From positions 1 through 58,893 of the forward strand of contig DASXVE010000032.1 of assembly GCA_036504445.1 (NCBI GenBank): a stretch of 58,893 nucleotides of DNA, given 5' to 3'. Numbering within the stretch: the first letter of the stretch is position 1; every line of letters starts with the position of its first letter. Positions 1 through 58,893 of this stretch are shown here, piece after piece. Source of the stretch: Candidatus Aquicultor sp. (GTDB lineage: Bacteria; Actinomycetota; Aquicultoria; Aquicultorales; Aquicultoraceae). The notes beneath the pieces were generated by a model. It was not told the DNA's origin, ran no database searches, and saw only the letters and a program-made list of their open reading frames with translations. Both the position numbers and the translations under genes were made by a program.

Positions 1-216
1 GCTATAGGCGAAGACCAATCTCCTTTTCAGGGTCTTAAAGCCCCAGAACAATATCCAGCCTATAGCCTATCTACTCCAGGTTGTACTACTATATATTCCC
101 TGGAGCGGTCAGCGACTACCTCTTTCATAGCATCTCCTTTATGCAATGGTCGTCTTGCTTAATATGACATAAAGGATTAATAATATCAAGTAATAAGCTG
201 ATATATTCTAAATATA
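1..216. other. Gene-free window start with nested inverted repeats
   Basis: I see no convincing gene here. A perfect 9-bp inverted repeat (GCTATAGGC at 1-9, GCCTATAGC at 58-66) encloses a second one (AAGACC at 11-16, GGTCTT at 31-36). A separate 7-bp hairpin (CTCCAGG at 74-80, CCTGGAG at 99-105) follows. The first pair could be a folded RNA or the edge of an element cut by the window. Position 1 is a window boundary, so the repeat may extend further left. Confidence 0.4.
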
Positions 217-471
217 TTAATGGTTATTTTTGTTCCACCTGGCAGCAGCAGCTTTCTTAGCGATCTCTCGGCGCTCTTCAGGGGTGAGCTTTGCGGCACG
301 AGCTACGCCGCCCTTTAACCCGCCCATGCGTCCGAGTTCGACGGCGGCGGCGTTCTTCTCCTGTTCTGGTTCAGGAGTAGGTTTCTCTTCTTCAGTTGCT
401 TCATTGACGATCTCAGCGGCAAGACGGTTTAAATCCGTTGGCCGCTTCTTCTTGCTTGAGCGTTCATGCAT
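217..471 (-). CDS. Small basic KGG-motif protein
   Basis: This 84-residue protein has no signal peptide or membrane segment. The N-terminal half is Lys/Glu/Pro-rich and looks disordered. The C-terminal half carries the motif GRMGGLKGGVARAAKL followed by a helix-forming TPEERREIAKKAA stretch ending in RW. Similar GG-x-KGG-x-ARA...EIAKKAAxARW tails recur in short bacterial proteins of unknown role, some annotated histone-H1-like because of their Lys/Ala content; nucleic-acid binding is only a guess. It is the last of three same-strand genes after the ImmA-like protease and a two-TM protein, so it is probably co-transcribed. No strong ribosome-binding site precedes the ATG at 471. Confidence 0.7.
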   Translation of the reverse strand: MHERSSKKKRPTDLNRLAAEIVNEATEEEKPTPEPEQEKNAAAVELGRMGGLKGGVARAAKLTPEERREIAKKAAAARWNKNNH

Positions 472-495
472 AGACTTATGATATCACACAAATTG

Positions 496-912
496 CTATT
501 TGTCGTCGTGATCATTAAAGCGGTCTTGCTTGTCCGTATAGTCGATTGACTTGAACATTCTATCGACTATTAAACTAGCTATCCCATAGGTTTGAGCTAA
601 TGTAGCAGGTATGAGTATTGCAAAAACTGTCTGTAATTGCGGTAATATTCCTTTTTCAAGCGTCCACTTTAAGATAAGGAACAACCCTGCGTGTTGGGCA
701 ATTAGCAATGCTCCAAAAAAGAAGGCCAGCACCCACCGCATACGTATCTGTTGTTTTACGTCGGCAAGCTCTGCCTGAAGAAGTCTTTCGTGGTGTTTTA
801 TTGGTTTTCTTTGTATATATGGCTCAAAAAAATCTCTTTCAAAGCCACCTAACTCTATTGGGAGCGGCGGGTTTGATATCGTAATATTATGTGAGTCTTC
901 TTCGATTTTCAT
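496..912 (-). CDS. Two-TM membrane protein of unknown function
   Basis: I do not recognise the family of this 138-residue protein. Residues 1-58 are hydrophilic with a basic stretch (RKPIKHHERLLQAELADVK) that could form an amphipathic helix. Two hydrophobic helices follow at about 60-80 and 92-115, and a short acidic tail ends DRFNDHDDK. The ATG at 912 lies 3 nt after the stop of the ImmA/IrrE-like protease, so the two are almost certainly co-transcribed and perhaps translationally coupled, since no separate Shine-Dalgarno is visible. Known ImmA-type proteases act with partner repressors. A role as a membrane-located partner here is speculation from the linkage. Confidence 0.7.
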   Translation of the reverse strand: MKIEEDSHNITISNPPLPIELGGFERDFFEPYIQRKPIKHHERLLQAELADVKQQIRMRWVLAFFFGALLIAQHAGLFLILKWTLEKGILPQLQTVFAILIPATLAQTYGIASLIVDRMFKSIDYTDKQDRFNDHDDK

Positions 913-915
913 AAT

Positions 916-1416
916 TTAAAGAAGTTTTAAGTTGATCAGTCTAAAATACATTGCCGATTTAGAAACGCCAAAGATACGAGATAACTCATCAACGTCTTTT
1001 GTTGTTTTCCATAAGCGCATGACTGCGTCTGCTGGCATTAGAAGCGCTGCTGCAAACCAGTTTGCAATTTGTTCCTGTTTTTCAATCTCGGCGGTTGCGA
1101 ATTGCATAGTTTGTCTATAAAGCAGTTCGGTATCCATATTGGCATGAAGCTTGAAGTGGCCTATTTCGTGAGCTACCGTAAAAGCCTGCCTTTCAGGAGG
1201 CTCATCCATAGCGATATAAATAGTAGAACTTCTTCGGTCAAAAGCTCCAGACACGTTGGACTCTGCAAACATGCCCTTTTTTAGAATCAGCGCATTGGCC
1301 TCAAGAATAACGTTTAGGTCTATTGGGAGTTCAAGGGAATCAATGCTTCCAAAGGACTGAATTATAACATCTTTGGCCGCCTCTTCAGCGATTCTGATTT
1401 CATCTGGTGAAAGCAT
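916..1416 (-). CDS. ImmA/IrrE-family metallo-endopeptidase
   Basis: This 166-residue putative zinc protease belongs to the family of ICEBs1 ImmA and Deinococcus IrrE. The zincin motif HEIGH is at residues 83-87 within FTVAHEIGHFKLH. It is followed by the family's EQ-x-ANxFAAxLLMP segment near 115-128, which supplies the third metal ligand. The C-terminus resembles a small HTH-like tail (LSRIFGVSKSAMYFRL). Family members cleave or inactivate a cognate Xre-type repressor, often in mobile elements or stress responses. No such repressor is adjacent, so its substrate is unknown. The ATG at 1416 has a good AAGGGAGG site, and a TTGACG-17-TAGAAT promoter lies upstream. It heads a three-gene cluster. 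Confidence 0.88.
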   Translation of the reverse strand: MLSPDEIRIAEEAAKDVIIQSFGSIDSLELPIDLNVILEANALILKKGMFAESNVSGAFDRRSSTIYIAMDEPPERQAFTVAHEIGHFKLHANMDTELLYRQTMQFATAEIEKQEQIANWFAAALLMPADAVMRLWKTTKDVDELSRIFGVSKSAMYFRLINLKLL

Positions 1417-1474
1417 GTGCGCCTCCCTTAACCATTCAGTTACACATGTTGCGTGGCGTTTGTTACATGGTTCA

Positions 1475-1503
1475 ATTCTAGCTATTGTTACTTGCTACGT
1501 CAA
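1475..1503 (-). promoter_or_regulatory. Sigma70-type promoter of the ImmA-like cluster
   Basis: On the minus strand TTGACG (1498-1503) and TAGAAT (1475-1480) are separated by exactly 17 bp. They lie about 60 bp upstream of the protease start codon. The leader contains several GTTAC/GTAAC repeats that could bind a regulator. Confidence 0.7.
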
Positions 1504-1629
1504 TTTTACGGTTGGTTATCTTGCTATTAAGTAGTAATACTTTAGATTCTTCATACCCATGAATGAATCCTTCAAAAAGCGAAAGATCAAGTCCCAATAT
1601 TTCTGTAAATTCATTCCTCAAGATCAGCC

Positions 1630-2838
1630 CTAGACTGAAACCAGAGCCGGCTCTGGTTTCACGGCTTGCACTGCTGCTACATCCCTTACCGACATATCGA
1701 GGTATTTCCTACCCGAGAGCCACTCCTCAGATTGCTCAGCTGCCAAGGCAGTGATAAGTCTTAGGGCAGCTTCTTCGTTTGGAAAGATCCTGACCACTTT
1801 GGTTCTTCTTTTTATCTCCTGGTTATACCTTTCCAGTAGATTAGTGGTTCGCATGCGGCGCCTGTGGCCCTCCGGCAGGGAAAAACAGGCGAGGATGCTG
1901 TCGGCGCTGTCCTCTAACATTTCTGATACGCTCTCGTAGCGACTCTGATAGCGAAGAGTGCATGCTGTCAAAAGTTCTCTGGCGCGCTCCCCGTTAGCGC
2001 TATTAAATATTGCCTGCATATCAGCCTTAAGAGCCGCTCTATCGGCTTTGGCCACTTTATCCAGGATATTTCTCATGAAGTGGCACTGGCACCGCTGCCA
2101 GATGGCACCGGCAAAGTATCTCTCAACCGCCGTAACAAGGCCCGTGTGGTCGTCGCTTACCACAAACTCGACCCCGGTAAGACCTCTTTCAATTAACGAC
2201 CTAAACAGCTCACCCCAGCTTGTGGCACTTTCTGCGTTGGCAACCTCAACGGCGAGGATCTCGCGGTACCCTTCGGTATTTACTCCAGCGACAATTAAAA
2301 TGCTTTGGCTTACCACACCTCTGGGTGTGCGCACTTTCTCATAGCGGGCATCGATAACCAGGTAAGGATACTTCCCGAGAGGGCGCACCCTCCACGCCAA
2401 GAGTTCCTGGTCGAGTTCTTGGGCCAGGCGCAATACCTGGCTTTTTGATACCGTGTGCCCGCAAAGCTCCTCGGCTATTTTGGCCACCTTTCTCGTCGAG
2501 ACCCCCTGGATGTACATCTCAATGATGGAGAGCGCCAGCGCCTTCTCACTTCGCTGATACCGCTCAAAGAGCTTTGTTGAGAAGCTTCCTTCCCGCCCTT
2601 GCGGTACTGCAAGGGCGATATCTCCGACCCTGGTATACAAGGTTCTCGGTTTGTAGCCGTTTCGATACCCCGTGCGCTCATCGCATCTCTCATAGGGATC
2701 AGCCTGCAGGAATTCGGCGATCTCTTTCTCCATGAATGCCTGCAGGAATCTCTGCACGATTACCTTTAAGAACTCCTTGTCATTTAAAAGTGCTTCTTGC
2801 AAAAACGCGGTCGAATTCGTACTCTTTTCGTGAGCCAT
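1630..2838 (-). CDS. IS256-family (Mutator-like) transposase
   Basis: This 402-residue DDE transposase is full length for the family. The catalytic triad fits D163 (LVIDARYEKVR), D229/D230 (VSDDHTG) and E336 (TTNLLERYNQEIKRR), the last lying in the helical insertion typical of IS256/MULE enzymes. The conserved CQCHFMRN segment is also present. The ATG at 2838 has a GAGGAAAT ribosome site. The extreme C-terminus, VKPEPALVSV, is encoded by a perfect 26-bp palindrome at 1636-1661. That palindrome may act as a hairpin at the end of the transcript. No frameshift is visible, so the gene may be active. Confidence 0.95.
   Translation of the reverse strand: MAHEKSTNSTAFLQEALLNDKEFLKVIVQRFLQAFMEKEIAEFLQADPYERCDERTGYRNGYKPRTLYTRVGDIALAVPQGREGSFSTKLFERYQRSEKALALSIIEMYIQGVSTRKVAKIAEELCGHTVSKSQVLRLAQELDQELLAWRVRPLGKYPYLVIDARYEKVRTPRGVVSQSILIVAGVNTEGYREILAVEVANAESATSWGELFRSLIERGLTGVEFVVSDDHTGLVTAVERYFAGAIWQRCQCHFMRNILDKVAKADRAALKADMQAIFNSANGERARELLTACTLRYQSRYESVSEMLEDSADSILACFSLPEGHRRRMRTTNLLERYNQEIKRRTKVVRIFPNEEAALRLITALAAEQSEEWLSGRKYLDMSVRDVAAVQAVKPEPALVSV
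1636..1661. repeat. Perfect 26-bp palindrome at transposase 3' end
   Basis: The 13-bp arm TGAAACCAGAGCC is followed directly by its reverse complement. It lies inside the last codons of the transposase and just inside the left end of the IS. It could form a cruciform or RNA hairpin that limits read-through into neighbouring DNA. Confidence 0.7.
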
Positions 2839-2999
2839 CGTAATTTCCTCCTAAATAGTTGGTTTCGTCACTTTCTATTGTGAGGAACGATGGCTCTTTT
2901 TCAACTCACCCTCAAATGAACCTTTTTACAGAATTATATGGGCGCGATCAAGCGAAATTCATTTTTTTCAAAACTGCCTAAGATTTCAAACTGACCCAC

Positions 3000-3065
3000 T
3001 ACCCAGTATCCGAGCACCGAAAACTAAATAAATAGGGTTGCGTTTCGAGTTGCTATTACTGGGTA
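3000..3065 (+). other. Nested inverted repeat upstream of membrane-protein gene
   Basis: TACCCAGTA (3000-3008) pairs perfectly with TACTGGGTA (3057-3065). Inside it, GCA/TGC (3014-3016, 3051-3053) and CGAAA/TTTCG (3018-3022, 3043-3047) can pair as well. The outer repeat ends about 23 nt before the ribosome-binding site of the next gene, so it could be a 5' leader structure or a remnant of an element end beside the IS256 copy. Confidence 0.4.
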
Positions 3066-3103
3066 TCTTATGGATGGGTATCAACCAGAAGGAGGCGTTA
3101 ATA

Positions 3104-3433
3104 ATGGAGGAAGAACAGCAACCCCGCTACGGCGCCCTGATAATAGCCTCAACGTTCTTGATGGCGCTCGGTTATATCGTTATAGCAATCGGCGTTTTCG
3201 CGGTTTTCGTAACGCCTTTACTTGTAACAGGCCTTTCGGCGCAGCTCTTCGCAATATCCGGAATAGTAATCATTACCGTAATCCAAGCACTTCTTTTCTT
3301 TTCCTTGGGCCAGGTTATCCAGCTCGTTATGGATATAGACGACAACCTCATTGTCGTGCTGCAACACCTGCGACAGCCTTCAGCTGCGGCGCAAGCACCA
3401 CAGTTACGTATGGTCAAACCTGAAGAGCAGTAA
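3104..3433 (+). CDS. Small two-TM membrane protein
   Basis: This 109-residue protein starts at the ATG preceded by AGAAGGAGG with ideal spacing. An upstream in-frame extension to 3038 is possible but lacks such a site. After a short acidic N-terminus (MEEEQQPRYG) come two long hydrophobic helices at about 11-38 and 46-72. A cytosolic tail containing the acidic-amphipathic segment MDIDDNLIVVLQHL and a Gln/Ala/Pro-rich end follows. I recognise no family. It stands alone between an IS256 copy and two transcription terminators. Confidence 0.75.
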   Translation: MEEEQQPRYGALIIASTFLMALGYIVIAIGVFAVFVTPLLVTGLSAQLFAISGIVIITVIQALLFFSLGQVIQLVMDIDDNLIVVLQHLRQPSAAAQAPQLRMVKPEEQ

Positions 3434-3458
3434 TTAAGGTAAACCTAAACCAAGCACA

Positions 3459-3485
3459 AGCTCCGCAATAATAGCGGGGCTTTTC
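3459..3485 (+). terminator. Rho-independent terminator
   Basis: The stem AGCTCCGC / GCGGGGCT (3459-3466, 3474-3481; one G-T pair) has a 7-nt loop and is followed by a short T run. It lies 26 nt after the stop of the two-TM protein. Confidence 0.8.
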
Positions 3486-3536
3486 TACGTAGAGTAAGCA
3501 CCTGTTAACCTGCCAATTCACCACATGGCTATACCA

Positions 3537-3562
3537 AAAACCATACTAAAGTAGTGGTTTTT
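3537..3562 (+). terminator. Second hairpin with T tail
   Basis: AAAACCA-t-ACTA pairs with TAGTGGTTTT around an AAG loop and is followed by TTATTT. It is probably a backup terminator before the secreted-protein gene. Confidence 0.5.
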
Positions 3563-3631
3563 ATTTGCTATGCTTTGGCTATAAAAAAGAGCAGGCATAG
3601 GATCTTTATTGCTACCTGGGGAGACTACGTA

Positions 3632-4480
3632 ATGATTAAGAAACCGATACTCTTAGCTCTGGCTTTACTTTTATTGCTTGCAGTTCATGCGGCAATAAGT
3701 AGCGCAAATCCTACAATGCTGGCAAACTTGGCTGGTAACGGTGGTGAGACCGACGTGAACAGTAATGATTTAAATTGCGACCAAGATGATTCAACATCGG
3801 AAGGCACCAAGAGCGGATCTCTTAGCATTACCAATAACTCTTCTTTAACCGGCGATGGGCTTTCTGAGACATCGGTAACAATAACCGGCGCCGATGGCGG
3901 CGATATATTGTGGTCGAGCAACGACCCTAATGCCAGCCATGCAACAACATTTACGGCGGGCAATGGCGTCAACATTGCAACGTACTATAGCAACAACGCA
4001 TCGAGCTGCAATTCCAATGGGATGAACGGCTCCACTGCAAGTAATAGTTCTCATATAGTTGTCACCAATTCGGGTGGTTATTCTAATTATAATCCGGGGT
4101 CAGATTCATACACACCTTCGACTACCCGCCCAACAAGCTGTTCACAAAATCAAGACAGCCAAACAACACGTCGGAACACAGTAAGCCGTACATACTCTTG
4201 CGGGCCCAACCATAGCTGCTCCAGCGGGAGCAGTGAGGTCAACGTCTCGGTTAAAAGCAGTGTAACGTGTAACGGCGCGACGAGCACCGCCATATCCGGG
4301 TCAAGCATAGTTAATTCGCATAAAGTTGCAACCAGCAGTAACGGGTCCGCATACGCAAGCTATGGGGGCAACGTAGAAACACACGCTTTGGACGGCCAGG
4401 TTTGCGTTAACGGTCGTATCGTTGACCTGAAAGATTTAGATGACCTTAAAGCAACTCTTGGGGACAAGATTACGAAGTAA
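3632..4480 (+). CDS. Secreted Asn/Ser/Thr-rich protein, unknown function
   Basis: This 282-residue protein was given the start MIKKPILLALALLLLL, which makes a textbook Sec signal peptide (cleavage predicted near SSA-NP, residue 25). Earlier in-frame codons would bury it. The mature part is low complexity: Asn, Ser, Thr and Gly dominate, with Cys scattered singly or in CxxxxxC spacing (NCDQDD, SSCNSN, SCSQNQD, SCGPNHSCSS). There is no recognisable enzyme motif. The C-terminus changes to a conventional charged segment (VCVNGRIVDLKDLDDLKATLGDK). It could be a cell-surface, adhesive or fibre-like protein. The composition suggests extended beta structure, but that is inference. It is monocistronic. 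Confidence 0.75.
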   Translation: MIKKPILLALALLLLLAVHAAISSANPTMLANLAGNGGETDVNSNDLNCDQDDSTSEGTKSGSLSITNNSSLTGDGLSETSVTITGADGGDILWSSNDPNASHATTFTAGNGVNIATYYSNNASSCNSNGMNGSTASNSSHIVVTNSGGYSNYNPGSDSYTPSTTRPTSCSQNQDSQTTRRNTVSRTYSCGPNHSCSSGSSEVNVSVKSSVTCNGATSTAISGSSIVNSHKVATSSNGSAYASYGGNVETHALDGQVCVNGRIVDLKDLDDLKATLGDKITK

Positions 4481-4508
4481 CTTTATCGGCTGGCTTTTCT
4501 GCGAGAAC

Positions 4509-4703
4509 CTAAACAGCTGCCGCCTTCTTGATCTTAGCTGACGGCGTTTCCATTGCGATGGTTGGGCCGGTGATTTTGATCTGATCCCAGCAGCCCGAGC
4601 ACTTGCCCTCGCATGGTGAATAATTGCGTGTGCAGAATTGACAGCAGACATCCAGTTTTTCTGGGCATATATGCGTATGCTCCGAACACTTTATGTTTTC
4701 CAT
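4509..4703 (-). CDS. Cys-rich mini-protein, probable metal binder
   Basis: This 64-residue protein has eight Cys and two His in its first 38 residues: C6, H9, H11, C13, C20, C21, C24, C31, C35, C38. The pattern CC-x2-C, then C-x3-C-x2-C, suggests one or two zinc or iron-sulfur sites. The C-terminal third is Lys/Ala-rich without Cys. A strong CTAGGAGGC ribosome site precedes the ATG. I cannot name a family. Upstream on the same strand are a -35/-10 pair at 4897-4925 and a multi-helix leader at 4772-4884, so expression is probably controlled through an RNA leader of about 190 nt. Metal or redox sensing would fit the Cys content but is not shown. Confidence 0.8.
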   Translation of the reverse strand: MENIKCSEHTHICPEKLDVCCQFCTRNYSPCEGKCSGCWDQIKITGPTIAMETPSAKIKKAAAV

Positions 4704-4771
4704 AACTGCCTCCTAGAATATCTAATGCCGTGTATACCCGAAGCTACAAAGACCTACTAGAGTGTTAGTGA

Positions 4772-4884
4772 AATCGCCAAGTTACCATGCGGGTAAGGTT
4801 CGGAGTATCGACCGGCTCTGCGTGATTTCGGATACGCGATAGAGAACTTTAATGAAGGAACCCTAAGCAACTGAGTTGGCGATT
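4772..4884 (-). ncRNA. Candidate structured 5' leader (riboswitch-like)
   Basis: Several nested helices can form. P1 pairs 4772-4780 with 4876-4884 (AATCGCCAA/TTGGCGATT, 9 bp perfect). P2 pairs 4782-4786 with 4792-4796 (TTACC/GGTAA). P3 pairs 4797-4801 with 4858-4862 (GGTTC/GAACC). P4 combines CTCT/AGAG (4816-4819, 4841-4844) stacked on GCGT/ACGC (4820-4823, 4834-4837). This makes a junction closed by P1. A minus-strand promoter places the start site about 6 nt before P1 and the Cys-rich gene starts about 70 nt after it, the usual place for a cis-regulator. I could not match it to a known riboswitch class. Strand is inferred from the promoter and gene. Confidence 0.55.
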
Positions 4885-4896
4885 ACCGGTAAGATA

Positions 4897-4925
4897 GTTA
4901 TATAATACACCAATTTGACTTACAA
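4897..4925 (-). promoter_or_regulatory. Promoter of the structured leader/Cys-rich gene
   Basis: Minus-strand TTGTAA (4920-4925) and TATAAC (4897-4902) are 17 bp apart. They place transcription start near 4890, just ahead of the leader's closing helix. Confidence 0.55.
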
Positions 4926-4964
4926 CGCTAGCAAAATATCCGCTGTCGCTAAAATGTAAACGTA

Positions 4965-4990
4965 GTGGCGGGGCCTTGCGGCCCCGCCAC
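4965..4990 (-). terminator. GC-rich hairpin downstream of groEL
   Basis: An 11-bp perfect stem (GTGGCGGGGCC/GGCCCCGCCAC) closes a 4-nt loop. On the minus strand it is followed by a T-containing but broken tract (ACGTTTACATTTT). It is the most likely terminator of groES-groEL, about 190 nt past the stop. Confidence 0.6.
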
Positions 4991-5180
4991 CTATAGTTTC
5001 TCTAACTTCTTAAGCGCTCCGTAGTGCACGTTTGTATTTATTTTAGCATGCTCGCATCCAATCCCAGCATACATTACTGTTCTAGCATATTAGACGATCA
5101 TACTGTTTTTCTGTTTACACTACATGCACGCATACTCTTTGGTTGCGTGCCATTGCACCGTGCATTTACGCGAGTGCTTT

Positions 5181-6851
<1,671 letters not shown>

Positions 6852-7142
6852 TTAGCTGAGTACTGCGAGAATATCTTCTTCGCGCATAATGAGGTAATCT
6901 TGCTCGTCGATTTTAACCTCACTACCGCCATACTTCGAGTAGATGACCTTGTCACCGACTTTTACTTCCATCGGGATTACCTTGCCATTGTCGTCGTATT
7001 TTCCTCCGCCGACTGCTACTACTTCTCCCTCTTGCGGCCGTTCTTTTTTCGCGGTGTCCGGAATCACGATTCCGCTTTTAGTCACCTCTTCGGCCTCCAT
7101 GGGTTTGATCACCACTCGATCACGTAAAGGCTTAAGATTCAT
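6852..7142 (-). CDS. groES: Co-chaperonin GroES (Hsp10)
   Basis: This 96-residue protein caps the GroEL ring. The start chosen is ATG in [14 protein letters not shown], which matches family starts and has GGAGGGT about 10 nt upstream; an in-frame extension to 7175 would run into the CIRCE region. The mobile loop ([16 protein letters not shown]-like segment) and the [15 protein letters not shown]-terminus are present. The gene heads the groES-groEL operon. A perfect CIRCE palindrome and a TTGATT-16-TATAAT promoter lie directly upstream, so heat-shock control by an HrcA repressor is expected. No hrcA gene is in the window. Confidence 0.99.
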
Positions 7143-7168
7143 CAGATACAACCCTCCTAACAGTGTTT

Positions 7169-7195
7169 TTAGCACTCTTCCTATCAGAGTGCTAA
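7169..7195 (-). promoter_or_regulatory. CIRCE operator (HrcA binding site)
   Basis: TTAGCACTC-N9-GAGTGCTAA occurs with both 9-bp arms perfect (7169-7177 and 7187-7195). This is the consensus CIRCE, here between the promoter and the groES ribosome site. It indicates HrcA repression of groESL. Confidence 0.97.
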
Positions 7196-7201
7196 TCGTA
7201 T

Positions 7202-7229
7202 ATTATACTAGGTGCTCTGCCAAAATCAA
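7202..7229 (-). promoter_or_regulatory. groES promoter
   Basis: Minus-strand TTGATT (7224-7229), a 16-bp spacer and a perfect TATAAT (7202-7207) put the start site at the edge of CIRCE. This is the usual vegetative-sigma plus HrcA arrangement. Confidence 0.85.
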
Positions 7230-7421
7230 CACCGACAGCCAATTTATTGCCAAAATCAATAGATTGCAAACATATTGCTTGGCGATTCTGCAATTGATCA
7301 TGTTCGCCCATGCAATCGGCAATAAATTCTCCCAGAAAAAGCTATGTGTATATAAGTCGGCCAAATTGTGATTATTTCCGCATACGGAGTTGCCCTAACG
7401 TGAGGCCGGCGAAAACGTCGA

Positions 7422-7754
7422 TTAATCCTTCCAGTTCCACCATTTCAGTAGATCGGGATCGTATGTCCGGTTTGAGGCGAAGTAGACAGCACATCGAAAG
7501 ACGTAGAGCACGCACCTGTCGACCCGTATGCCCATCTTTTCACAGTGCTTGTTATAAAGATATTCCGGGTCCTTGCCTTCAAGGTCTACGATTGAGCGTA
7601 TACCAAGATCGTAAAGATCGTGCGCAATGGCTTTGCCGACACCGGGAACGTAGCGCAGCTCTTTTAGAACGAGTTTTTTGCTGCGCTCAGTCTCTAGTGA
7701 CGCGATTTGTTGGGCTATTGGTTCTTGGTATACGGAAATTTGCATCTTCTGCAT
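7422..7754 (-). CDS. Helix-hairpin-helix protein (Cdd1/pathogenicity-locus type)
   Basis: This 110-residue protein carries a helix-hairpin-helix around residues 32-55 (ELRYVPGVGKAIAHDLYDLGI). A segment rich in Cys, Tyr and Trp follows and ends DLLKWWNWKD. This layout matches the small Cdd1/'pathogenicity locus' HhH family, whose biochemical role is unknown; HhH motifs usually contact DNA non-specifically. It lacks a Shine-Dalgarno. Instead a -10 TATAAT sits 6 nt before the ATG, overlapping the stop codon of lnt, which suggests a leaderless mRNA from its own promoter. A second in-frame ATG lies at 7745. It is not part of groESL, which has its own promoter. Confidence 0.8.
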   Translation of the reverse strand: MQKMQISVYQEPIAQQIASLETERSKKLVLKELRYVPGVGKAIAHDLYDLGIRSIVDLEGKDPEYLYNKHCEKMGIRVDRCVLYVFRCAVYFASNRTYDPDLLKWWNWKD

Positions 7755-7760
7755 AAGCTT

Positions 7761-7788
7761 ATTATACGCTATTTGTCCGGCGGTACAA
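7761..7788 (-). promoter_or_regulatory. Promoter for leaderless HhH gene
   Basis: TTGTAC (7783-7788) and TATAAT (7761-7766) on the minus strand are 16 bp apart. The A of the ATG lies 7 nt after the -10, matching a start site at the start codon. The -10 overlaps the lnt stop. Confidence 0.6.
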
Positions 7789-9471
7789 AACGGCGGTAAG
7801 AATAACCGCCAGATATAGGTAGGGTAAGAATGTGCCGTAATGGGCGAAGAAGCTGGGTCGGCTTGCGAAGTTTATCGCGCTTCGCAAGACTTCCTGGCGA
7901 TTGATGGCAGTGCGGGCGATTACGTGACCGTTCTGGTCGATAAAGCCGGATAAACCGGTATTGGCGGCTTGCACGACCGGGACACCATACTCGATAGCAC
8001 GCATGCGCGCTATTTGGAAGTGCTGCTCAAGAGCCGCTGTTTTTCCGAACCAACCATCGTTCGTAATGACGACAATCATGCGGGCGCCGTTTTCAACCAT
8101 TCTGCCGACCAGGCGCGAATCCGCCGATTCAAAGCAGAGAATAGTTGAAAACTTGCCGAGACGTTGTACCCGATTTGGATACCCTTTCGGCCTTACAGTC
8201 CTGGAAATATCAAAGGTCACGAAGCGCGTGCCGGGTGTTTTATCATCGACCAGGTCGGCCATATCGTTGATGCGCTCGATAAAGCCTCGCAGCGGCATAT
8301 ACTCGCCAAACGGTACGAGATGAGTCTTCTGGTAACTCTGGTAATCCTTCTTTTTATCTGTTGCGTCGACAAAGATGGCGTTGTTGAATATCCGCTGCTG
8401 CTCGTCCTGGCTCATACCGCCAAAAATAAACGACGCGTTGTTCTGGGTTATCAAATCAGTCATAGCGCTAATATAGGGTTTCTGATCTTCGATATACGAG
8501 ATAAACACGCTCTCGGGCCAGATTAGAAGATCCGGCCCCGCCGGCCAGGTTCGCAGCGCCCGATCGGTCATAGTCCGGTAGCGCGACTTAATCAGACTGT
8601 CGTTTGCGACGTTATGTTTAACGCTTTGCGGGATACTCGGTTGAACGAGCGTCACTTTGATGGCAGTGCGCACGTCCTGCTGCGCTGCCGGCGCTCGAAG
8701 GAACCCGAGGACAATCAGGGAGAGCACCGCGACGCCGATGCAAATCTGAGAGGCGTTGCGCGCCCTCTTGGCCGTGCGTCGGCTTATGCGGCTTGCAAAT
8801 ATCCCGTCGTGGTCACCATCGGTTAATCCATCGGTTAATAATTCAATGTGCTGCTCGATACTACCCGGCTGTACTTCAACCATAATTTCGACTTCATTCA
8901 TCTTGATTGTGGAAAGCTTTTTGCGCACGCGGTATGAACGCAGGGTTTGAACGGCTCGAAGCAGCGCCAGATTAACGAAGACGATGGCGGCGCTGACACC
9001 CGGCTCACCGATGTATGACGCGAGCAGTGAAACCCTGAAACCGGCGGTCGTTGCGCCGAGGTTCGCCCAGGCGAATCCCAGCGGCCCGAGCGCGCGCCCG
9101 TATTCTGTAAGCGCCCACAATGCCGGCAGGAGTAAAAACGGCAGCATACTTTTACCGCGCTCAAAAACAAGCTTCGCCCCCAACGAAAACAACCCGATCC
9201 AGACCGCCAGAAATACGCTCAAGGCAAACCATGCGATAAAACCAAAAACTTGAATCCAGTAGAGAACAGCCGCATAGAAAACAATCCCGCAGATAAGTCC
9301 GAGTAGCGGTGCGTGCTTAACATTGCTCCGATCTATCGCAAAAAGAAGTGGAATAAGTCCGATCCAGACAAGCACGGTTATTGAGGAATGCGGAAACGCG
9401 AGCGCGAGCAGTACGCCGGATAAACCCGCCAGTAGATAGCTTTTAAGCATGTTTCTGCCAATAGATTTCAA
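7762..9471 (-). CDS. lnt: Apolipoprotein N-acyltransferase
   Basis: This 569-residue integral membrane enzyme transfers a third acyl chain to the N-terminal Cys of lipoproteins. The N-terminal part has about six membrane helices (roughly 12-180). The C-terminal nitrilase-like domain has the full catalytic triad: E320 (WPES), K382 (KTHLVPFGEYMP) and C446 (LCFESAD). A final TM helix is near the C-terminus. A charged insert of about 60 residues (185-240) separates the membrane bundle from the nitrilase domain and is longer than in E. coli Lnt. Several lipobox proteins in this window are plausible substrates. It is downstream of tsaD on the same strand with a 76-nt gap. No strong ribosome site is seen. 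Confidence 0.95.
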   Translation of the reverse strand: MKSIGRNMLKSYLLAGLSGVLLALAFPHSSITVLVWIGLIPLLFAIDRSNVKHAPLLGLICGIVFYAAVLYWIQVFGFIAWFALSVFLAVWIGLFSLGAKLVFERGKSMLPFLLLPALWALTEYGRALGPLGFAWANLGATTAGFRVSLLASYIGEPGVSAAIVFVNLALLRAVQTLRSYRVRKKLSTIKMNEVEIMVEVQPGSIEQHIELLTDGLTDGDHDGIFASRISRRTAKRARNASQICIGVAVLSLIVLGFLRAPAAQQDVRTAIKVTLVQPSIPQSVKHNVANDSLIKSRYRTMTDRALRTWPAGPDLLIWPESVFISYIEDQKPYISAMTDLITQNNASFIFGGMSQDEQQRIFNNAIFVDATDKKKDYQSYQKTHLVPFGEYMPLRGFIERINDMADLVDDKTPGTRFVTFDISRTVRPKGYPNRVQRLGKFSTILCFESADSRLVGRMVENGARMIVVITNDGWFGKTAALEQHFQIARMRAIEYGVPVVQAANTGLSGFIDQNGHVIARTAINRQEVLRSAINFASRPSFFAHYGTFLPYLYLAVILTAVLYRRTNSV

Positions 9472-9547
9472 ATCGGTCGACCTACAAAAATAAGATTTCT
9501 ACAAGGAGCGTAGCAGGTATGAACTGCGAGGTCCAGGTATGAGCACA

Positions 9548-10579
9548 TCACATTTCAATAGGTTGGCCTAAATGTAAATTGGGGACCGGGTTCGCTGCCA
9601 GCGAGATGCGCTCACCGTCTAGAAATCTGCGATAGCCGGCAGCGGCTACCATGATCGCATTGTCGGTGCAAAGATACGCATGCGGATAATAAAGTTGAAG
9701 CCCTTCTCCTTTTGTTGCCCGGATCATGCGCTCGCGAAGGTAGCTGTTTGCCGCAACGCCGCCGGCTAAAACCACCTTATCAACGCCTTTATCTCTGGCT
9801 GCAAGCATGGTTTTTGAGACAAGCACATCCGCAATCGCCGCTTGGAAACTTGCCGCCAGATCGGGTAAGGGAATCTCGTGCGTTTCACGGCCGAGCTTCG
9901 CCACGTAATTCAGCACGGCGGTTTTCAAGCCGCTCAAACTGAAATTGAATTCGCCCTTTCTCATCATGGCCCGCGGGAACGGGATAGCCGCCGGGTTACC
10001 GTCCTTTGCAAGGTTGTCGATAATCGGGCCGCCCGGGTAACCGAGCCCTAGAAATGAAGCGACCTTGTCATACGCTTCACCGACAGCATCATCGAGCGTC
10101 TGCCCCATAATCTCATAGCTGCCGTAATCCTTCATGTGAACCAGCATTGTATGCCCGCCCGAAATAATGAGGGCAAGGAGCGGGGGCTTGAGTTCCGGGT
10201 GATCGATAAAATTCGCGTAGATATGCCCTTCGAGGTGATTGACGCCTACGAGCGGCAGGCCTTTTACGTATGAAATTGCCTTCGCGGTACCCAACCCCAT
10301 AAGCAGCGCGCCTACAAGCCCCGGGCCGACTGTCACTGCGACAGCGCTCAGGTCTTCATACGTTAAGCCCGACTCAACCATCACCTCATCTAGCACCGGG
10401 TTAATAACCTCAAGGTGCTTGCGCGAAGCGATTTCCGGCACAACGCCGCCAAATTTTTGATGGAACTCGATTTGCGAGGCAACAACACTCGATACAACCT
10501 CGCGGCCGTTTCGTAGGATCGCGGCCGCGGTTTCATCGCATGATGTCTCGATACCAAGAATATAGATGTCGGTCTGCAT
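9548..10579 (-). CDS. tsaD: tRNA N6-adenosine threonylcarbamoyltransferase TsaD
   Basis: This 343-residue protein transfers threonylcarbamoyl from TC-AMP to A37 of ANN-decoding tRNAs, acting with TsaB and TsaE. It is an ASKHA-fold metalloenzyme. The metal-binding His pair is visible in VNHLEGH (H115, H119), the N-terminal ETSCDETAAA matches the family, and the C-terminal CTDNAIMVAAAG motif is intact. It lies in the cluster tsaE-tsaB-rimI-tsaD with 1-4 nt between genes, so the t6A machinery is co-expressed; the TC-AMP synthase (TsaC/Sua5) is not in this window. The length is normal and no abnormality is seen. Confidence 0.98.
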   Translation of the reverse strand: MQTDIYILGIETSCDETAAAILRNGREVVSSVVASQIEFHQKFGGVVPEIASRKHLEVINPVLDEVMVESGLTYEDLSAVAVTVGPGLVGALLMGLGTAKAISYVKGLPLVGVNHLEGHIYANFIDHPELKPPLLALIISGGHTMLVHMKDYGSYEIMGQTLDDAVGEAYDKVASFLGLGYPGGPIIDNLAKDGNPAAIPFPRAMMRKGEFNFSLSGLKTAVLNYVAKLGRETHEIPLPDLAASFQAAIADVLVSKTMLAARDKGVDKVVLAGGVAANSYLRERMIRATKGEGLQLYYPHAYLCTDNAIMVAAAGYRRFLDGERISLAANPVPNLHLGQPIEM

Positions 10580-10580
10580 A

Positions 10581-11093
10581 TTATTCGTTCGCTATTTCCC
10601 TTCCGATCTCGCTGAAGAGGTTTTCATAATAGTCGCTTGTGACATCACCGGTCCAGAAAATGAGTGCATCCTCATTGTTGTCCGTGTAATATCCCTTGCG
10701 CAGACCCTTCATCCTAAATCCGAATTTAATATACAAGTGCTGAGCCCTCGTGTTCGATTTTCGCACCTCAAGCGTTACCTGTTTAGTCCCTTTAATCTTG
10801 GCGATATCTATCGCCGTCAGTAACAACCGGCTTCCGATATGCCTGTTTTGAAAGACATTATCTACGGCAATGTTGGTTATGTGGGCTTCATCCAGCACAT
10901 GGTACATGCACACGAACCCGACGACCCGTTCTCCATATTCGGCGACAAAACACTCGTTGTGGTGGCTTCCGATTAGTTCTCTTTGAAACGTCAGCTTGCT
11001 CCAGGGAGCAGACTGCGATCTTCTCTCTATATCATAAACCTGATCGACATCCGCCATAGTCATGCGCCGGATATCCGGTTTCATTGTAAGCAT
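10581..11093 (-). CDS. rimI: Ribosomal-protein-S18-alanine N-acetyltransferase-like GNAT
   Basis: This 170-residue single-domain GNAT acetyltransferase carries the RimI features IRRMTMADVDQVYDIE near the start, TNIAVDNVFQNRHIGSRLL (acetyl-CoA pyrophosphate loop, R/Q-x-x-G-x-G/S type) and EVRKSNTRAQHLYIKFGF. Classical RimI acetylates the N-terminus of ribosomal protein S18. Its position between tsaB and tsaD is the common bacterial arrangement and supports the name. The start at 11093 is preceded by GGGGGTG and sits 4 nt after the tsaB stop; a second ATG is three codons in. Substrate specificity is inferred from family and context. Confidence 0.9.
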   Translation of the reverse strand: MLTMKPDIRRMTMADVDQVYDIERRSQSAPWSKLTFQRELIGSHHNECFVAEYGERVVGFVCMYHVLDEAHITNIAVDNVFQNRHIGSRLLLTAIDIAKIKGTKQVTLEVRKSNTRAQHLYIKFGFRMKGLRKGYYTDNNEDALIFWTGDVTSDYYENLFSEIGREIANE

Positions 11094-11097
11094 TATT

Positions 11098-11805
11098 TCA
11101 CCCCCGGTGACGTTGTTCCCACATCTCCTCGGCCTGTGACAACCTTACGTAAATCGGTGCGAGCTGGTATAACTCGTCGTATTCTCGGCGCTCGAGTCTG
11201 GGCCACGCCAGGTGGATTAAATCCGAAGCCCGGGGCCACCAGTTTTCCTCAGGCGCAAATTCTACTCTTCCATCCAATATCTCTGAAAAGACATGCGCAT
11301 ACAGCTTGACGGCATCGCCGGCAAAAACTATATGTTCGTACCCTTCGGCAACGAAAAGTTGCACAAGCTCCTCAGGGTTGGCGGACTTGAAGTCCTCAAG
11401 ACGCATAACATGCGCTGCTTTTGAACAATAGCGTGCCGTATATACTTCGCCCCGTTTAGCATCGATGATCGGTGCGATGAGTGCTCTTTCGGTTATGTTG
11501 CGATAAGCTATAGCGTCGAGACTCGGTATGCCCACAATCGGCGCTTCAAGCATCTGTGCGAGCGATCGTGCAATTACCATGCCTATTCTCAAGCCCGTAT
11601 ACGAGCCGGGGCCACTACCGATAACAACCGCCTCGACATCATTGATCCGGTACTCATGCTTCTTCAGCAAACCATCCAACAGCGGCAGCAATTGCGCCAT
11701 GTGGCCGCGCGGCATCCACAGGTTTATCTCATCGATTATTATATTATCATCGCTGATGGCCGCGGTTAGTACCGGGCTCGATGTATCAAACGCAAGAACA
11801 AGCAC
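11098..11805 (-). CDS. tsaB: t6A modification protein TsaB
   Basis: This protein of about 235 residues is an ASKHA-fold partner of TsaD required for threonylcarbamoyl transfer; it lacks its own catalysis. The GTG start at 11805 was chosen because it gives the family N-terminus VLVLAFDTSSP, has CAGGAG 6 nt upstream and follows the tsaE stop by 1 nt. A longer in-frame reading to 11853 would overlap tsaE. Family motifs GSGPGSYTGLRIGMVIARSLA and DAKRGEVY are present. The C-terminal half is variable, as usual. It is translationally coupled within tsaE-tsaB-rimI-tsaD. Confidence 0.95.
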   Translation of the reverse strand: MLVLAFDTSSPVLTAAISDDNIIIDEINLWMPRGHMAQLLPLLDGLLKKHEYRINDVEAVVIGSGPGSYTGLRIGMVIARSLAQMLEAPIVGIPSLDAIAYRNITERALIAPIIDAKRGEVYTARYCSKAAHVMRLEDFKSANPEELVQLFVAEGYEHIVFAGDAVKLYAHVFSEILDGRVEFAPEENWWPRASDLIHLAWPRLERREYDELYQLAPIYVRLSQAEEMWEQRHRG

Positions 11806-11806
11806 G

Positions 11807-12280
11807 TTATTCTCCTGATAACCATTTCTCGACCCTCGTCTGCCACGAAGCACCGTGCGGCGCTATTTCTATCCGGCGAAACGATTCATCGACAAGCCGC
11901 AACATCCTAACATCAACATGGATGTCCGGCATGAGTTCTTCAACTTTATCTCCCCACTCGACCACCGACACGCCGTCACCGTAAAAATACTCATCGACGC
12001 CAAGCGCATCGAGCTCATTCGGGTCGGAGAGCCGGTACACATCGAAGTGGTAGAGCGGCAGTCGTCCGCTATACTCCTTAATAATGGTAAACGTTGGGCT
12101 TGTCACCGGCTCGGATATGCTAAGCCCTTCAGCCAGGCCTTTCGTGAATACGGTTTTACCCGCGCCCAGGTCACCGCTTAAACTTATCACATCTCCTTCA
12201 GATAACATGGGAGCCAGCTTTCGCGCCAACTCCCAAGTCTCCTCAGGTGAATGCGAAATAACTGCAAATATATCGCTCAC
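11807..12280 (-). CDS. tsaE: t6A modification ATPase TsaE
   Basis: This 157-residue P-loop ATPase binds the TsaB-TsaD complex and resets it between catalytic cycles. The Walker A motif GDLGAGKT is at 36-43, followed by FTKGLAEGL. The family's SPTFTIIKEY and HFDVYRL segments are intact. The start is GTG, one nt after the stop of the upstream uracil-DNA glycosylase gene, so translation is probably coupled. The protein length matches the family. Together with tsaB and tsaD it supplies all subunits of the bacterial transfer complex. Confidence 0.96.
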   Translation of the reverse strand: MSDIFAVISHSPEETWELARKLAPMLSEGDVISLSGDLGAGKTVFTKGLAEGLSISEPVTSPTFTIIKEYSGRLPLYHFDVYRLSDPNELDALGVDEYFYGDGVSVVEWGDKVEELMPDIHVDVRMLRLVDESFRRIEIAPHGASWQTRVEKWLSGE

Positions 12281-12281
12281 G

Positions 12282-12896
12282 TTAGAATAGCCCCATTTGC
12301 TCTGCTTCGGCCTTCTCTTCTACGGCTTCGGCTACCTTAGGCTTCTCTTCGAGATATTCCTTAAGCTTGATAAAATCCTCTTGAAGCGGTACCAGATTCG
12401 CACGCGAGTGAAGCGCCGCCGCCGGATGATAGATAGGCACGACAAAATAGCCGTCTTTCTGAAATTTTTGCCCATGAACCTTGCCCATCGAAACATCTTT
12501 TACCCCGAGCATAACAGCGGACGCAAAACGCCCGAGCGTTGCAATTACCTTCGGTTGGATTATCCCCAGCTGTTTAAATAAATATGTGCCCGTACAGACT
12601 TCGATTTCTTCAGGCTTAGGATCGCGGTTCTGAGGCGGACGACATTTTACCACATTGGTTATGTAAACATCCTCTCGTTCCAGACCGATTGACTGAAGAA
12701 GCTGTGTTAATAGTTTGCCTGCCGCACCGCAAAACGGAATACCGTTTTTATCTTCATAAAAACCCGGACCTTCACCGATAAATACAATACCGGCGTTCGA
12801 GTTGCCGTCACCGAATACAACCCGGCTACGACCTTGTTCTGCTAGCGGGCATAGTGTACACCCAACAGCCGACTCCGTAATGGTTTGAAGCTCCAT
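12282..12896 (-). CDS. Uracil-DNA glycosylase, family 4 ([4Fe-4S])
   Basis: This 204-residue base-excision repair enzyme removes uracil from DNA. The four cluster Cys of the family are present: C13 and C16 (CTLC), C85 (NVVKCRPP) and C101 (EEIEVC). The active-site segment GEGPGFYEDKNGIPFCGAAG and the His motif YHPAA near residue 157 are intact. This is the family common in thermophiles and in many anaerobes and Actinobacteria. A Glu/Ala-rich C-terminal tail (about 185-204) is extra. It lies directly upstream of tsaE with a 1-nt gap and downstream of the FmdB-like gene with 8 nt, suggesting one operon. Confidence 0.95.
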   Translation of the reverse strand: MELQTITESAVGCTLCPLAEQGRSRVVFGDGNSNAGIVFIGEGPGFYEDKNGIPFCGAAGKLLTQLLQSIGLEREDVYITNVVKCRPPQNRDPKPEEIEVCTGTYLFKQLGIIQPKVIATLGRFASAVMLGVKDVSMGKVHGQKFQKDGYFVVPIYHPAAALHSRANLVPLQEDFIKLKEYLEEKPKVAEAVEEKAEAEQMGLF

Positions 12897-12904
12897 AATA
12901 TCAC

Positions 12905-13117
12905 CTACCTACCGCATGTACTGCAATTGTTGCCGGTGCAACTACTGCAGCCGCTACTAGAAGTTTTGCCGCTTGAACTGAAACCGAATGTTGAAAACAA
13001 TTTTGACACATCATCGCTGCCACACCTATCGCATGTGGGATTTTGCCCGTTTGTCTGCAAAACCAGCTTCTCGAACTTCGACCCACATGAATTACATTTA
13101 AACTCATACAAAGGCAT
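12905..13117 (-). CDS. FmdB-family zinc-ribbon protein
   Basis: This 70-residue protein starts at MPLYEFKC, the usual family N-terminus; a 6-codon upstream extension is unlikely. The zinc ribbon is C8-x2-C11 and C29-x2-C32. It continues with the family's KLFSTFGF segment, then a Ser/Gly/Cys tail with two more CxxC pairs (57/60 and 65/68), which could bind a second metal. FmdB-type proteins were named for a putative regulator of formamidase and amidase genes, but their function remains unclear. It probably heads the operon running through the glycosylase into tsaE. Confidence 0.93.
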   Translation of the reverse strand: MPLYEFKCNSCGSKFEKLVLQTNGQNPTCDRCGSDDVSKLFSTFGFSSSGKTSSSGCSSCTGNNCSTCGR

Positions 13118-13338
13118 TTCAATCACCAAATACACTGTAGAATTGATATACAGATTTTATCAATTCTCAGTGAATTCGCATAGCATGCGGTTCTAGCAGC
13201 CATACTCAAGGATAAATCTGCATATTAGCTATAATGAGCAGGAATTACTGGACCGATACTATAGCAAGACATCTTACAGCATTGCATATTTCAAACAAAT
13301 ATTATAAATGCCCTAGACACTATAGGAGGAATTGACAC

Positions 13339-13452
13339 ATGAACTGTTGGAAATTTAAAAAATGCGGCAGTACCGTCCAGGGTACGTTTGCGCAAAAGCT
13401 TGTCAACTTTATGGATTGCGAATTTTACAAAAAATACACGCTTAAATTATAG
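13339..13452 (+). CDS. 37-residue Cys mini-protein, two-CW-like start
   Basis: This short gene starts with ATG preceded by TAGGAGGAATT at ideal spacing, which is the main evidence for it. The product begins MNCWKFKKCG, closely resembling the N-terminus of proteins with the so-called two-CW domain (N-C-W-E-F-x-K-C-G), which normally continue with further Cys. Here only one more Cys (C27) follows and the protein ends LKL. It may be a truncated relative or a distinct short peptide. It is monocistronic, on the strand opposite to its neighbours, and is followed by a hairpin with a T run at 13480-13507. Confidence 0.6.
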   Translation: MNCWKFKKCGSTVQGTFAQKLVNFMDCEFYKKYTLKL

Positions 13453-13479
13453 TGGTTATGCGCTACCGTGCATTAAAGT

Positions 13480-13507
13480 AAGCGGTCTTATTAAAAGCCG
13501 CTTTTCT
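13480..13507 (+). terminator. Terminator of the 37-residue gene
   Basis: AAGCGG pairs with CCGCTT (13480-13485, 13498-13503), followed by TTC. The position 28 nt after the small gene's stop supports that gene being real. The hairpin may also serve the convergent gene. Confidence 0.6.
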
Positions 13508-13516
13508 ATTACTCGA

Positions 13517-13942
13517 TTAATCGCGCTCCCAGCTTACCCGCACGAATTCCTCATCTTTCGGCCACTGGATAGCTAGATTGCCGTTAAACGCCTTTTCAAA
13601 CTCTTTACCGATGCGTTCTGCAAGATGCGTATCGGTGGTTTGAACGGTTATCATACTATCACTGCTACTGACATTATAGACTCTGGCGGCGACATTGCGG
13701 TGAACCTGCTGATCGGCGACGTTATTGATAAGATTCAGGGCTTCTGCTTGGTGATCTTTTAAAAACCTGCCCTTAAGCGTCACAACGCCATCAATCCGCT
13801 TCTTTTCAATGCGTTGGTGTCCCGGGCAGAGAGTTACTTCCGCCTGTCCGGCCCGGGCAAGCCGTTCGTGCTCTCCATCATCGTAAAACCATTTCTGACC
13901 ATCATAGACTGCCATACATTTGGGACAAATAAGCATACCCAT
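13517..13942 (-). CDS. Zinc-binding-like protein, BCAM0308-type
   Basis: This 141-residue protein begins MGMLICPKCMAVYDGQKW; the ATG at 13942 is chosen because GAGGAGG lies 8 nt upstream. C6-x2-C9 plus a later C-P-G-H (about residue 40) could form a zinc knuckle. The middle and C-terminal part (about 50-140) has an alternating helix/strand pattern with VTLKGRFLKDH and ITVQTTDTHLAERIGKEFEKAF. This overall look resembles the BCAM0308/NMD3-like group of uncharacterised proteins, which I give only tentatively. It is upstream of the FmdB gene on the same strand but about 400 nt away, so it is probably a separate unit. Confidence 0.7.
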   Translation of the reverse strand: MGMLICPKCMAVYDGQKWFYDDGEHERLARAGQAEVTLCPGHQRIEKKRIDGVVTLKGRFLKDHQAEALNLINNVADQQVHRNVAARVYNVSSSDSMITVQTTDTHLAERIGKEFEKAFNGNLAIQWPKDEEFVRVSWERD

Positions 13943-14044
13943 ACATGCAACCTCCTCTGTCGTGGAGCACACCTCTAAGGTATATCCGCGACTTAGAATT
14001 TCGCTTATGTATACTTATTCCACATTTTTGGCAGAATACCGATG

Positions 14045-14584
14045 CTACTCGGCAACACTTAGCTTAAATGTAAGCTCTTTGTCCCTTAGGTCATTTGCGG
14101 TGATATTTGCGGTAACAGTGTAGGTTCCGGGCTTGAGCGGCCGCTCAAGCGAACCTGTGCCCGGCCATTCAGCCTCATACGAGACACTTTTGCCCGGCCC
14201 CAGGCGCACGGTCTCGATCATCTGCGAGAACATCTTGCCGGCCGACCAGCGCCATACGTTGCGACCTTCTTTCTCTTTTATAAGAAGATCATATTTCTGC
14301 CCGGTATTAAAGGTGAGTTCGCGAACCTGTGAAGCGGTATTCAGCACGTTCAGCGTAACCTTGAGCCTCTGGCCGGGACGTACATTCTCTGACGAAATTT
14401 TTGCGGAGACTTTGATATCGGCTACCATCACGGTCGAATTATCCCCATCTTGAACGCCCACCGTTCCGGAAGCGGAGGTCGGTTTTGAAGCCGAGGGGTT
14501 GTCCGCCTTGTTTTGCGCTGTGCACGATACGAGAAGAAGTCCGATAACGATGACAGCAAAGCAGAAAATCCTAGGCCTAGGCAT
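14045..14584 (-). CDS. Lipoprotein with BsuPI-like domain
   Basis: This 179-residue protein has a lipoprotein signal ending LLLVSC, so Cys21 would be lipidated and the protein anchored on the outer face of the membrane. After a Ser/Thr/Asn linker, residues about 55-178 match the BsuPI (intracellular proteinase inhibitor) beta-sandwich: a strand LKVTLNVLNTASQ, then LTFNTGQKYDLLI, WRWSAGKMFSQ and a C-terminal PGTYTVTANITA. The fold is widespread in secreted proteins and inhibition of a protease is not implied. The AGGGAG ribosome site lies within 5 nt of the ATG, 3 nt after the alr stop, indicating co-transcription with alr. Confidence 0.88.
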   Translation of the reverse strand: MPRPRIFCFAVIVIGLLLVSCTAQNKADNPSASKPTSASGTVGVQDGDNSTVMVADIKVSAKISSENVRPGQRLKVTLNVLNTASQVRELTFNTGQKYDLLIKEKEGRNVWRWSAGKMFSQMIETVRLGPGKSVSYEAEWPGTGSLERPLKPGTYTVTANITANDLRDKELTFKLSVAE

Positions 14585-14587
14585 CTT

Positions 14588-15709
14588 TTACTCCCTATAT
14601 TCCCTCGGTACGCGCGAGTTTATCATGCAAACGATTTCGTAATTGATTGTACCGAGGATAGATGCGAGCTCATCCGCACTTATCTCATCATCTCCCTGGC
14701 GACCGATTAATACTGCTTCATCATCGACGGACACCGCCGTGTTTTCGCCGAAATCAACCATGAATTGATCCATGCAAATATTTCCGACAGCGGGATACCT
14801 GCGGCCGCCGACGAGAACATCCGCTTTATCCGAGAGAAGTCGGGTATAGCCGTCGCCGTAGCCGGCAGGTATGGTGCCGATTGTTGTATCCTGCGACGCC
14901 CGGAATATGCGCCCATAGCTGACGCCTGTTCCCGCTTTTACGTTTTTCACAAAGGAGAGCCGGCTCTTAAGAGAAAGCGACGGTCGAAGATCAACCTTCC
15001 CCTTGGTAGCTTCCGAGGGATGAAGCCCGTAGAGAGAAATTCCGATTCGCACCATATCCAGGTGCGATTGCAGATGCAAATACACGCCTGCGCTGTTTGC
15101 GGCATGTCGCACCGGTGGGCATAATCCCTCGTTTTTCAATGCATGAACAAGCGGCATGAACTGCGCGAGTTGAAAATTCGTGTAGGTGCTGCGCGGGTTG
15201 TCCGCTTCGGCGAAATGCGTGAAGATGCCCTCGACCTCCAACCCGGGTAGTGAGTTCACATGGCGAAGAAACTCCGCCACCCGCTCCGGCACCAAGCCGA
15301 TACGATTCATGCCGGTATCAACCTTGACGTGAACCTTAACTCGTTTTCCCTGTTGCGTCGCCTCATCGGAAAGTGTATGGGAAGCTTTCTCCGAGCACAC
15401 GGTTGCCGTTAAACCATGTTCGACGATTAACGGAGCCGCCGCGGTTGCGCTCTCGGATAACACAAGAATCGGTTGGGTAATTCCTGCTTCCCTGAGCGCC
15501 ACGCCTTCCTCGGGAATGGCGACGCCGAGCGACGACGCACCGGCTTCGATGGCCGCTTTGGCTACGGGTACCGCTCCGTGTCCATAGCCGTTGGCCTTGA
15601 CGATCGCCATTATGGCAACATTAGCGCCGATAACCTTCTTTGCTTCCCGTATGTTGTGCTTAATTGCCGAGAGATCAATCTCAGCCCATAAAGGCCTTGT
15701 ATTCATCAC
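14588..15709 (-). CDS. alr: Alanine racemase
   Basis: This 373-residue PLP enzyme interconverts L- and D-alanine for peptidoglycan. The PLP lysine is K38 in MAIVKANGYGHG. The catalytic Tyr on the opposite face lies in TGVSYGRIF, and VGNICMDQFMVD gives the conserved active-site strand. The starts GTG (15709) and ATG (15706) are adjacent; the AGGTGG site favours the GTG. It sits in the actinobacterial order acpS-nnr-(CBS)-alr ahead of the tsaE cluster. A BsuPI lipoprotein follows by 3 nt. A second, different PLP racemase is at 29143-30183. Confidence 0.97.
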   Translation of the reverse strand: MMNTRPLWAEIDLSAIKHNIREAKKVIGANVAIMAIVKANGYGHGAVPVAKAAIEAGASSLGVAIPEEGVALREAGITQPILVLSESATAAAPLIVEHGLTATVCSEKASHTLSDEATQQGKRVKVHVKVDTGMNRIGLVPERVAEFLRHVNSLPGLEVEGIFTHFAEADNPRSTYTNFQLAQFMPLVHALKNEGLCPPVRHAANSAGVYLHLQSHLDMVRIGISLYGLHPSEATKGKVDLRPSLSLKSRLSFVKNVKAGTGVSYGRIFRASQDTTIGTIPAGYGDGYTRLLSDKADVLVGGRRYPAVGNICMDQFMVDFGENTAVSVDDEAVLIGRQGDDEISADELASILGTINYEIVCMINSRVPREYRE

Positions 15710-15723
15710 GTTGTTATACCCAC

Positions 15724-16191
15724 CTATTGCTTACTTATAGCTCGCACCAGATCACCCTTTGTAATTATGCCAACCAGCTTGCCGTCCGACATTACGGGTG
15801 CGCGACTTATATCTTGCTCGACCATAAGGGTCGCGATATCTTCTACAGTATCATCTTCGCCGATAGTTACAACCTCTGTCGACATTACATCGCCGACTTT
15901 AGCCCCTACCGCTTTTTTAAACTCCTCTTCAAACCTTTGCATGCTCGATGGCAGGTAGATGTACCCGTCCAGCAATTGGATAAACGTCGGAAAGTGCAGG
16001 CGCACATCCTGCATAATCAAATCACTCTCGCTAACCATCCCAACAAGACGGTCTTCATTGTCGACTACGGGAGCACCGCTGATTCCCTTCGCGCTTAAGA
16101 TGCCTGCAGCTTCCTTAACCGTCATATCCGGTGTGAAGACAACAATTTCTTTGCTCATAATATCTCGCGCTCTCAACTTCAATTGCGCCAT
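15724..16191 (-). CDS. Tandem CBS-domain protein
   Basis: This 155-residue protein consists of two CBS modules (about 8-60 and 92-152). The first starts ARDIMSKEIVVFTPDMTVKEAAG and the second starts VGDVMSTEVVTIGEDDTVED. Both have the GAPVVD/RAPVM-D..L-VGIIT nucleotide-site pattern. Such stand-alone Bateman modules bind adenosine nucleotides and act as energy sensors or regulators of a partner; no partner is fused here. The gene lies between nnr (24 nt) and alr (14 nt), so it is very likely co-transcribed. Its regulatory target is unknown. Confidence 0.93.
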   Translation of the reverse strand: MAQLKLRARDIMSKEIVVFTPDMTVKEAAGILSAKGISGAPVVDNEDRLVGMVSESDLIMQDVRLHFPTFIQLLDGYIYLPSSMQRFEEEFKKAVGAKVGDVMSTEVVTIGEDDTVEDIATLMVEQDISRAPVMSDGKLVGIITKGDLVRAISKQ

Positions 16192-16215
16192 TTCTCACTT
16201 CTCACTTTCTCTAAC

Positions 16216-17742
16216 TTACAGTATGACCTCGTTGATCGCTTCGGGTAAGTATTCAATAACATCTGATGCTGTAAGGCTATAGATGTTGCTGTCCTCGACC
16301 GCTATATCGGCGGACAAACCGTGCAAAAACGCACCAATCGAAGCTGCTGAATATGCGTCCAAACCCTGTGCCAGCAGGGCGGCAATAGCACCGGTTAGGA
16401 CATCTCCGGTCCCTGCGGTTGCAAGCCCCGGGTTACCGGTTGTATTAATGGTTATCTCAACTTGCCCGCAAATAACCGTTCGGGCACCCTTGAGCACTAC
16501 AACAGCGCCGAATTCATCATGAGCCCGATGGGCAAACCCGAGCCAATCACCCAAAACTTCCTGCGGTGATACACCAAAGAGGCGCGCCATTTCACCTGGA
16601 TGCGGCGTAATAATGGTCTCAGAGCGCCTGTTGCGTAACACGTTCGGGTTGGCTGCAATGGCCGTTAATGCGGAGGCATCTATGACCATCGGTTTATCGA
16701 TATCGGCTACGAGCATTCTGATGAGCTCCTCGGTCTCAGGCTCAGACCCAAGCCCCGGCCCAATCGCAACAACATCATATTGGGATGCTATCGCCAGCAG
16801 GTGCTCGTCTGCCGCCAGAGCCAATGTACCATGCGCCGTCTCGTGTTGCGGCCACGCAATCGCCTCAACAACCGCTTCGTTAAGCACCGCTGTGATACCG
16901 GCCGGCGGTGCGAACGCGACTAAGCCCGCACCCATCCTATACGCCGCCCGCGCAACCAGCGCAGCGGCGCCGGGCATACCCCTCGATCCGGCAATCACCA
17001 ATACCTGCCCGACCGATTTCTTATGGGCATTTATATCGCGCACCGGAAACAGATTCCGCACTTCGAGTTTATCAAGCTCGCGATAGGTGCCGATTTCCTC
17101 AACCAGCTCACCCGGAATACCGATATCAGCGACAATATACTCGCCGGTATTAACAAAACCTGAATAAAGAAGCATACCTACTTTCGGGGCTGTAAATGTG
17201 ACGGTTACATCCGCAACAATACCGCTGCTATACACTTTACCGGTATCGGCCGCCAAACCCGACGGCAAATCAACCGACAGGATGGGCCGTTGCGAAGCGT
17301 TGACGCGATCGATAATATCGGCCGCCGTACCGCGAACCGCGCCTTTTAAGCTAAAACCGAATATCGCATCGATTATTATGTCTGCGGCAAGAACCGCTTC
17401 GTCGAAGGTATTAAGGTTGGAACCGGCGATTATAGTAATCCGCGCAGGAAGCTTGTCGAACGCTTTGCGTGCGTCCGGTGCAAGATCATCTGCATTTGCC
17501 AGGGAATATACGGTTACGGCGTATCCCGCCTCATCTAGAAGGCGCGCAGCGACAAACCCGTCGCCCCCATTATTGCCTTTTCCGCAGACGATAAGCGCCT
17601 TGCCTGAAGAGGACAGTATCTTTTTAGCCTCGTCCGCTACAGCTTCACCGGCACGCTCCATGAGCATGGTGGTGGTAAGCCCAAACTCGCTCTCAGCGTG
17701 TTGTTCTATTGTAAGCATTTGTCTGCTTGTAACGACCCGCAA
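16216..17742 (-). CDS. nnr: Bifunctional NAD(P)H-hydrate repair enzyme
   Basis: This 508-residue fusion has an N-terminal NAD(P)HX epimerase (YjeF_N-like, about 1-215, with CGKGNNGGDGFVAARLL and DLPSGLAADTG) and a C-terminal ADP-dependent dehydratase (ribokinase-like, about 225-505, with GSRGMPGAAALVARAA and NPGLATAGTGDVLTGAIAALLAQG). Together they restore hydrated NADH and NADPH. The start is TTG, whose ribosome site overlaps the end of acpS (4-nt gap), implying coupling. The ATG eight codons later is less likely because it would shorten the conserved start. It is part of the acpS-nnr-CBS-alr operon. Confidence 0.96.
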   Translation of the reverse strand: MRVVTSRQMLTIEQHAESEFGLTTTMLMERAGEAVADEAKKILSSSGKALIVCGKGNNGGDGFVAARLLDEAGYAVTVYSLANADDLAPDARKAFDKLPARITIIAGSNLNTFDEAVLAADIIIDAIFGFSLKGAVRGTAADIIDRVNASQRPILSVDLPSGLAADTGKVYSSGIVADVTVTFTAPKVGMLLYSGFVNTGEYIVADIGIPGELVEEIGTYRELDKLEVRNLFPVRDINAHKKSVGQVLVIAGSRGMPGAAALVARAAYRMGAGLVAFAPPAGITAVLNEAVVEAIAWPQHETAHGTLALAADEHLLAIASQYDVVAIGPGLGSEPETEELIRMLVADIDKPMVIDASALTAIAANPNVLRNRRSETIITPHPGEMARLFGVSPQEVLGDWLGFAHRAHDEFGAVVVLKGARTVICGQVEITINTTGNPGLATAGTGDVLTGAIAALLAQGLDAYSAASIGAFLHGLSADIAVEDSNIYSLTASDVIEYLPEAINEVIL

Positions 17743-17746
17743 TTAC

Positions 17747-18124
17747 CTACTCCATTCCCACAGCTATTGCCTGGGCGATTGCCGACTCACGACTAAATGA
17801 AAGGCTGATAAAAATATCGCACACACCCTTTTCGTGCGCAATTGCGGCTGCATTGCCGCTAAGCTTCAGATACGGCCGTCCCCATTTATCCCGGCATACT
17901 TCAAAGTCGGTCCATTTCATACCGCGCAGGCCAGTGCCAAGTGCTTTTACTGCAGCTTCTTTAGCTGCAAATCGAGCGGCGAAGTGGAGATGGGGACGAT
18001 GCTTGCTTAAACAATAATCCCTTTCAATTTCGGTAAATACACGTTCGATAAATTTTTTGCGGCGGTTTATTGCTTGTTCTATCCGATTTACTTCAACAAT
18101 ATCGATGCCGATTCCTTTGATCAT
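17747..18124 (-). CDS. acpS: Holo-[acyl-carrier-protein] synthase
   Basis: This 125-residue phosphopantetheinyl transferase loads the 4'-phosphopantetheine arm on acyl carrier protein. The Mg2+-binding residues are D8 in GIGIDIVEVNRI and the Glu in ARFAAKEAAVKALGTG. The C-terminal domain is complete. An AAGAGG ribosome site precedes the ATG. It heads the acpS-nnr-CBS-alr operon. A strong hairpin about 100 nt upstream separates it from the CoA-disulfide-reductase gene. Confidence 0.97.
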   Translation of the reverse strand: MIKGIGIDIVEVNRIEQAINRRKKFIERVFTEIERDYCLSKHRPHLHFAARFAAKEAAVKALGTGLRGMKWTDFEVCRDKWGRPYLKLSGNAAAIAHEKGVCDIFISLSFSRESAIAQAIAVGME

Positions 18125-18221
18125 TGTACACCTCTTGCTGGCAGTATCCGCGTCTTACCACTATTGTAATGCATGCAAAGCGAAGTGTCAGTGCGTACCC
18201 GGCTAAAAATGTCACGCAGAA

Positions 18222-18254
18222 CTAAAGCACCAGGTCCAATGCCTGGTGCTTTAG
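18222..18254 (-). terminator. Terminator after CoADR-rhodanese gene
   Basis: A 13-bp perfect stem (CTAAAGCACCAGG/CCTGGTGCTTTAG) has a 7-nt loop. It lies 30 nt past the stop at 18285. Confidence 0.8.
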
Positions 18255-18284
18255 TTTCCAACAATATTTATACTACCGGTGGAT

Positions 18285-19970
18285 CTAGCTTACCGCGACT
18301 TTTTGGCCTACGGCCAGCACATCGTGCGCCGCTTTATAGGTGATAAACCCGCCGCTTATGTTTCTAACGTTATAGCCATTTTGTTTTAGTATCCTGCACG
18401 CGATATATGCACGCATACCAACGCGGCAGTAAACGTAGATTTCTTTATCTTTCGGCAGTTCGTGCATCCGCGCTCTCAGATCATCTACCGGAATGTGAAG
18501 GGCGCCTTTTATGTTGCCGTCATGTTTGTGCTCGTATGAAGTTCTTACATCAAGGATAGCAACATGGTCCGGATCGATATTATCAACATCTCTCCAGGTA
18601 GCAACGGCAACATCGCCGCTAAGAATATTAGATGCTACATAACCGGCCATATTGACCGGGCTCTTGGCGCTTGAAAACGGCGGCGCATATGCAAACTCCA
18701 GCTCGGTTAAGTCGAACACGGTCATGCCGGCGCGCACCGCCATTGAGAACGCATCGATTATCTTATCGACCGAATCCTCCCCCACAACTTGGGCGCCGAG
18801 CAATGTCCCGTCCTGCGCATCGAACAAGACTTTTACTGATAGCATCGACGCACCCGGGAAATATGTGGCATGTGAAAACGGGTGGCAGATTGCCGTTTGA
18901 TACGCGATACCGGCCCTCATCAGACCTCGCTCGTTAAGACCGGTTGAAGCAACAGCCATATCAAAGATCTTAAGAATCGCTGTTCCCTGGGTGGTTTTGT
19001 ACTTTCTCTGGCGACCGCAGACATTATCGGCGGCGATTCGTCCTTGTTTATTGGCGGGCCCGGCAAGCGGAATAAGCGCCGGAGTACCGCTTACAAGGTT
19101 TGTTACCTCTATAGCATCGCCGATCGCGTAAATGTTCGCGTCCGATGTTAACAAGTATTCATCAACCGCGATACCGCCCGATTGACCTATCGCCAGACCG
19201 CTCTCTTTGGCAAGGGTGGCTTCAGGGCGTACGCCGATACCGAAAACAACCATGTCGGTCTCAATACGCCTGCCGTTTATGAGCTCAACAACCAACAACT
19301 CTCCATTACGATCCAGCGTTGTTGCCGTTGTGCCCCTAATGACTTCGATACCCTTATCAATAACGTATCGCTCGGCAAGGGCAGCCATTTCAAAATCAAG
19401 CATTGGGATAATATTTTCAGAAAGCTCGATGATGGTTACCTTAACACCTTTTTTATACAGGTTCTCAGCCATCTCCATGCCGATAAAGCCTGCGCCGATA
19501 ACCACCGCACGCTCAGGTTTGTTGGTTTCAACAAAACCCTTAACGGCATCGGTATCCGGTACGTTTCTTATCGTAAATACGCGGGGATGGTCGACGCCTT
19601 TAACCGGCGGAACATGCGGGACTGCACCCGGAGAGAGAATAAGTTTATCGTAGGATTCGAGATATGACTCGCCGTTCTTAAAGTTGCGTACCTCGACCTT
19701 TTTCTCGTCCGGAAGAATCCTTATAACTTCGCTCCGCACGCGTACATCGATATTAAATCGCTCGCGCATGCGTTCGGGCGTCTGAACCAGAAGGTCGCCA
19801 CGCTCTTCGATAACGTCACCGATATAGTATGGCAGGCCGCAATTGGCAAATGAGATATATTTGTCCTTTTCAAACAGAACGATTTCGGCTGTTTCATCAA
19901 GCCTTCGAAGCCGGGCGGCTGCGCTCGCTCCACCAGCTACACCGCCAATTATTACTACTTTTAGCGACAT
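18285..19970 (-). CDS. CoA-disulfide reductase with C-terminal rhodanese domain
   Basis: This 561-residue flavoprotein of the single-cysteine pyridine-nucleotide-disulfide reductase group has an FAD motif GGVAGGASAAARLRRL (9-24). The redox Cys44 lies in SFANCGLPYYIGD, the signature of CoA-disulfide, persulfide and NADH-oxidase-type enzymes. A second Rossmann motif, VVIGAGFIGMEMAENL, binds NAD(P)H. The C-terminal domain (about 460-555) is a rhodanese with active Cys515 (YVYCRVGMRA). Fusions of this kind (CoADR-RHD/Npsr) reduce CoA disulfide or persulfides and polysulfide. It suggests sulfur-linked thiol metabolism, which fits the rhodanese lipoprotein and selenoperoxiredoxin near 42 kb. It appears monocistronic. 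Confidence 0.93.
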   Translation of the reverse strand: MSLKVVIIGGVAGGASAAARLRRLDETAEIVLFEKDKYISFANCGLPYYIGDVIEERGDLLVQTPERMRERFNIDVRVRSEVIRILPDEKKVEVRNFKNGESYLESYDKLILSPGAVPHVPPVKGVDHPRVFTIRNVPDTDAVKGFVETNKPERAVVIGAGFIGMEMAENLYKKGVKVTIIELSENIIPMLDFEMAALAERYVIDKGIEVIRGTTATTLDRNGELLVVELINGRRIETDMVVFGIGVRPEATLAKESGLAIGQSGGIAVDEYLLTSDANIYAIGDAIEVTNLVSGTPALIPLAGPANKQGRIAADNVCGRQRKYKTTQGTAILKIFDMAVASTGLNERGLMRAGIAYQTAICHPFSHATYFPGASMLSVKVLFDAQDGTLLGAQVVGEDSVDKIIDAFSMAVRAGMTVFDLTELEFAYAPPFSSAKSPVNMAGYVASNILSGDVAVATWRDVDNIDPDHVAILDVRTSYEHKHDGNIKGALHIPVDDLRARMHELPKDKEIYVYCRVGMRAYIACRILKQNGYNVRNISGGFITYKAAHDVLAVGQKVAVS

Positions 19971-20071
19971 TCAATACCATCCCTTTTCTGCGTTCGTTAG
20001 TCTAAATATATATATCGTTTAGTTTTAACAATTTATTAAGCAATATTTTTGCGAATGTGCTGATAATATAC

Positions 20072-20647
20072 CTATATACCGTATCCAAACACCAATCCGT
20101 ATACGTAAACGCTTGGCTCGAATTCGCTAACAAGCCGGTATCCCAGATCCTGGTATGAGCTAATGACCTCGGGTTTTGGGATGCGCTCAGACAGCGGCGG
20201 CCCCATATCCCCTTTAACCTGGCTCCAATCAACCACAATCACCTTATGAACCGGCCGAGAAACTCTCTTTACTTCGTCTATGAATTGAGCCGGGTTATCA
20301 AGCTCGTGGTACACCGCCACCATAAACGACGCATCAAGTATGCCTCCAGCGATAGGAATACGGTTTTCCTCCGATAGAATCGGAACGAGATTTGTAAGGT
20401 CTCCCGCTCGCTCCTTTATGACTTCGAGCAACTCCGGGTTTATATCGACCGCGTAAACAGTAGCCCGGTTCTTAAAGTGCCGGGCAAGAGGGATACATAA
20501 ATAGCCGCTCCCGGAACCGAGATCGGCTATCGCTCCACCGGTTTCGATGTCCTTTACCTGGTCGATCAGAAGGTCTACCGGTAGTATTTGCATGCGTCTC
20601 GGATCATCAAATCTTTGAATGCTTCCATGAAACTTGTGTCCGGGCAT
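20072..20647 (-). CDS. Class I SAM-dependent methyltransferase
   Basis: This 191-residue protein starts at MPGHKFHGS; the ATG at 20647 has TAGGAGG with ideal spacing, and longer in-frame starts lack one. Motif I is IADLGSGSGYLCIPLARHF (about 41-59), followed by VYAVDINPELLEVIKERA (motif II acidic residue) and SFMVAVYHELDNPAQFIDEVKRV. The arrangement is UbiE/COQ5-like and typical of small arsenite- or quinone-type methyltransferases, but no substrate can be assigned. It shares no operon with its neighbours: the pyrophosphatase is divergent and more than 500 nt away. Confidence 0.88.
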   Translation of the reverse strand: MPGHKFHGSIQRFDDPRRMQILPVDLLIDQVKDIETGGAIADLGSGSGYLCIPLARHFKNRATVYAVDINPELLEVIKERAGDLTNLVPILSEENRIPIAGGILDASFMVAVYHELDNPAQFIDEVKRVSRPVHKVIVVDWSQVKGDMGPPLSERIPKPEVISSYQDLGYRLVSEFEPSVYVYGLVFGYGI

Positions 20648-21166
20648 ATATATACACCTCCTATTATGCTTGCCGCTCATGAACCTTCGCATTGCAGCAA
20701 TTATACCCGTACCGGTATACAATATCCATAATAAATCGCCTGTACTGCCGCCGATATCATGTTCGCATATTAATCCAACGAGCTAGATACATTATTTCAT
20801 ACATTTTCCCCGGGATTGGTTATTATCCCAAAAAAAGCGGTATAAAAAGCCGGTAAGCCCGTGGTATTTCTGCCTGCAATAAATCAGGAGCGCGATATTA
20901 ATACGACATCAAACGCCTGGTACTGTTTTATTCATTATAGCCTTGACCACCTAAACGTTTGATTTACCACGTAATTATTGCAACATTTACGTTACCACGA
21001 TAGCAGCGGTTGCTTTATTTACCTGCAAATTTGGCTAACGACGGGACGGTACTAAATGTGCAAAGTGCTTGCATCGGCCAACGGACTTTTGCTATATTAT
21101 ATTAACCCCATCCAAAAAGGCTTCCTCGGTATGTGGCACAAAACTTAAAACGAAAAGGAGTGGAAA
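20648..21166. other. Divergent intergenic region before hppA
   Basis: This stretch of about 520 bases lies between divergent methyltransferase and pyrophosphatase genes. It has no plausible ORF with a ribosome site. The only element I can name is the hppA promoter near its end. The remainder is AT-rich and without clear repeats. Confidence 0.5.
21069..21098 (+). promoter_or_regulatory. Candidate hppA promoter
   Basis: TTGCAT (21069-21074), an 18-bp spacer and TATATT (21093-21098) lie about 70 nt before the pyrophosphatase ATG. Confidence 0.5.
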
Positions 21167-23194
21167 ATGGAACAAAACGCAATTTATATCGCCTTTGGTA
21201 CAGGCTTGTTAGCGATTCTGTTCGGCATATATCTAGCCGCCTGGACGCTTAAACAACCGCAAGGCAACGAGAAAATGCAAGAAATCGCTTTGGCGATTCA
21301 GCAAGGTGCTTCTGCCTATCTTAAACGGCAGTACACCACAGTATTTTTCGTATTAATCGTATTAGTTCTTGTTCTGGGCTTTGGTATTGGGTGGACGACC
21401 GCTATCGGTTTCTTTGTTGGAGCTGTAGCTTCGGCATCGGCAGGCTTTATCGGCATGAGCGTAGCAGTACGCGCAAACGTTCGAACAGCCGAAGCGGCAC
21501 GAGGAGGACTAAAAAAGGCTTTGGGCCTAGCTTTTAAGGGTGGTACGGTTACCGGCATTCTCGTCGTCGGTCTCGGTATCCTTGTTGTATCGGTTTTTTG
21601 GTTTATAACCAAAGATGCTAAAGCACTTATCGGTCTTGGTTTTGGTGGGAGCCTTATCTCGGTATTCGCCCGTATCGGTGGCGGTATCTTCACAAAAGCC
21701 GCTGACGTCGGCGCCGACCTGGTAGGTAAGCTTGAGGCCGGAATTCCTGAGGATGATCCGAGAAACCCGGCCGTTATCGCTGATAACGTTGGCGATAACG
21801 TTGGAGACGATGCCGGTATGGCGGCCGACCTCTTTGAGACATATGTTGTTACCGCCGTAGCGACAATGCTTCTCGGTCACCTCTACTTCCCGAACTTCGG
21901 GACGGCTGTTACCTTCCCGCTCGCGCTGGCAGGCTTCTCTATCATCGCTTCGATTCTTGGAACATTCTTCGTAAGACTTGGGAAGAGTAACAACATCATG
22001 GGTGCCCTCTACAAAGGGCTTGCCGCATCCGCAATTATTGCGATAGCCGGCTTCTACCCGCTCACGCAGTATTTCATGGCGGCGAATGGAACGTACTCGG
22101 TAGGCGCACTCTTCGGCGCAGAACTGGTCGGTATCCTTGTAACCGCTGCACTCGTAGTTATCACGGACTACTATACGTCTTCAAACTTCTCGCCGGTTAA
22201 GCTTATTGCGAAAGCAAGCGAGACGGGTCACGCAACCAACATCATTCAAGGTCTTGCAGTCGGTATGCAAGCTACCGCGCTACCGGTTATCGTAATCGGC
22301 GCAGGTATCCTGACCGCCTATATTCTCTCAGGCCTCTACGGTGTTGCAATCGCCGCGCTCGCGATGCTATCAATGACCGGTATTGTTGTCGCAATCGACG
22401 CGTTCGGCCCCGTTACAGATAACGCCGGTGGTATCGCTGAGATGGCCGGCTTGCCGGATAGCGTCCGCGACGTCACCGACGCGCTCGACGCTGTTGGTAA
22501 CACCACCAAGGCGGTTACCAAGGGTTATGCAATCGGATCTGCCGGTCTTGCCGCAATCGTCCTCTTTTCGGCATATACGGAAGAGCTTAAGAATGCCGGT
22601 CAAGCTATGAGCTTTGATCTCTCTAATCCATATGTTATTGTCGGTCTCTTTATCGGCGGTCTTCTGCCGTATCTCTTCGGGTCGTTTAGTATGGCCGCTG
22701 TCGGTCGTGCTGCCGGCGCGGTTGTCGAGGAAGTACGCCGCCAGTTCCGCGAGATCAAGGGTATTATGGAAGGTACCGGAAAACCGGATTATGCACGTGC
22801 CGTTGATATCGTTACTGCTGCCGCGATCAAAGAGATGGTCGTACCTGCTTTGATTCCGGTTCTCACACCAGTCGTAATTTTGCTTATCGGTAAAGCCCTT
22901 GCAGCGCAAGGCCCTAACATCGGTGCTACAATGCTTGGCGGTGTTCTCGTCGGAAGTATCGTAACCGGTCTGTTTGTCGCTATTTCAATGACAACCGGCG
23001 GCGGCGCATGGGATAACGCCAAGAAGTACATCGAAGACGGTAACCATGGCGGCAAGAAATCATTCGCGCACCAAGCAGCAATCACCGGTGACACGGTCGG
23101 CGATCCTTACAAGGATACCGCCGGTCCGGCTATCAACCCGATGATCAAGGTTATCAATATTGTGGCCTTATTGCTGGTTCCGTTCCTGAAATAA
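21167..23194 (+). CDS. hppA: Membrane H+-translocating pyrophosphatase, K+-independent type
   Basis: This 675-residue protein has about 16 membrane helices. It couples hydrolysis of pyrophosphate to proton pumping. The substrate site is canonical: [21 protein letters not shown], then [25 protein letters not shown], and near the C-terminus [21 protein letters not shown]. The segment [17 protein letters not shown] has Lys and Thr at the two positions that distinguish K+-independent H+-pumps from K+-dependent ones (which have Ala at the first), so this should be an H+ pump not needing K+. It has AAAAGGAG before the ATG, its own promoter and a strong terminator. Such pumps conserve energy in energy-limited anaerobes. 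Confidence 0.98.
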
Positions 23195-23242
23195 CGTTAT
23201 AACACCTACAAAGGTGCCACGCCGAGAGTATTTTCGGTAAAA

Positions 23243-23280
23243 TAAAAGAACGCCTCGCGTAATAGCGAGGCGTTCTTTTA
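23243..23280 (+). terminator. hppA terminator
   Basis: A 16-bp perfect stem (23243-23258, 23265-23280) with a 6-nt GTAATA loop and built-in T-rich 3' arm lies about 50 nt after the stop. Confidence 0.9.
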
Positions 23281-23320
23281 TGCCGCAACAAATTGTATAC
23301 GTACCGGGGGATATAAAAAT

Positions 23321-23358
23321 GCGCCCTAGCAGAGGCGCATTTTTATATTGTATTACTC
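23321..23358 (-). terminator. Terminator of the radical SAM gene
   Basis: A 15-bp perfect stem (ATATAAAAATGCGCC and its complement) with an 8-nt loop lies 100 nt past the stop of the minus-strand radical SAM gene. The hairpin is bidirectional. Confidence 0.75.
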
Positions 23359-23457
23359 TCACTATACGGTTAAATATTTATATCGGCATAGTTTATAAAT
23401 ACTTTAGCGTTTTTTAAAAGAATTTTTAGAATTAGTTAGCAAACGGTGTAAAGCAGG

Positions 23458-25176
23458 TTACGACAGCAGCGCCTTTATCAGCCCTCGGGGTTTAAACTTT
23501 TTCAGCGCTGATACGCTCCACTCAAGCTCTCTCTTTTCACAAACCGTAGACATAGAGTAGCGATCCATATCGTTTTTGAGAGCATAGTATTTCTCGTGCT
23601 TTTCTGCCTCATTCAGGTTCGACGTATAAATCTTATCAATTTTACCCATGATCTCTTTTGCTTTCAGGATGTTGTTTTTAACGATAGCGGCATCGCCATC
23701 GCTTACAACGCCCAGCCTACGCTTTACATCATTGAGCTTAAGACCACAGTCATAGGTCGCTTCTACTAAGTCGTCTCTAGAGAGATAGGCACTATCATAG
23801 TTCAGCCAGTACTTCCATGATGGTGCCGTCATCGCCTGCCGGTGGTCTTCAAGGCTTTTCCTTGCCAGCGTATAGCCGTACATTTCCGGCTTTTCAAACG
23901 CCAAGCTTCCGGGATCGACAAACGGTGCTAGCGGCGCGGCGAAACAAAGGAGTTTCTTACGCTCGCCGTTTAGCCCGTCGTAGAGGTACTCAACAAAATC
24001 CGGTATTTCCATAATCGAATCCTTTGATTGGAATGGAATACCGGTCATCATATATACGTCAGCACGCTGCGCCCCGGCCCGCAAACCGTCTTTGATAGAC
24101 TGCTTGAACTGGTCGTTTGTAAAGATTGCTTTCCCGAATTTCTTACGGATTGATTCACATTGAGACTCACATGATATTTCAAAGCTCCAGTTTGCTACCG
24201 CTTTTGAGATTCGCTCAAAGATTTCCGCCGGCGGTAATTGCCAAAACTCAAAAACCACCATGTTTTTAAGTTTATATTTTGAAAGCGCATTTAAAAAGCG
24301 GTCGATATACTCGGGACCGCCGGCCTGGACATCGCCAACCAGAAAAACCGGGCCCGTGAAGTAGCTGGCGGCATCGGCAATGTCGAATGCCAGATCTTCC
24401 GGCTCTCTCATGGCGGCCTCCGGGCGGTTAAAGAAATTCGCGTAGGTGTATTTCGACCCGCCGCATACAGCGCAGTTTCGAACTCCGCCCCGGCAGAAAA
24501 ATGCAGCGACAATTGGGTAACGCATGAAATCTTTAAACGGTAGATAGTTTTTTACAGATCTGCCGCGAAGCGCCGACTTTATGATACGACCGTAATTAAT
24601 GCGGGAATGATCCCACTTCTTCGGCACATATGTGATCGGCTGGTGCGTAATCGTTCCGTCCGCAGCTTTCCATGATAGATTCGGCACCTCATCGAGATTG
24701 CCACCTTTTTGTACGACGTCGAGAAGGATACACATCGGTTCCTCGGTCGAGTCGCCTTTCATAACCATATCAACCTGAGGATACTTGATCAGCTCCTCGT
24801 GGAAATACGTAGAAGAAAGGCCGCCGAATACGATTGGAACATCGGGGTGAAGCTTTTTTATAATCCGCGCGATCTCAAGAGCACCCTGTGCGTGAGGCAG
24901 CCAGTGCAGGTCAAGCGCGAATAAGCGCGTATCGACGGAACGGATCTCATTTTCGACATTAAATCCCGGTTCGCGCAGCATCCGAACGGCCAGATTCAAA
25001 ATGCCGGTACGAAAATTGCGCTGCTCAAGATGATCCGAGAGAATGGCGAAACCGATCGGATACATCTCAAAAATCGGCGTCGAAGGTACCACGTCGCTTA
25101 CCGGCCCGAACATAATCGGGCGCTCGCGGAAATCATAAATGCTTGGTGCGTGGATGAAAAGCACATCGTACTTCAC
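23458..25176 (-). CDS. B12-binding radical SAM protein with unusual Cys spacing
   Basis: The N-terminal part of this 572-residue protein (about 1-170) looks like a cobalamin-binding Rossmann fold, with ALDLHWLPHAQGALEIARII and VPIVFGGLSSTYFHEELI. The radical SAM domain follows, but the cluster motif is C228-x6-C235-x2-C238 (FFCRGGVRNCAVCGG) rather than the standard CX3CX2C. Family resemblance is to the B12/rSAM group often annotated TIGR04190 (Ta0216-like), which I give tentatively; the reaction is unknown. The start is GTG, preceded by AGGAGGCG. It is monocistronic between glmS and hppA, with a terminator downstream. Methylation or C-C chemistry is possible by analogy with other B12-rSAM enzymes. 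Confidence 0.85.
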   Translation of the reverse strand: MKYDVLFIHAPSIYDFRERPIMFGPVSDVVPSTPIFEMYPIGFAILSDHLEQRNFRTGILNLAVRMLREPGFNVENEIRSVDTRLFALDLHWLPHAQGALEIARIIKKLHPDVPIVFGGLSSTYFHEELIKYPQVDMVMKGDSTEEPMCILLDVVQKGGNLDEVPNLSWKAADGTITHQPITYVPKKWDHSRINYGRIIKSALRGRSVKNYLPFKDFMRYPIVAAFFCRGGVRNCAVCGGSKYTYANFFNRPEAAMREPEDLAFDIADAASYFTGPVFLVGDVQAGGPEYIDRFLNALSKYKLKNMVVFEFWQLPPAEIFERISKAVANWSFEISCESQCESIRKKFGKAIFTNDQFKQSIKDGLRAGAQRADVYMMTGIPFQSKDSIMEIPDFVEYLYDGLNGERKKLLCFAAPLAPFVDPGSLAFEKPEMYGYTLARKSLEDHRQAMTAPSWKYWLNYDSAYLSRDDLVEATYDCGLKLNDVKRRLGVVSDGDAAIVKNNILKAKEIMGKIDKIYTSNLNEAEKHEKYYALKNDMDRYSMSTVCEKRELEWSVSALKKFKPRGLIKALLS

Positions 25177-25319
25177 TTGTGACGCCTCCTAAATCGAGCA
25201 TCGTAGGTGATTATATATCGGGGCAGCTAAAAACGATCAAGGCCCAAGGGCTTAAAGATGACTTCATGCAGCCTCTCACATGGTATCATGTTCCGCTCCT
25301 TGGCTCAAAACCACCGTTC

Positions 25320-27152
25320 CTACTCGACCGTCACGCTTTTTGCCAGGTTTCGCGGTTGGTCGACATCGCAACCCCTTAATTTTGCGATGTAATATGACAA
25401 CAATTGAAGCGGTACTACCGCCGGTATCGCCGAAAGATGTTCGGATGTTTCAGGAACATAAAAGACATAGTCGGCATGGGAGTTGATCTCGTTATCGCCT
25501 TCGGTCGCTACCGCGACTACATAAGAATCGCGCGCCCTAACCTCCTGGATATTGCTCACGACTTTCTCATAGGTGTGCCCTTGCGTTGCGACCGCCACAA
25601 CCGGTACGTCTTTGTCGAGAAGCGCGATCGGTCCGTGCTTCATCTCTCCTGCCGCATAGCCCTCGGCATGAATGTATGATATCTCTTTGAGCTTGAGCGC
25701 CCCTTCCATTGCCACCGGGACACCGATGCCACGTCCTAAAAATAAGAAGCTCCTGCAATCAACAAAGCGCTTGGCGCATTCCTCAATCCGCCTAATACCG
25801 TCTTTATCGGCGAGCAGCGCCGCCACCTTGTCGGGAATGCCCTTGAGCTCATTCACCCGCATATCGATCTCATCCTGAGACATGGTGCCGCGCACCTGCG
25901 CGAGATAGAGGGCGAGCGTATAGATAGCCGCCATCTGTGATACCAGCGTTTTTGTCGCGGCAACACCGATCTCCGGACCGGCGTGGGTGTGAATGGTGCC
26001 GTCGGCTTCGCGGGTGATACTGCTCCCTACCACGTTGCTGATCGCAATTACCTTGGCACCCCTTAGCTGCGCTTCGCGAAGGCTTGCCAGCGTATCCGCG
26101 GTCTCGCCCGACTGTGAAATGGTTACAACGAGCGTTTTATCGTCAATTATCGGATTGCGGTAGCGAAACTCGGATGCGACATCAACTTCAACCGGTACTT
26201 TCGCCCAGTTCTCGATAATGGTCTTGCCGACCAGACCGGCGTGATACGACGTGCCGCAGGCGACAATAAATATTTTATTGGTTGCTTTTACGATGTCCTC
26301 ATCAAGGTTCGATGTGCTGTCGAGCACAACTTTGCCGTCACGGAAGCTACTGCGAATCGTCTCGCGCACTGCAGCCGGTTGTTCGTTTATCTCTTTGAGC
26401 ATGAAATCGTCATAGCCGCCCTTCTCGGCGGCCTCATCATCCCAGTGTACTGTGAATATCTCGCGCTCGATCGCCACATCATCGATTGTGCAGATCTTAA
26501 CCGAATCGCAGGTAACCTCGGCGAGTTCATCATTGCTTAAAAACATGATGCTTCGCGTATTTTTAAGAATTGCCGGAATATCGGAAGCGATGAAATTTTC
26601 CCCTTCGCCGATACCCAGAATAAGCGGGCTGTCTTTGCGTGCAGCGATGATTCTATCAGGCTCTTTCGTGTTGATGACTGCCAGCGCAAACGAACCGATA
26701 ATCTCACGGACGGCAGCCCGTACAGCTTCAAGCAAATTGCCGTCGTATTTCTCTTCGACAAGGTGGGCGACCACTTCGGTATCGGTCTCAGATTTAAAAA
26801 CGTGCCCGCGGCTTTTGAGCTCGTCTCTTAAAGTTAAATAGTTCTCTATAATGCCGTTATGCACGACTGCGATATTCCCCGAGCAATCGAGATGCGGGTG
26901 CGCATTTTCTTCCGACGGTTTACCGTGCGTAGCCCAACGAACGTGGCCGATGCCAACCGCCCCGGGAAGTGTTCCTCCATCAAGCGCCATCTCGAGCTCA
27001 CTGAGCTTCCCTAAACGGCGTAGAATGCTTATTCCGCCGTTTAATACCGCTATGCCTGCCGAATCATATCCTCTGTACTCGAGGCGTTTTAGACCATTAA
27101 TAAGAATCGGTACGGTGTCTTGCTGACCGATATATCCGACTATTCCACACAT
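25320..27152 (-). CDS. glmS: Glutamine-fructose-6-phosphate aminotransferase
   Basis: This 610-residue enzyme makes glucosamine-6-phosphate, the first step of UDP-GlcNAc and peptidoglycan synthesis. The N-terminal class II glutaminase begins MCGIVGYIG, with Cys2 as nucleophile. The two SIS domains follow (about 285-420 and 455-600) with CGTSYHAG and SQSGETADT. The C-terminus LRGCDVDQPRNLAKSVTVE is canonical. AAGGGAG precedes the ATG. Its leader carries a glmS ribozyme, so glucosamine-6-phosphate should trigger self-cleavage of its own mRNA. glmM lies immediately upstream. Confidence 0.99.
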   Translation of the reverse strand: MCGIVGYIGQQDTVPILINGLKRLEYRGYDSAGIAVLNGGISILRRLGKLSELEMALDGGTLPGAVGIGHVRWATHGKPSEENAHPHLDCSGNIAVVHNGIIENYLTLRDELKSRGHVFKSETDTEVVAHLVEEKYDGNLLEAVRAAVREIIGSFALAVINTKEPDRIIAARKDSPLILGIGEGENFIASDIPAILKNTRSIMFLSNDELAEVTCDSVKICTIDDVAIEREIFTVHWDDEAAEKGGYDDFMLKEINEQPAAVRETIRSSFRDGKVVLDSTSNLDEDIVKATNKIFIVACGTSYHAGLVGKTIIENWAKVPVEVDVASEFRYRNPIIDDKTLVVTISQSGETADTLASLREAQLRGAKVIAISNVVGSSITREADGTIHTHAGPEIGVAATKTLVSQMAAIYTLALYLAQVRGTMSQDEIDMRVNELKGIPDKVAALLADKDGIRRIEECAKRFVDCRSFLFLGRGIGVPVAMEGALKLKEISYIHAEGYAAGEMKHGPIALLDKDVPVVAVATQGHTYEKVVSNIQEVRARDSYVVAVATEGDNEINSHADYVFYVPETSEHLSAIPAVVPLQLLSYYIAKLRGCDVDQPRNLAKSVTVE

Positions 27153-27282
27153 AGGGTCTCCCTTCGTGATGTAAAGCGTGCGACAACAAATCTAGCGCGT
27201 GGCACATCAAAACATAAAAAATAGGGGATTACTGCTAAGATCCGGCGAGGACATGACTGTGCCGGTTTCTTTGCCACTTGAT

Positions 27283-27449
27283 AATTCTTTGTCCCAGTGG
27301 TCACCCTCCGGTTTTGTGGTTATCATAACGACCGTGGCCGGCCGAGAGGCACCCGCCGAATGCTCGTTTCCGAGCTTCTCGATTAACCTCTTCCTCGTCA
27401 ACTGCGTAAACCTGCTCTGACTAATTCAATACTACGCAGTTCTGGCGCT
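27283..27449 (-). ncRNA. glmS ribozyme
   Basis: On the minus strand the conserved core is unmistakable. The cleavage site A|GCGCCAGAACU has its scissile bond between 27449 and 27448. P1 forms with GCAGUUGACGAGG (27393-27405), followed by GGUUAAUCGAG, a GCUCG-GAAA-CGAGC hairpin (27362-27375), UUCGGCGGGUGCCUC, and a distal GUGACC..GGGACAAAG. The order matches the Firmicute-type ribozyme. It sits about 130 nt before the glmS start. Glucosamine-6-phosphate acts as the cofactor of cleavage, giving feedback control of glmS. Small ORFs across it are not genes. Confidence 0.94.
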
Positions 27450-27536
27450 TTTACTTCCCCTATTCACTTACAACACAATCTGCCGTTACTTTTTAGACAC
27501 CACCTCTATCATCTACCCGTTACGGCGCCCATTTGA

Positions 27537-27542
27537 ATTATA
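27537..27542 (-). promoter_or_regulatory. Candidate -10 of the glmS transcript
   Basis: A perfect TATAAT is preceded 17 bp upstream only by a weak GTTTTA. It would start transcription about 80 nt before the ribozyme cleavage site. Confidence 0.4.
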
Positions 27543-27692
27543 CCTGTTTTCTTATTCTATAAAACCTGTCCATAAGAACTGAAAAACTGGTCAAAGGGCC
27601 TATCAAGCTATTAATATACTACTACTTTTTACCGCTGGAATCCAGCTTCAGAGGCAGCTATGCGCTTCTTGCTGAGGCTCTATTTTTTTCCT

Positions 27693-29024
27693 CTAGCCGA
27701 GCTCCGCTTTAATAATTTCGGCGATACTATTTGCGATTGCCTGGGCGCTTTCGCTGCTCTTACTTTCAATCATGACGCGAATTAGCGGCTCGGTTCCGGA
27801 AGGCCTGACGAGAACACGACCGGTGTCTTTAAGATCGGCTTCAGCCTTCTTCATCGCTTCGTGAATTGACGGAATCTCATCCCAACCATGCGTATCCTTG
27901 ACTTTTACGTTTACCAGAACCTGCGGCAGCTTCTCCATGATTTGCTTTAGCTCTGAGAGTTTCTTGCCGCTCTCTACCATAACCGATGCAAGTTGTAAGG
28001 CTGTAATAATACCGTCTCCGGTTGTGTTGTGATCTAGGAAAATGATGTGCCCGGACTGCTCGCCGCCGATATTAATCCCACGTTTCAGCATTTCCTCAAG
28101 TACATACCGGTCGCCGACACGGGTTTTCACCACATCAACGCCGTACTCTTTCATCGCCAAGTCAAAACCTAGATTTGCCATTACCGTAGTTACAATTGAA
28201 TGTTTTGGCAGCGATCCGGTTTCTTTCATATGGGCCGCGCAGATAGCCATTATATAGTCGCCATCGACGACCTCGCCGTTCTCATCGACAGCAATAACCC
28301 TGTCGGCGTCGCCGTCATGAGCAAACCCCAGGTCGATATCGTGCGTTGTAACAATCTCCTGGATGTAGTCGATATAGGTCGACCCGCAATTGAAATTAAT
28401 ATTGGTGCCGTTCGGCTTAGTATTAACCGCCATTACGTTGGCGCCGAGCTGCCTGAAAACGCTCGGTGATACCTGGAATGCCGCGCCGTGCCCGCAATCG
28501 ATCGCCATTTTCAAGCCCTCGAGAGACCCGCCAACGGTGTTGACGACATGATCGATATACATATCTACAGCCCGGGGGTTTCTCTCGATTCTGCCGAGGT
28601 GAGGACCGACAGGAAGCTCTTTTGATGTGTTCATTGTTACTTCGATCTCATCCTCGACATCATCCGGGAGCTTGAAACCATCAGGGCCGAAAAACTTAAT
28701 TCCGTTGTATTCGGCAGGATTGTGGGACGCCGAAATCACAACACCACCCTTGGCTTTCAGAGCGCGCGCCAGGAACGCAACCGTCGGTGTGGGCACCACG
28801 CCCACCTGCAGGACATTCGAGCCGACAGAACAGATACCGGCCGACAGAGACGCTTCCAGCATATCGCAGGATATGCGGGTATCCTTTCCTATGATAAAGG
28901 TGCCGCCGCCTTTTCCCCCACTCAGCACGGTAGCCCCAGCCTGCCCCAGTTTAAAAGCCAACTCGGCGGTTAGATATTCATTGGCGATTCCACGAACGCC
29001 ATCGGTTCCAAAAAGCCGCGACAA
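27693..29024 (-). CDS. glmM: Phosphoglucosamine mutase
   Basis: This 443-residue enzyme converts glucosamine-6-phosphate to glucosamine-1-phosphate, the step after GlmS. The phosphoserine is S100 in VVISASHNPAEYNGIKFF. The metal loop is DGDADRV and the sugar loop GGEQSGH. The C-terminal phosphate loop RPSGTEPLIRVMIES is intact. The start codon is TTG, giving the family N-terminus SRLFGTDGVRG, with a CTGGAGGTG ribosome site. It lies between rpsI and glmS as in Actinomycetota, but a second PLP racemase has been inserted upstream. The 540-nt gap to glmS holds the ribozyme. Confidence 0.98.
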   Translation of the reverse strand: MSRLFGTDGVRGIANEYLTAELAFKLGQAGATVLSGGKGGGTFIIGKDTRISCDMLEASLSAGICSVGSNVLQVGVVPTPTVAFLARALKAKGGVVISASHNPAEYNGIKFFGPDGFKLPDDVEDEIEVTMNTSKELPVGPHLGRIERNPRAVDMYIDHVVNTVGGSLEGLKMAIDCGHGAAFQVSPSVFRQLGANVMAVNTKPNGTNINFNCGSTYIDYIQEIVTTHDIDLGFAHDGDADRVIAVDENGEVVDGDYIMAICAAHMKETGSLPKHSIVTTVMANLGFDLAMKEYGVDVVKTRVGDRYVLEEMLKRGINIGGEQSGHIIFLDHNTTGDGIITALQLASVMVESGKKLSELKQIMEKLPQVLVNVKVKDTHGWDEIPSIHEAMKKAEADLKDTGRVLVRPSGTEPLIRVMIESKSSESAQAIANSIAEIIKAELG

Positions 29025-29142
29025 ACTGCACCTCCAGGTTATATAAAAAGAAGTTTCCTACTATAGTTGGAAACTACATTCATGCTTCCGGTTTCTGGTT
29101 TAGTATACCATTTACGCTTTGCGTCTAACAAAGGCCCCTCGT

Positions 29143-30183
29143 TCACGAGATGAAAACCTTATTACAATAAGGGGACGTCATTGCGGCAAGCAACGCCTCA
29201 TATCCCGGTGTAAAAGTTATAGCATCGCCGACCGTATACGTACGGTTGGTATCGGTTACATCGACTACCAAGTGGTCGCTACTGCGTCGCAGGATTTCTA
29301 TACCGCGGCCTACCGGTTTTAGGTATCCTTCAGAGACATCTTGCCGCCCGATCGCAAGAATCGCGCGCTTGCGAAGCGTACCGCCGTTATCGGGCACCGG
29401 TTTTTCTTTCAATTCGATAATTTCAGCCTCGACAACTATCGCATCTTGAAAAGTCTGAGGTATAGGGCTAAATCCGGTCGTTTCCTGCCCGAGCAGGACG
29501 GCCTCGCCAAAGCGAAACTGGTTGACGCCGTGCGGAATTGCTCCCGATTCGATAAGCTTCCATGCGCTGGAGTTCCCGCCCGATATCAATGGGAGGCTGA
29601 GACCAAGGCGCTCGCGAAGGTTTACGGCACTGCCGGTAAGAAGCTCGAGCATCCCAGGTGTCGGAGGGACCCCTTGCAGACATGCGACATTGGTGCCGAT
29701 GCCCGCAATAGTAATGTACGGCAGCTCCGCCGCCCGCTGTATGAACTCACACAGGTCTTGCGACAGCACGCCCTCACGCAAATCCCCGGTTTCAACCATG
29801 ACGACAATCGAATATGCTTTACCAAGCTTTTGTGCGGCTGCCGATAGGTTCTTAACCGCTTCAAGCTCAGAGACAAGCGCGACATCGGTAATCTCGACGG
29901 CTCGCCCGCACTCATCTTTCATCGGCTGCCTGAGCATCATAATCGGAACATCAAAACCGTTTTTCTGCTGTTTCTCGAAATACAGGCGCTCCAAGTTCGC
30001 CAGCCGCGAATCTGCAATGGCGTTCACACCGCCTCTTATCATAGCGAGAGCTACTTCGGGGCTTCCAAGACATGCCTTAGTAACACCGACAACACACGCC
30101 GCGTTTTTGCTGCATATTGCAGCCAGCACTCTCGCATTGTGCTCGATTTTCGAAAGATTGACAGTAACGGCTGGAAACGCCAC
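29143..30183 (-). CDS. Alanine/ornithine racemase-family PLP enzyme
   Basis: This 346-residue protein has the N-terminal alanine-racemase-like TIM barrel with the PLP lysine at K36 (VVGVTKACLGSPEVA) and a C-terminal beta domain. It resembles the group containing ornithine racemase (VTK-x-C-x-G-x-P) rather than Alr. Other signatures are VMVETGDLREGV, GIGTNVACLQGV and ISGGNSSAWKL. The substrate could be ornithine, alanine or another basic amino acid; the sequence does not decide. It lies between the rpsI terminator and glmM. Unlike alr at 14.6 kb, it is outside the usual cell-wall cluster order. Confidence 0.88.
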   Translation of the reverse strand: MAFPAVTVNLSKIEHNARVLAAICSKNAACVVGVTKACLGSPEVALAMIRGGVNAIADSRLANLERLYFEKQQKNGFDVPIMMLRQPMKDECGRAVEITDVALVSELEAVKNLSAAAQKLGKAYSIVVMVETGDLREGVLSQDLCEFIQRAAELPYITIAGIGTNVACLQGVPPTPGMLELLTGSAVNLRERLGLSLPLISGGNSSAWKLIESGAIPHGVNQFRFGEAVLLGQETTGFSPIPQTFQDAIVVEAEIIELKEKPVPDNGGTLRKRAILAIGRQDVSEGYLKPVGRGIEILRRSSDHLVVDVTDTNRTYTVGDAITFTPGYEALLAAMTSPYCNKVFIS

Positions 30184-30203
30184 AAAATCACCTCAAAATA
30201 AAA

Positions 30204-30235
30204 AGAGGTTAAAGAAGCTCGCTTCTTTAACCTCT
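30204..30235 (-). terminator. Terminator of rplM-rpsI
   Basis: A 15-bp perfect stem (AGAGGTTAAAGAAGC and complement) around a tight loop is followed on the minus strand by TTTTATTTT. It lies 15 nt after the rpsI stop. Confidence 0.92.
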
Positions 30236-30250
30236 CGCAATTCGAACGTA

Positions 30251-30646
30251 TTACCTCTTGGAGAACTGTGGACGCTTGCGGGCTTTTTTCAAGCCATACT
30301 TGCGGCGTTCTTTCATCCGCGGATCTCGGGTTAGAAGACCGGCTTTCTTAAGCTCGGTACGGAAACCTTCATCTGCTTCAAGCAGCGCTCTTGCGATACC
30401 ATGGCGAAGTGCGCCGGCTTGGCCACTGACCCCGCCACCGGCGATGGTTGCGACAACATCGAACCTACCGTTGGTGCCCGTCGCATCAAACGGCTGCTGG
30501 ATCAATATTTGAAGCGCCTTGCGACCAAAATACTGCTGGAGGTCTTTGCCGCTTATAATAAACTGTCCCTGGCCCGGCATTAAACGGACTCGGGCTACCG
30601 CATCTTTTCTGCGGCCTGTTCCGTAGTAAACAACTTTATCAGCCAC
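30251..30646 (-). CDS. rpsI: 30S ribosomal protein S9
   Basis: This 131-residue protein is full length. It begins [25 protein letters not shown] and contains [19 protein letters not shown]. It ends in the conserved basic tail [17 protein letters not shown], whose final KR reaches the decoding site. It follows rplM by 3 nt, the standard L13-S9 operon, and is followed by a strong terminator. The sequence is canonical. Confidence 0.99.
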
Positions 30647-30649
30647 CGA

Positions 30650-31093
30650 TTACTCTCCTTCCGCCCTGAGGTCTAGAGTTTTTGGCTGCTGGGCGGCATG
30701 TGGATGTTCCGTCCCTGCATACACTTTTAACTTCGTGAACATCTGCCGACCGAGGCTGTTCTTTGGCAACATACCCTTAACTGCCAGCTCGATGACTCTC
30801 TCTGGTTTGCTCTTGATCATTCTCTCAAAGGTGATCTCTTTGAGACCGCCCGGGTAGAGAGAATGACGATAATACATCTTGGTCTGCGCTTTGCGCCCGG
30901 TTAATGCGACTTTCGCTGCATTAAGAACAATTACGTGGTCGCCCGTGTCCATATTGGGCGTGTACATCGGTTTGTGCTTCCCTCTCAGAATTGTAGCGAT
31001 CTGAGTCGATAAACGGCCGAGCGGAACGCCAGCCGCATCAACCACAAACCACTCGCGTTCAATATCCTTTGGCTTGGCCGAATACGTCTTCAT
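30650..31093 (-). CDS. rplM: 50S ribosomal protein L13
   Basis: This protein has 147 residues from the ATG at 31093, chosen for the family N-terminus [15 protein letters not shown] and the TTGGAGGAG ribosome site; longer in-frame starts are spurious. Conserved features are [24 protein letters not shown] and [22 protein letters not shown]. It opens the rplM-rpsI operon behind a TTGACA-17-TAGTAT promoter. Confidence 0.99.
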
Positions 31094-31158
31094 TTCTCCT
31101 CCAACTACGTATGTAAAAGCTTTTGTGTACTTTATAACGCTACTCTTGCAACCATCAT

Positions 31159-31187
31159 ATACTATACAAAACCGCAGCAAATGTCAA
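31159..31187 (-). promoter_or_regulatory. rplM-rpsI promoter
   Basis: Perfect -35 TTGACA (31182-31187), a 17-bp spacer and TAGTAT (31159-31164) on the minus strand lie about 65 nt before the L13 start. This is the strongest promoter seen in the window. Confidence 0.9.
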
Positions 31188-31309
31188 CACAGCACAGTTA
31201 TCAACCACGGTATGATTGAGATCAAACTAAATACTACGACGCGGCAACGTGCGCTTTACAAATAGTATTGTAACATTCATTTATGCATAATCGATAAAAC
31301 GAGTGCTCT

Positions 31310-32470
31310 CTACACGAACCGCGCAAATACTTCGTTGCCTAGCAGCAGTCCTTTTTTGGTTAGCTTGAGTGTGTTATCACTTAGCCCTACCAGGCCTTTC
31401 TCAACCAGCTCATCAACTTGCGGCCCATACACATCGCGCACCGATATGCCGAAATGATCTTCAAACTCACCCAAATCGACTCCGCTTAAAAGCCGAAGAC
31501 CGAGAAACATGGTCTCACTCATCATCTCGGTACTGCTAAGCTCTGTTTGTTCCTCAACTACCGAGACAGTGGCTGCCAATGCAGCATGGTCCTGAACGAC
31601 CGGGCTGCCAACCGCTTGGATATATTCATTAGGTTCTGCGATATTCCTGAATCTTTTATTCCCAATCTTTGAATGCGCACCGGCCCCGAGGCCAAGATAA
31701 TCGCCGTATTTCCAATAGACCAGGTTGTGCCGGCACTCTTTACCCGGTTTCGCATAGTTTGAGATTTCGTAATGTATGAAGCCGGATTCCTCCAGCGAGT
31801 CCATCGTGTATAAGAGCATATCTGCTTGCACATCATCATCGGGTACGCTGATTAGCCCGCATTGGATTTCCCGTTCCAACGGCGTGCGCGGTTCAACCGT
31901 GAGGCTATAACATGAGAGATGCTCGGGCTCAAGCGAAGCTGCCTGTTCTAAGGTTACCGCCCAGTGTGCGAGCGTCTGTCCCGGCAGGCCCGAGATTAAA
32001 TCGATATTTATATTTTCAAAACCTGCTTTCCGGGCTCGATAAAACGCATCGACGGCCTGCTGCGCGGTATGCTTCCTACCGATCAATTGCAGTAATTCAT
32101 CATCGAGCGCTTGAAACCCGACGCTGAGACGATTTATTCCACTGTTTAAAAGCCGCTCTAAAACATCACCGGTAATTGTTTCCGGATTTGCTTCGATCGA
32201 TATCTCGGCTTCACCTGCAATTTCAAAACGCGATCTTAAAGCCGCCGTGATCCGTGATATGTGCTCCGGCTTAAGAAGCGTAGGAGTACCGCCGCCAAAA
32301 AAAACCGTATCCACGGGATTACCGGCAAGCAATGGGGCTTGCGTTTCGATCTCGCGAATAAGCGCATCAATATATGTATCATGAATTGCTCCGAACCCCG
32401 CAAATGAATTAAAATCGCAATACTTGCACTTTTGCTTACAAAACGGGATGTGGATATATATAGCAGGCAT
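31310..32470 (-). CDS. hemW: Radical SAM heme chaperone HemW
   Basis: This protein has 386 residues from the ATG at 32470 (a GTG three codons earlier is possible but too close to the purine-rich site). The radical SAM motif is C11-x3-C15-x2-C18 (PFCKQKCKYCDF). HemW continues with FFGGGTPTLL, SIEANPET, RLSVGFQALDDELL and a C-terminal winged-helix-like domain. It lacks the extra Cys of HemN-type coproporphyrinogen dehydrogenase, so heme trafficking to membrane enzymes is the likely role, as in E. coli and Lactococcus HemW. It stands alone. No heme-biosynthesis gene is nearby. Confidence 0.93.
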   Translation of the reverse strand: MPAIYIHIPFCKQKCKYCDFNSFAGFGAIHDTYIDALIREIETQAPLLAGNPVDTVFFGGGTPTLLKPEHISRITAALRSRFEIAGEAEISIEANPETITGDVLERLLNSGINRLSVGFQALDDELLQLIGRKHTAQQAVDAFYRARKAGFENINIDLISGLPGQTLAHWAVTLEQAASLEPEHLSCYSLTVEPRTPLEREIQCGLISVPDDDVQADMLLYTMDSLEESGFIHYEISNYAKPGKECRHNLVYWKYGDYLGLGAGAHSKIGNKRFRNIAEPNEYIQAVGSPVVQDHAALAATVSVVEEQTELSSTEMMSETMFLGLRLLSGVDLGEFEDHFGISVRDVYGPQVDELVEKGLVGLSDNTLKLTKKGLLLGNEVFARFV

Positions 32471-32583
32471 TTTTAACACTTTCTTGGATTTTTGCAGATT
32501 ATCTCAGATTTCCCCGGACAATGCTAGTTGAAGCCGGCGACACCTCGTTATAACTGCGCCGGCAACGGGTTTACCCAAAAACC

Positions 32584-32614
32584 TTGACTCTAAACCTAGA
32601 GTACGAGATAAGAT
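32584..32614 (+). promoter_or_regulatory. Promoter with inverted-repeat operator
   Basis: TTGACT (32584-32589) and TAAGAT (32609-32614) are 19 bp apart. A perfect dyad ACTCTA-aacc-TAGAGT (32587-32602) overlaps the -35. The long spacer plus dyad recalls MerR-type control, but the dyad is off-centre, so an ordinary repressor site is equally possible. Confidence 0.45.
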
Positions 32615-32661
32615 AGAGTAGAAAGTTAGCGCTTTAAAGCTTTGTAGCATTGGGGGCAATA

Positions 32662-33282
32662 ATGGGAAACGTACAAAAAAAAGATACCTGGTTGAATTCC
32701 GTACCGCTTGATCTTGCCGCAGGTTTCGGCGTCTACTTTTTGTTTACCCGGGTAGGAAGCCTGCTGCTCACGCTCTTGCTGGCAGTCTTTGGCGCCAGGG
32801 CTTCACAGAATCCACTAGCATTTCTCCTTATCCAGACGATCCTCCTTGTAGCCGGGGTTGCGTTTGGCGCTACTGTCACCGGTTGGTTTTCCAAAGACAA
32901 CGGGGCACGTCGCGGTTTAGTGATAGCCATAGTCGTTGTTCTTTTTGATGCTTCTACTGTTCTTATCCAGCTGCTCAGCTTCTTCCTATCTACCGGAAGC
33001 CTTTCAGGATACCAGTATCCGCTCGGAGGTATCCACGTCGATCTTGACCTCATAACATGGGCTCTCGCCCTCTTTGCGGGATGGTTTGGCGGGGATTACG
33101 GAGCGAAAGTTGCGCGCGGCGAGATACCGGCACCAGATAAAGCGGCAGGCAGCGATAACGTTTCAAGCAGTGAGACCACAGAATCGACGAATGAAGCTGG
33201 ACAAAACGCGGGTCCTGCTGAAACGTCTGAGGAGCATTCCGCTACGGATAATACGGATGGCACGCCTGGCGAGGACAACTAA
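32662..33282 (+). CDS. Multi-TM membrane protein with acidic Ser/Thr tail
   Basis: This protein has 206 residues from the ATG at 32662, preceded by TGGGGGC. About four hydrophobic helices span residues 14-150 (for example LAAGFGVYFLFTRVGSLLL and LITWALALFAGWFGGDYG). The last 50 residues form a soluble, acidic, Ser/Thr/Glu/Asn-rich tail (ETTESTNEAGQNAGPAETSE). I recognise no family; the Gly-rich helices recall small TM proteins sometimes annotated as transport-related. It has its own promoter with a dyad and is convergent with the iron-sulfur protein gene five bases away. Confidence 0.75.
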   Translation: MGNVQKKDTWLNSVPLDLAAGFGVYFLFTRVGSLLLTLLLAVFGARASQNPLAFLLIQTILLVAGVAFGATVTGWFSKDNGARRGLVIAIVVVLFDASTVLIQLLSFFLSTGSLSGYQYPLGGIHVDLDLITWALALFAGWFGGDYGAKVARGEIPAPDKAAGSDNVSSSETTESTNEAGQNAGPAETSEEHSATDNTDGTPGEDN

Positions 33283-33287
33283 TACAT

Positions 33288-34211
33288 TTATTCGCGTGGT
33301 AGAATAATCGGGCCGGGTTTGGCGCTATCTTCCTTCAAGGAAACGGCTTCCGTGGGGCATGCGTTAACGCATACGCCGCAACCTCTGCATGCGTCTGCAT
33401 TGATATTGACGGATTCATCTACCTCTATCGCGCCGAAGTGACACACGCCTGCACAGACGCCGCAATGCATACACTGGGCATCATCGATATGCGCGGTAAA
33501 CCCGGATGAAGAGACGAGGTCAAACCCGTACGAGACCGCCTTCAACCCAAGACAGCAGCACCCGCAACAGTTACAGATCGAATACAACCTGTCGCCGGCG
33601 ACGTCTTTAAACCATGCCGTATGAACCCGCCCGCGTTTGTGCTCCCGCTCGAGAATTTCAAGCGCTTGCGTGACGTTAAGGCGCTTTGCATTACCCTTTT
33701 TATGCTCGATTACAAAATCGACGAACGGTTCTCCTAATACAAAACATACATCAATCGGCTGGCATGGATTCTCGGCAATCTGACGGCACGGGCAATCGAT
33801 TACCGCAAGATGCTCCGCGTTCGCGAGAATAATGTCGCGGGCCTTTTTATAGGGGAGTACCTGCTCGGGGTTGGTAAGCTCAATAGGTTGTTTTACATCG
33901 ATAAGGCGCTTCGCCGTCTCGTTCGTAACTACTTTGCCGTGGTGCGTGTGCATTAGACGATTCCCGGCGCCTTGATAGAACCATTGAGGAAATATGCCGG
34001 GCCGCTCGAGTACGTACCGTATCGGCTTCAAATAGACCGAGGTCCATTTAAAGTAAAAATAGCTGTGAAGAAAATCATGAACCCGGCGGCCGTGAAATTC
34101 CGCCAGCTTTGACGTGCTCTTTTTCCTATGTGCGAATAACCAGCCGGCCACTATGCCGGTAAGGATGATAACCACTCGCATATAATACTTTTTGTTCCTT
34201 GTCGAAGCCAT
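33288..34211 (-). CDS. Membrane-anchored 2x[4Fe-4S] ferredoxin-like protein
   Basis: This 307-residue protein has an N-terminal hydrophobic helix (about 11-27, RVVIILTGIVAGWLFAH) that anchors it. Central Cys clusters CPCRQ, C..VCFV and CNCCGCCC (about 139-225) may bind an extra cofactor. The C-terminal bacterial ferredoxin domain has two clusters, CMHCGVCAGVC and CRGCGVCVNACP. This architecture is common in strict anaerobes as an uncharacterised 4Fe-4S protein, presumably passing electrons at the membrane. No partner enzyme is next to it. It appears monocistronic. Confidence 0.88.
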   Translation of the reverse strand: MASTRNKKYYMRVVIILTGIVAGWLFAHRKKSTSKLAEFHGRRVHDFLHSYFYFKWTSVYLKPIRYVLERPGIFPQWFYQGAGNRLMHTHHGKVVTNETAKRLIDVKQPIELTNPEQVLPYKKARDIILANAEHLAVIDCPCRQIAENPCQPIDVCFVLGEPFVDFVIEHKKGNAKRLNVTQALEILEREHKRGRVHTAWFKDVAGDRLYSICNCCGCCCLGLKAVSYGFDLVSSSGFTAHIDDAQCMHCGVCAGVCHFGAIEVDESVNINADACRGCGVCVNACPTEAVSLKEDSAKPGPIILPRE

Positions 34212-34331
34212 AACAGTTATTATAGCAGGTCTAAAATGGATGGCTATAAGCCTTGATGCCGTACATAAAAAGCGCTAAACCCGCACAAAAATCATGCCGA
34301 AAATAATATATAAAGCGCTTTTTATTGGGGG

Positions 34332-34811
34332 TTGGTTACTGTTATAGCGTTAATCATTGTTATAAATGCATTAATGGGCATTTTTGTGGCTCTGTTATAC
34401 CACCCCAACTCACCACTTAACCTCTTTCCGTATGCACATGTTGAAGAGCTGTGGCTGTGGTCTAAATATGCCATTTTTCTCTCCTCGACCTTGCTCGTAT
34501 TCACGCTGCTTGCCGTTGACAGCGACCCCCGTGGCCGCGATGTCGCGCGCAGCCTCTCCGCGTTTATCGCGTTTCTTCAGGGCATGATCAACCTGCCGCC
34601 GGTCGTATTGTATTTTATCTTCCTGCATGGCGCACAAGCAGCGGAAATATCGACCAGAGGCGGTCACATCATAATTTCCTATACCGAACTGTTTTTACAC
34701 ATGATGCTCGTCATCGTTAGCTTAGCGTCATCAGCTTGGTTGTGCCTCGTCAAAAGGCCTGGTAAGGCTGCGGCCGTGCAAGCCATCCCCATGGTTGACG
34801 CCCACGCATAA
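34332..34811 (+). CDS. Four-TM membrane protein of unknown function
   Basis: This protein has about 159 residues if TTG at 34332 is the start, or 145 from ATG at 34374; neither has a well-placed ribosome site, so the 5' end is uncertain. Four hydrophobic helices are evident (VIALIIVINALMGIFVALL, YAIFLSSTLLVFTLLAV, FIAFLQGMINLPPVVLYFIF, ELFLHMMLVIVSLASSAWL). An acidic/Arg loop (DSDPRGRDVARS) lies between helices 2 and 3. No family is recognised. It is 66 nt upstream of the SDR gene on the same strand, but that gene has its own ribosome site. Confidence 0.65.
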   Translation: MVTVIALIIVINALMGIFVALLYHPNSPLNLFPYAHVEELWLWSKYAIFLSSTLLVFTLLAVDSDPRGRDVARSLSAFIAFLQGMINLPPVVLYFIFLHGAQAAEISTRGGHIIISYTELFLHMMLVIVSLASSAWLCLVKRPGKAAAVQAIPMVDAHA

Positions 34812-34877
34812 TTAATCCTCCTATGTGGTATTAACTACTATAAATAAGCAGTAGTTTGCTTCGACCAGAGGAATCCC

Positions 34878-35873
34878 ATGAATATTCTCGTAACCGGCGC
34901 CGGCGGCGATATCGGCTTGCGCATCGTTGCTATACTTCTACGGCAAGGCCATCATGTAAAGGTGCTTGCTACAACTACGAAAGAGGCGCGAAGCATCCGG
35001 TATCCCGGCGTAGAAATCTTCGTGGGTAATGTGAGCGATGCCCGATCGATCAAGGGGATAGCCATCGATACGGACGTGGTTTTTCATCTTGCGGATGCGC
35101 TGTTCGTGGCCGACCCCGAGGAAACCCTCCGGCAAATTAATTATGAAGGCACGATCAATATTGCGGAAGAATGTACCGCATCCCATGTAAAGCGGTTTAT
35201 TTTTCCTAGTATTCCCCAGGTGCTTGGACCGCATAAAACCCCAATGCCTCCGTTAGAACCGGAGGATACGGTAACTCAACCAAGCTCCTTTTATGCCTTG
35301 TATAAAAGGCTGTGCGAGCAGCACTTACTCATACTTGGCGAGCAAGGCAAGCTGCCGGTAACAATCCTGCGACTCGGGACGATATACGGCCCGCATACAC
35401 AGCTTATAAAAATGCTTACGCCCCGTATCGCACGACGTTCGTACCGAATCCCGGGAACCGGCAATACCCTCATCAACCCCGTTCATATCGACGACGTTGT
35501 CCATGCTATACTGCTTGCGCTCGGTACTACTCGAGCGTCCGGGCAAATATATAATGTAGCGGATAATATGCCGGTTACATATAAGGAGTTTATCTACGAA
35601 CTCGCCGGCTTAATCGGTGCGCCGCACCCTAAGAGCACGTCGGTCTCCCTATGCCGCTCCGTTGCGGCTTTTGTGGAAGCCTGGGCCCGTATCACGAAAA
35701 CGGCGCCGTCCGTCACCAACGATACCCTCACCCTCGGCATGTCGAGCTTTGCTGCGGATACTGTAAAAACCAAGGCTGATCTCGGCTTCACACCGCTTTA
35801 TCCCACGATCTACGATGGTTTACCTACTTGTTTCGCCCCCGGGAAAGAACGCCGGCCCGGCAAGGTTGCATAG
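34878..35873 (+). CDS. Extended SDR: NAD-dependent epimerase/dehydratase
   Basis: This 331-residue protein has an N-terminal NAD(P) motif TGAGGDIGLRI (6-16), an acidic residue ending strand 2, and catalytic Tyr-x-x-x-Lys in SSFYALYKRLCE. It also has PVHIDDVVHAILLAL and GQIYNVADNMPVTYKEF, all typical of nucleotide-sugar and steroid/flavonoid-like extended SDRs. The substrate is not predictable. The ATG follows AGAGGAAT. The C-terminus (about 250-331) is the variable substrate-binding lobe. It is not clearly in an operon; the next gene is 140 nt downstream. Confidence 0.9.
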   Translation: MNILVTGAGGDIGLRIVAILLRQGHHVKVLATTTKEARSIRYPGVEIFVGNVSDARSIKGIAIDTDVVFHLADALFVADPEETLRQINYEGTINIAEECTASHVKRFIFPSIPQVLGPHKTPMPPLEPEDTVTQPSSFYALYKRLCEQHLLILGEQGKLPVTILRLGTIYGPHTQLIKMLTPRIARRSYRIPGTGNTLINPVHIDDVVHAILLALGTTRASGQIYNVADNMPVTYKEFIYELAGLIGAPHPKSTSVSLCRSVAAFVEAWARITKTAPSVTNDTLTLGMSSFAADTVKTKADLGFTPLYPTIYDGLPTCFAPGKERRPGKVA

Positions 35874-36013
35874 CAAGAGCAACTCATATTTAGCAAATAC
35901 TCTGCGTTATCCCTGTATTCAAATTGGTAATAAATATTAGAATGCGTAGAGGCAAGAGATTAATAATCTTGGAAGCTGTAAAAGCGCAGTGTACCTTGTT
36001 GTAAGGAGCTGTT

Positions 36014-37831
36014 ATGTTAGTGCCAAAACCAGTGCCAGAAGATAAATTCCCGCGTTTCCGTTTTTCGCCGAACTCCAACCGGGCCGATGAGATCGCTTGG
36101 CATGAATGGTCAACCGGCGCCTTTGATCAGGCAAAAACGGAACATAAGCCGATTTTGCTTTCAATTTCGGCGGTGTGGTGCCATTGGTGCCACGTCATGG
36201 ATGAAACGTCGTTCTCCGATGAGAGGGTCATCAACCTTATAAACGACCAGTTTATTCCGATTAGGGTTGATGCCGATCGACGGCCTGATATACAAAGCCG
36301 CTATTTGCTCGGCGGTTGGCCGACAACCGCGATCCTTACGGATAACGGTGAGGTTATTACGGGCGGCACATATATTCCCCCGGACCAACTCTTAGAACTT
36401 CTCGCGCGCGCGCGCGAATTTTACCAGGAGAACCATGAAGCTCTCGATATGCAGGCAGCCCGGCGCAAAGTCAGGATCACCCAGTCGCAGGAAAACGAAC
36501 CGGCGGCACATCACAAAACAGATAAAAGACTGGTTAATAAGATCATGCACTCGCTTCTTACGTCATTTGATTCTGCAAACGGCGGGTTCGGAACCGAGCC
36601 CAAATTCCCCAACATGCCGGCTACGGAGTTTTTCTTACGCCGTGCCTACCTGGAAGATAATTCCGAGCTGCTCGAGATGGTGGTGCTCACGCTCGACCAC
36701 ATGGCGGCCGGTGAGATATTTGATGCGGTGTGGGGCGGTTTCTTCCGATACGCAACTAAACGCGATTGGAGTAAGCCGCATTTTGAAAAGCTGCTCGGAG
36801 AAAACGCCGGGGCCGCTATCGCATATTTACACGCATACCAGGTCTCAGGGCGCCTTCAATTCCGTGATGTGGCCGAGAAAACGCTTGCGTACCTAGACCG
36901 CTTTCTCGCCGACCAAGCTCGCGGCGGTTTTGCGGGCAGCCAAGATGCTGATGACATGTTCTACAAGCTCAGTGCCAGCGAACGAGAACAGGCTAAGATG
37001 CCTTACACCGACCCGATTGTATATGTCGACCAAAACGCCGTTGCAGTTTCCGCATACATACAGAGCTTTGAAATTACGGGCAATCACGACCAACTGGACT
37101 TTGCAGTTAAAACGACCGAATTCTTGCTTAAGCACTGCTTCTCACCCGAATACGGAATGGCTCACTCATACGATGTAGACCCTCATTTCGCCGGATGGCT
37201 CGCCGACCAGGCATATATGATAAACGCACTTATCGATATGTACAACGCAACCGGTAGCTACAAGCCTCTCGATAAAGCGAATGAGCTCGCTGAAATCAGC
37301 TTAAGGACACTGCGGGCAGACAGCGGCGCATTCTATGACCAGGCGACCGGCGTAGAGCCCGAGCTTGGCGCCCTCTTTATCAAGGACAAGCCCATCAGAG
37401 AGAACGCCGTAATGGCTCAGAATCTCTACCGGCTCGCATACCTAACCGGCAACGACGGGTACGAAACGATAGCGATGGACGTCATGGGCGACATAGACCT
37501 TGGGGAAATTGATCCCACTCCCTCTGTTGCCGAGTTTGGCCTGGTTGCCGATGAGCTTATAAGCGAACCCGTCATCTTAACAGTAGTCGGCAATAAGGAC
37601 GATATCGGTACGAATACGCTTCTCCGTACGGCGTGGGCCAGTTATGTCCCCGGTAAAGACATCAGGTTGCTCGATACTGTTCGAGACTTTGAAACGCTGG
37701 TAAAGGCCGGCTTTCCGCCTGAGCGGTATCCGGTTCTATATCCGTGCATCGGGCGTATGTGTTTACCGCCGGTCGATACGGCGCACGAGTTCGAAGCAAT
37801 AATTGCGGATCTTCCCGGGAGGCCTAAGTAG
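36014..37831 (+). CDS. DUF255 (SSP411/YyaL-like) thioredoxin-fold protein
   Basis: This 605-residue protein has an N-terminal thioredoxin-like domain containing VWCHWCHVMDETSF (C56, C59) and the conserved DADRRPDI and GGWPTTAIL segments. An (alpha/alpha)6-barrel-like C-terminal region like that of N-acylglucosamine epimerases follows. It is somewhat shorter than typical members (about 650-690). The function is unknown in bacteria; a role in disulfide or sugar chemistry is speculation. AAGGAGC precedes the ATG at 36014. Its stop overlaps the GTG start of the PfkB kinase by one base, so the two are translationally coupled. Confidence 0.93.
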   Translation: MLVPKPVPEDKFPRFRFSPNSNRADEIAWHEWSTGAFDQAKTEHKPILLSISAVWCHWCHVMDETSFSDERVINLINDQFIPIRVDADRRPDIQSRYLLGGWPTTAILTDNGEVITGGTYIPPDQLLELLARAREFYQENHEALDMQAARRKVRITQSQENEPAAHHKTDKRLVNKIMHSLLTSFDSANGGFGTEPKFPNMPATEFFLRRAYLEDNSELLEMVVLTLDHMAAGEIFDAVWGGFFRYATKRDWSKPHFEKLLGENAGAAIAYLHAYQVSGRLQFRDVAEKTLAYLDRFLADQARGGFAGSQDADDMFYKLSASEREQAKMPYTDPIVYVDQNAVAVSAYIQSFEITGNHDQLDFAVKTTEFLLKHCFSPEYGMAHSYDVDPHFAGWLADQAYMINALIDMYNATGSYKPLDKANELAEISLRTLRADSGAFYDQATGVEPELGALFIKDKPIRENAVMAQNLYRLAYLTGNDGYETIAMDVMGDIDLGEIDPTPSVAEFGLVADELISEPVILTVVGNKDDIGTNTLLRTAWASYVPGKDIRLLDTVRDFETLVKAGFPPERYPVLYPCIGRMCLPPVDTAHEFEAIIADLPGRPK

Positions 37832-38814
37832 TGTTTGATGTAATCACCGCCGGCGGGGCGACCCGAGATATATTCTTTATCACCGGGCACAGTCGGATTA
37901 TCCCAGATCCATCGAGTATCGAGGGTGAGCTTCTCGCCTTTATTCTTGGCGCGAAGGTCTCAATCGAAACAGCGCATATCTCAGATGGAGGCGGTGCACT
38001 TAATGCGGCAATCGCGTTCACCAGGCTTGGTCTCAACGCGGCACCCTACGTTAACATCGGCAACGATGAGATGGGCCAGCAGATCATCCTCGAGCTCGTT
38101 CGGGAGGGCGCGGACGCCGAGTTTATCTGGGTTGACGACAAGAACCGCACCGGAATATCGGTTATCCTCATTCCCGAGCAGGTTAGCGATAGAACCATCC
38201 TCGCGTATTCCGGGGCAAACCGCAGTCTGAAGGTGCGGGATTGGCAAAAAATCGAGGACACGAAATGGCTCTATATAAGCCCTTTAAGCAGGCAATCACC
38301 GGAACTCTTAAAAGAGCTCGTGGGGTTTGCGGATAAGAAATCAATTAAGGTTGCCAATAATCCCGGTGTAGGCCAGATTGAGCTTGGGTTTGAATACATG
38401 TCCGAGGTTTTGCCTTTAATCGAGATCCTGATCGTTAACCGTACCGAAGCAAACCTGCTGCTTCGCCTGAAATATCCCGGAATCAAAGTGTTCGATGATG
38501 AAAAACTCGCGCCCGAGCTTGTTGCTATGGGGCCTAAAATTGTGGTAGTGACTTGTGGCGATGAGGGCAGCTATGCCACGGAGGATTCAACAACCTACTA
38601 TCAAGAGGCGGTACCCGTAAAGACAGTTGACGCGACCGGAGCGGGCGACGCTTTTGGTGCGACGTTCCTCGCGGCCTACTTCATGGGATACGATATTCAA
38701 ACCTCGATGTACATGGCCTCTATTAATGCAGCATCGGTGGTCAGCAAACTGGGTGCTCAAGAGGGGTTGCTGCGCATGGATGAGATCCGCCGGATTGCTT
38801 TAAAGATTGCTTAA
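37831..38814 (+). CDS. PfkB-family carbohydrate/nucleoside kinase
   Basis: This 327-residue ribokinase-fold protein contains the N-terminal glycine pair region (DGGGALNAAIAFTRLG), the anion-hole signature TVDATGAGDAFGATFLAAY with the catalytic Asp, and GDEGSYA. The substrate (fructose, ribose, adenosine or similar) cannot be assigned; no transporter or sugar pathway is adjacent. The GTG start overlaps the stop of the DUF255 gene (TAGTG), a hallmark of translational coupling, so the two proteins may share a pathway. It converges with the FlhB-like gene. Confidence 0.93.
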   Translation: MFDVITAGGATRDIFFITGHSRIIPDPSSIEGELLAFILGAKVSIETAHISDGGGALNAAIAFTRLGLNAAPYVNIGNDEMGQQIILELVREGADAEFIWVDDKNRTGISVILIPEQVSDRTILAYSGANRSLKVRDWQKIEDTKWLYISPLSRQSPELLKELVGFADKKSIKVANNPGVGQIELGFEYMSEVLPLIEILIVNRTEANLLLRLKYPGIKVFDDEKLAPELVAMGPKIVVVTCGDEGSYATEDSTTYYQEAVPVKTVDATGAGDAFGATFLAAYFMGYDIQTSMYMASINAASVVSKLGAQEGLLRMDEIRRIALKIA

Positions 38815-38818
38815 GATG

Positions 38819-39130
38819 TTAGCGGCGCGGCAGCTTTGCCATCCGGCCGTCGAGCATGTAAATAAATGCCAGTATCTCGGCAACAACCGCGTACAGCGCT
38901 TCCGGAATCTCGCGACCGAGATCGATTACGCTGAGCGCCTCAACCAGCGCCGGGTCTTCATAAAGCTCGATTCCCTTTTCTTTTGCAAGCTCTATGATGC
39001 GCTCGGCGGTATACCCAACGCCTTTTGCAAGTACGACCGGGGCGCCGTCCTTCTCGGAATCGTAGCCTAACGCCACCGCCTTGTTTCTTATGGTTTTCTC
39101 CGCAATGTCCTTCTTAGTTTTATCAGTCAC
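38819..39130 (-). CDS. FlhB-C/EscU-like orphan export-switch domain (YlqH-like)
   Basis: This 103-residue soluble protein corresponds to the cytosolic C-terminal domain of FlhB/YscU without the membrane part. GAPVVLAKGVGYTAERIIELAKEKGIELYEDPALVEAL matches the family well. The autocleavage NPTH motif is absent. Similar orphan proteins (Bacillus YlqH) occur with a FliK-like partner, as here (4 nt downstream of it). FlhB-C sets substrate specificity of flagellar export. The job of the orphan form is unknown, and no other flagellar or type III gene is in the window. The GTG start follows AAGGCG. Confidence 0.9.
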   Translation of the reverse strand: MTDKTKKDIAEKTIRNKAVALGYDSEKDGAPVVLAKGVGYTAERIIELAKEKGIELYEDPALVEALSVIDLGREIPEALYAVVAEILAFIYMLDGRMAKLPRR

Positions 39131-39134
39131 AATG

Positions 39135-40307
39135 CTACGCCTTAATATCTATTCCCTCTTGGGATACGCCGAGCTTGTCTTCAATCAAGCTGCGATCCGG
39201 TTCGGGCTTAAGCTGCGCGGCGGATAGCCTGCCGACAATATAGCCAAGCTCTTCCAGGGGGCCCTTAAGCTCTTCAAATAGTTCATCAATGCGGTCGAGC
39301 GCCTTTATATTTTCAACTGCCAGTCCGACGTTGATATATGGGTCCGCCACTTCAACGAGCGCACGCGTTGCCCCCAGCGACGGCATATCGAGCGCAAAAC
39401 CTATCGTGTAAACGGGATTTTGTCCGGATGCTCGTTGCTCGCGAGAGCCTTTAGCGTAAATCTTTACCTCGGCTGTCATGACGTGGTCGCCGACACGGAC
39501 CGGAATCGGCAGGTAAATAAATTCCCGCGCTTGCGAATCAACCGGTAAATTGAGAAGTTTTATAGTGGTAACCAATTCCAGAAGCCGTTCTGTTGATTGG
39601 CTGAGCGCTTTGGCCAAATCGAGCGGAATCTGTGATTTATTTTGCAGCATGCTTTGCGCCTCGAGCAAACGCGCAGTTATATTATCTGCTTCGCCGTCAC
39701 TCCCGGCAAGATATGCAACGAGATTCGCTTCATGGCTTATCGCCTCAACCATCGAGCGAATGCGAGCCAATACTTGTTTTTTATCACCCGAGTCGACGAT
39801 AAGTTCATCGATGTCCTGCATGAGCCGGGCAAAATCAAACCCATCAGGTAGTTCATCGCCGGCCATCGCTGTAGCAATCAGTCCTTTGAGTGCGGCGAAT
39901 TCCTTGCCTGTTTCGAGGTGCGCCCCTTTGATCAACCCGGCGATTCCCTGAAGATCGCCTTGTTTTAGATTTGTTCCTTTGAGCAGATAATCGACCAGAT
40001 CGTCCTTGCTGTATTTAGCCGGTAGCGCCCCGCGGGTTTGCTCTTTTACCTGCCGCAGCACGATGCGGTCGGGCCCCAGCTCAACCACCATGAGCGATAG
40101 TATTTGACCTGCGTTTAAAGAGATATCCGTGGATGCCGGGATTCGCGTACCGCCTATGTTAAGCACCACGCTATTGTTTGACGATGCAACTACGCGTGCC
40201 TGGACGGTATCACCGGGTTTCAGCGAGACATCGCTTCCGGTTGCCGTCTGCCCTTTTAGCAGGAGGACTTCTTTAATTCCTGGTAGGCTCAGCCCTCTGA
40301 TATCCAT
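39135..40307 (-). CDS. FliK-like protein (YlqG-like), orphan
   Basis: The N-terminal region of this 390-residue protein (1-95) has a small beta fold (LKPGDTVQARVVASSNNSVVLNIGG). The centre is helical. The C-terminal region (about 250-370) resembles the hook-length-control FliK C-terminal domain: YLPIPVRVGDHVMTAEVKIYAKG, then LDMPSLGATRALVEV. It is the upstream partner of the orphan FlhB-C gene, 4 nt apart. In flagella FliK contacts FlhB-C to switch export. A conserved pair outside flagellar operons suggests a related but separate function. It has an ATG start with GGAG. Confidence 0.82.
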   Translation of the reverse strand: MDIRGLSLPGIKEVLLLKGQTATGSDVSLKPGDTVQARVVASSNNSVVLNIGGTRIPASTDISLNAGQILSLMVVELGPDRIVLRQVKEQTRGALPAKYSKDDLVDYLLKGTNLKQGDLQGIAGLIKGAHLETGKEFAALKGLIATAMAGDELPDGFDFARLMQDIDELIVDSGDKKQVLARIRSMVEAISHEANLVAYLAGSDGEADNITARLLEAQSMLQNKSQIPLDLAKALSQSTERLLELVTTIKLLNLPVDSQAREFIYLPIPVRVGDHVMTAEVKIYAKGSREQRASGQNPVYTIGFALDMPSLGATRALVEVADPYINVGLAVENIKALDRIDELFEELKGPLEELGYIVGRLSAAQLKPEPDRSLIEDKLGVSQEGIDIKA

Positions 40308-40466
40308 ACGTCTCCGAACCGGTAAAGGGACACTGTTTTGATTATACCGGTGTATCGTCGAAATATGGAATAGTGGATGTTATGTATCACGACAAAACGG
40401 GGATAAGTCAAAGCGATAGTGTCTAAGTGTATTCCCATATTATGGTATTTCTGGTAGGATTATCCT

Positions 40467-40652
40467 ATGAGCGATGTAGAAGGTTGGGCTAACTCCCAAA
40501 ACGACAAGTTAAACCGCATACAAGACCTCATCAGCGAGATTATGGACAACCATAATCGGATGCAGGAGCTTCTCAATGACGCTATTATTAAGTGCCAGGC
40601 AGAGCGCGGTGTCCGGGATATCGAGCGATATCTCACCGCAGGCGGGAAATAG
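40467..40652 (+). CDS. Small coiled-coil protein
   Basis: This 61-residue acidic, helical protein has heptad-like spacing of Ile, Leu and Met in KLNRIQDLISEIMDNHNRMQELLNDAII, which suggests a short coiled coil. A single Cys is at residue 43. GGTAGGA lies 7 nt before the ATG, which is modest support. I recognise no family. It lies upstream of dapA, 155 nt away, on the same strand, and could share its promoter. The alternative is that this is chance ORF sequence. The codon pattern and ribosome site favour a gene. Confidence 0.55.
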   Translation: MSDVEGWANSQNDKLNRIQDLISEIMDNHNRMQELLNDAIIKCQAERGVRDIERYLTAGGK

Positions 40653-40807
40653 CGTCCGGCGCAGCTACTGCGCATTTTTCCGATTAACCTTCCCGGGTAT
40701 CTTCTAATTGAGTGTCGAGTGTTAATATTTTACAGGGAAGTGAAATACCGCTTGACTCATTCGCCTACTTAAAGGTTAAATTGAAAAATGTAGGGCGAGG
40801 AGGAATT

Positions 40808-41713
40808 ATGATGGGTAACAAAGCGTGGAATCTAAAAGGATGCTTAATTCCTATTATCACACCTTTTACCGATGATTATAAAGTTGATGAAGCGGGCTTG
40901 AGAACGCTCATTGATTACCTGATCGATGAGCAGGCAGCCGCGGCAATTATCCCGTGCGGCACCACCGGTGAATCACCGACGCTTTCGCACGAAGAGCATA
41001 TCTACGTTATCAAGATAACGGTTGATGCGGTCGCCGGCCGTGTCCCGGTTATCGCCGGTAGCGGTTCCAATTCGACTCACGAAGCCATAGAGATGACCAA
41101 GGCTGCGGAAGACGCGGGCGTCGATGGCACGCTGCAGGTCGGCCCTTACTATAATAAGCCCAGCCAGGCAGGCATCCTCAAGCATTTTGAAGCAATCGCC
41201 GATGCGACCGATCTCCCGATAATTTTATATAACATTCCCGGCAGAACAGGCAGAAACATCGAGCCGGAAACGGTTATCAAGCTTGCCGATGTTGATACGG
41301 TCGTCGGCATTAAAGACGCCTCGGGCGATATCCTGCAAACCATGAAGATCATCAAGGCTACCCACGCCTCGAATTTCCACGTATACGCCGGTGAAGATGC
41401 ACTTACATTCTCGCTGTTGTGCCTCGGCGGCCACGGTGCGGTAGCCGCTGTCGGACACGTCATCGGCAAGGAAGTCGACCAGATGGTTAAGCTTGTCGAC
41501 GCCGGAAGCATCGATTTAGCCCGTACAATTCACTATAAGACGCTCGATCTTGTTAACACGTTATTTATTGAACCTAATCCGGTCCCGGTAAAACAAGCGC
41601 TCTCCTGGATGGGACTACCGGCCGGCCCGGTTCGCCTCCCGCTTGTAGAGATGAGCGGCAAAACCAAAGAGATATTGCGAAGCGAACTCATAAAGCTCGG
41701 CAAAATCTCGTAA
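40808..41713 (+). CDS. dapA: 4-hydroxy-tetrahydrodipicolinate synthase
   Basis: This protein has 301 residues from the ATG at 40808, chosen for GAGGAGGAATT immediately upstream; an in-frame extension to 40712 is not supported. It is an aldolase-type TIM barrel condensing pyruvate with aspartate semialdehyde in the lysine/diaminopimelate pathway. Visible motifs are PCGTTGESPTLSHEEH, the catalytic Tyr in PIILYNIPGRTG and the Schiff-base Lys in VGIKDASGD. The usual dapB neighbour is not present. A strong terminator follows. Confidence 0.97.
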   Translation: MMGNKAWNLKGCLIPIITPFTDDYKVDEAGLRTLIDYLIDEQAAAAIIPCGTTGESPTLSHEEHIYVIKITVDAVAGRVPVIAGSGSNSTHEAIEMTKAAEDAGVDGTLQVGPYYNKPSQAGILKHFEAIADATDLPIILYNIPGRTGRNIEPETVIKLADVDTVVGIKDASGDILQTMKIIKATHASNFHVYAGEDALTFSLLCLGGHGAVAAVGHVIGKEVDQMVKLVDAGSIDLARTIHYKTLDLVNTLFIEPNPVPVKQALSWMGLPAGPVRLPLVEMSGKTKEILRSELIKLGKIS

Positions 41714-41746
41714 ATCAACGGTTTAATAATTCTTAAGCGACTATTT

Positions 41747-41776
41747 AAAAGGCGTTGTTATCTAACAACGCCTTTT
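41747..41776 (+). terminator. dapA terminator
   Basis: A 14-bp stem AAAAGGCGTTGTTA / TAACAACGCCTTTT with a tight loop and T-rich 3' arm lies 34 nt after dapA. Confidence 0.9.
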
Positions 41777-41881
41777 CTACGCATACCGGCTTTTTCACTC
41801 GCGTTACCTCAACAACTTTAATAGTTCGGCGTTGCGGGAATAAGTTTCGTTATGCTGCGTTAAATGAATGGAGGATTTAAG

Positions 41882-42358
41882 ATGGCTCTAGGAGTTGGAC
41901 AACCTGCGCCTGATTTTACGTTGCCCGATCAAAACGGCAAAGAATTTGACTTTTCAAGCCTCAGGGGCGATAACGTGCTTTTGATCTTCTACCTGCATGA
42001 CTTCTCGCCCGTGTGAACCTCCGAGGTCGGGCGTATTCTCGAAAATATGTCTGAGATACGCCAGCTCAATGCCCAGGTCGTGGGCATAAGCGCTGATAGC
42101 CGGTGGTCCCATAAAGCATTTGCCAACGAGCGCAATATTGATTTCCCGTTACTGGCGGACTGGTTCGGAACCATCGGCCGCCGTTATGATGTGTGGAATG
42201 ACGTAATGCAGCGGGAGCATCGGGTAGTTATGGTTGTGGATTCAAAAGGCGCAATCGCGTATAGCCGCGTCTATCCCGATGATGAACTTCCCGATATCCG
42301 GGAAGCGGTAGATGTAATCCAGCGCTTGCAAGGCCAGGAGCAGAAACGCGCCGGCTAG
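41882..42358 (+). CDS. Peroxiredoxin with selenocysteine (UGA) at active site
   Basis: The protein has 158 residues if the in-frame TGA at 42014-42016 (codon 45) is read as selenocysteine. The first part, MALGVGQPAPDFTLPDQNGK, with FYLHDFSPV before the TGA, is typical AhpC/TSA/BCP sequence. The TGA falls exactly where the peroxidatic Cys stands, followed by TSEVGRILENM and a fully conserved remainder (VVGISADSRWSHKAFANE, FGTIGRRYDVWND). No other Cys is present, so this would be a one-Sec enzyme. Selenoprotein peroxiredoxins are known in anaerobes. Standard gene calling would see only 42047-42358. AATGGAGGA precedes the ATG. Selenocysteine machinery is not in the window. Confidence 0.9.
42022..42041 (+). 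promoter_or_regulatory. Candidate bacterial SECIS hairpin
   Basis: Just 3' of the TGA, CGAG (42022-42025) pairs with CTCG (42038-42041) around a 12-nt loop that begins with G and contains GGG. Position and loop G fit loose bacterial SECIS rules, but the 4-bp stem is weak. Confidence 0.4.
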
Positions 42359-42424
42359 TTAAGGCAGTAGATAGCGAGGCTCAAATTATAGCTGCGGTGC
42401 TGCTTGGAACAAGGTGCTGTCGGG

Positions 42425-42895
42425 CTACTTTGCGAGTGGATAACTCCAGCCGTCAATACCTGATGCCAGGTTATACACCTTAGGATAGCCGCTTTGTACT
42501 AGTACCTGAGCCGCCTGAGCACTGCGCACGCCCGAGAGGCAATATACGAGCACGGGCTTGGCTTTATCGATTTCGCTCATCCTTGTCGATAGTTCTCCAA
42601 TCGGTATGAGCTTGGCACCCTCAATATGTCCCCCAGCATATTCATCCTGCTCGCGTACGTCGATAAGCTGCAGCGTTTTATCGCTATCAATCAACTGCTT
42701 TGCCTGCGCCGCATCAACATCTCGATAATTTGTCTGAGCCTGCTGTTGCGCTTGAGATGCAGTTTGCTCTGTGCCTGTCTGCCCCACCTGCCCATTTTGG
42801 TCCTGCGACGACGGCTGGTTCGATGAGCACCCGGCCGCTATGATGATCGAGGCAACAATAATGAGCGCAGTTAAAATCTTTTTTATATCCAACAA
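42425..42895 (-). CDS. Rhodanese-domain lipoprotein
   Basis: This protein has about 156 residues from the TTG at 42895, which has GGAGG 8 nt upstream and yields the signal LDIKKILTALIIVASIIIAAGC. The lipobox IAAGC implies a lipid anchor outside the membrane. A Gln/Ser/Thr linker follows. The rhodanese domain (about 60-155) contains LIDVREQDEYAGGHIEGAKLI and the active-site loop VYCLSGVRSAQAAQ with its Cys. It may bind or transfer sulfane sulfur at the cell surface. It is convergent with the selenoperoxiredoxin gene, 66 nt away. Confidence 0.9.
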   Translation of the reverse strand: MLDIKKILTALIIVASIIIAAGCSSNQPSSQDQNGQVGQTGTEQTASQAQQQAQTNYRDVDAAQAKQLIDSDKTLQLIDVREQDEYAGGHIEGAKLIPIGELSTRMSEIDKAKPVLVYCLSGVRSAQAAQVLVQSGYPKVYNLASGIDGWSYPLAK

Positions 42896-43087
42896 TTCAT
42901 TAACCTCCAAAGTCAAAAACAGCTGTCATAGCATGCCCGGTATGGGTATACCAATTATATCACGCCTCGAAGATTCTTTGTCTATTATTTCGTGTAGTAG
43001 GTGTGTCCTACTTGAAAGATGGCCCTGTTTAAGGTACATTACAAGCAAATGTATTTTTTCACATTCTAAGGAAAGGACGTTGTTTTT

Positions 43088-43675
43088 GTGGATTTAAAGA
43101 AGATCCTTCCGATCGCCATAATCACTATTGCGGTACTCGCAGTTGTGGTGTACGCAGCATTTAGGCCTGCCACACCGCAAGACCAAGCTCTAACGGGTCA
43201 AACCGGCGCGGTCGGCCAAACTCAGACCCAGGCTCCCGCAACGCAGTCACAGGCGCCAGCGGCAGCCCCAAGCGTCCCGGCAGACACAAAGCCGGTTAGC
43301 TCGACCGCTCCGGCAACGCTTGTCCCCGCAGGTATGACGCTTGAACAATTCTGCGAGAAATACTACAAAGCATGGATGGCAAAAGACTGGAAAACGGCGT
43401 ATGATCTGCAGCCGTACTCCAAGAGGAATGCGAAAGCGACCCAAGCCGATATCGATAGCTTTGGTCAGAGCCGTGAAGGCTACGGCTTGACCGGATATCA
43501 AATTGGAACACCGCAGGTCTCGGGCAACGTAGGCACCGTCGACATTCAAATGAACCTCGGTACGAACGGTACGTGGCAGACAATCTGGACGTTCGTAAAG
43601 AACGATAAGGGCCAGTGGACCGTTCAAGACTCGCAAGTCAGCATGACAGGTGCTGCCGGCGGAACAGGCCAATAA
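43088..43675 (+). CDS. Membrane-anchored NTF2-like-domain protein
   Basis: The N-terminal helix of this 195-residue protein, KKILPIAIITIAVLAVVVYAAF, is an uncleaved signal or anchor. A Gln/Thr/Ala/Pro linker (30-80) follows. A domain of about 100 residues begins MTLEQFCEKYYKAWMAKDWKTAYDLQ and ends TIWTFVKNDKGQWTVQDSQV, the pattern of extracytoplasmic NTF2/DUF4878-like folds. Function is unknown; such domains bind small ligands or peptidoglycan-linked partners. GTG start with AAAGGA. A strong terminator follows. The low-complexity linker resembles that of the neighbouring rhodanese lipoprotein. Confidence 0.8.
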   Translation: MDLKKILPIAIITIAVLAVVVYAAFRPATPQDQALTGQTGAVGQTQTQAPATQSQAPAAAPSVPADTKPVSSTAPATLVPAGMTLEQFCEKYYKAWMAKDWKTAYDLQPYSKRNAKATQADIDSFGQSREGYGLTGYQIGTPQVSGNVGTVDIQMNLGTNGTWQTIWTFVKNDKGQWTVQDSQVSMTGAAGGTGQ

Positions 43676-43696
43676 CACACAATAAAACCTACAACG

Positions 43697-43728
43697 AAAA
43701 GCCGGATGAATTCTCATCCGGCTTTTTT
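43697..43728 (+). terminator. Rho-independent terminator
   Basis: A 13-bp stem AAAAGCCGGATGA / TCATCCGGCTTTT with an ATTC loop is followed by extra T. It lies 21 nt after the stop. Confidence 0.95.
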
Positions 43729-43749
43729 ACATGCGTATCATTACTGATG

Positions 43750-44067
43750 TTATGCGGCCATCTGTCGTCTTGCAGCGAACGTCTGACTTGCCTTGGCAAA
43801 CGAATGAAGCGCATCGGACAACGGGTAGATTTCAAAGAGCGCGTAATTGCTGAGCGGATACTCTAGTAATAGGTCATCAAGCTCTTCATGCAAACCTACA
43901 TTACAAATCATGGCAGTCGACATCTGGCCGGAGAGCGCATATGCAACCTCGATTTTACCGGCGTCCATCATACGCCGAACCCAAGCGCCGGTGCCGTCGA
44001 ACAACGTTTGGGCTTCGGTTGGCGAAAGATCAATAGTCCCGCCGCGGTCAATAACCAAAAACTTCAC
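43750..44067 (-). CDS. Dimeric alpha-beta-barrel protein (muconolactone-isomerase/YCII-like)
   Basis: This protein has 105 residues from the GTG at 44067, chosen for the GGAGGTGATTTT site directly upstream; the longer ATG frame lacks one. The pattern VKFLVIDRGG, then a long helix PTEAQTLFDGTGAWVRRMMDAGKIE, strand YALSGQMSTAMICNV, helix ELDDLLLEYPL and strand ALFEIYPLSD is the ferredoxin-like dimeric alpha-beta barrel seen in muconolactone isomerases and related proteins. No enzymatic activity can be assigned. It is convergent with the preceding plus-strand gene. Confidence 0.7.
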   Translation of the reverse strand: MKFLVIDRGGTIDLSPTEAQTLFDGTGAWVRRMMDAGKIEVAYALSGQMSTAMICNVGLHEELDDLLLEYPLSNYALFEIYPLSDALHSFAKASQTFAARRQMAA

Positions 44068-44399
44068 AAAATCACCTCCATATAAGTCGCATATAGATGT
44101 ACCCAAATAGAAGCAGCGTTAGCTGCAAATTAGCGTGAGTCGACAATATGGTCGGCAGTTCTTGCGGCCTGCGCCTCTAAGGTGAGACCGAGAAACTGCA
44201 TATCCAATACCCCCTGGCAAAACGCCATAAGAAGTAAGCTAATTTCTTATTGCCCAATGTACCAGGCTTTATATCAACCATAAATCGCTAATTATAGATG
44301 CCATAATGCCGATATACGTACTAATATGCATGCGCTTGGGTAGAAGTAATATATACACCAACGCCCGTACTTTATTAGAGCCAAGCGATATTAAATACT
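44068..44399. other. Divergent intergenic region with small hairpins
   Basis: This stretch of about 330 bases lies between divergent genes. Two small adjacent hairpins occur (TGGC/GCCA at 44215-44227 and ATAAGAA/TTCTTAT at 44227-44250). No ORF with a ribosome site was found. The HD-GYP gene has no Shine-Dalgarno; GATATT lies about 7 nt before its ATG, so leaderless expression is possible. Confidence 0.4.
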
Positions 44400-46160
44400 A
44401 TGAAATATTTACAGCTTTCTAGACGTAAAACTATAGAGCGCCCGATCGTACCGATACTGCTTTTAGGATTGGTCGGAATTGTGCTTATTGCATTCGCGCT
44501 CACCAAACCGGTTGGCAACCGTCAACAAGCGACCCCGGACAAACATACGCTCTATGCTATCAACGTAGAGCTCAATGATAAAGAAGCTCGCCTTGAAGCT
44601 TTGGCCGACTCTCTTGCTTCAAGCGCTGTGATAAAAGACAGTGTTGCGCGTAACAAGCAAAGGTCACTGCGAAGTATCCTCAAAACAACATTTACCGTTG
44701 ATAGCGTCCGAATAGTTACAGCCGCTAACACCGAGCTCATCTCACTCGGCCCGAAGCTACGGTTACCCGCCGAATTTACTAAGACCGCGGCCGCAAAAAC
44801 GGTATCGTGTTTTACCCGGTCTGCCGATCGAGTGTGGATTTTAGCTTCGGCACCGCTACGCTCACAATCGGGTCGACTTATGGGCTATATTCTCATCGGC
44901 AGTAACATTAATGAGCCCTTTTTGGATAACATCAAACGCATGACGGGCGCAGAGGTGGCCGTTTCTTACGACGGATTGTTTGCCGGCTCATCTAAAACAG
45001 CTGCTATTAAAGCGCTGCAAGCCAGCTATATAAATGAGCGAACCAGCGATGAAAACAAGATAGTCGATAAAAACTCGGCAGATGGCGGTCGCTTTCTTAT
45101 CAACTCAGGCGTTTTTACGTCAAGCAGCGGCAATCGCATAATTACCTATGCCCTAGCTCGTATTATGCCCGACAACGGGGGTATGAACGCGAACGTCTTA
45201 ATCGCATTACTGGCGGTTCTTTTAACACCGGCTTTAATGATAACCGGAATAAGCTCCTCCGCTTATGAGCCGGCCGGCTTCTTTGCTGTGCGGCACCGTG
45301 ACCGTACAAACATCTCCCGTGCCGTGAAGAACCACGACCGCACCGCTTCCCGGCACAACGAACAATCGGACAATCGCAAACCGAACAGTGAGCCCGCACG
45401 GAGAACTGAGGCGCCGGCATCTACCAAGAGAGCCGAAGCGGCTGTGCCGACTCTGGGCAAACGTGACGCTTTTGATATGGATGGGATATTTACAGAGCTG
45501 CAGCACGGTACCAGTAGTGATACATGGCTTGATAGCACGTGGCGGCAGTCGAATTATATCGACATCTTCTGCGCGCTGGCGGAGCGAGCTGAACTTGAGG
45601 GCGGTCTTTATGCCGGTCATGGTGAGCGCGTCGCAGCTCTCGCCTGTATGATCGGGCGCAAACTTAACGTACCGGAAGACGAACTTGAGCACCTGCGCAT
45701 AGCGGGCTTATTGCATGATATAGGAAAGATCGTTGTCGCCGGTTCAATCCTTAGAAAAAGAACCCCTTTGACCGAAATGGAGACCGGGCAGCTTAGGATG
45801 CATTCTGTCATTGGCGCCAAAATGCTGATGAAATCCAATATGTCGGCGGTATATATGACGGTTCTATACCACCATGAGCGTCTTGACGGAACCGGTTATC
45901 CTCACGGCCTACGGGCTGAAGCAATTCCTCTTAATGCACGAATACTAGCGGTGGCCGATGAGTTTGAAACGCTTACTACCGGCCAACAATGCCGGCGCAG
46001 TCTCACGATTGAAACCGCTATTCAGAAATTAAAGGATCATGCAGGCACTAAGTTCGACGCGGAAGTCGTTTGGGTCCTGGCCGATATCGCGAGCAACGGT
46101 TCTTTAGATCTGAGCTATAAGAACGCGTTTGCCGATTCCAATAAGCTGAAATCGGCATAA
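44400..46160 (+). CDS. Membrane HD-GYP domain protein (c-di-GMP phosphodiesterase-like)
   Basis: The first TM helix of this 586-residue protein (about 16-38) precedes an extracytoplasmic sensor region (about 45-265) with a Cache-like feel (LASAPLRSQSGRLMGYILIGSNI). TM2 is near 265-287. A charged cytosolic linker (300-370) and an HD-GYP domain (about 385-570) follow. Key motifs are HGERVAALACMIG, GLLHDIGKI and YHHERLDGTGYPHGL, so the metal site and GYP are intact. Such proteins hydrolyse cyclic di-GMP in response to signals. No GGDEF protein is in the window. It is not in an operon. Confidence 0.93.
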   Translation: MKYLQLSRRKTIERPIVPILLLGLVGIVLIAFALTKPVGNRQQATPDKHTLYAINVELNDKEARLEALADSLASSAVIKDSVARNKQRSLRSILKTTFTVDSVRIVTAANTELISLGPKLRLPAEFTKTAAAKTVSCFTRSADRVWILASAPLRSQSGRLMGYILIGSNINEPFLDNIKRMTGAEVAVSYDGLFAGSSKTAAIKALQASYINERTSDENKIVDKNSADGGRFLINSGVFTSSSGNRIITYALARIMPDNGGMNANVLIALLAVLLTPALMITGISSSAYEPAGFFAVRHRDRTNISRAVKNHDRTASRHNEQSDNRKPNSEPARRTEAPASTKRAEAAVPTLGKRDAFDMDGIFTELQHGTSSDTWLDSTWRQSNYIDIFCALAERAELEGGLYAGHGERVAALACMIGRKLNVPEDELEHLRIAGLLHDIGKIVVAGSILRKRTPLTEMETGQLRMHSVIGAKMLMKSNMSAVYMTVLYHHERLDGTGYPHGLRAEAIPLNARILAVADEFETLTTGQQCRRSLTIETAIQKLKDHAGTKFDAEVVWVLADIASNGSLDLSYKNAFADSNKLKSA

Positions 46161-46172
46161 GCACAAGCAACT

Positions 46173-46721
46173 CTACGCGGCTAAGTCGCCTACCGCTTGG
46201 AGACGATCGAGCAACACCTGACAGAATTCCTCGGCATCCTCAACAGACCTCGCAGTTATCAAGTATTCGTCGACGACAACATCTTTATCGATAAAGACCG
46301 CCCCGATGCTTTCGAGATCGATCCTCGATGCTTCAGATCCCGTTACTTTCCGACCGCTTAACAGTGACCCGATGGCCGCAATTAAGAGCTCAACGCCGCT
46401 ATCGACAGTACCGATTATTTTTTGACTTTCGTATGAACGGCGAATGAGGTTCAAGTTCTTACGGCTTGCGATCATTTCCTCCGGAGTTGAGCTGTCTACG
46501 ATAACGAGTGCGTTATAATCTCCCGGTGACAAGTTCTGGGCATCTACATCAATCGTAACCACTTCTTTTCGCATACTATCGGTGAGCGGTTCGTTTTCTT
46601 GAAAACCGGCTATAAGAATCTTGCCGCCGCCACCCACTATGCAATCGCGAAGGGTATCGAATAAGTTGGCGTTATAGTGATTGGGTAACAGCATCGCGAC
46701 GGTCTTTCCCCTTGCCTGCAT
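46173..46721 (-). CDS. DJ-1/PfpI-like protein lacking nucleophile Cys
   Basis: This protein has 182 residues from the ATG at 46721 (GGAGGGATG upstream). The class I glutamine-amidotransferase-like fold is clear: KTVAMLLPNHYNANLF, DYNALVIVDSSTPEEM, GSLLSGRKVTGS and a C-terminal DEYLITARSVEDAEEFCQVLLDRL. Where active DJ-1/PfpI proteins have A-x-C-H/G-G-P, this one has GTVDSGVELL, with Asp-Ser replacing the nucleophile elbow. Catalysis of the usual kind is therefore unlikely. A diverged paralogue is divergently transcribed 165 nt away (46887). Confidence 0.85.
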   Translation of the reverse strand: MQARGKTVAMLLPNHYNANLFDTLRDCIVGGGGKILIAGFQENEPLTDSMRKEVVTIDVDAQNLSPGDYNALVIVDSSTPEEMIASRKNLNLIRRSYESQKIIGTVDSGVELLIAAIGSLLSGRKVTGSEASRIDLESIGAVFIDKDVVVDEYLITARSVEDAEEFCQVLLDRLQAVGDLAA

Positions 46722-46886
46722 ATGGCATCCCTCCAAAATTGATAAGACGAGCACAGTTTACCCGTGGTGAAGGTGTACAAAACTGGATATACGACTTTTC
46801 TGCAAATCATTTGCCATGAATCGACGTAAGACTGTTTTCGAGCCTGTATCGCGGGTAAAAATCAACTTATTAAGGAGGAGTGCTTT

Positions 46887-47429
46887 ATGTCGATTTCAGG
46901 TAAAGAGGTAGCGCTTATTATCGCAGACAACTTTGATTCACGAGAGCTTAACAGCCTTCGAAGGTGCTTCGATGATGCCGGCGCTCTTATCAGTGTTATA
47001 GGCGATGTACCGGAAAGAAAGCTTCAGGACTTTGAGCACACGACTCAAGTTGAAGTGGAAATATCATACGAGCAAGCGCGAGGTTACAATTTCCAGGCAG
47101 TCATAATACCGGATGGCTATTCACCGGATAGAGTCAGGATGAACGATGCGGCGCTCGATCTGGTGCTCGACATGTTCAATACCGGTAAAATCGTCGGCGC
47201 TATCGATCATGGGGTGCAAGTGCTGATAACGCTCGGTGTCCTCAAGGGCAAGAATGTGACCGGATCACCGTCGATAAGGGTTGATGTGGAAAACGCTGGA
47301 GCCAATTATTATGACGAACCTGTTGTCGTCGACGGTAATCTTATCACCTGCAAAGGCCCGGAGAACATCAAGGAATTCTGCGACACCGTGATTACCGAGA
47401 TCAATCGTTCGTCTGAAGCAGCCGCATAA
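46887..47429 (+). CDS. DJ-1/PfpI-like protein, second paralogue without Cys
   Basis: This 180-residue protein is parallel to the gene at 46173-46721: KEVALIIADNFDSRELNSLRR, YNFQAVIIPDGYSPDR, GVLKGKNVTGSPSIRVDVENAGANYYDEPVVVDGNLITCKG. The expected nucleophile Cys is replaced by Asp in VGAIDHGVQVL, keeping the following His. Only two Cys are elsewhere. Having two divergent, co-located, Cys-less paralogues suggests a paired non-catalytic or altered function, for example hetero-oligomer formation. TAAGGAGGAG precedes the ATG. Confidence 0.87.
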   Translation: MSISGKEVALIIADNFDSRELNSLRRCFDDAGALISVIGDVPERKLQDFEHTTQVEVEISYEQARGYNFQAVIIPDGYSPDRVRMNDAALDLVLDMFNTGKIVGAIDHGVQVLITLGVLKGKNVTGSPSIRVDVENAGANYYDEPVVVDGNLITCKGPENIKEFCDTVITEINRSSEAAA

Positions 47430-47443
47430 CCGACGATAATTCT

Positions 47444-48268
47444 TTAGTGTTGGCAGCTTGAACAGACGTAGGTGCCCCTGCCGGACATCTCGATTCTCTC
47501 CACCGTTCCCAGGCAGCCCGGGCAAGGCTGCCCAACTTTCGCGTGTACCTTGAGATAGTCCTGGTATTCGCCCTTTTGACCGTTGAGATCACGATACGCC
47601 CTGGTTGTCGTGCCGTGATGGGCGATAGCTTCGGGAAGTATGCGCTTAATACCATCGTAAATCTTGTGGAGCTCATCTTCGGTAAGGTCACCGACTTTTT
47701 TTGTTGGATGCACCTTTGCGAAGAATAGAATCTCATCGGCATATATACTACCGATGCCCGAGATGAAATGCTGGTTTATAAGAAGCGGTTTTATCATCGC
47801 ACGTTTATGCCTGCGGATAAGCGTGCGGAACTCATCAAAGGTAAAATTTGGGTTCAACGGTTCGGGCCCCAGCCTCAGTTTGGCAAAAAACGACGGAATG
47901 TCCGAGGTCTTAACAGTAAAAACTTTCGCAAACGTATCGCTGTCACGCAAGCGCAGCTGCTTGCCGTCATTAAGATTGAGAATGATGTGGGTTGCATCAT
48001 CAACCGGCATATCGGGCGCCGTGTAGAGCAGTTGGCCGCTTATTTTAAGATGAATAATTAAGCTATAACCGTTTGAGAGATTTATGGCCAGGTATTTAGC
48101 CCGGCGGGATACATGCGTGAACTCAGCCCCGCGAACCCGCTCGATAAACTGCACCGGCGGGATATCGAGAACAACCGGGTTTTTGACGCCAACCGATACA
48201 ACCGTGCAGCCCACAAGCTCACGATCAAACTCTCTCTTTATCGTTTCAACTTCCGGTAATTCCGGCAC
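47444..48268 (-). CDS. mutM: Formamidopyrimidine-DNA glycosylase (Fpg)
   Basis: This protein has 274 residues. The GTG start at 48268 is chosen because the catalytic Pro must follow the initiator Met: it gives (M)PELPEVETIKREF, with Pro2 as nucleophile and Glu3 next. A 15-codon in-frame extension to 48313 would block the active site. The enzyme removes 8-oxoguanine and ring-opened purines. The FISGIGSIYADEILF helix-two-turn-helix and the C-terminal zinc finger CPGCLGTVERI..VCSSC are intact. It follows the PEBP gene on the same strand by 34 nt. Confidence 0.97.
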   Translation of the reverse strand: MPELPEVETIKREFDRELVGCTVVSVGVKNPVVLDIPPVQFIERVRGAEFTHVSRRAKYLAINLSNGYSLIIHLKISGQLLYTAPDMPVDDATHIILNLNDGKQLRLRDSDTFAKVFTVKTSDIPSFFAKLRLGPEPLNPNFTFDEFRTLIRRHKRAMIKPLLINQHFISGIGSIYADEILFFAKVHPTKKVGDLTEDELHKIYDGIKRILPEAIAHHGTTTRAYRDLNGQKGEYQDYLKVHAKVGQPCPGCLGTVERIEMSGRGTYVCSSCQH

Positions 48269-48302
48269 AGACATCACCGCCTGGCTTGCTAACCGGTCAA
48301 TC

Positions 48303-48875
48303 CTACCTGCCAAACAAACCTGTATACGATACTTTATCGATAATCTTACCGTCGATTGCTTTTAAGAATTCCCCATATGTAGGTTTTTCACTGATTGAAA
48401 CCGTCGCCGTATCTAAAGCATAGAGGGTTGCCACATATGCGTGATCGCCCGAGCCAATCGGCGGTTGCGGCCCGCCGTAGCCAATCGAGCCAAAGGAGTT
48501 GTACATTTCACGGGAACCGGATGGCATGTCGTGATTTGAAGCCCCTTCCGGGATAGTGTTTACTGTCGGAGGAATATCTACCGCGAACCAGTGGGTCCAC
48601 TGGTTCGCGGTAATATCAATCATAGCAAGTACCAGAGATTTAGTACCTTCAGGTACTCCTTCCCATTGATACGGAATCGAGATATTTTGGCCACCCTCGA
48701 CCCCCAGGTTCGCATATTCGACCGGGATTATGCCTTTATCTTCATACGCACTTGATAATAGCTTCATTGCACCCTCCCCGGCAGACACTTTCAGTCCCGT
48801 CGTGCTGGATGCAGTAGTTGCCGATGTCTGATTCTTACCACTACAGCCGACGAAAATAACGGGGATGAGCAGCAA
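48303..48875 (-). CDS. PEBP-family (YbhB/YbcL-like) lipoprotein with disturbed 5' end
   Basis: The body of this protein (about 190 residues) is a complete phosphatidylethanolamine-binding-protein fold: SIPYQWEGVPEGTKSLVLAMID, THWFAVDIPP, GSREMYNSFGSIGYGGPQPPIGSGDHAYVATLYALD. The N-terminus reads only LLIPVIFVGC before the lipobox Cys and lacks the usual Met-Lys start. An ATG with GAGG upstream sits at 48886-48888 but is out of frame; two added bases (or one lost) would restore a normal lipoprotein signal. So either a one- or two-base indel inactivates the 5' end, or TTG at 48875 is used. It is upstream of mutM. Confidence 0.8.
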   Translation of the reverse strand: MLLIPVIFVGCSGKNQTSATTASSTTGLKVSAGEGAMKLLSSAYEDKGIIPVEYANLGVEGGQNISIPYQWEGVPEGTKSLVLAMIDITANQWTHWFAVDIPPTVNTIPEGASNHDMPSGSREMYNSFGSIGYGGPQPPIGSGDHAYVATLYALDTATVSISEKPTYGEFLKAIDGKIIDKVSYTGLFGR

Positions 48876-48963
48876 CAGAATCTATCATATCACTGCCTCA
48901 CGCGAGCAGCACCAGAAATACTATGCGACGATAAAAGCAGCACGTTTTTCCCAAAGCGATAAT

Positions 48964-49020
48964 AAAACAGCGCCGTGGCTTACCTCCTATCATGATATGG
49001 AGAAACCACGGTGCTGTTTT
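48964..49020 (-). terminator. Long bidirectional terminator hairpin
   Basis: The base stem AAAACAGCGCCGTGG / CCACGGTGCTGTTTT (one G-T pair) encloses a smaller CTCC/GGAG hairpin. It lies 85 nt past the secreted-protein gene on the minus strand. Confidence 0.75.
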
Positions 49021-49104
49021 GTGCTAGGCGTTTTATAAATCCGCTTGGTTTGTCTTGTCACACTTATGGAACACACCATTTAGCGCAGCCAAAACATTAT
49101 GTGG

Positions 49105-49869
49105 CTATTTTGCCTTGGCACACACAGCCTTTGCTTCAAATACTAACGGCGAAAGATTTGTCGCTTTGCCGCCCTCAACATGAACCGCAATCGGTTTGGA
49201 GCCGTTGTAAACAGCGCTCTTTGACCAAACGCGCAGTACATAGTCGCCGGTCTTAACATTCTTGAAGACAAACTGGCCCTTTTTGTTGGATTGAGTTGCC
49301 CACGAGACGTGCTCAAACCCTTTGCCCTTGTTCTTTAAGAGACGGAGGTGCACGCCTGCGAGCGGTGTGCCGGTACCGTCAATACTCGGCGATGTTTCGG
49401 CGCTTTTTGAGCACTCTACGCTAGGTGAAGTTTTACAGCTCTTCGAAAACTCTATGCACGCTGCGCTTTTCGTGCAGTGCGTATTCTCAACCGATGGTGT
49501 ACAATCTACTGTTCCGCTAGTCGGTGTCGATTCGCATGCTAGCAAGGTTAGACCGGTAACTGACCCGAACTTTTTCGCCCACTTATCCTTGTTCTTATCT
49601 CTGTCCTTTCGTGGCTCGTACACTACTTTAATGATTGTCCGCTTTTTGCCCTTTTCGACAATAACTTTATCGTTGTCTTTGGTGTCGGCATCATACGCAA
49701 CGTTGTCATTAGCTTCGTGTGCAGCATCTCCCTTAACTTGTGCCTTAGCCTGCTGTTTTTCGCTCGAACTAAATATCTTGCTGCCACCCGGGCACGCTAC
49801 TGCAATGCCTGCCAGCAGCACCGATACTACAAATACGGCAAGTACAATCTTTAGTCCCTTAAAAAGCAT
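49105..49869 (-). CDS. Secreted protein with carboxypeptidase-regulatory-like domain
   Basis: The hydrophobic N-terminus of this 254-residue protein (LKIVLAVFVVSVLLAGIAVAC) is a signal peptide; the Cys could be a weak lipobox (AVAC) but the -3 residue is atypical. A charged Lys/Asp/Glu region (30-100) and a Cys-rich segment follow, with eight Cys in about 50 residues including SGTVDC, VENTHC, SAAC, KSC and VEC. The C-terminal 85 residues (GTPLAGVHLRLL to VFEAKAV) match a CarboxypepD_reg/prealbumin-like beta-sandwich. Function is unknown; a surface structural or cross-linked protein is plausible. GGGGGAAT precedes the ATG. Confidence 0.78.
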   Translation of the reverse strand: MLFKGLKIVLAVFVVSVLLAGIAVACPGGSKIFSSSEKQQAKAQVKGDAAHEANDNVAYDADTKDNDKVIVEKGKKRTIIKVVYEPRKDRDKNKDKWAKKFGSVTGLTLLACESTPTSGTVDCTPSVENTHCTKSAACIEFSKSCKTSPSVECSKSAETSPSIDGTGTPLAGVHLRLLKNKGKGFEHVSWATQSNKKGQFVFKNVKTGDYVLRVWSKSAVYNGSKPIAVHVEGGKATNLSPLVFEAKAVCAKAK

Positions 49870-50202
49870 ACTGATTCCCCCTTGTTAATCGGCTGCCCCC
49901 GTCATTGTAAATGGAGGCAAGTTAAGCGCTTAATTGATCATTCATTTACTATAACGAGATAGTGGGCGTTTGGTTACGCACATGCGAAAATTTAAGGCGT
50001 ACAGATAAAGCCCCTGCTAAAACAGGGGCTTTATCCCACATCAATCTGTTTTTATCTCTATAGTAAGTCATTTAGGGTATTAATGGCGGAAGGAAGCATG
50101 TGCCTTCGGGTGGCTGAATGCACCGGTTTCGCCTGGGCTGCGAACCTGTGTCTTATTATACCCATACTGGGTACTGGCATAATATGCCGGCTTGACTTCA
50201 CT
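49870..50202. other. Intergenic region with nested inverted repeats
   Basis: There is no gene here. GTAAATG (49907-49913) pairs with CATTTAC (49943-49949) and encloses the 12-bp palindrome TTAAGCGCTTAA (49922-49933). It would lie in the 5' region of the secreted-protein gene at 49869 and may be an operator or leader structure. The terminator at 50004-50035 belongs to the ABC operon. A tRNA-like look of the 50080-50190 segment did not hold up. Confidence 0.45.
50004..50035 (-). terminator. Terminator of the MacB-like operon
   Basis: A 13-bp perfect stem GATAAAGCCCCTG / CAGGGGCTTTATC with a 6-nt loop lies 170 nt past the Yip1 gene. The hairpin is bidirectional. Confidence 0.8.
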
Positions 50203-50880
50203 TTAAGCGAAAGCGCCGCCGATTGCTCCTATGATAACGGCTATCGTCGTGCTCAATACCCAGTAGCCGGCAGAAAGAACAGCCGCCTGGGCTTTGGATA
50301 TTTTATAGATGATAGGCAATCCGATGGCGATGAGGATGAGCGACCAGACGGTAAATACATCTACATGGGTTAAGAATATTCCCATCGGTTTAGTGGCCTG
50401 ATCGGCCGGTAACATAGCTGAAAAACCGGATTGTATCATTGTGTCGGTCATCTTCGAGTACACCGACTGTATGATTTGCTGTAGCATGATCGGCACTTGT
50501 GCATAGGCGACCATGGCAAACCCTAAGCCGAATCGTGCATTCCCCCCAATGGTAAGCGCAGAGAAATGGAAGACAACCGTTTGTATCAGCAGCGCGATTA
50601 TCATCCCTATAACGGCAAATACCACCGTTATTGTGCCCATGAGCGGTGAGTTTATCATGTCTTTTGATTGTTTGATCTGCTCGGGGGACATGTTGCTCGA
50701 CTGCTCTTCGAGGCGCTGCATCGACAAGTCCGCGATAAACGGGGCGCTAACAAAGGTTGCGATTACCGAGGTTAATAATAACAGCACCACCGGGATCAAC
50801 CAGAGAGGATGCTCTGCCACCCAAGCGAATGCCTGAGAAGGGCTTACAATGGTGTTTAAAAGGCTTTTAACTAATTCCAC
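50203..50880 (-). CDS. Yip1-family membrane protein
   Basis: This 225-residue protein has about five hydrophobic helices (for example WLIPVVLLLLTSVIATFVSAPF, TVVFAVIGMIIALLIQTVVFHF and ILIAIGLPIIYKI). It shows the Yip1-domain features: an N-terminal SPSQAFAWVAEHP segment ahead of TM1 and a Gly-rich final helix. Bacterial Yip1 proteins are uncharacterised but often sit beside ABC export genes, as here (55 nt after the permease). The start is GTG with a GGGGGATAA site. It probably belongs to the same transcript as the membrane-fusion protein, ATPase and permease. Confidence 0.85.
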   Translation of the reverse strand: MELVKSLLNTIVSPSQAFAWVAEHPLWLIPVVLLLLTSVIATFVSAPFIADLSMQRLEEQSSNMSPEQIKQSKDMINSPLMGTITVVFAVIGMIIALLIQTVVFHFSALTIGGNARFGLGFAMVAYAQVPIMLQQIIQSVYSKMTDTMIQSGFSAMLPADQATKPMGIFLTHVDVFTVWSLILIAIGLPIIYKISKAQAAVLSAGYWVLSTTIAVIIGAIGGAFA

Positions 50881-50935
50881 AATTATCCCCCTTTACCTGA
50901 CGCTACAAGCAAACCGTGACCTGACAGCCGCGCAC

Positions 50936-52126
50936 TTATTCATATCTGAGCGCTTCGATCGGGCTGAGCCGCGAAGCTTTATATGCGGGGTACGCACCAA
51001 AGAAAATACCGATACCGGCCGAGAACACGAACGAGACAATCACCGCCCACGCCGGCACCGTAGCCGGAAATACGATGCTAATGAGGAGTGCGCCGCTAAA
51101 CCCAATAATAATGCCTATAAGCCCGCCAATAACGCTAAGTGTCGCTGCTTCAATGATAAACTGAACCAGAATATCGTGCGTCTTCGCGCCGACCGCCTTG
51201 CGGATACCGATCTCACGCGTTCGTTCCGTAACCGACACCAGCATTATGTTCATGATTCCAATGCCGCCTACCAGCAGTGATATACCTGCGATACCGCCGA
51301 GCATGAGTGTGAGTATGCTGAGAATCGATTGCATAGTACCGAGGATGCTCTCTTGGGTCATGACTGAAAAATCGTCTTTCGACATGCTTTTCAGTAGGAT
51401 ACGCTTGATTTCCTCTTGCGCCGGCTTGACGCTGTTCTCATCTTTAGCTTCGGCCACGAGAGACGAGACCCATTCAAAACCGAACATACGTTGTGCAAGC
51501 GTGATTGGCACGAACACTACATTGTCTTGATCTTGTCCCAGGGATTTTCCTTTAGACTCGAGCGTACCGATTACTATTAGCTTTTGCCCTTCGACCGTAA
51601 TGCGCCGGCCAATGGGATTTGAACCGTTAAAGAGCTTATCAACAAGGGTGCTGCCGATAATGGCGACTTTCTTGCCGCCGCTTACCTGCGCCTCGCTGAA
51701 AGTCGTACCTTCACTGACCGGATAGTTGAGCATATCCGGGTAATTCGCCATAACACCCTCAATAGTGCTCTTGCCAGACTTGGTGCCGAACTTCACGGTG
51801 CCCGCACCCTCTATGAGCGCTCCGACCTGATTTACATTGGTCGCCTCACGCTCGATATCACGAACATGGCTTAATCGCAGTTTGTTTACGGTTGAGCCGG
51901 GATTGCCGCCGGTGGAGAAATCCATCGAACCCGGCATGATCATGATAAGATTTGAACCGATGCCCTCGATTTGCTGTGTGACATAGTTCTTAGCGCCCTG
52001 CCCGATAGCAACGAGCAACACCACGGCAAGAACGCCGATGATAATACCGAGCGTCGTCAGCGCCGACCTCATTTTATTGGCAATGATCGCGTCAAGCGCA
52101 AGCAAAAAGCTCTCAAGTAAGTTCAT
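50936..52126 (-). CDS. MacB-like ABC transporter permease (FtsX domain)
   Basis: This protein has 396 residues from the ATG at 52126 (a GTG five codons earlier also fits). TM1 is about 20-40 (ALTTLGIIIGVLAVVLLVAI). The large extracytoplasmic MacB-PCD domain (45-270) contains GSNLIMIMPGS and NVVFVPITLAQRMF. Three TM helices at the C-terminus form the FtsX domain with ERTREIGIRKAVGAKTHDI. MacB-type systems export peptides or lipoproteins or transduce energy, not import substrates. It overlaps the ATPase gene by 14 nt and lies in the same operon as the membrane-fusion protein. Confidence 0.95.
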   Translation of the reverse strand: MNLLESFLLALDAIIANKMRSALTTLGIIIGVLAVVLLVAIGQGAKNYVTQQIEGIGSNLIMIMPGSMDFSTGGNPGSTVNKLRLSHVRDIEREATNVNQVGALIEGAGTVKFGTKSGKSTIEGVMANYPDMLNYPVSEGTTFSEAQVSGGKKVAIIGSTLVDKLFNGSNPIGRRITVEGQKLIVIGTLESKGKSLGQDQDNVVFVPITLAQRMFGFEWVSSLVAEAKDENSVKPAQEEIKRILLKSMSKDDFSVMTQESILGTMQSILSILTLMLGGIAGISLLVGGIGIMNIMLVSVTERTREIGIRKAVGAKTHDILVQFIIEAATLSVIGGLIGIIIGFSGALLISIVFPATVPAWAVIVSFVFSAGIGIFFGAYPAYKASRLSPIEALRYE

Positions 52127-52832
52127 TCTTGCGCTTCCCACCCGTCATGGTTTTTTTCACCGGGCCGTCTTCGATAACCTGACCGTCACGCAGGCGTATC
52201 AGGCGGTCTGCATATTCGGCGACTTCCGCCTCGTGGGTTACAAGGATAACGGTCTTGCCTTGCTTGTGAAGGTCTGTAAGAATGCCCATGATCTCGGTGC
52301 CCGATTTCGAATCGAGGCTCCCAGTCGGCTCGTCGGCGAAGATGATTTTGGGATCGTTAATAAGCGCACGGGCGATCGCTACGCGCTGCTGCTGCCCACC
52401 TGAGAGCTGTGACGGGCGATTATAGAGCCTGTCGCCCAAGCCCACTGATTCAAGGGCGCGTATGGCGCGTTCTCTGCGCTCAGCGGCAGCAATACCTGCA
52501 TATACGAGCGGCAGCTCGACATTCTTAACCGCCGTCGCGCGGGGGATTAGATTAAACGTTTGGAAAACGAACCCGATTTTCTGAAGACGAAGATCGGCGA
52601 GCTCGTTATCGGAGAGGTCGTTGGTATCACGGCCGTCAATGAGAAGAGAACCTCTCGTCGGCTTATCCAGGCAGCCGACGATGTGCATAAGTGTGGATTT
52701 ACCTGAGCCGGATTGACCCATAATGGAAACGAACTCACCATCATCTATGCGAAGAGTAATACCGTTCACGGCATTGATTTCAACATCTTCCAGGCAGTAA
52801 ATCTTGTAGAGGTCTTGTGCTTCAATTGCCAT
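52113..52832 (-). CDS. MacB/LolD-like ABC transporter ATPase
   Basis: This 239-residue protein has Walker [12 protein letters not shown] (about 39-49), Q-loop [22 protein letters not shown], signature [15 protein letters not shown], Walker [14 protein letters not shown] and H-loop VILVTHE. The N-terminus [23 protein letters not shown] is typical of the MacB/LolD branch. It energises the FtsX-type permease encoded by the overlapping downstream gene. Twelve nt upstream ends the membrane-fusion protein gene, so the three make one export system. Confidence 0.97.
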
Positions 52833-52844
52833 TCTCGGCCTGCC

Positions 52845-54671
52845 TTAATTTTCTAATTTTACTGTCTGCCCCTCGGTTAACGTGACTTTTCCGACGGCTA
52901 TTGTATCATGCTGTTTTAGCCCCGATACCACTTCGTACTCCGTATCGGACGCCAAACCTGTTTTTATTTCGCGGATGTGCGCGATTCCCTTTTCTATGAC
53001 ATAGACCATTTTCTTCTGTCCATCGGTTTTTATGGCTTCAAACGGTACGGTAAGTACATTATTCCTTTGATCGACGATTATATCAATGTCACCGTTCATA
53101 CCCTCACGAACCTCACCTTTACCCGTGTTGACGATAACCGTTGCCTCGAAAATCGTACCGCCGGTCGAGTTCTTGGACGAGAGTAGCGAGATATTGGTGA
53201 GCTTTCCGTCAAATGCCTTGGTATCGTATGCGTCGAGCATAACGCGTACATTTTGACCGACTTTTAGCTTACTCACTTCTGTCTCGTCGATGTCGGCTGA
53301 AAGTTCGATGCGATCGTTATTGATGAGCGTTATAAACGCACTTGAACCGCCCGTTCCTCCTGCTGCGAGAGCATTCATCCCTGCGATTTCACCGACTTTA
53401 CCGTTAACATCCGCAACCCTGCCCGAGAAAGGTGCCTTTAGCGCAGCGTCTTGAGCGATCGATTGGGCTGATTGGATTGCTGCCTGAGCCTGCTCGACCT
53501 GCCCTTGCGCCTGCTTAACATCGGCGGCTCCCGGCCCTTGTTTCTGCAATTCAAGCTGTGCTATAGCAACTTTACTCGCTTTCATCGCAGTATTAAGCTG
53601 CCCTTGTGCTGTGTCGAGCTGGCCGTCGATGCTCGCATCGTCTTGGTTAAATTTTGCAAGCGTAAGAGCAATTTCAGCTTGTGCAAGCTGGCTCTGCGCG
53701 ATAGCCACATCTTCATCCCTGGCTGGCGATGTTGAAAGATTATGTTGCGCCACCGCCGTATCATAAGCTTTGCGTGCGGAATTTACCTGTGCTTGCGCTG
53801 CCCGATATGTTTGGCCGTTAGAAGCCATAACCCTGTTATAGGCCTGATGTGCGCCATCAGCGCTAGCTTGAAGTTGCTTATATGCGGTCGATGTTGTATC
53901 TAGCGTATATGCGGCTAGAACAGCATCTGCGCCTTCATACGCTTTCTGTGCCTCTTGCGCAACCGCACTATTTACTAGGCTCACTTGTGTGAGGTTGTCT
54001 TCCGCATCTTGAAGCGCTTGCCATGCTTGGTCGACCTGGGCTTGTGAAACAGCCCTTTCCTCTGTCCGAGCGCCGTTTCTTACCTTGGCAAATTGCTCGG
54101 TTGCAACATTAAGCCCTTCCTGGGCATTCTTTATGCCCAGCGTGGCTTTTTGTTTACTCTGTGCAACAAGTTTACTCGTCGTTCGTAGAGCCCGCTGCGC
54201 ATTCTCTATGGCTGTTCTGGCCTGATCAACCTGGGCCTCAGCTACGGCAACCTCGCCCCTACTGCGTCCGGATAACAGCTTCTCAAGCCCGGCCTGTGCT
54301 ATTTTGAGCCCGGCCTGTGCTTGGTTAATTTGCGGATAAATCGACGTCATATCGAGTTCGGCGAGCGTTTGCCCCGCCAAAACCGTTTGACCTTTTTTCA
54401 CATATACAGCCGCTAACCTTCCATTGGTTTTGAAGCTCAAATCAGCACGACTTGGTAGCGTTACCTTAGAAGGTGCGGAAACAAGAATATCAATGCTGCC
54501 CTTCTCTACTTTTACCGCCTTGACCGTGGTTTTCTGAAGCGACAGCGATATTTGCCACCATGCAATTATCGCTACTAGAAAAAGTACCGATGCCGGAACC
54601 AGCGCTTTCTTATTGAATTTAACTCTTGTCTTTGTCGGCTTATTGCCCTGGGGGGACACTTGCGAAGCCAC
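52845..54671 (-). CDS. HlyD/MacA-type membrane-fusion protein
   Basis: This 608-residue protein has an N-terminal anchor (about 24-45, ALVPASVLFLVAIIAWWQI). It continues with a lipoyl-like half (SAPSKVTLPSRADLSF) and a very long Ala/Gln-rich helical region (about 110-400: repeated QAQVDQARTAIENAQ-like patterns), far longer than the ordinary MacA hairpin. The second lipoyl half and a beta-barrel/membrane-proximal domain (KAPFSGRVADVNGKVGEIAG, TVPFEAIKTDGQKKMVYVIE) complete it. It would join the MacB-like pump to the cell envelope. The start is GTG with AAAAAGGAG. The long coiled coil is its odd feature. Confidence 0.93.
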   Translation of the reverse strand: MASQVSPQGNKPTKTRVKFNKKALVPASVLFLVAIIAWWQISLSLQKTTVKAVKVEKGSIDILVSAPSKVTLPSRADLSFKTNGRLAAVYVKKGQTVLAGQTLAELDMTSIYPQINQAQAGLKIAQAGLEKLLSGRSRGEVAVAEAQVDQARTAIENAQRALRTTSKLVAQSKQKATLGIKNAQEGLNVATEQFAKVRNGARTEERAVSQAQVDQAWQALQDAEDNLTQVSLVNSAVAQEAQKAYEGADAVLAAYTLDTTSTAYKQLQASADGAHQAYNRVMASNGQTYRAAQAQVNSARKAYDTAVAQHNLSTSPARDEDVAIAQSQLAQAEIALTLAKFNQDDASIDGQLDTAQGQLNTAMKASKVAIAQLELQKQGPGAADVKQAQGQVEQAQAAIQSAQSIAQDAALKAPFSGRVADVNGKVGEIAGMNALAAGGTGGSSAFITLINNDRIELSADIDETEVSKLKVGQNVRVMLDAYDTKAFDGKLTNISLLSSKNSTGGTIFEATVIVNTGKGEVREGMNGDIDIIVDQRNNVLTVPFEAIKTDGQKKMVYVIEKGIAHIREIKTGLASDTEYEVVSGLKQHDTIAVGKVTLTEGQTVKLEN

Positions 54672-54839
54672 GTTGTACGCTCCTTTTTACGGCAAACCAA
54701 ATCTTATGCACACGATGGTTATTGCTTGAATGTTACACTACCTTGCAACCGATAACAATAATTCGACCAGCGAGTCAGGTCGAATTTCAGTATCGCTTGT
54801 CCTGGTCGGAATTGCAATAGCTTGCTAGGCACAAAAGAA

Positions 54840-54860
54840 TGGGCACGCTTGGTGTGCCCA
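54840..54860 (-). terminator. Hairpin after the repeat surface-protein gene
   Basis: A TGGGCAC / GTGCCCA stem with a 7-nt loop is followed on the minus strand by TTCTTTTG. It lies 16 nt after the stop and separates that gene from the membrane-fusion-protein operon. Confidence 0.65.
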
Positions 54861-54875
54861 TAAAGATTTCTTAAT

Positions 54876-57800
54876 TTAGAATGGATGCCGGGCAAGCCCA
54901 CGTATAAAGAATACGCCGGACGCCATCATGAGAAGGGCCATCGCAAGCAGCATATTAGTATTCATGCCGTATGCCACCTGCCCAGGTGCTGAAGCGGAGT
55001 AAACAAGAACGTATGGAGAGAACGATGTTGTGGTAAATACGACCACACCCTGATCTACCCTGACCTGCTTCGGCAGGGTCTCCCAGGCCGCCGGTTGGCG
55101 TTTTGTATTATAGTGCCATAACTCGAGTTTATCTGGCTGCGATATTCCCAGCTTGGTATACGGTATTATGATTTGAACATTGCCTTCATATATGAAGGTT
55201 TCCCCTAGCGCAACATCAAAGATCGCGCCAATAATCGGCTGGGCGTCACTCGGTAACGGCGGTAGCGGCGCTTTTAACTGGGGTAGGCTCGAGTAACCAA
55301 CGAAGTTAACCTCGCCGCCCGATGTGACATTATCAAATATAACTTTTGTGCCTATACCGCTCAACGGAACCTCAACAGTTTTATCGCTTGAAGGCGGCGT
55401 CACAATATATTCTTGCTTCTTAAATGTTGTTGCTACAGCATCCAGCGTCTTCACAGAGCGGTTGCCCGCATCATCGTACGCCTTCACGTAGAACGTATAT
55501 TCCTGATTTGGTAACAACCCTTGTGCTATATAGTATGTACCGGTTCCGGTCTCAATTATGCTATCGGTTCCACTATATACTTTGTGGATTTCGTAACCCG
55601 CAACCCCAACCGTATCGGTTGCCTCCGGCCACCTGACATATATCTGGTCGTAGCTAATCGGTACTGCTTCAACCGCAGTGCTACCGGACCAAATAGGCGG
55701 ATTGCCGTCAACATTGCCGGATGTCACCGTAATACTAGTGGTTGCGCTGCGACCGGTAATATCATTAGCAGTTAGCCTTATGGTATATGTGCCGTTCTGC
55801 CAGTTAGTCGTATCTATCGATCCCAGGGTTCCATTGTTGACCTGGTTTATGGCCTCATTAATCGTGGTCCATGAAGTCGGCGATGTGCCGCGCCCGTACT
55901 CAAGAACATACTTTTCAAAGTTGGCATCTGTCGCCGAACCTGTAACCGCAATTGTATTCGATACAAGCGCTCCGTTAGCGGGAGCCGTAATGACGGCAAC
56001 CGGATTTGTCAGATCTATCTTGATCGTCCACGTACTGCTGGATGCCGCCTCGTTGCCGGCAGCGTCCACCGCAACAATATTCCAGGTATGGCTTCCAGCT
56101 GCCAACGCTGTCGGCGTTGTCGCTGTTATAGCGCCGCCCACTTCTTTGTTCATCACGCCATCAATCATGAGCTTGTATTTTAGAATACCGGACATACTGT
56201 CTGCCGCCGGTGTCCACTTAAACGCTGGTGTCTGGGTGGAAAGCCAGATATCGTTAAACGGCTCGGCCGGCATTGCAGGTGTACTTGGAGCGCTCATATC
56301 GACCTTTACCGCCAGGTTCTTTGTCGCTTCCATGTTGTTTATGGCATCTTTTGAGTAATAGTAGAGCGTATGATTGCCCTCCGGAGCCGCAATTGGGCCG
56401 GTATAGGCGTTCCACGTTCCACCTGTTCCATCCCACTGATAGTAGGTTGACCCCGGCTCGGACGACGCGAGCGTGAGCGTGGTCGCTGATTTAAACCAGC
56501 CGTTCGTTCCATCCGGAGCTGCCGGGCTGGTGATCACGGTCGTTGTCGGTGCAACCGTATCGTTGTTCGCTGTAACCGCAATACTGGCTACCGTCGTCTT
56601 CGCCGCTTTATCGGTTACGGTGAGACGTATCGTGTACGCGCCGTCCGCGAGCAGCGTGGTATTTAACGTACCGAGTGTGCCGCTTGTAACGCTCGCGGTC
56701 GAGCTTGTGATTGTTGTCCAGCTCGACGGTGAGGCACCTACACCATATTCAAGCTTATAGCTAGCGATATTGATATCGCTCGCCGTACCGTTTATTGCAA
56801 CTGTGCCTGAAATCGTCGCATTGTTTGCCGGCGCTACTATATTTGCCACCGGGTTTGCGGTATCGATACTAACAGACCAGGTTGACGAAGCTGTCTGGTT
56901 GCCGGCATTATCTTCTGCAATAACCTGCCAATTATGGCTGCCTTCAGTTAGAGTTACCGCTGCCTGCGTGGTACCGGCAGCAACCGTCTTGTTGATACCG
57001 CCATCGACTTTCACAATATAGCTCACAAGATTGCTGGTTGCATCCGATGAAGCACCCCATCTAAGCGTCTGGCTCGTAGTGCTTTGCCAGCTTGCATCCG
57101 CCGGTGACGTTAGGTTAAAGAGAGCCGGTGCCGCCGTATCGACCTTAATCGTCTGGTTCCGAACCGTCTCGGTATTATTCACAGTATCTTTTGAGTAGTA
57201 AGACAGCGTATGCGTACCCTCAAGTGCTGCAAACGGGCCGGTATACGTTGTATCGGTTGGAGCTCCATCCCACTTGTAATACGTGGTGCCCGGTTCGGAC
57301 GGTGAGAGCGTTATAGTTGTTGCCGTATTAAACCAACCATTCTTACCGTTGATCGCGCTAGGATTCGTCGATAATGTCGTCGTCGGTGCCGTTACATCGT
57401 TTGTAACATTGATCTGAATCGAAGCCGTCGATGTTTTACTTGCATTGTCATTAGCTGTAAGCCTGATGGTGTATAGCCCATTGGCCAGCGTTGATGTATT
57501 TAATGAACCGAGCGTGCCGCTCGTAATCGGCGTCGTCGGATTGGTAATCGGCGTCCAGGATAATGGTGTCGCACCGGCGCCATACTCGAGTGCGTAGTTC
57601 TTAAAGTTCGCATCGGTTGCCGAACCCGTGATGTTTATCGTGCCCGATACACTCGCACCATCTGTTGGCGCTGTTATTGATGCCGTCGGGTTAGCGATAT
57701 CTATATTGATTGTTCTCGATGCCGATGTTCCTAAGTTACCCGCCCCATCAACCGCTATAATCTGCCAGGTATGCGTGCCTTCGGTAAGAGTTGCCGCCGT

Positions 57801-58893
57801 CTGAGTCGAGGTCACCGAACTACCGACCGTCTGGTCGATCGATGCATCTACCTTAATTCTATAGCTGGCCAAACCGCTCGTTGCATCGGTAACCGAGTTC
57901 CACCCGAGGGTCGGCCTCTGGTTTATTATCCAGGCGCTATCGGCCGGACTTGAGAGCCCCGGTGCGACAGGCGCTACCGTATCAAGCTTTATAGCCTGGT
58001 TCTTTGTGACCTCTGTATTGTTGGCAGTATCTTTCGAGTAATAGTGGAGTGCATGGTTGCCCTCAAGCACCGCAAACGGTCCCGTATACGTCGTCCAGGC
58101 GCCGCCGGTGCCATCCCACTGATAGTAGGTCGAACCCGGCTCGGACGAGGTAAGCGTAATCGCGGTCGCTGATTTAAACCAGCCGTTTGCACCGTCGGCC
58201 GTACCAGGATTCGTTGACAGCGTCGTTACCGGTGGCGTTACATCGTTTGTTACCGTAACAAGAATCGACATTGTCGCTGTCTTGCTCGCCTTATCATAAG
58301 ACCTCAATCTGATGGTGTATTGACCGTTCCCGATGCTGCTGGTATTGAGCGTGCCGAGCGTGCCGTTCGCTACGGCTGTGTTTGACGTTGCGATCGTCGT
58401 CCAGCTTGATGGTGATGCCCCCGACCCGTAGTCAAGGACGTAGTTATTGAAGTTAGGATCGGTTGCCGAACCGGTAATATTAATCGTTCCGTTAATTGTT
58501 GCATCATTTGTAGGTACAGTTATCGTCGCCGTTGGATTTGCGAGATCAACGCTGATTGTACGTGCTGTCGCCGCTGTCTGGTTGCCAGCGTTGTCTACCG
58601 CAACAACTTGCCAGGCGTGCATACCTTCCGTTAGCGTCGCTACCGTTGTAGCTGAGAGCGTTGAGCTCGTTAGCGTTTGATCTGTTGCGCCATCAATTCT
58701 GACGACATAATTAGCTAGGCCGCTTAATACATCGGAGGATGCATTCCAGCCGAGCGTTGGTTTCTGATTCGTTGTCCAGGAGTTGTCCGCCGGACTTGAG
58801 AGCGTAAAGGTTGCCGGTGCTGCCGTATCGACTTTAATCGCCAAATTCTTATTGGCCTCGGTATTAGCCGCTGTATCTACTGAGTAATAATAC
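54876..58893 (-). CDS. Giant Ig/FN3-like repeat surface protein (partial)
   Basis: At least 1338 residues are encoded. The frame stays open to the window end, so the N-terminus lies outside. It is built of about four tandem modules of ~280 residues. Each has a strand-rich PADxxW..P.LxW domain, a NPTATITVPTNDATINGTINITG-like domain and an OmpL47-like YYQWDGTGGAWTTYTGPFAVLEGNH unit linked by IKVDTAAP. A fibronectin-III domain (PIWSGSTAVEAV to TLDAVATTFK), a final beta domain and a C-terminal TM helix with basic tail (GVFFIRGLARHPF) follow. There is no LPXTG. It resembles adhesive or structural cell-surface proteins anchored by a C-terminal helix. The MacB-like operon lies directly downstream after a hairpin. 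Confidence 0.9.
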   Translation of the reverse strand, partial: YYYSVDTAANTEANKNLAIKVDTAAPATFTLSSPADNSWTTNQKPTLGWNASSDVLSGLANYVVRIDGATDQTLTSSTLSATTVATLTEGMHAWQVVAVDNAGNQTAATARTISVDLANPTATITVPTNDATINGTINITGSATDPNFNNYVLDYGSGASPSSWTTIATSNTAVANGTLGTLNTSSIGNGQYTIRLRSYDKASKTATMSILVTVTNDVTPPVTTLSTNPGTADGANGWFKSATAITLTSSEPGSTYYQWDGTGGAWTTYTGPFAVLEGNHALHYYSKDTANNTEVTKNQAIKLDTVAPVAPGLSSPADSAWIINQRPTLGWNSVTDATSGLASYRIKVDASIDQTVGSSVTSTQTAATLTEGTHTWQIIAVDGAGNLGTSASRTINIDIANPTASITAPTDGASVSGTINITGSATDANFKNYALEYGAGATPLSWTPITNPTTPITSGTLGSLNTSTLANGLYTIRLTANDNASKTSTASIQINVTNDVTAPTTTLSTNPSAINGKNGWFNTATTITLSPSEPGTTYYKWDGAPTDTTYTGPFAALEGTHTLSYYSKDTVNNTETVRNQTIKVDTAAPALFNLTSPADASWQSTTSQTLRWGASSDATSNLVSYIVKVDGGINKTVAAGTTQAAVTLTEGSHNWQVIAEDNAGNQTASSTWSVSIDTANPVANIVAPANNATISGTVAINGTASDINIASYKLEYGVGASPSSWTTITSSTASVTSGTLGTLNTTLLADGAYTIRLTVTDKAAKTTVASIAVTANNDTVAPTTTVITSPAAPDGTNGWFKSATTLTLASSEPGSTYYQWDGTGGTWNAYTGPIAAPEGNHTLYYYSKDAINNMEATKNLAVKVDMSAPSTPAMPAEPFNDIWLSTQTPAFKWTPAADSMSGILKYKLMIDGVMNKEVGGAITATTPTALAAGSHTWNIVAVDAAGNEAASSSTWTIKIDLTNPVAVITAPANGALVSNTIAVTGSATDANFEKYVLEYGRGTSPTSWTTINEAINQVNNGTLGSIDTTNWQNGTYTIRLTANDITGRSATTSITVTSGNVDGNPPIWSGSTAVEAVPISYDQIYVRWPEATDTVGVAGYEIHKVYSGTDSIIETGTGTYYIAQGLLPNQEYTFYVKAYDDAGNRSVKTLDAVATTFKKQEYIVTPPSSDKTVEVPLSGIGTKVIFDNVTSGGEVNFVGYSSLPQLKAPLPPLPSDAQPIIGAIFDVALGETFIYEGNVQIIIPYTKLGISQPDKLELWHYNTKRQPAAWETLPKQVRVDQGVVVFTTTSFSPYVLVYSASAPGQVAYGMNTNMLLAMALLMMASGVFFIRGLARHPF

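Follow-up and report, generated by a model that had tools for sequence, protein, structure and literature searches.

A non-coding element of 113–118 nucleotides is conserved in front of the same small gene in four genera of one family, that of the window among them. By the window we mean the whole stretch of DNA that was analysed, the 58,893 nucleotides of contig DASXVE010000032.1 (Candidatus Aquicultor sp., assembly GCA_036504445.1, forward strand). The element lies on the minus strand, behind a promoter-like sequence and ahead of a gene for a 64-amino-acid Cys-rich protein. From sequence comparison, we give a little better than an even chance that it is a lineage-specific, cis-acting 5′ leader of this gene. 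If it is real, a regulatory RNA and a family of small Cys-rich proteins, both undescribed, are linked here, and each would provide a handle on the other. The element is a candidate, and more sequences from the family are needed.

The conserved element and its locus

The features of the locus, in the order in which they would be transcribed, are as follows.

6821–5181, minus strand: groEL gene, upstream of the leader
4965–4990, minus strand: G+C-rich hairpin behind groEL and ahead of the leader, probably the groEL terminator
4897–4930, minus strand: promoter region, TTGTAA-17-TATAAC (4925–4897) or TAGC-19-TATTAT (4930–4902)
4876–4884, minus strand: 5′ arm of the putative closing helix, AATCGCC(AA), first 7 bases invariant in four genera
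4781–4875, minus strand: interior of the element, short conserved blocks CTTC, TCCG, GnAGnnC, GGT and CnGA, no inner helix supported
4772–4780, minus strand: 3′ arm of the putative closing helix, (TT)GGCGATT, last 7 bases invariant in four genera
4715–4771, minus strand: spacer from the element to the Shine–Dalgarno sequence, 57 nt in the window and 43–117 nt in relatives, unconserved
4709–4714, minus strand: Shine–Dalgarno sequence AGGAGG, with C the next base in all four copies
4509–4703, minus strand: 64-amino-acid Cys-rich ORF with its ATG at 4703, eight Cys

The original prediction, made from the letters of the window, had placed the main parts of this locus correctly. On the minus strand AATCGCCAA (4884–4876) and TTGGCGATT (4780–4772) form a perfect 9-bp complement that encloses 113 nucleotides end to end; AGGAGG (4714–4709) follows 57 nucleotides on, ahead of the ATG of the ORF. 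Upstream, the hairpin behind groEL has a similar counterpart at the matching place in three relatives; a terminator scan lists it on the plus strand of the window and on the transcribed strand of one further locus, L076.

A perfect inverted repeat of this kind, taken on its own and without comparison, is not clearly beyond chance. When the 480-nucleotide region is replaced by Markov versions, 13% of them contain one of 9 bp with a span of 60–150 nucleotides; for the window, the number of such 9-mer pairs is 32, and its Markov versions have 17–31. What makes the element more than a chance arrangement is its conservation in the three other genera. We compared four copies, those of the window (G000), G005 (locus L023), G004 (L025) and G001 (L028). 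Across the element 36 of the 120 alignment columns are invariant, against 7.2 ± 2.8 in shuffled sequences (largest value 14). The 60 nucleotides upstream hold 9 invariant columns (5.2 ± 2.2 shuffled, largest 10), while there are 7 in the spacer ahead of the ORF (3.9 ± 2.3, largest 10), so neither the promoter side nor the spacer is clearly above its shuffles. Conservation is thus confined to the element, which shows it to be a genuinely conserved non-coding element. Its invariant columns comprise the 14 of the terminal 7-mers and 22 in the interior, where about 5 are expected when the interiors are shuffled with the ends held (about 19 in total, 14 of them the fixed ends). Between pairs of copies the interiors are 41–55% identical.

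This pattern bears on a reading in which the region has little or no regulatory role, as a passive 5′ stem that guards the mRNA or as intergenic homology remaining from shared ancestry. The lack of a common inner helix and the weak fold stability of three of the copies, described below, would suit such a region. It keeps 36 invariant columns, however, while its flanks are not clearly above shuffles, and a passive stem has no need of a fixed sequence; we therefore regard this reading as unlikely.

The terminal seven bases on either side are identical in all four copies, and the two 7-mers are exact reverse complements of each other, so they would act either paired as a helix or as inverted sites. 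The latter case would be a pair of DNA operators, with AATCGCC near the transcription start and GGCGATT some 100 bp downstream of it, to which a repressor would bind, perhaps with looping; no RNA structure would be involved. The ends are indeed conserved as exact sequence and not as covarying pairs, and the upstream arm lies near +1. Two short sites, however, have no use for 22 invariant interior columns. The arm spacing also varies by 0, 2 and 5 bp, the last (in G001) about half a helical turn, which weakly disfavours phased sites, and other AATCGCC...GGCGATT pairs in the pattern-scanned genomes look coding by eye, with no second operator pair recognised among them. The variation in arm distance and the interior conservation beyond what two operators require lead us to favour an RNA element, and we judge the operator model quite improbable.

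The promoter-like sequence of the original prediction, TTGTAA (4925–4920) and TATAAC (4902–4897) with a 17-nucleotide spacer, is present on the minus strand. The gap from its −10 hexamer to the helix is 12 nucleotides, so the helix would begin roughly 5–6 nucleotides from a normal start point, close behind the promoter as had been proposed. The alternative, TAGC-19-TATTAT (4930–4902), agrees better with the other leaders, since TAGC/TGGC-19-TAT(T/C)AT occurs at the matching place in all three when the alignment is inspected by eye; 0.49 chance occurrences of this pattern are expected per window. By the same inspection, a candidate −10 lies about 12–17 nucleotides ahead of the helix in all four copies. 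A promoter consensus scan of the window listed neither candidate −35/−10 pair. From these promoter-like sequences we infer that the leader is transcribed as part of the mRNA, and their spacing would put the start of transcription a few bases ahead of AATCGCC.

Two neighbouring ORFs may be mentioned here. One close to the element (1630–2838, minus strand, 402 amino acids) resembles an IS256-type transposase, by eye only. Another (3554–4480, plus strand, 308 amino acids) is convergent with the Cys-rich gene, rich in Ser, Asn and Thr and possibly equipped with a signal peptide, and it matches no Pfam or NCBIfam family at the family's cut-off.

Folding and possible routes of control

When the isolated element is folded, six of the seven pairs of the closing helix are predicted with a probability of at least 0.75 in every one of the four copies. 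These seven pairs never vary, so covariation cannot support the helix. Only the flanking pair 8 of the helix region varies, from A-U in the window to U-A in G001; in G005 and G004, pairs 8 and 9 do not form in a simple way. When full leaders are folded, other predicted pairings displace the closing helix in three of the four copies, a result compatible with a switch as well as with the poor reliability of folds over 200–280 nucleotides. Near codon 10 of the ORF, a site with which the 3′ arm could pair lies in G001, where the sequence contains AATCGCC, and in G004 according to the predicted fold; no such site was seen by eye in the other two copies.

The inner structure proposed at first did not hold up in the comparison. 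Three inner helices had been drawn, and the copy in the window has a minimum-energy fold that differs from them inside the element, with inner helices of its own that none of the other three copies shares. The proposed helices are best seen as one of several possible folds. The window element is somewhat more stable than its shuffles (z about −2.1), while the other three copies (z −0.3 to −0.5) and the full 196-nucleotide leader of the window (z +0.96) fold no better than theirs. A search for covariation among homologous leaders had also been suggested. Such leaders do exist in three genera, but of the 12 pairs that RNAalifold predicts from these four sequences none has a two-sided change, and the closing helix is invariant. 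Averaged pair probabilities over the four copies, in which smoothing leaks closing-helix pairs into adjacent columns, added nothing beyond that helix. One shared stem near TCCG (TATCG/CGATA, GAAC/GTTT, AGAT/ATCT and CAAAA/TTTTG) appeared compensatory and was rejected, as 17% of shuffles equal it. A pseudoknotted core would escape these stem-sharing tests, and four sequences are too few.

A conserved expression platform, either a terminator or sequestration of the Shine–Dalgarno sequence, was not found among the four copies. A terminator-like site occurs in G005 alone (CGGCGATTCTGCCG-TGATTTTT, right at the end of the element and built from the 3′ arm); the terminator scan gave none between element and ORF in the window, G004 or G001. 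Pairing between the interior and the Shine–Dalgarno sequence is no better than with shuffled interiors in any of the four copies, and pairing of the conserved CTTC block, tried as an anti-Shine–Dalgarno, is likewise not better than shuffles. This result, together with a spacer that is unconserved at 43–117 nucleotides, means that a direct Shine–Dalgarno switch is not supported. The geometry of a riboswitch, as the original prediction read it, is therefore not borne out in the four copies, which share neither an inner helix beyond chance nor a platform.

A rival reading is an independent small RNA of about 113–120 nucleotides, cut from the transcript or ending within it and acting elsewhere, with the Cys-rich gene a mere neighbour or co-transcribed. 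Conservation stops with the 3′ arm, and the spacer beyond it is conserved in neither sequence nor length; a discrete RNA fits this no worse than does a switch, which has to reach the Shine–Dalgarno sequence; the possible terminator at the element's end in G005 points the same way. We nonetheless find the idea doubtful, for the element was never found apart from the Cys-rich gene, and in three of the four copies no terminator-like site follows the helix.

For the cis-acting leader that we prefer, the following course of events may be proposed. In the nascent RNA, AATCGCC would pair with GGCGATT and close a domain of about 100 nucleotides, whose short conserved blocks may be recognised by a partner (ligand, protein or RNA). 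Binding of this partner would then set the expression of the downstream Cys-rich protein. Control would most likely act through mRNA stability or translation, because three of the four copies lack a terminator between element and ORF. Stability, translation by way of a bound partner and release of a small RNA are as likely as a direct Shine–Dalgarno switch. A more specific version, tentative and rather doubtful, is that the element represents a new, narrow class of riboswitch or protein-responsive leader in this little-studied family of Actinomycetota. Such a leader would respond to a metal, to the redox state or to the encoded protein, and would combine an invariant closing helix with a pseudoknotted core. 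That the ligand is a metal or a redox signal is a guess prompted by the Cys-rich product.

Distribution and relation to known RNAs

The protein carries its eight Cys early, at positions 6, 13, 20, 21, 24, 31, 35 and 38, as had been noted, and all eight are invariant in seven homologues. It matches nothing in Pfam, NCBIfam or the PDB, and its AlphaFold model is uninformative (pLDDT 46). The gene is present in seven of the 11 family genomes searched. No homologue was found outside the family at E ≤ 0.001 in 36 genomes of the class, the remaining matches in a search of 99 relatives are weak, and phage and viral contigs gave none.

All four copies of the element directly precede the Cys-rich gene, and the element was never found apart from it. 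After the groEL stop codon the window, G005 and G004 share the order of G+C-rich hairpin, promoter-like region, element and gene; the contig of G001 starts inside an apparent groEL 3′ end and continues in the same order. In three further genomes (G002, G007 and G009) the gene stands behind a kamA-like gene and no element was seen, and in G003, G006, G008 and G010 neither gene nor element was found. The element thus tracks the stand-alone, groEL-linked copies of the gene, four with it against three kamA-linked copies without. In the latter arrangement (loci L024, L026 and L027/L037) the Cys-rich gene lies directly behind the kamA-like gene, which we take to be of the lysine 2,3-aminomutase type; this neighbour may hint at the function of the protein. 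A degenerate copy upstream of the kamA-like genes was sought at one mismatch per arm, with none in L073 or L037; upstream of that in L074 there is one chance-like match with a mismatched pair.

Some other explanations were tried and set aside. A mobile element (a MITE or similar repeat bounded by terminal inverted repeats) is at odds with a single copy in the genome. An upstream ORF or leader peptide was rejected because, by eye, the copies do not share their open frames and the frame in which the conserved TCCG lies is not the same throughout. A DNA search of relatives with the whole leader returned, besides itself, short chance matches only. A covariance model built from the four copies recovers them at 101–129 bits and gave no convincing fifth copy in 396 genomes of the phylum and 36 of the class. 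Its best weak match (27 bits) is a partial alignment near a contig end, by adapter-like sequence, and we do not take it as a homologue.

The claim that the element belongs to no known RNA class stands. A search with the 4227 Rfam families at gathering scores gave no match at the element, relaxing the threshold to E up to 10 brought only chance-level matches near it, and the three homologous leaders have no match at E up to 0.5. The absence of Rfam matches and of further copies in the phylum and class genomes marks the element as narrow and undescribed. With so rare a distribution, it would be overlooked in surveys of well-sampled groups.

Like the cis-regulatory leaders in Rfam (riboswitches, ribosomal protein leaders and T-boxes), the element lies between promoter and start codon and has a putative terminal helix that closes a domain; unlike them, it matches no Rfam family. 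A further parallel is offered by the orphan riboswitch candidates and other gene-associated motif RNAs, such as the yjdF motif (PMC4793209; review PMC7266159), classes that are founded on covarying helices seen in many sequences. These too are conserved non-coding elements in the presumed 5′ leader of one gene annotated without a function. The element here differs from them: it has four copies, its closing helix is invariant and none of its inner helices is supported.

Other RNA elements in the window and its relatives

The window also contains a glmS ribozyme at 27269–27460 on the minus strand (Rfam, 110 bits), in a genome with a named relative that is classed as Actinomycetota.

In 10 of the 11 family genomes, a guaB-like IMP dehydrogenase gene is preceded by a different, unassigned leader (loci L090–L099; in L093, for example, at about 1532–1402 on the minus strand). 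Directly behind the −10 comes the 5′ tract AATTTTACCCATGRAATTGAGCA, which hardly varies; a variable part follows, and then a terminator in which a further hairpin is embedded (GCCCAG...CCC...GGG...GCGCTGGGTTTTT). A search of the window's own genome that allowed two mismatches did not find the tract, and in the loci scanned Rfam gave no match at E up to 0.5. RNAalifold predicts 17 pairs, two of them with two-sided changes. From its sequence this leader looks like a transcription attenuator, and it is perhaps a better riboswitch candidate than the leader of the Cys-rich gene.
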